A stretch of DNA of 12,759 bases from the NCBI GenBank assembly GCA_009926525.1, contig RFOR01000008.1:1-12759 (forward strand), given 5' to 3'. Positions 1-12,759 of the stretch are shown here, one piece after another; the stretch's first letter is position 1, and each line of letters opens with the position of its first letter. A program made the translations under genes and the position numbers. A model generated the notes under the pieces. It was not told the origin of the DNA, searched no databases, and saw only the letters and a program-made list of their open reading frames with translations. The DNA comes from Methylophilaceae bacterium (lineage in GTDB: Bacteria > Pseudomonadota > Gammaproteobacteria > Burkholderiales > Methylophilaceae).

Positions 1-24
1 TAATTAGTTTTACTTAAGCAAGTC

Positions 25-54
25 AAAAAAGGCGGGGTCTCCCGCCTTTTTTTT
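25..54 (+). terminator. Rho-independent terminator of the upstream gene
   Basis: GGCGGG (31-36) pairs with CCCGCC (41-46) around a GTCT loop. Six A's precede the stem and eight T's (47-54) follow it, so it could work on both strands. It closes the transcript of a gene left of the window. By analogy with glnA-ntrBC arrangements in proteobacteria that gene could be glnA, but nothing in the window shows this. Confidence 0.9.
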
Positions 55-173
55 CGCTCTTTACTTGCCAGTTTACTAGCTTCGTAAATTGGGGAAGCCC
101 CCAGCGGGTTAAGCCACAAAATATCTCTCTTTAGATTCGGATTGGCCAAACTTCATTGATGCAAAAAAGTTGG

Positions 174-190
174 CGCACTAAAATAGTGCA
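174..190 (+). promoter_or_regulatory. Predicted NtrC binding site upstream of ntrBC
   Basis: CGCACT (174-179), five spacer bases and AGTGCA (185-190) form an inverted repeat. It fits the enterobacterial NtrC operator pattern TGCACY-N5-RGTGCA with one mismatch, at the first base. Its centre at about 182 lies roughly 119 bp upstream of the start point expected from the sigma-54 motif at 275-290, a typical distance for an NtrC enhancer. It is the only such site I found here; strong NtrC enhancers usually have two. It suggests that ntrBC is autoregulated. Confidence 0.65.
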
Positions 191-270
191 TATTAGTTAT
201 TCGGTATAGAATAAGCCTTTAGCTGTTCAGTATTGATTTTGACAAACACCCAAATAGAGGGGGCCAAATC

Positions 271-303
271 ATGTTGGCATACAGGTTGCTTATCTCAATA
301 TAA
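271..303 (+). CDS. 10-codon upstream reading frame overlapping the ntrB start
   Basis: An ATG at 271 opens a 10-residue frame (MLAYRLLISI) whose TAA stop (301-303) shares its last base with the ntrB ATG (303-305), giving TAATG. A purine-rich AGAGGGGG (256-263) lies seven bases before the ATG and is a good ribosome binding site, whereas ntrB has none of its own. This suggests translational coupling by termination and reinitiation. The peptide resembles nothing I recognise and is probably not functional as a protein. It can only be translated from transcripts starting upstream of 271. Confidence 0.4.
   Translation: MLAYRLLISI
275..290 (+). promoter_or_regulatory. Predicted sigma-54 (-24/-12) promoter for ntrBC
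   Basis: TGGCAT (275-280), five spacer bases and TTGCT (286-290) match the RpoN consensus TGGCAY-N5-TTGCW. The invariant GG (276-277) and GC (288-289) have exactly the required spacing. The expected transcription start is near 301, only two bases before the ntrB ATG at 303, so the mRNA would be almost leaderless. That is unusual and is the main argument against it. The NtrC-like repeat upstream is the main argument for it. Confidence 0.5.
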
Positions 304-1418
304 TGGATCCAAAAATACCCTCTTCATTTGCAGGACTTGAGCATCTCGCGACAGCCGTGATTTTGCTTAACAACACGCGCCATGTGGTTTACGCCAATCC
401 TGGCGCAGAAGTCTTGTTTGCATTCAGCGCTAAACAAATTAGTGGCTTACCAATTGCACAAGTATTTCCCGGCTGTGAAATTCTGCATTCAGCAGTTGAG
501 AATGCGATTGGCTCCGACAGCCCATTCCGCGAACACGAATTTGCCATCACTACATTGCGCCAGCATGCGTTAGCCGTGACTTGCACGGTCACTCCTGTAG
601 AGCAAGCCAATGTTTCAGTGGTACTTGAGTTCCAACAAATGGATCAACAATTGCGCATGGCACGCGAAGAACGGATGCTGGTGCAACAACAAGCCAATGC
701 AGAACTACTTCGCAACCTAGCCCATGAAATTCGCAACCCGCTCGGAGGATTACGCGGCGCTGCACAGTTGCTTGAGCATGAATTACCGCAAGCAAGCTTG
801 CGCGAATACACGCAAGTCATCATTAAGGAAGCTGATAGACTGCAGTTATTGATGGACAGATTATTGGTACCTCATCGGGTCCCAAAGTATGAGCCGACCA
901 ATATTCATGAAGTATTAGAGCGCGTTCGTAGCTTGTTACTTGCAGAGTCCCCCTCTGGTTTTTCAGAAGACGCATTCAAAATTATCGTGCAGCGAGATTA
1001 CGATACCAGTTTGCCTGAAATCATTGGTGACAGAGAAAAGCTAATTCAAGCTGTGCTCAACATTGCACGGAATGCCGTGCAAGCTATGCAAGCCAGAGGT
1101 CAAAAAGATGGAAAAATTACCTTGCGCACGCGAGCAGAACGCCAAGTCACGCTAGCGAAAAAACGTTACCGCGTCGCGATTAAATTACAAATTATCGACA
1201 ACGGCCCAGGCATCCCTGCTGGCATCCGTGATCGCATTTTCTTCCCCTTAGTCTCGGGACGAGAAGGCGGCTCAGGATTGGGTCTTACTCTCGCACAAAC
1301 TTTTATTACGCAGCATCACGGCATGATTGAATGCGAAAGCGCACCGGGTCATACCTGCTTTACAATTTTGCTGCCGATTGAAAGCTCTGTGATGGTCGGT
1401 CATATCATTAAGCAATAA
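303..1418 (+). CDS. ntrB: Nitrogen regulation sensor histidine kinase/phosphatase NtrB
   Basis: Cytoplasmic bifunctional kinase/phosphatase of the NtrB (NRII, GlnL) family, 371 residues against about 350 in E. coli. An N-terminal PAS domain (about 12-110, with VVYANPGAE) leads into a short coiled linker and the H-box HEIRNPLGGL, where H141 is the autophosphorylated histidine. The ATPase domain shows the N-box around N253/N257, the G1 box DNGPGIP (299-305), FFPLVSGR and the G2 box GGSGLGL (322-328). There is no membrane segment, as expected for NtrB. In this family PII protein controls the switch between phosphorylating and dephosphorylating NtrC. ATG 303 is the only start codon in this frame before an upstream stop at 255, and the PAS domain begins straight after it. 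ntrC follows after 28 bases, so the two are co-transcribed. Confidence 0.95.
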   Translation: MDPKIPSSFAGLEHLATAVILLNNTRHVVYANPGAEVLFAFSAKQISGLPIAQVFPGCEILHSAVENAIGSDSPFREHEFAITTLRQHALAVTCTVTPVEQANVSVVLEFQQMDQQLRMAREERMLVQQQANAELLRNLAHEIRNPLGGLRGAAQLLEHELPQASLREYTQVIIKEADRLQLLMDRLLVPHRVPKYEPTNIHEVLERVRSLLLAESPSGFSEDAFKIIVQRDYDTSLPEIIGDREKLIQAVLNIARNAVQAMQARGQKDGKITLRTRAERQVTLAKKRYRVAIKLQIIDNGPGIPAGIRDRIFFPLVSGREGGSGLGLTLAQTFITQHHGMIECESAPGHTCFTILLPIESSVMVGHIIKQ

Positions 1419-1446
1419 CTTAGATAAATATTACTCAAGGCACAGC

Positions 1447-2835
1447 ATGAAACCAATTTGGATTATAGACGACGACAAATCAATCCGCTGGGTGTTTGAA
1501 AAAGCATTGGCACGCACTGAAATGGAGTTCAAAACTTTTGCTTCAACGCCTGAAGCGTTAAAGGCGCTTGATAATGAAACCCCACAAGTGATTGTGAGCG
1601 ACATTCGCATGCCAAACGGTTCAGGCTTAGACTTTTTACAAGTCATTAAACAACGTTTGCCTGACGTGCCGGTTATCATCATGACGGCCTATTCTGATTT
1701 GGAAAGCGCAGTCGCAGCATTTCAAGGCGGTGCATTTGAGTACTTAGCAAAACCGTTCGACGTGGATCAAGCAATTGACGTGATCCGCCGAGCGGTAGAT
1801 GAAAGTCAGCATACAGCACCTGAAGCACCTATCGCTGAAGAAACACCGGAAATCATAGGGCAAGCACCAGCCATGCAAGAGGTTTTTCGTGCGATTGGTC
1901 GATTGAGTCGCTCACATGCAACCGTGCTTATCAATGGTGAATCAGGAACCGGTAAAGAGTTGGTTGCAAGCGCCTTACATCGCCATAGCCCAAGGTCAGA
2001 TAAGCCATTTATTGCGATCAATACTGCGGCGATTCCAAAAGATTTATTAGAGTCAGAATTATTTGGTCATGAACGTGGCGCTTTTACTGGTGCGCAAGCC
2101 ACAAGGCGCGGACGCTTTGAGCAAGCCGATGGCGGCACTTTATTTTTGGATGAAATTGGCGATATGCCATCAGACCTCCAAACCCGCCTACTACGTGTGC
2201 TCTGCGATGGTCAGTTCTATCGCGTGGGCGGTCATCAACCGGTTAAAGTGAACGTGCGGATTATTGCCGCAACCCATCAGGATTTAGAAGAGCGCGTTAA
2301 GCAGGGTCTATTTCGTGAAGACTTATTTCATCGCCTCAATGTTATTCGTCTGCGTTTGCCTGCCCTTCGTGAACGTCCAGAAGATGTGCCCTTGTTAGTG
2401 AAACATTTCTTACTTCATAGTGCGAATGAATTGGGTGTTGATCCTAAACAGCCGACACCAGTAGCGCTTAAATATTTGAGTAGCATGAGCTGGAGCGGTA
2501 ACGTCCGCCAACTTGAGAATGTGTGTCATTGGCTTACGGTGATGGCACCTGGTCAAAATATCGACGTTGCGGATTTACCGCCCGAACTCAAAGAAGACTC
2601 AGCAAAGCCGCTTAATGCAGCATCCTGGCAAGAGGCCCTTGCCGCTGAAATAATGAACGCCCTTAACCGTGGCGAACAAAATATTCTGGAATCGCGTGCA
2701 AATGAATTTGAAAAAATTCTGATTACTAAAGCCCTGCAACATACAAGTGGCCGCCGCATTGAAGCGGCAACCCAGCTTGGGATGGGGCGTAATACGCTCA
2801 CACGTAAAATCCAAGAGCTCAATATAGATGAGTAG
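1447..2835 (+). CDS. ntrC: Nitrogen regulation response regulator NtrC, sigma-54 activator
   Basis: A 462-residue sigma-54-dependent activator (NRI, GlnG), close to the 469 residues of E. coli. The receiver domain carries the acidic pair D8-D10, phosphoacceptor D52 (SDIRMP), T80 and K102 (AKPFD). The AAA+ domain has Walker A GESGTGKE (164-171), the sigma-54 contact loop GAFTGA (211-216) and Walker [10 protein letters not shown] (231-239). A Fis-type helix-turn-helix lies at about 436-458 ([20 protein letters not shown]). CAAGG at 1436-1440 is the ribosome binding site. When phosphorylated by NtrB, the protein activates nitrogen-limitation genes from RpoN promoters. It probably acts on the operator at 174-190 as well, which would close an autoregulatory loop. 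Confidence 0.97.
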
Positions 2836-2840
2836 TAATC

Positions 2841-2870
2841 GATGCCTAATGATTTTCATTAGGCATCTTT
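2841..2870 (+). terminator. Terminator after ntrBC
   Basis: A perfect 12-bp stem, GATGCCTAATGA (2841-2852) and TCATTAGGCATC (2856-2867), closes a three-base loop and is followed by TTTAAT. The T run is short, but the stem is strong and begins five bases after the ntrC stop. It separates ntrBC from pqqA. Confidence 0.8.
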
Positions 2871-2969
2871 AATGAGTACGGGTAGTGCTATCTTTTGTGA
2901 GGAGCGTATTATTCATTCACGCGCTGAGTCACTGTTGACGAAGCAAAAAATAACATTAGGAGAATTACT

Positions 2970-3041
2970 ATGTGGACTAAACCAGTAGCTACTGAAATGC
3001 GTTTTGGCTTTGAAGTTACTATGTACGTAATGAACAAGTAA
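2970..3041 (+). CDS. pqqA: PQQ precursor peptide PqqA (orphan copy)
   Basis: A 23-codon gene for the ribosomally made precursor of pyrroloquinoline quinone. The peptide starts MWTKP, continues with EMRFGFEVTMY and ends MNK. E15 and Y19, in the E-x-x-x-Y spacing, are the two residues that PqqE cross-links and from which PQQ is built. Length and sequence fit PqqA of Klebsiella and methylotrophs (22-29 residues). AGGAGA (2958-2963), seven bases before the ATG, is a strong ribosome binding site. Terminators on both sides (2841-2870 and 3056-3084) make it a single-gene transcript. pqqB, C, D and E are not nearby and would have to be encoded elsewhere. A weak extended -10 (TGCTATCTT, 2886-2894) is the only promoter hint. 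In methylotrophs PQQ serves periplasmic methanol dehydrogenases. Confidence 0.93.
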   Translation: MWTKPVATEMRFGFEVTMYVMNK

Positions 3042-3055
3042 TTTTCAAAGATTCT

Positions 3056-3084
3056 AAAAAAGGAGCTTAACAGCTCCTTTTTTT
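3056..3084. terminator. Bidirectional terminator between pqqA and mltA
   Basis: GGAGCT (3062-3067) and AGCTCC (3072-3077) pair around TAAC. Six A's come before the stem and seven T's after it, so it has a U tract on either strand. It ends pqqA (stop at 3041) on the plus strand and the thiSG-apaG-mltA operon (stop at 3109) on the minus strand. Confidence 0.9.
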
Positions 3085-3108
3085 ATGCCTGCCTCTTTTC
3101 AACTTTGC

Positions 3109-4341
3109 TTATTTAGGCAGCGGAAAATCTTTTGGTAACAACACCCAAATCTTCCCTTGTTGTTTCATCGACCCGGCAGACTTGCCAGCAGCGTCACCCG
3201 CACCCCAAAAGAAATCTGCCCTAACCCCACCTTTAATTGCACCGCCAGTATCCTGCGCCATCATCAATCGGTTTAATGGCTTATTCGAATTAGGTAAATT
3301 AGTGGATAAGAAAATAGGCGCGCCAAGCGGAACAAATCGTGGATCAATTGCTACTACACGCTCAGACAATATTGGCGCACCCAGTGCCCCAATAGGGCCT
3401 GGTAAACCAGGTGGCAATTCACGGAAAAAGACATAGCTAGGGTTTGCATTAAGCAGTTCACGCAACCTATTTAGATTACTCCGCGCCCAATCCTTAATTC
3501 CTTGCATTGAAGCTTTATCAGCAGTCAGCTCGCCTTTTTCAATTAATAAGCGGCCAATCGATTGATAGGCCTGACCATTCTGATCTGCATAACCCACATG
3601 CATTTTTTCACCATTATCAAGATGCACCATGCCAGAGCCTTGAATTTGCAAGAAGAACAAATCAATCTGGTCATCGACCCAAACAAACTCACGTCCTTGC
3701 AGCGGTGAGTTTTCAGCCTCGATCTCACCACGGTTGTAATAAGGAATTAACTTCGTACCCACCACACGACCACGTACGCGTTTATTCGCAAGCTCGGGGA
3801 ACAAGCTAGCTAATTCAACAGTAATTAAATCATCAGGACGGGTGTATAAAGGAAAACGAAATTTATCAGTTTTAATTCGACTGCCTTTAATCACTGGCTC
3901 GTAATAACCAGTAATCATGCCAGTATTTGAACCATCCAAATTAGTTGTTCGATAAACAACAAAGTTGTTTTTAAAGTAATCAAGAATGCTTGCTTGTGAT
4001 GGGCTTTCTAATTTGTCAGCCTCCTTACAAACGGCTTGCCATGCTGGCTTTACTTTTAATGAAGCACAGCCTAGCTTCCATGCTGGCCAGGCTTTAGTCA
4101 CATCATCCTTGGTAATCGCCTCCAATTCCTGCCAATCCGCAGGCTTTAGCAAACTATAATCCAGCACTTTGACTGGCTCTGGTTTAACCTCTCCTGGTTT
4201 AGATGTTGGAGCAGGTTGAACCGGACATGCACAGGTCGGAGCTGCTGGAGGCGTTGGCTTTACTTGTAGCTTTTCGCAGGCGCTTAAAGCCAGCAATGTT
4301 ACTAACACACATGAAAGCTGAAAAATATTGGTTGGTCGCAT
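3109..4341 (-). CDS. mltA: Membrane-bound lytic murein transglycosylase A (MltA)
   Basis: Lipoprotein enzyme of about 410 residues that cleaves the glycan strands of peptidoglycan, leaving 1,6-anhydromuramyl ends, at the inner face of the outer membrane. The N-terminus is a lipoprotein signal peptide with lipobox LSAC (Cys22), followed by a Pro/Lys-rich linker with CACP. The MltA barrel domain (about 120-300) contains MITGYYEP and DLFFLQIQGSG. The C-terminal 3D-type domain has AQDTGGAIKG and RADFFWG, carrying the conserved aspartates D364 and D376. The ATG at 4341 shares one base with the apaG stop (TGATG), which indicates translational coupling. A TTG at 4344 directly before it is an alternative start and is better spaced from AGGG at 4355-4352; it would add one residue. 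Last gene of the thiS-thiG-apaG-mltA operon. Confidence 0.94.
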   Translation of the reverse strand: MRPTNIFQLSCVLVTLLALSACEKLQVKPTPPAAPTCACPVQPAPTSKPGEVKPEPVKVLDYSLLKPADWQELEAITKDDVTKAWPAWKLGCASLKVKPAWQAVCKEADKLESPSQASILDYFKNNFVVYRTTNLDGSNTGMITGYYEPVIKGSRIKTDKFRFPLYTRPDDLITVELASLFPELANKRVRGRVVGTKLIPYYNRGEIEAENSPLQGREFVWVDDQIDLFFLQIQGSGMVHLDNGEKMHVGYADQNGQAYQSIGRLLIEKGELTADKASMQGIKDWARSNLNRLRELLNANPSYVFFRELPPGLPGPIGALGAPILSERVVAIDPRFVPLGAPIFLSTNLPNSNKPLNRLMMAQDTGGAIKGGVRADFFWGAGDAAGKSAGSMKQQGKIWVLLPKDFPLPK

Positions 4342-4724
4342 CAATGTAAAACCCTAGGCATCGTTAAGGTAAAAGTAGGAATAGCCACTTCAAACTGCGT
4401 ACCATCCACCGCCGTAAATTGATAAGACCCATGCATGGTGCCAACTGCCGTATTGAGCACCGTGCCGCTGACGTATTCAAAAGAAGCTGCGTTCTGAAGT
4501 AAAGGCTGCTCGCCTACCACCCCTAAACCACGGACCTCTTGCACTCTCTTTTCAGCATCAGTAATCACCCAATGACGGCTAATTAATTGTGCAGCGACAG
4601 TACCCGTATTGGTAATAGTGATGTGATAAGAAAAAGCATAACGACCCGCTTGAAGATCAGACTGGTCAGGTAAAAACTCTGTTTTTACCGTTACCGAACA
4701 TTCATATCGTTTATCAGCAGTCAT
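4341..4724 (-). CDS. apaG: ApaG family protein (Co2+/Mg2+ efflux-associated)
   Basis: A 127-residue single-domain protein of the ApaG/DUF525 family; E. coli ApaG has 125 residues. It is a beta-sandwich fold with the family signatures YHITITNTG, RHWVITD, the glycine-rich GLGVVGEQP and GTMHGSYQF. Genetic links to cobalt/magnesium resistance gave the family its name, but the biochemical role is not settled. The chosen ATG at 4724 has AGG five bases upstream (4732-4730), inside the thiG stop region. A TTG at 4727 just before it would add one residue. It lies 6 bases after thiG and overlaps mltA by one base, so it is co-transcribed with both. Confidence 0.92.
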   Translation of the reverse strand: MTADKRYECSVTVKTEFLPDQSDLQAGRYAFSYHITITNTGTVAAQLISRHWVITDAEKRVQEVRGLGVVGEQPLLQNAASFEYVSGTVLNTAVGTMHGSYQFTAVDGTQFEVAIPTFTLTMPRVLH

Positions 4725-4730
4725 CAAAAC

Positions 4731-5516
4731 CTAAGCAATCAGACCAGAAGCTGGTGAACTTGGCGTGGCAGAATAAAGCTTTTTCGCCATTCTGCCCGCA
4801 AGGAAGGCTTCACGGCCTGCTTCAACGGCTTTTTTCATTGCAGAAGCCATTAAGATTGGATTGTTAGCACCTGCAATGGCCGTGTTCATCAAAATACCTG
4901 CACATCCGAGCTCCATCGCGATCGCTGCATCTGAAGCGGTACCTACGCCAGCATCCACCAGCACAGGGACCTTTGCATTTTCAATGATAATTTGAAGATT
5001 CCAAGGATTTAAAATCCCCATACCAGACCCAATCAAGGAAGCTAAAGGCATCACCGCACAGCATCCGATTTCTTCCAATTGCTTACAAATAATTGGATCA
5101 TCCGAGGTATAAACCATCACATCAAAACCATCTTTAACCAAGACCTCCGCCGCTTTGATCGTTTCAATCACGTTTGGATAGAGCGTATTAGGGTCGCCTA
5201 ACACTTCTAACTTCACAAGCTTATGACCATCCAATAACTCACGCGCTAAACGTAAAGTGCGCACCGCATCATCGGCTGAATAACAACCAGCGGTATTCGG
5301 CAAATAAGTAAACTCTTCAGGTGGCAAGTAATCAAGCAATGAAGGCTCACCTGCATTTTGACCAATATTGGTACGGCGAATCGCCACCGTCACAATTTCA
5401 GCGCCGCTGGCATCAATCGCCGCGCGCGTTTCAGTAAAGTCTTTGTATTTACCTGTACCCACCAATAAACGTGAGCTGTATGACTTACCTGCAATATTCA
5501 ATGTGTTCATACTCAT
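4731..5516 (-). CDS. thiG: Thiazole synthase ThiG
   Basis: A (beta/alpha)8-barrel enzyme of 261 residues. It condenses 1-deoxy-D-xylulose 5-phosphate, dehydroglycine and the sulfur carried by ThiS thiocarboxylate into the thiazole phosphate moiety of thiamin. The sequence shows the N-terminal [17 protein letters not shown] and the Schiff-base lysine K102 in LVKLEVLGD. It also shows [17 protein letters not shown], the phosphate-binding [12 protein letters not shown] (188-199) and [11 protein letters not shown]. Length is typical. The start ATG at 5516 has only a weak AAAGA before it; an AAGGA lies 12-13 bases upstream, and a second ATG follows two codons later. It comes 31 bases after thiS, its sulfur-carrier partner. 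Confidence 0.97.
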
Positions 5517-5547
5517 TTCTTTAAACAGTCCTTAACCGCCACGCTTT

Positions 5548-5754
5548 TTATCCGCCACCAACGGCACCCACAATTTCCAATTTATCCCCAGTTTGCAAGG
5601 GCACTTCGGCAAATGTACTTTTAGGGACGATCTCACCATTTCGCTCAATCGCGATACGCTTACCAACCAAGCCGAGCTTTTCAACCAAAGCCGCCACCGT
5701 AGTGACCTCTGCATCAAAAGTTCTCGGGTTGCCGTTAATAGTGATTTGAATCAA
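5548..5754 (-). CDS. thiS: Sulfur carrier protein ThiS
   Basis: A small ubiquitin-like (beta-grasp) protein, 68 residues from the TTG at 5754, matching the usual length of about 66. It begins IQITINGNPRTF and ends VGAVGGG. In this family the terminal Gly-Gly is adenylylated by ThiF and converted to a thiocarboxylate that gives its sulfur to ThiG. No ATG exists near the N-terminus. TTG 5754 fits the family length but has only a weak GACGAG upstream. A GTG at 5793 would add 13 residues that do not resemble ThiS. thiG follows on the same strand. No ThiF, ThiO/ThiH or ThiC is in this window. Confidence 0.9.
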   Translation of the reverse strand: MIQITINGNPRTFDAEVTTVAALVEKLGLVGKRIAIERNGEIVPKSTFAEVPLQTGDKLEIVGAVGGG

Positions 5755-5815
5755 TTGGGTACTCGTCAGTAAATGCCCGAAAATAAGCGGCACGTAGTTT
5801 TAAAATCAATAGTCT

Positions 5816-5845
5816 ATTTTACGTAGTTTGCACACCATTTGGCAA
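5816..5845 (-). promoter_or_regulatory. Predicted sigma-70 promoter for thiS-thiG-apaG-mltA
   Basis: On the minus strand, TTGCCA (5845-5840) and TAAAAT (5821-5816) are separated by 18 bases, a good -35/-10 pair. Transcription would start near 5809, giving a leader of about 55 nt before the TTG start of thiS. That is too short for a TPP riboswitch, and none of its conserved motifs is visible. Confidence 0.5.
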
Positions 5846-5880
5846 ACCCAATAAATACGGCGCTCTCGCCACAAAATTGG

Positions 5881-5886
5881 TAAAAT
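5881..5886 (+). promoter_or_regulatory. Possible -10 element of the tRNA-Gly promoter
   Basis: TAAAAT is followed by a GC-rich CTCGCGC stretch resembling the discriminators of stringently controlled tRNA promoters. The start point would be near 5893, about 11 bases before the mature tRNA. I see no convincing -35 box. Confidence 0.3.
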
Positions 5887-5903
5887 AACTCGCGCTTTCA
5901 ATT

Positions 5904-5977
5904 GCGGGTGTAGTTCAATGGTAGAACGCTAGCTTCCCAAGCTCGATACGCGGGTTCGATTCCCGTCACCCGCTCCA
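5904..5977 (+). tRNA. tRNA-Gly (anticodon CCC)
   Basis: A complete cloverleaf of 74 nt with encoded CCA. The acceptor GCGGGTG (5904-5910) pairs with CACCCGC (5967-5973), followed by T and CCA. The D arm is GTTC/GAAC, the anticodon loop TTCCCAA holds CCC, and the T loop is TTCGATT. Overall it closely resembles E. coli tRNA-Gly(CCC), which reads GGG. One irregularity is that the anticodon stem CTAGC/GCTCG has a U-C mismatch at its second pair (28:42). It lies alone in the divergent gap between thiS and thiD. Confidence 0.95.
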
Positions 5978-6010
5978 AGTCTCATCTAGATGGAAATCCT
6001 TGTTTCTCAA

Positions 6011-6037
6011 TTTGCCCCTCGGTTTTTAAGCTAGAAT
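6011..6037 (+). promoter_or_regulatory. Possible promoter for thiD-thiE-hemL
   Basis: TAGAAT (6032-6037) is a fair -10 box, preceded by TTTGCC (6011-6016) with a short 15-base spacer. Transcription would begin near 6044, about 38 bases before thiD. No TPP riboswitch motif is visible between the tRNA and thiD. Weak, but the only candidate here. Confidence 0.3.
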
Positions 6038-6081
6038 ACGGTATTGAGTTTTAACAAGCCTTTCACGCCAATATATACACC

Positions 6082-6909
6082 ATGAAAAATCTTATGCCCC
6101 CATCAGTAATGACCTTTGCTGCGACAGACCCAAGTAGCGGGGCTGGCTTGCAAGCAGACATTCTGACTTTTGCGAGCATTGGCTGCCACCCGCTTTCTGT
6201 GGTCACTGGCATTACCGTACAAGACACGGTCGGTGTTGAAAATGTAATGATTTTTGATGCGGACTGGATTGAAGAGCAGGCTCGCACCATTTTAGAAGAT
6301 ATGCAGGTCATGGCGTTTAAAATAGGCATGATGGGTAGCGTAGAAAATGTTGCAGTGATCGCAGAAATCATGGCAGATTACCCAGATACCCCATTGTTGA
6401 TTGACCCTGTTCTTTCATCTGGTCGCGGAGATGAATTGGCGAATGATGAAGTACAAGCCGCCATGATTGATTTGTTATTTCCGCAAGCCACATTAATTAC
6501 CCCGAATAGTATTGAGGCCCGTCGATTGGCTTACTACAACGATGACTCAGATGAGGCAGAGAACGCTTCGTTGGATGAAAGCGCACAACGTCTTTTAGAC
6601 ATTGGCTGTGAGTATGTTTTAGTCACGGGCACGCATGAGCGCTCACACGAGGTGGTGAACACACTGTATGGTGAAAGCGGCCTCATTAAAGCTTATAACT
6701 GGGAACGTTTACCAGGCAGCTACCATGGCTCTGGTTGCACACTCACTTCTGCGATTGCAGCTTGCATCGCTCATGGACTCACGATGGAAGAGGCTATTCT
6801 TGAGGCCCAAGAGTTCACCTGGCAAACACTTAAAGGCGGCTTCCGTCCTGGCATGGGGCAATATATTCCCGACCGAATGTTCTGGGCACGCGACGACGAG
6901 GAAGAATAG
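6082..6909 (+). CDS. thiD: Hydroxymethylpyrimidine/phosphomethylpyrimidine kinase ThiD
   Basis: A ribokinase-fold enzyme of 275 residues (266 in E. coli) that phosphorylates HMP and then HMP-P to HMP-PP for thiamin assembly. The N-terminal substrate motif reads AATDPSSGAGLQADILTF (13-30); the more usual form is DPSGGAG. Further on are TGITVQDTVG, LIDPVLSSGRGDEL (106-119) and LITPNSIEA. The C-terminal anion-hole motif is GSGCTLTSAIA, with C219. The protein ends in an acidic tail (DDEEE). No clear ribosome binding site precedes the ATG at 6082. It is the first gene of thiD-thiE-hemL, 11 bases before thiE. Confidence 0.96.
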   Translation: MKNLMPPSVMTFAATDPSSGAGLQADILTFASIGCHPLSVVTGITVQDTVGVENVMIFDADWIEEQARTILEDMQVMAFKIGMMGSVENVAVIAEIMADYPDTPLLIDPVLSSGRGDELANDEVQAAMIDLLFPQATLITPNSIEARRLAYYNDDSDEAENASLDESAQRLLDIGCEYVLVTGTHERSHEVVNTLYGESGLIKAYNWERLPGSYHGSGCTLTSAIAACIAHGLTMEEAILEAQEFTWQTLKGGFRPGMGQYIPDRMFWARDDEEE

Positions 6910-6920
6910 TCAAAAGTACG

Positions 6921-7547
6921 ATGTTCAATAGCGCCAAGATTCATGGCCTGTATGCCATTACGCCCGACTCAGACAATACTGATCAACTCTGCAAGATGGT
7001 TGAAGCAAGCATTTTAGGGGGCGCGCGCGTCATTCAATACCGCAATAAACTCGCGCCTCATGCCTTACTCAAGTTTCAAGCAAGCGCGTTATTAGCCATT
7101 TGTCGCAAACATCAAGTCACGTTCATCATTAACGACCATATCTCGCTTTGTTTAGCGCTCAATGCAGATGGCGTCCATATCGGCGGAGATGATGGCGATA
7201 TTGCCGCTACGAAAGCACTGATCGGCGCAGATAAGATTCTTGGCGTTTCCTGTTATGGGAATTTTGCTCGCGCCCAAACGGCAACCAAGCTTGGAGCGGA
7301 CTATGTCGCCTTTGGTGCATGCTTTCCTTCAAGCACAAAACCAAATGCACCTCGGGCAGAACTTAATTTATTTACTCAGGCCAAAACATTAGGCGTGCCG
7401 TCAGTTGCCATTGGCGGCATTACCCTAGAAAATGTAAGCAGTGTCGTCAATGCAGGTGCTAACGCCGTGGCTGTGATTGGCGAATTATTTAATAGAGACA
7501 TCCAAGCAATCGCGCCTTGCGCGCAACAATTTTCATCATTTTTTTAA
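6921..7547 (+). CDS. thiE: Thiamin-phosphate synthase ThiE
   Basis: A TIM-barrel enzyme of 208 residues that joins HMP-PP and thiazole phosphate into thiamin monophosphate. The expected motifs occur in order: GLYAITPD (9-16), VIQYRNK (37-43), FIINDH (68-73), [12 protein letters not shown] (82-93), GVSCYGN (108-114), [13 protein letters not shown] (131-143), VAIGGIT (162-168) and the end signature VAVIGELF. Several positions differ from the Bacillus ThiE pattern: INDH for INDR, HIGG for HLGQ, and SCY for SxH. I believe such forms occur in betaproteobacterial ThiE, so this is probably a lineage variant and not a loss of activity. The start at 6921 has only a weak AAAAG upstream. It sits between thiD and hemL, with 11- and 19-base gaps. 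Confidence 0.93.
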
Positions 7548-7566
7548 GCCATTGGGCATATTCATC

Positions 7567-8859
7567 ATGACATCACGTAATCAACAGCTTTTCGAAAAAT
7601 CACAAAAACTTATTCCTGGCGGTGTGAATTCACCCGTTCGTGCTTTTCGCTCTGTGGGTGGAACGCCAGTATTCTTTAAGCGTGGCTTAGGCTCAAAATT
7701 GTGGGATGAAGATGGCAAAGAATATACAGACTACATTGGATCTTGGGGTCCGATGATTTTAGGACATGCGCATCCAGAAGTGATTAAAACGGTGCAAGAA
7801 GTTGCCATCAATAGTCTTTCATTTGGCGCCCCTACGGCACGTGAGTTAGACATGGCTGAGATGGTCAGCAAACTCGTCCCAAGTATGGAACAACTTCGCC
7901 TCGTGAGTTCAGGCACAGAAGCCACCATGAGTGCAATTCGTGTCGCGCGAGGCTTTACAGGTCGTAGCAAAATTGTGAAGTTTGAGGGCTGCTATCACGG
8001 CCATGCTGATGCACTGCTGGTAAAAGCCGGTTCTGGCTTGCTCACTTTTGGTACACCAAGTTCAGCAGGTGTGCCGCCTGAAGTGGCTGCGCATACGCTC
8101 ACTCTCAGCTACAACGACATTGCCGCTTTTGAAAAACTGTTTAACGAGATTGGCAATGAAATTGCTTGTGTGATTGTTGAGCCAGTGGCTGGCAATATGA
8201 ATTTGATTGCACCGAACAAAGGCTTCTTAGAGGCGCTACGTGCACAATGTACAAAACACGGTGTGGTGTTGATATTTGACGAGGTGATGACGGGCTTCCG
8301 AGTTGCCCTTGGCGGCGCGCAGGCGCTTTACAGCGTTAAGCCAGATCTCACTACGCTAGGAAAAATCATTGGTGGTGGTTTGCCAGTGGGTGCTTTTGGG
8401 GGTCGCGCAGACATCATGCAATGTCTAGCCCCTGTTGGCCCTGTGTATCAAGCAGGCACACTTTCAGGCAACCCTGTGGCGGTTGCGGCGGGCATGAAGA
8501 CTTTGGAGCTTATTCAAGCGCCGGGCTTCCATGAAAAGCTCACCGCAAGTGCAAAGCGCTTAGTGGAGGGATTGAGTAACGCAGCAAAAGAAGTGGGCGT
8601 CGCATTTAGTGCACAATCCGTAGGTGGTATGTTTGGCGTTTACTTTAGCGAGAAAGTACCTACTAGCTTTGATGAGGTGATGAAGTCCGATAAAGAAGCT
8701 TTTAATCACTTCTTCCATGCCATGCTGGATGAGGGCTTTTACCTTGCCCCATCAGCGTTTGAAGCAGGTTTTATCTCTGCGGCTCACACTGACGCAGACA
8801 TCGATGCAACGATTGCAGCGGCCAAAAAAGTTTTTGTTGAGATGAAAACTGCAAAATAA
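7567..8859 (+). CDS. hemL: Glutamate-1-semialdehyde 2,1-aminomutase HemL
   Basis: A PLP-dependent class III aminotransferase-fold enzyme of 430 residues (426 in E. coli). It isomerises glutamate-1-semialdehyde to 5-aminolevulinate, the last step of the C5 route to haem and other tetrapyrroles. Visible motifs are [13 protein letters not shown] (15-27), the phosphate-binding [12 protein letters not shown] (114-125), CYHGHAD, the PLP aspartate in [10 protein letters not shown] (D238) and the Schiff-base lysine K266 in [29 protein letters not shown] and the C-terminal [16 protein letters not shown] also fit. The frame is open back to 7477, but [12 protein letters not shown] at 7567 matches the family start; the upstream 30 codons overlap thiE and look unrelated. 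It is the last gene of the thiD operon. Confidence 0.97.
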
Positions 8860-8904
8860 GTCACAAAATATCTGCAAAAGCTAAGCCTTACATGTACATG
8901 GAGG

Positions 8905-8933
8905 TTGAAGCAGAGCGTTAATGTATATAGAAT
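8905..8933 (+). promoter_or_regulatory. Predicted sigma-70 promoter in the hemL-gltB gap
   Basis: TTGAAG (8905-8910) and TAGAAT (8928-8933) are spaced by exactly 17 bases. Transcription would start near 8940, giving about 180 nt before the terminator at 9085-9119 and about 200 nt before gltB. A second, AT-rich candidate lies downstream (TTGCCC, 16 bases, TAATTT, roughly 9024-9051). Confidence 0.45.
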
Positions 8934-9084
8934 TACAAGGTTTCACCGCGAAATATGTCGCTAAAGTCGCTTCATTTTAAATAAATGGGGCCGACATGCT
9001 AACGATGCGGACTAATTTACATTTGCCCGTGTGCTAATTTTTATTAATTTTTTCTAATAAGAAATCTAGCAACAACGGGGTTAG

Positions 9085-9119
9085 CGGACACCAAAACCCT
9101 CGATTTGGTGTCCGTTTTT
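9085..9119 (+). terminator. Intrinsic terminator inside the gltB leader
   Basis: A perfect 11-bp stem, CGGACACCAAA (9085-9095) and TTTGGTGTCCG (9104-9114), closes an 8-base loop and is followed by five T's. It ends only 24 bases before the gltB ATG, and I see no convincing promoter between them. It therefore either ends hemL transcripts or a small RNA, or acts as an attenuator that gltB transcripts must read through. Confidence 0.85.
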
Positions 9120-9143
9120 ATCAGTACTGACGAGGGATAGGAA

Positions 9144-12100
9144 ATGGGCAGCGGAATGCCAGAGCAGCAAGGTTTATATAGTCCATCTAACGAGCGTGAT
9201 GCTTGTGGTCTTGGTTTTGTTGCGCACATTAAAGGCAAAAAAAGCCATCAAATCGTGCAACAAGGTTTGCAAATTCTCGCAAACTTAACCCACCGTGGTG
9301 CAACTGGTTACGATCCTAAATTAGGTGATGGCGCCGGCATTTTGATTCAAATGCCAGATGCGTTTATGCGCAAAGAAGCGACTAAGCTTGGCATTAACCT
9401 TCCTGCAGTTGGTAGCTATGCTTGCGGTACTGCATTCCTTCCTCAAACTAAGAACGGCCGTGAAGCGTGCGAGTCTATTGTGGCTCGTATCATTCACGAA
9501 GAGGCACAAACATTACTAGGCTGGCGCGATGTGCCGCGCGATAACAGCAATATCGCGCAAGCTGCTAAAGACGTTGAGCCTGTGATGCGCCAAGTATTCA
9601 TTGGTCGCGGTGAGAACGTTGCCGACCAAAATACTTTCGAACGTAAATTGTTTGTCATTCGCAAACGCATTGAACATGAAGTACGTGCATTAAAACTAGA
9701 AGATTCCGCAGAATTCTATTTCCCATCTTTGTCATCAAAAACCATCATCTACAAAGGCATGTTACTTGCCAATGAAGTAGGGGTATATTACAAAGACTTG
9801 CAAGATGAAGACATGGTCTCAGCATTGGCTTTAGTGCACCAACGCTTCTCAACAAACACCTTCCCTAAATGGGATTTAGCACACCCATTCCGTATGATTG
9901 CGCACAACGGTGAAATTAACACTGTGCAAGGCAACATCAACTGGATGGCAGCGCGTCATGAATCAATGCGCTCTGCATTGATGGGCGAAGACTTAGAAAA
10001 ACTATGGCCACTGATCGTTGAAGGTCAGTCTGACTCTGCCGCATTTGATAATGCACTTGAGTTGTTAGTTGCTGGTGGCTATTCATTGCCACACGCGATG
10101 ATGATGCTAATCCCAGAAGCTTGGTCAAACGAAAGTGCAAACAAGTTGATGGACGCAGACCGCCGCGCCTTCTACGAATATCATGCCGCGTTGATGGAAC
10201 CATGGGATGGTCCAGCAGCCGTTGCATTTACAGATGGCACCACGATTGGTGCAACGCTAGACCGTAATGGACTTCGCCCAGCGCGCTATTTATTAACAGA
10301 TGACGACCATGTAATGATGGCATCTGAAATGGGCGTGTTGACCTTCCCAGAAGAAAAAATCATCAAGAAATGGCGTTTGCAACCAGGCAAAATGTTGCTG
10401 ATTAATCTTGAAGAAGGTCGCATCATTGACGATGCAGACATCAAGAAGAGCTTAGCTGCTGCAAAACCATACAAAGCTTGGATTGAAAAATCACGCTATT
10501 CATTAGCAGATTTGCCAAAAGTTGAAACCACACCAGCCATGGCTGAGAGCTTGCTTGATACCCAGCAAGCGTTCGGCTATACCCAAGAAGATATCAAGTT
10601 TGTGATGCAACCAATGATTGCAAACGGCGAAGAGGCTTCAGGTTCCATGGGTAACGACAGCGCATTGTCAGTGCTATCGAACAAACCAAAAATTATTTAC
10701 AACTACTTCAAACAGTTGTTCGCACAGGTAACGAATCCGCCAATCGACCCAATTCGTGAAGAGTTGGTCATGTCATTGGTGACCTTCATTGGCCCAAAAC
10801 CAAATCTTCTTGGCATCGATGAAACAAATCCACCGATGCGTCTAGAAGCTAGCCAGCCAGTGCTCACGCTAGCTGAATTAGAACAACTTAAATCAATCGA
10901 TAAGTTAACGCAAAACCAATACCGTGCTTTGACATTGGATATCACCTATCCAGTATCACAAGGCAAAGCAGGCATGGCAGCCGCGATTGAAGCGCTCTGT
11001 GCTGCAGCTAGCAAAGCAGTGCATGATGGCATTAATTTATTGATTCTCTCAGACCGTGCAATCAGCAAAGATCGTTTAGCGATCCCAGCTTTGTTGGCAA
11101 CCTCTGCCACCCATCAATCCTTGGTGCGCGCAGGTCTAAGAACCAGCACTGGCTTAGTGGTCGATACAGGATCTGCACGTGAAGTGCATCACTTCGCATT
11201 GCTTGGCGGTTACGGTGCTGAGGCTGTCTGTCCTTGGCTCGCTTTCCAAACGATTGCGGACATGGTGGGCGGCGATACTTACGAAGCGAATAAAAACTTT
11301 ATTAAAGCTATCAGCAAGGGCTTGCATAAGGTCATGTCTAAGATGGGTATTTCAACTTACCAATCTTACTGTGGCGCGCAAATCTTTGAAGCGATTGGCC
11401 TCAATACCCCATTCATTGAGAAATACTTCACTGGCACAGCCACCCATATTGAAGGGATTGGTTTGGAAGAAGTTTCAACTGAAAGCTTCAACCTCCATAC
11501 AGCCGCTTTTGGTAATGACCCAGTGCTTGCAAATGCGCTAGATGCTGGTGGTGAATATGCTTACCGTATTCGCGGTGAAGAGCACATGTGGACCCCAGAA
11601 TCGATTGCAAAACTTCAACATGCAACGCGCACTGGTAAAGCAAGCACATACAAAGAATATGCCAAACTGATCAACGACCAAAGTCGTCGTCACATGACCT
11701 TGCGTAGTTTATTCGAGATTAAATCTGCTGGCGCCCCTGTGCCACTAGAAGAAGTTGAATCAGCCAAGGAGATCGTTAAGCGCTTTGCAACGGGCGCGAT
11801 GTCTTTAGGTTCTATTTCAACTGAAGCACACGCAACATTAGCGATTGCAATGAACCGCATCGGCGGTAAATCAAATACTGGCGAGGGCGGCGAAGATCCA
11901 AAACGCTTCATCCCTGTAGCTAAAGCGAGCTCGATGGCAGAAGTCATTGGTGCAAGTTTGATTGAAAGAGACATTCCGCTTCAAGCTGGCGACTCAATGC
12001 GCTCCAAAATTAAGCAGGTTGCTTCTGGCCGTTTCGGCGTAACCGCTGAATACTTAGCTAACGCTGACCAAATCCAAATCAAGATGGCACAAGGTGCTAA

Positions 12101-12759
12101 ACCTGGTGAAGGCGGTCAGTTGCCTGGTCATAAGGTAAGCCCTTATATTGCGCAGCTACGTTTCTCAGTGCCTGGCGTTGGTTTGATTTCACCGCCACCA
12201 CATCATGACATCTACTCGATTGAAGATTTGGCGCAGTTGATTCACGATTTGAAGAACGCGAATCCTAAAGCCGATATCTCTGTGAAATTGGTTTCAGAAA
12301 CGGGTATTGGTACCGTCGCAGCCGGTGTTGCAAAAGCAAAATCAGACCACATCGTTGTGGCTGGTCATGACGGCGGCACTGGTGCTTCTCCAATTTCATC
12401 GATCAAACATGCAGGTACGCCTTGGGAACTTGGTCTGGCTGAAACACAGCAAACCTTGGTGCTCAATCAATTGCGTGGCCGCGTGATTCTGCAGGTTGAT
12501 GGCCAAATGAAAACAGGTCGCGATGTCTTGATTGGCGCGTTGTTAGGGGCTGATGAATTTGGCTTCGCGACAGCACCGCTCGTCGTTGAAGGCTGCATCA
12601 TGATGCGTAAATGCCACCTCAACACCTGCCCAGTTGGCGTTGCAACTCAAGATCCTGAACTGCGTAAACGCTTTACAGGTCAGCCTGAGCATGTCGTGAA
12701 TTACTTCTTCTTCATCGCTGAAGAGGTGCGTGAATTGATGGCGGGCATGGGTATCCGTA
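9144..12759 (+). CDS. gltB: Glutamate synthase (NADPH) large subunit GltB, partial (3' end missing)
   Basis: The frame stays open from 9144 to the window end, giving 1205 full codons of the roughly 1500 expected. The enzyme makes two glutamates from glutamine and 2-oxoglutarate (GOGAT). A 20-residue propeptide ends in ERDA before the catalytic Cys21 (CGLGFVAH), which becomes the N-terminal nucleophile of the class II amidotransferase domain (about 21-430, with [17 protein letters not shown] and [10 protein letters not shown]). The central domain follows (about 470-760, with SVLSNKP). The FMN domain has [13 protein letters not shown] near 880, [13 protein letters not shown] and [10 protein letters not shown]. 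The 3Fe-4S cysteines are C1151, C1157 and C1162 ([12 protein letters not shown]). GAGGG (9132-9136) supports the ATG at 9144; an ATG at 9156 is possible but poorly placed. The C-terminal glucan-synthesis-like domain and gltD lie beyond the edge. Confidence 0.97.

Follow-up and report, generated by a model that had tools for sequence, protein, structure and literature searches.

What appears to be one and the same DNA switch precedes nearly all of the pqqA copies that we examined, and in the sampled relatives a two-component regulator goes with pqqA. This finding looks new. From sequence comparison we consider it fairly likely that a NarL/FixJ-type response regulator and a UhpB/MoxY-like histidine kinase act through this palindromic box and drive a dispersed pqqA family, which feeds one PqqBCDE set. 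The analysis concerned a small pqqA gene in a stretch of 12,759 nucleotides from a Methylophilaceae bacterium, called the window below.

The pqqA gene of the window and its genomic site

The following features were identified in the window.

303..1418, + strand: ntrB (NF008293)
1447..2835, + strand: ntrC (TIGR01818), the 5' neighbour of pqqA at this site across the genus
2846..2862, strand not given: candidate palindromic pqqA box CTAATGATTTTCATTAG, 17/17 to the consensus CTMATGAWWWTCATKAG; the upstream terminator of the initial annotation
2869..2875, + strand: third half-site TTAATGA, 6 nt 3' of the box
2907..2912, + strand: -10-like element TATTAT; its spacing to the box, about 60 nt, varies little
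2958..2962, + strand: ribosome binding site AGGAG, 7 nt 5' of the ATG, conserved at the same site in genus relatives
2970..3041, + strand: pqqA, 23 codons, MWTKPVATEMRFGFEVTMYVMNK
3056..3083, + strand: intrinsic terminator AAAAAAGGAGCUUAACAGCUCCUUUUUU, -14.5 kcal/mol, z -3.1; relatives keep the stem with changes
3109..4344, - strand: mltA-type lytic transglycosylase (PF03562, PF06725), convergent neighbour

The initial annotation had described a canonical, solitary and self-contained PqqA precursor, and this description was borne out. The gene is real: its 23 codons, the E-x-x-x-Y core (E15, Y19) and the ribosome binding site are all in place, and it passed both PF08042 (38 bits, cut-off 21.1) and TIGR02107 (36.3 bits, cut-off 20). 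The PF08042 search gave matches in none of the 14 control genomes. It is plausible, as the initial annotation suggested, that so small a gene escapes gene callers. The remaining pathway lies elsewhere in the genome. This genome (G000) is a MAG of 822 kb in 202 contigs and is 77% complete. The profile search detected one pqqA and one pqqE over the cut-off in it; pqqC and pqqD were also over the cut-off, while the 3' part of pqqB was found at a contig start with 148 bits, below the cut-off of 245. The contig with pqqE begins within pqqB and has the order pqqB-C-D-E, therefore any pqqA located 5' of pqqB would be cut off in this assembly. The window gene had been placed far from pqqBCDE, which holds in so far as the two are on separate contigs (C170 vs C175).

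The suggestion that this gene might be the only precursor did not find support. We observed 3-6 pqqA genes in each of the nine other genus genomes, with one copy directly 5' of pqqB in 9/9 (the pqqB of L071 was verified). Such a claim cannot be made for the window genome, since the MAG is incomplete and its pqqCDE contig starts inside pqqB. According to the accessible part of Beck et al. 2014 (PMC4109929), Methylophilaceae carry 3-12 pqqA and usually a single set of the remaining pqq genes. Given these numbers for the family and the genus, the window pqqA is an ordinary solitary copy for Methylophilaceae and no strange orphan. Several MAGs have contigs whose end lies no more than a few hundred bases from pqqA (G004:C16, G007:C23/C78/C157, G018:C48 and G021:C6). 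Near-identical pqqA copies may break the assembly, in which case the pqqA counts of MAGs would be too low.

One PqqA peptide is consumed per PQQ made, so several separate transcription units would raise the peptide dose. Methanol dehydrogenase is a plausible beneficiary of the extra PqqA. In Methylovorus sp. MP688, which has five pqqA copies, PqqA availability is described as rate-determining (Ge et al. 2015, as cited in the accessible text of PMC11317620).

The order ntrC-pqqA-mltA proved to be conserved. Of ten genus genomes searched, eight, the own genome among them, gave an ntrC match at E<=1e-150, and in all eight pqqA was located 3' of ntrC; G012, from another genus, has the ntrC-pqqA arrangement too. 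At a contig start of G007 (L093) there is a truncated pqqA with an mltA-like gene after it. At the 3' end of mltA, G021, G022 and G024 have a boxed pqqA that ntrC does not adjoin. For this reason the ntrC neighbour looks incidental, in agreement with the initial remark that the proximity of the nitrogen operon may be chance, and nitrogen control via the ntrC neighbourhood was dropped as an explanation. The terminator at 3056-3083 is probably common to pqqA and the convergent mltA.

A palindromic box upstream of pqqA

The pqqA gene had been described as lying between two terminators. The downstream one was confirmed. The upstream one was not: in the window the palindrome forms a hairpin of -17.7 kcal/mol with a 12-bp stem, yet T occupies only four of the eight bases after the stem, which is followed by TTTAATGA and not by a T-tract. 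Relatives keep only the 17-bp core, which is common to the other pqqA sites, and do not keep the longer stem. We therefore consider that 2846-2862 is better read as a putative regulatory box, CTMATGAWWWTCATKAG, found before nearly all pqqA copies examined. Transcription would start near 2919. A promoter/terminator pattern scan returned no terminator at either place and no promoter at the box; since it missed even the clear downstream terminator, its result carries no weight for the upstream one.

Alignment of the sites revealed one upstream palindrome at every site type. Its 11-bp core, ATGAAAATCAT, was picked after aligning the genus with five loci of G012, G021, G022 and G024. Among the matches listed, at least 10/11 core positions were present within 200 nt of 47 of the 60 ORFs of the first set and of 63 of 90 further pqqA ORFs, none of them from the genus; the same was true for 3.4% of random 200-nt stretches from the same loci. 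The 17-position consensus, which was derived partly from the same data that it scored, reached at least 13 in 141 of 149 distinct pqqA upstream regions among the matches listed (vs 2.5% of 20,000 random segments), and at least 14 in 139 of them (vs 0.4%). As a further control, we scored 102 other start sites of the genus loci that are preceded by a ribosome binding site; over a longer upstream stretch (220 nt), 3.9% of them reached 14. The 149 regions correspond to 150 ORFs less L108, which has only 13 nt of upstream sequence. The pqqA copies counted are the matches listed, among which those of G016, G030, G034, G035 and others are partly missing and L090, L093 and L171 have no whole ORF. The presence of a shared box is strongly supported by these comparisons.

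The box starts 102-169 nt before the ATG (median 128). The -10-like element stands at near-constant spacing from it and the intervening sequence is close to random, which indicates that selection maintains the box and that it is not simply carried along when pqqA is copied. Solitary pqqA copies mostly have a further half-site, TTMATGA; in the copies before pqqB the second element is different. Three of the eight regions without the box (L107, L109, L117) are second copies of tandem pairs behind a single upstream box, where two peptides may be produced from one promoter. In two more, L009 and L226, the core match lies beyond the 180-nt limit. The remaining misses are L156, L172 and L004 (G039).

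Given the stem and its free energy, one element could do both jobs, or the palindrome could serve solely as the intrinsic terminator of ntrBC, with pqqA an ordinary, constitutive, solitary gene. We find the latter very improbable. The same element precedes nearly all examined pqqA genes at unrelated sites, at a near-fixed distance to the -10 element, and occurs also where the upstream gene points away (L071, L084, L089, L106); moreover, there is no T-tract after the stem and the outer stem pairs are not kept. Still less credible is that the window copy is decaying or a spare without a role. At the same site, seven orthologues of the genus are almost identical to it: 0-1 codon differs synonymously and one residue is replaced (A6V), V6 being the residue of the window copy and occurring in none of the seven. 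However, position 6 is variable among the PqqA of relatives, and E15, Y19, the ribosome binding site, the box and the terminator are all intact.

We also analysed where else the box occurs. In G006, which is one contig, TMATGAWWWTCATKAG was found exactly at four places, all of them pqqA; the fifth pqqA has one mismatch, and three further one-mismatch places lie outside pqqA. The looser pattern TNATGAWWWTCATNAG gave 35 places in the ten genus genomes (strands collapsed by hand), namely 26 at pqqA, one before the PqqU-like gene of G007 and eight others, while the reversed-pattern control gave 3 matches. A promoter model, R1, was derived from 76 promoters of this type, and in each genome the best 150 candidates were scored. 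Within these candidates, R1 gave 58 matches at E<=1e-4 in 22 genomes, 57 of them at pqqA and one before pqqB. The 57 comprise 56 at listed pqqA (one being the reverse reading of an already counted palindrome) and an unlisted pqqA of G030; the match before pqqB is in G028, where no pqqA was seen. R1 missed 13 of the 79 listed pqqA, and six matches with E from 5e-4 to 9e-3 were not at listed pqqA. One of these six weak matches (L284:1501-1553, G054, E 5e-4) precedes a gene read as rubrerythrin, which would suit an iron/peroxide regulator.

Outside pqqA, exact sites were limited to two in the ten genomes scanned, one before pqqB (G028) and one in G015. The latter (L250:2046) has no pqqA near; the gene that begins about 155 nt downstream of it is of unknown function. 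Sites within ORFs were treated as chance. Boxes with 15-16/17 were present before the gene of a PqqU-like TonB receptor in G007, G008, G009 and G028 (NF041535 was the best family, below its cut-off).

L227:4486-4602, L253, L254 and L252: candidate boxes before the PqqU-like receptor gene; the one in L254 is divergent from a SoxYZ-like carrier

In G009 the gene divergent from the boxed receptor encodes the quinoprotein-associated SoxYZ-like carrier TIGR04557. The PqqU-like receptor of G006 had a box score of only 13. The xoxF gene of G006 showed no box, and co-regulation of pqqA with methanol dehydrogenase therefore finds no support. Nor did control of xoxF/mxaF by the box: among 16 non-pqqA sites fetched from the larger set, a PQQ dehydrogenase gene was close to just one, a site with one mismatch between the L262 gene and the next, in G028.

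A scan of IMG/VR for pqqA codons gave at least 120 viral stretches (L426-L545). Among the matches listed, 115 viral pqqA had at least 170 nt upstream; the box reached at least 14/17 in 37 of them and stayed below 14 in 78, while 1.9% of 786 other start sites on the same contigs reached 14. At least 15/17 was reached in 11/115 among the matches listed, vs 0.13% of the other start sites. A perfect box was seen at L439:4676-4691, on a viral contig with T4-like genes by reading. The PqqA encoded on viral contig L527 is exactly the window peptide, V6 included, which occurs in none of the seven same-site bacterial orthologues.

A two-component system that accompanies pqqA

G054 has two pqqA genes less than 5 kb apart, and just 5' of one of them it encodes a kinase together with a LuxR/NarL-type response regulator. 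This regulator had matches of at least 61% identity (E<=3e-83) in 37 genomes, including the query's own; the next matches had at most 50%. It was present in 37 of 42 genomes with pqqA and in none of the 19 without pqqA. The five pqqA genomes without the regulator were the incomplete MAGs G000, G002, G031 and G036 (75-81% complete) and G039, whose pqqA is also without the box. In the window's own MAG, 77% complete, the search detected no regulator/kinase pair; the regulator was present in eight of the nine other genus genomes, and we infer that the window's organism has the pair. Methylophilaceae (family f1) account for 33 of the 37 regulator genomes and four other families of the order for one each, so the co-occurrence does not represent 37 independent events.

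A kinase homologue adjoins the regulator in 30/30 loci examined; in L297 the ORF filter dropped the regulator ORF itself (overlapping frame). The regulator lies directly 5' of pqqA on the same strand in G059 and G054, and in G052 the kinase is divergent to pqqA. The kinases contain HAMP, HisKA_3 and HATPase_c and show a weak match to the LapD_MoxY_N sensor. This match was over its 25-bit cut-off in three of the 12 kinases scanned (L304, L316, L321) and below it in seven; for L324 it was unlisted, as it was for L407 among the matches listed (to E 1e-5). This domain content suggests the MoxYX/MxaYX kind. The likely recognition helix of the regulator is invariant in nine aligned regulators. A protein search with the regulator gave, among the matches listed, only near-identical proteins, and the named ones were mostly UvrY.

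The genome_contigs scan covered the best 80 of 556 regulator loci. Among these 80, 19 loci with a regulator of 64-70% identity had titles other than Methylophilaceae, and 13 of the 19 hold 19 pqqA genes. The box reached at least 15/17 within 250 nt in 18 of those 19 pqqA (best 80 of 556 loci), and the last one (L408) has a perfect box at about 260 nt. Three loci of Panacagrimonas and Solimonas have perfect boxes and no recognised pqqA.

L415:2181-2197, L417:2479-2495 and L423:2586-2602: perfect boxes without a recognised pqqA at regulator loci

Neither box nor pqqA was seen in L403, L413 and L424. The other 61 of the best 80 loci had no recognised pqqA. L415 contains a PqqE-like ORF by reading. 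L407:700-6200 and L419:2000-5630 each show a row of an alpha/beta hydrolase (read as prolyl aminopeptidase-like), kinase, regulator and boxed pqqA, and the row of L407 has tonB too. Trimming of the PqqA product is a possible role of this hydrolase.

None of the 143 genomes of a class sample gave the regulator at E<=1e-60 (at most 21 candidates scored per genome, in a search without a positive control). Twenty genomes of this sample besides G000 carry pqqA. We fetched 20 pqqA regions from 17 genomes and scored 18 from 15; none of the 18 reached 15/17, and one reached 14, at -336. In summary, the assignment of this candidate two-component system to the pqqA box is well supported by comparative genomics.

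Proposed regulation and comparison with known systems

We propose that the window gene belongs to a dispersed family of solitary pqqA genes, all of which would feed a single PqqBCDE enzyme set. The units would behave as one regulon, each with the palindromic box CTMATGAWWWTCATKAG. The box and, in most solitary copies, the half-site would be centred near -66 and -48 from the putative start. Both lie 5' of a -10 element of the sigma-70 type, and a -35 element is not evident. The putative NarL/FixJ-type response regulator, paired with the UhpB/MoxY-like histidine kinase, would bind the box and activate pqqA when PQQ is needed.

Two other regulators of the box have to be considered. The core ATGAWAATCAT resembles the Fur box, as we take its consensus to be, and a Fur-type operator would make pqqA iron-responsive. 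The boxes at TonB receptor genes, the weak R1 match before the rubrerythrin-like gene of G054 and the one-mismatch sites with GATAATCAT elsewhere, one of them inside an ORF of G006, would fit such an operator. We regard it as quite improbable, since the conserved flanks CT and AG are unlike the presumed Fur consensus, exact sites are nearly confined to pqqA, and box and response regulator are absent together in the class sample. It is also conceivable, if unlikely, that a different activator binds the box and that the two-component system merely co-occurs with PQQ biosynthesis. Other methanol and alcohol regulators, namely MxaB, MxbDM and AgmR, are described in the accessible parts of PMC5018670 and PMC12997753, and our tie between regulator and box is drawn from sequences. 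Nevertheless, kinase, regulator, box and pqqA are physically linked outside Methylophilaceae, and in the class sample box and regulator are jointly absent.

A wider reading may be offered, which we hold tentatively and with less than even confidence. A single MoxYX-like system would act as the master switch for PQQ supply, both in Methylophilaceae and in some related lineages. It would sense PQQ demand and drive, through one box, the unlinked pqqA genes, pqqBCDE and in some genomes the PqqU-like receptor, and phages with pqqA, which partly keep the box, would plug into this host switch. The shared operator and the candidate regulator make it directly testable why there are many 23-codon copies and how the scattered copies are controlled. 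They also offer a lever on PQQ production and help to locate the tiny pqqA genes. If the reading is true, cofactor supply can be regulated apart from methanol dehydrogenase.

Systems of the MoxYX/MxaYX kind have been reported for methanol dehydrogenase control (accessible parts of PMC5018670 and PMC6908837). The present pair resembles MoxYX/MxaYX of Paracoccus and MxaY of Methylomicrobium buryatense, to which we likened it by domains, in the HAMP, HisKA_3 and HATPase_c domains and the weak LapD_MoxY_N match of the kinase and in the LuxR-type regulator. The targets given for those systems in the accessible text of PMC5018670 are mxaF/xoxF and not pqqA, whereas the present pair is linked to pqqA in distant genomes. 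In the open papers that our literature search reached, as far as their texts were accessible, no report was found of a pqqA box or its regulator, nor one that links a pair of this kind to such a box.

The copy pattern is the same as that described for the multiple pqqA of Methylophilaceae (PMC4109929) and of strain MP688, but a shared box or regulator is not mentioned in the accessible parts of those sources. The orphan pqqA2 and pqqA3 of Methylorubrum extorquens are likewise solitary and away from the operon, and they change with the lanthanide source (PMC11317620, accessible part). By its description in the accessible part of PMC12997753, AgmR/ErbR (PedR1) of Pseudomonas is likewise a LuxR-type regulator, which there promotes the pqq genes and thus PQQ biosynthesis, and the ped cluster of Pseudomonas has a quinoprotein-associated SoxYZ-like carrier too. 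The AgmR system, as described there, concerns one pqq operon, whereas the system proposed here would control many solitary genes.
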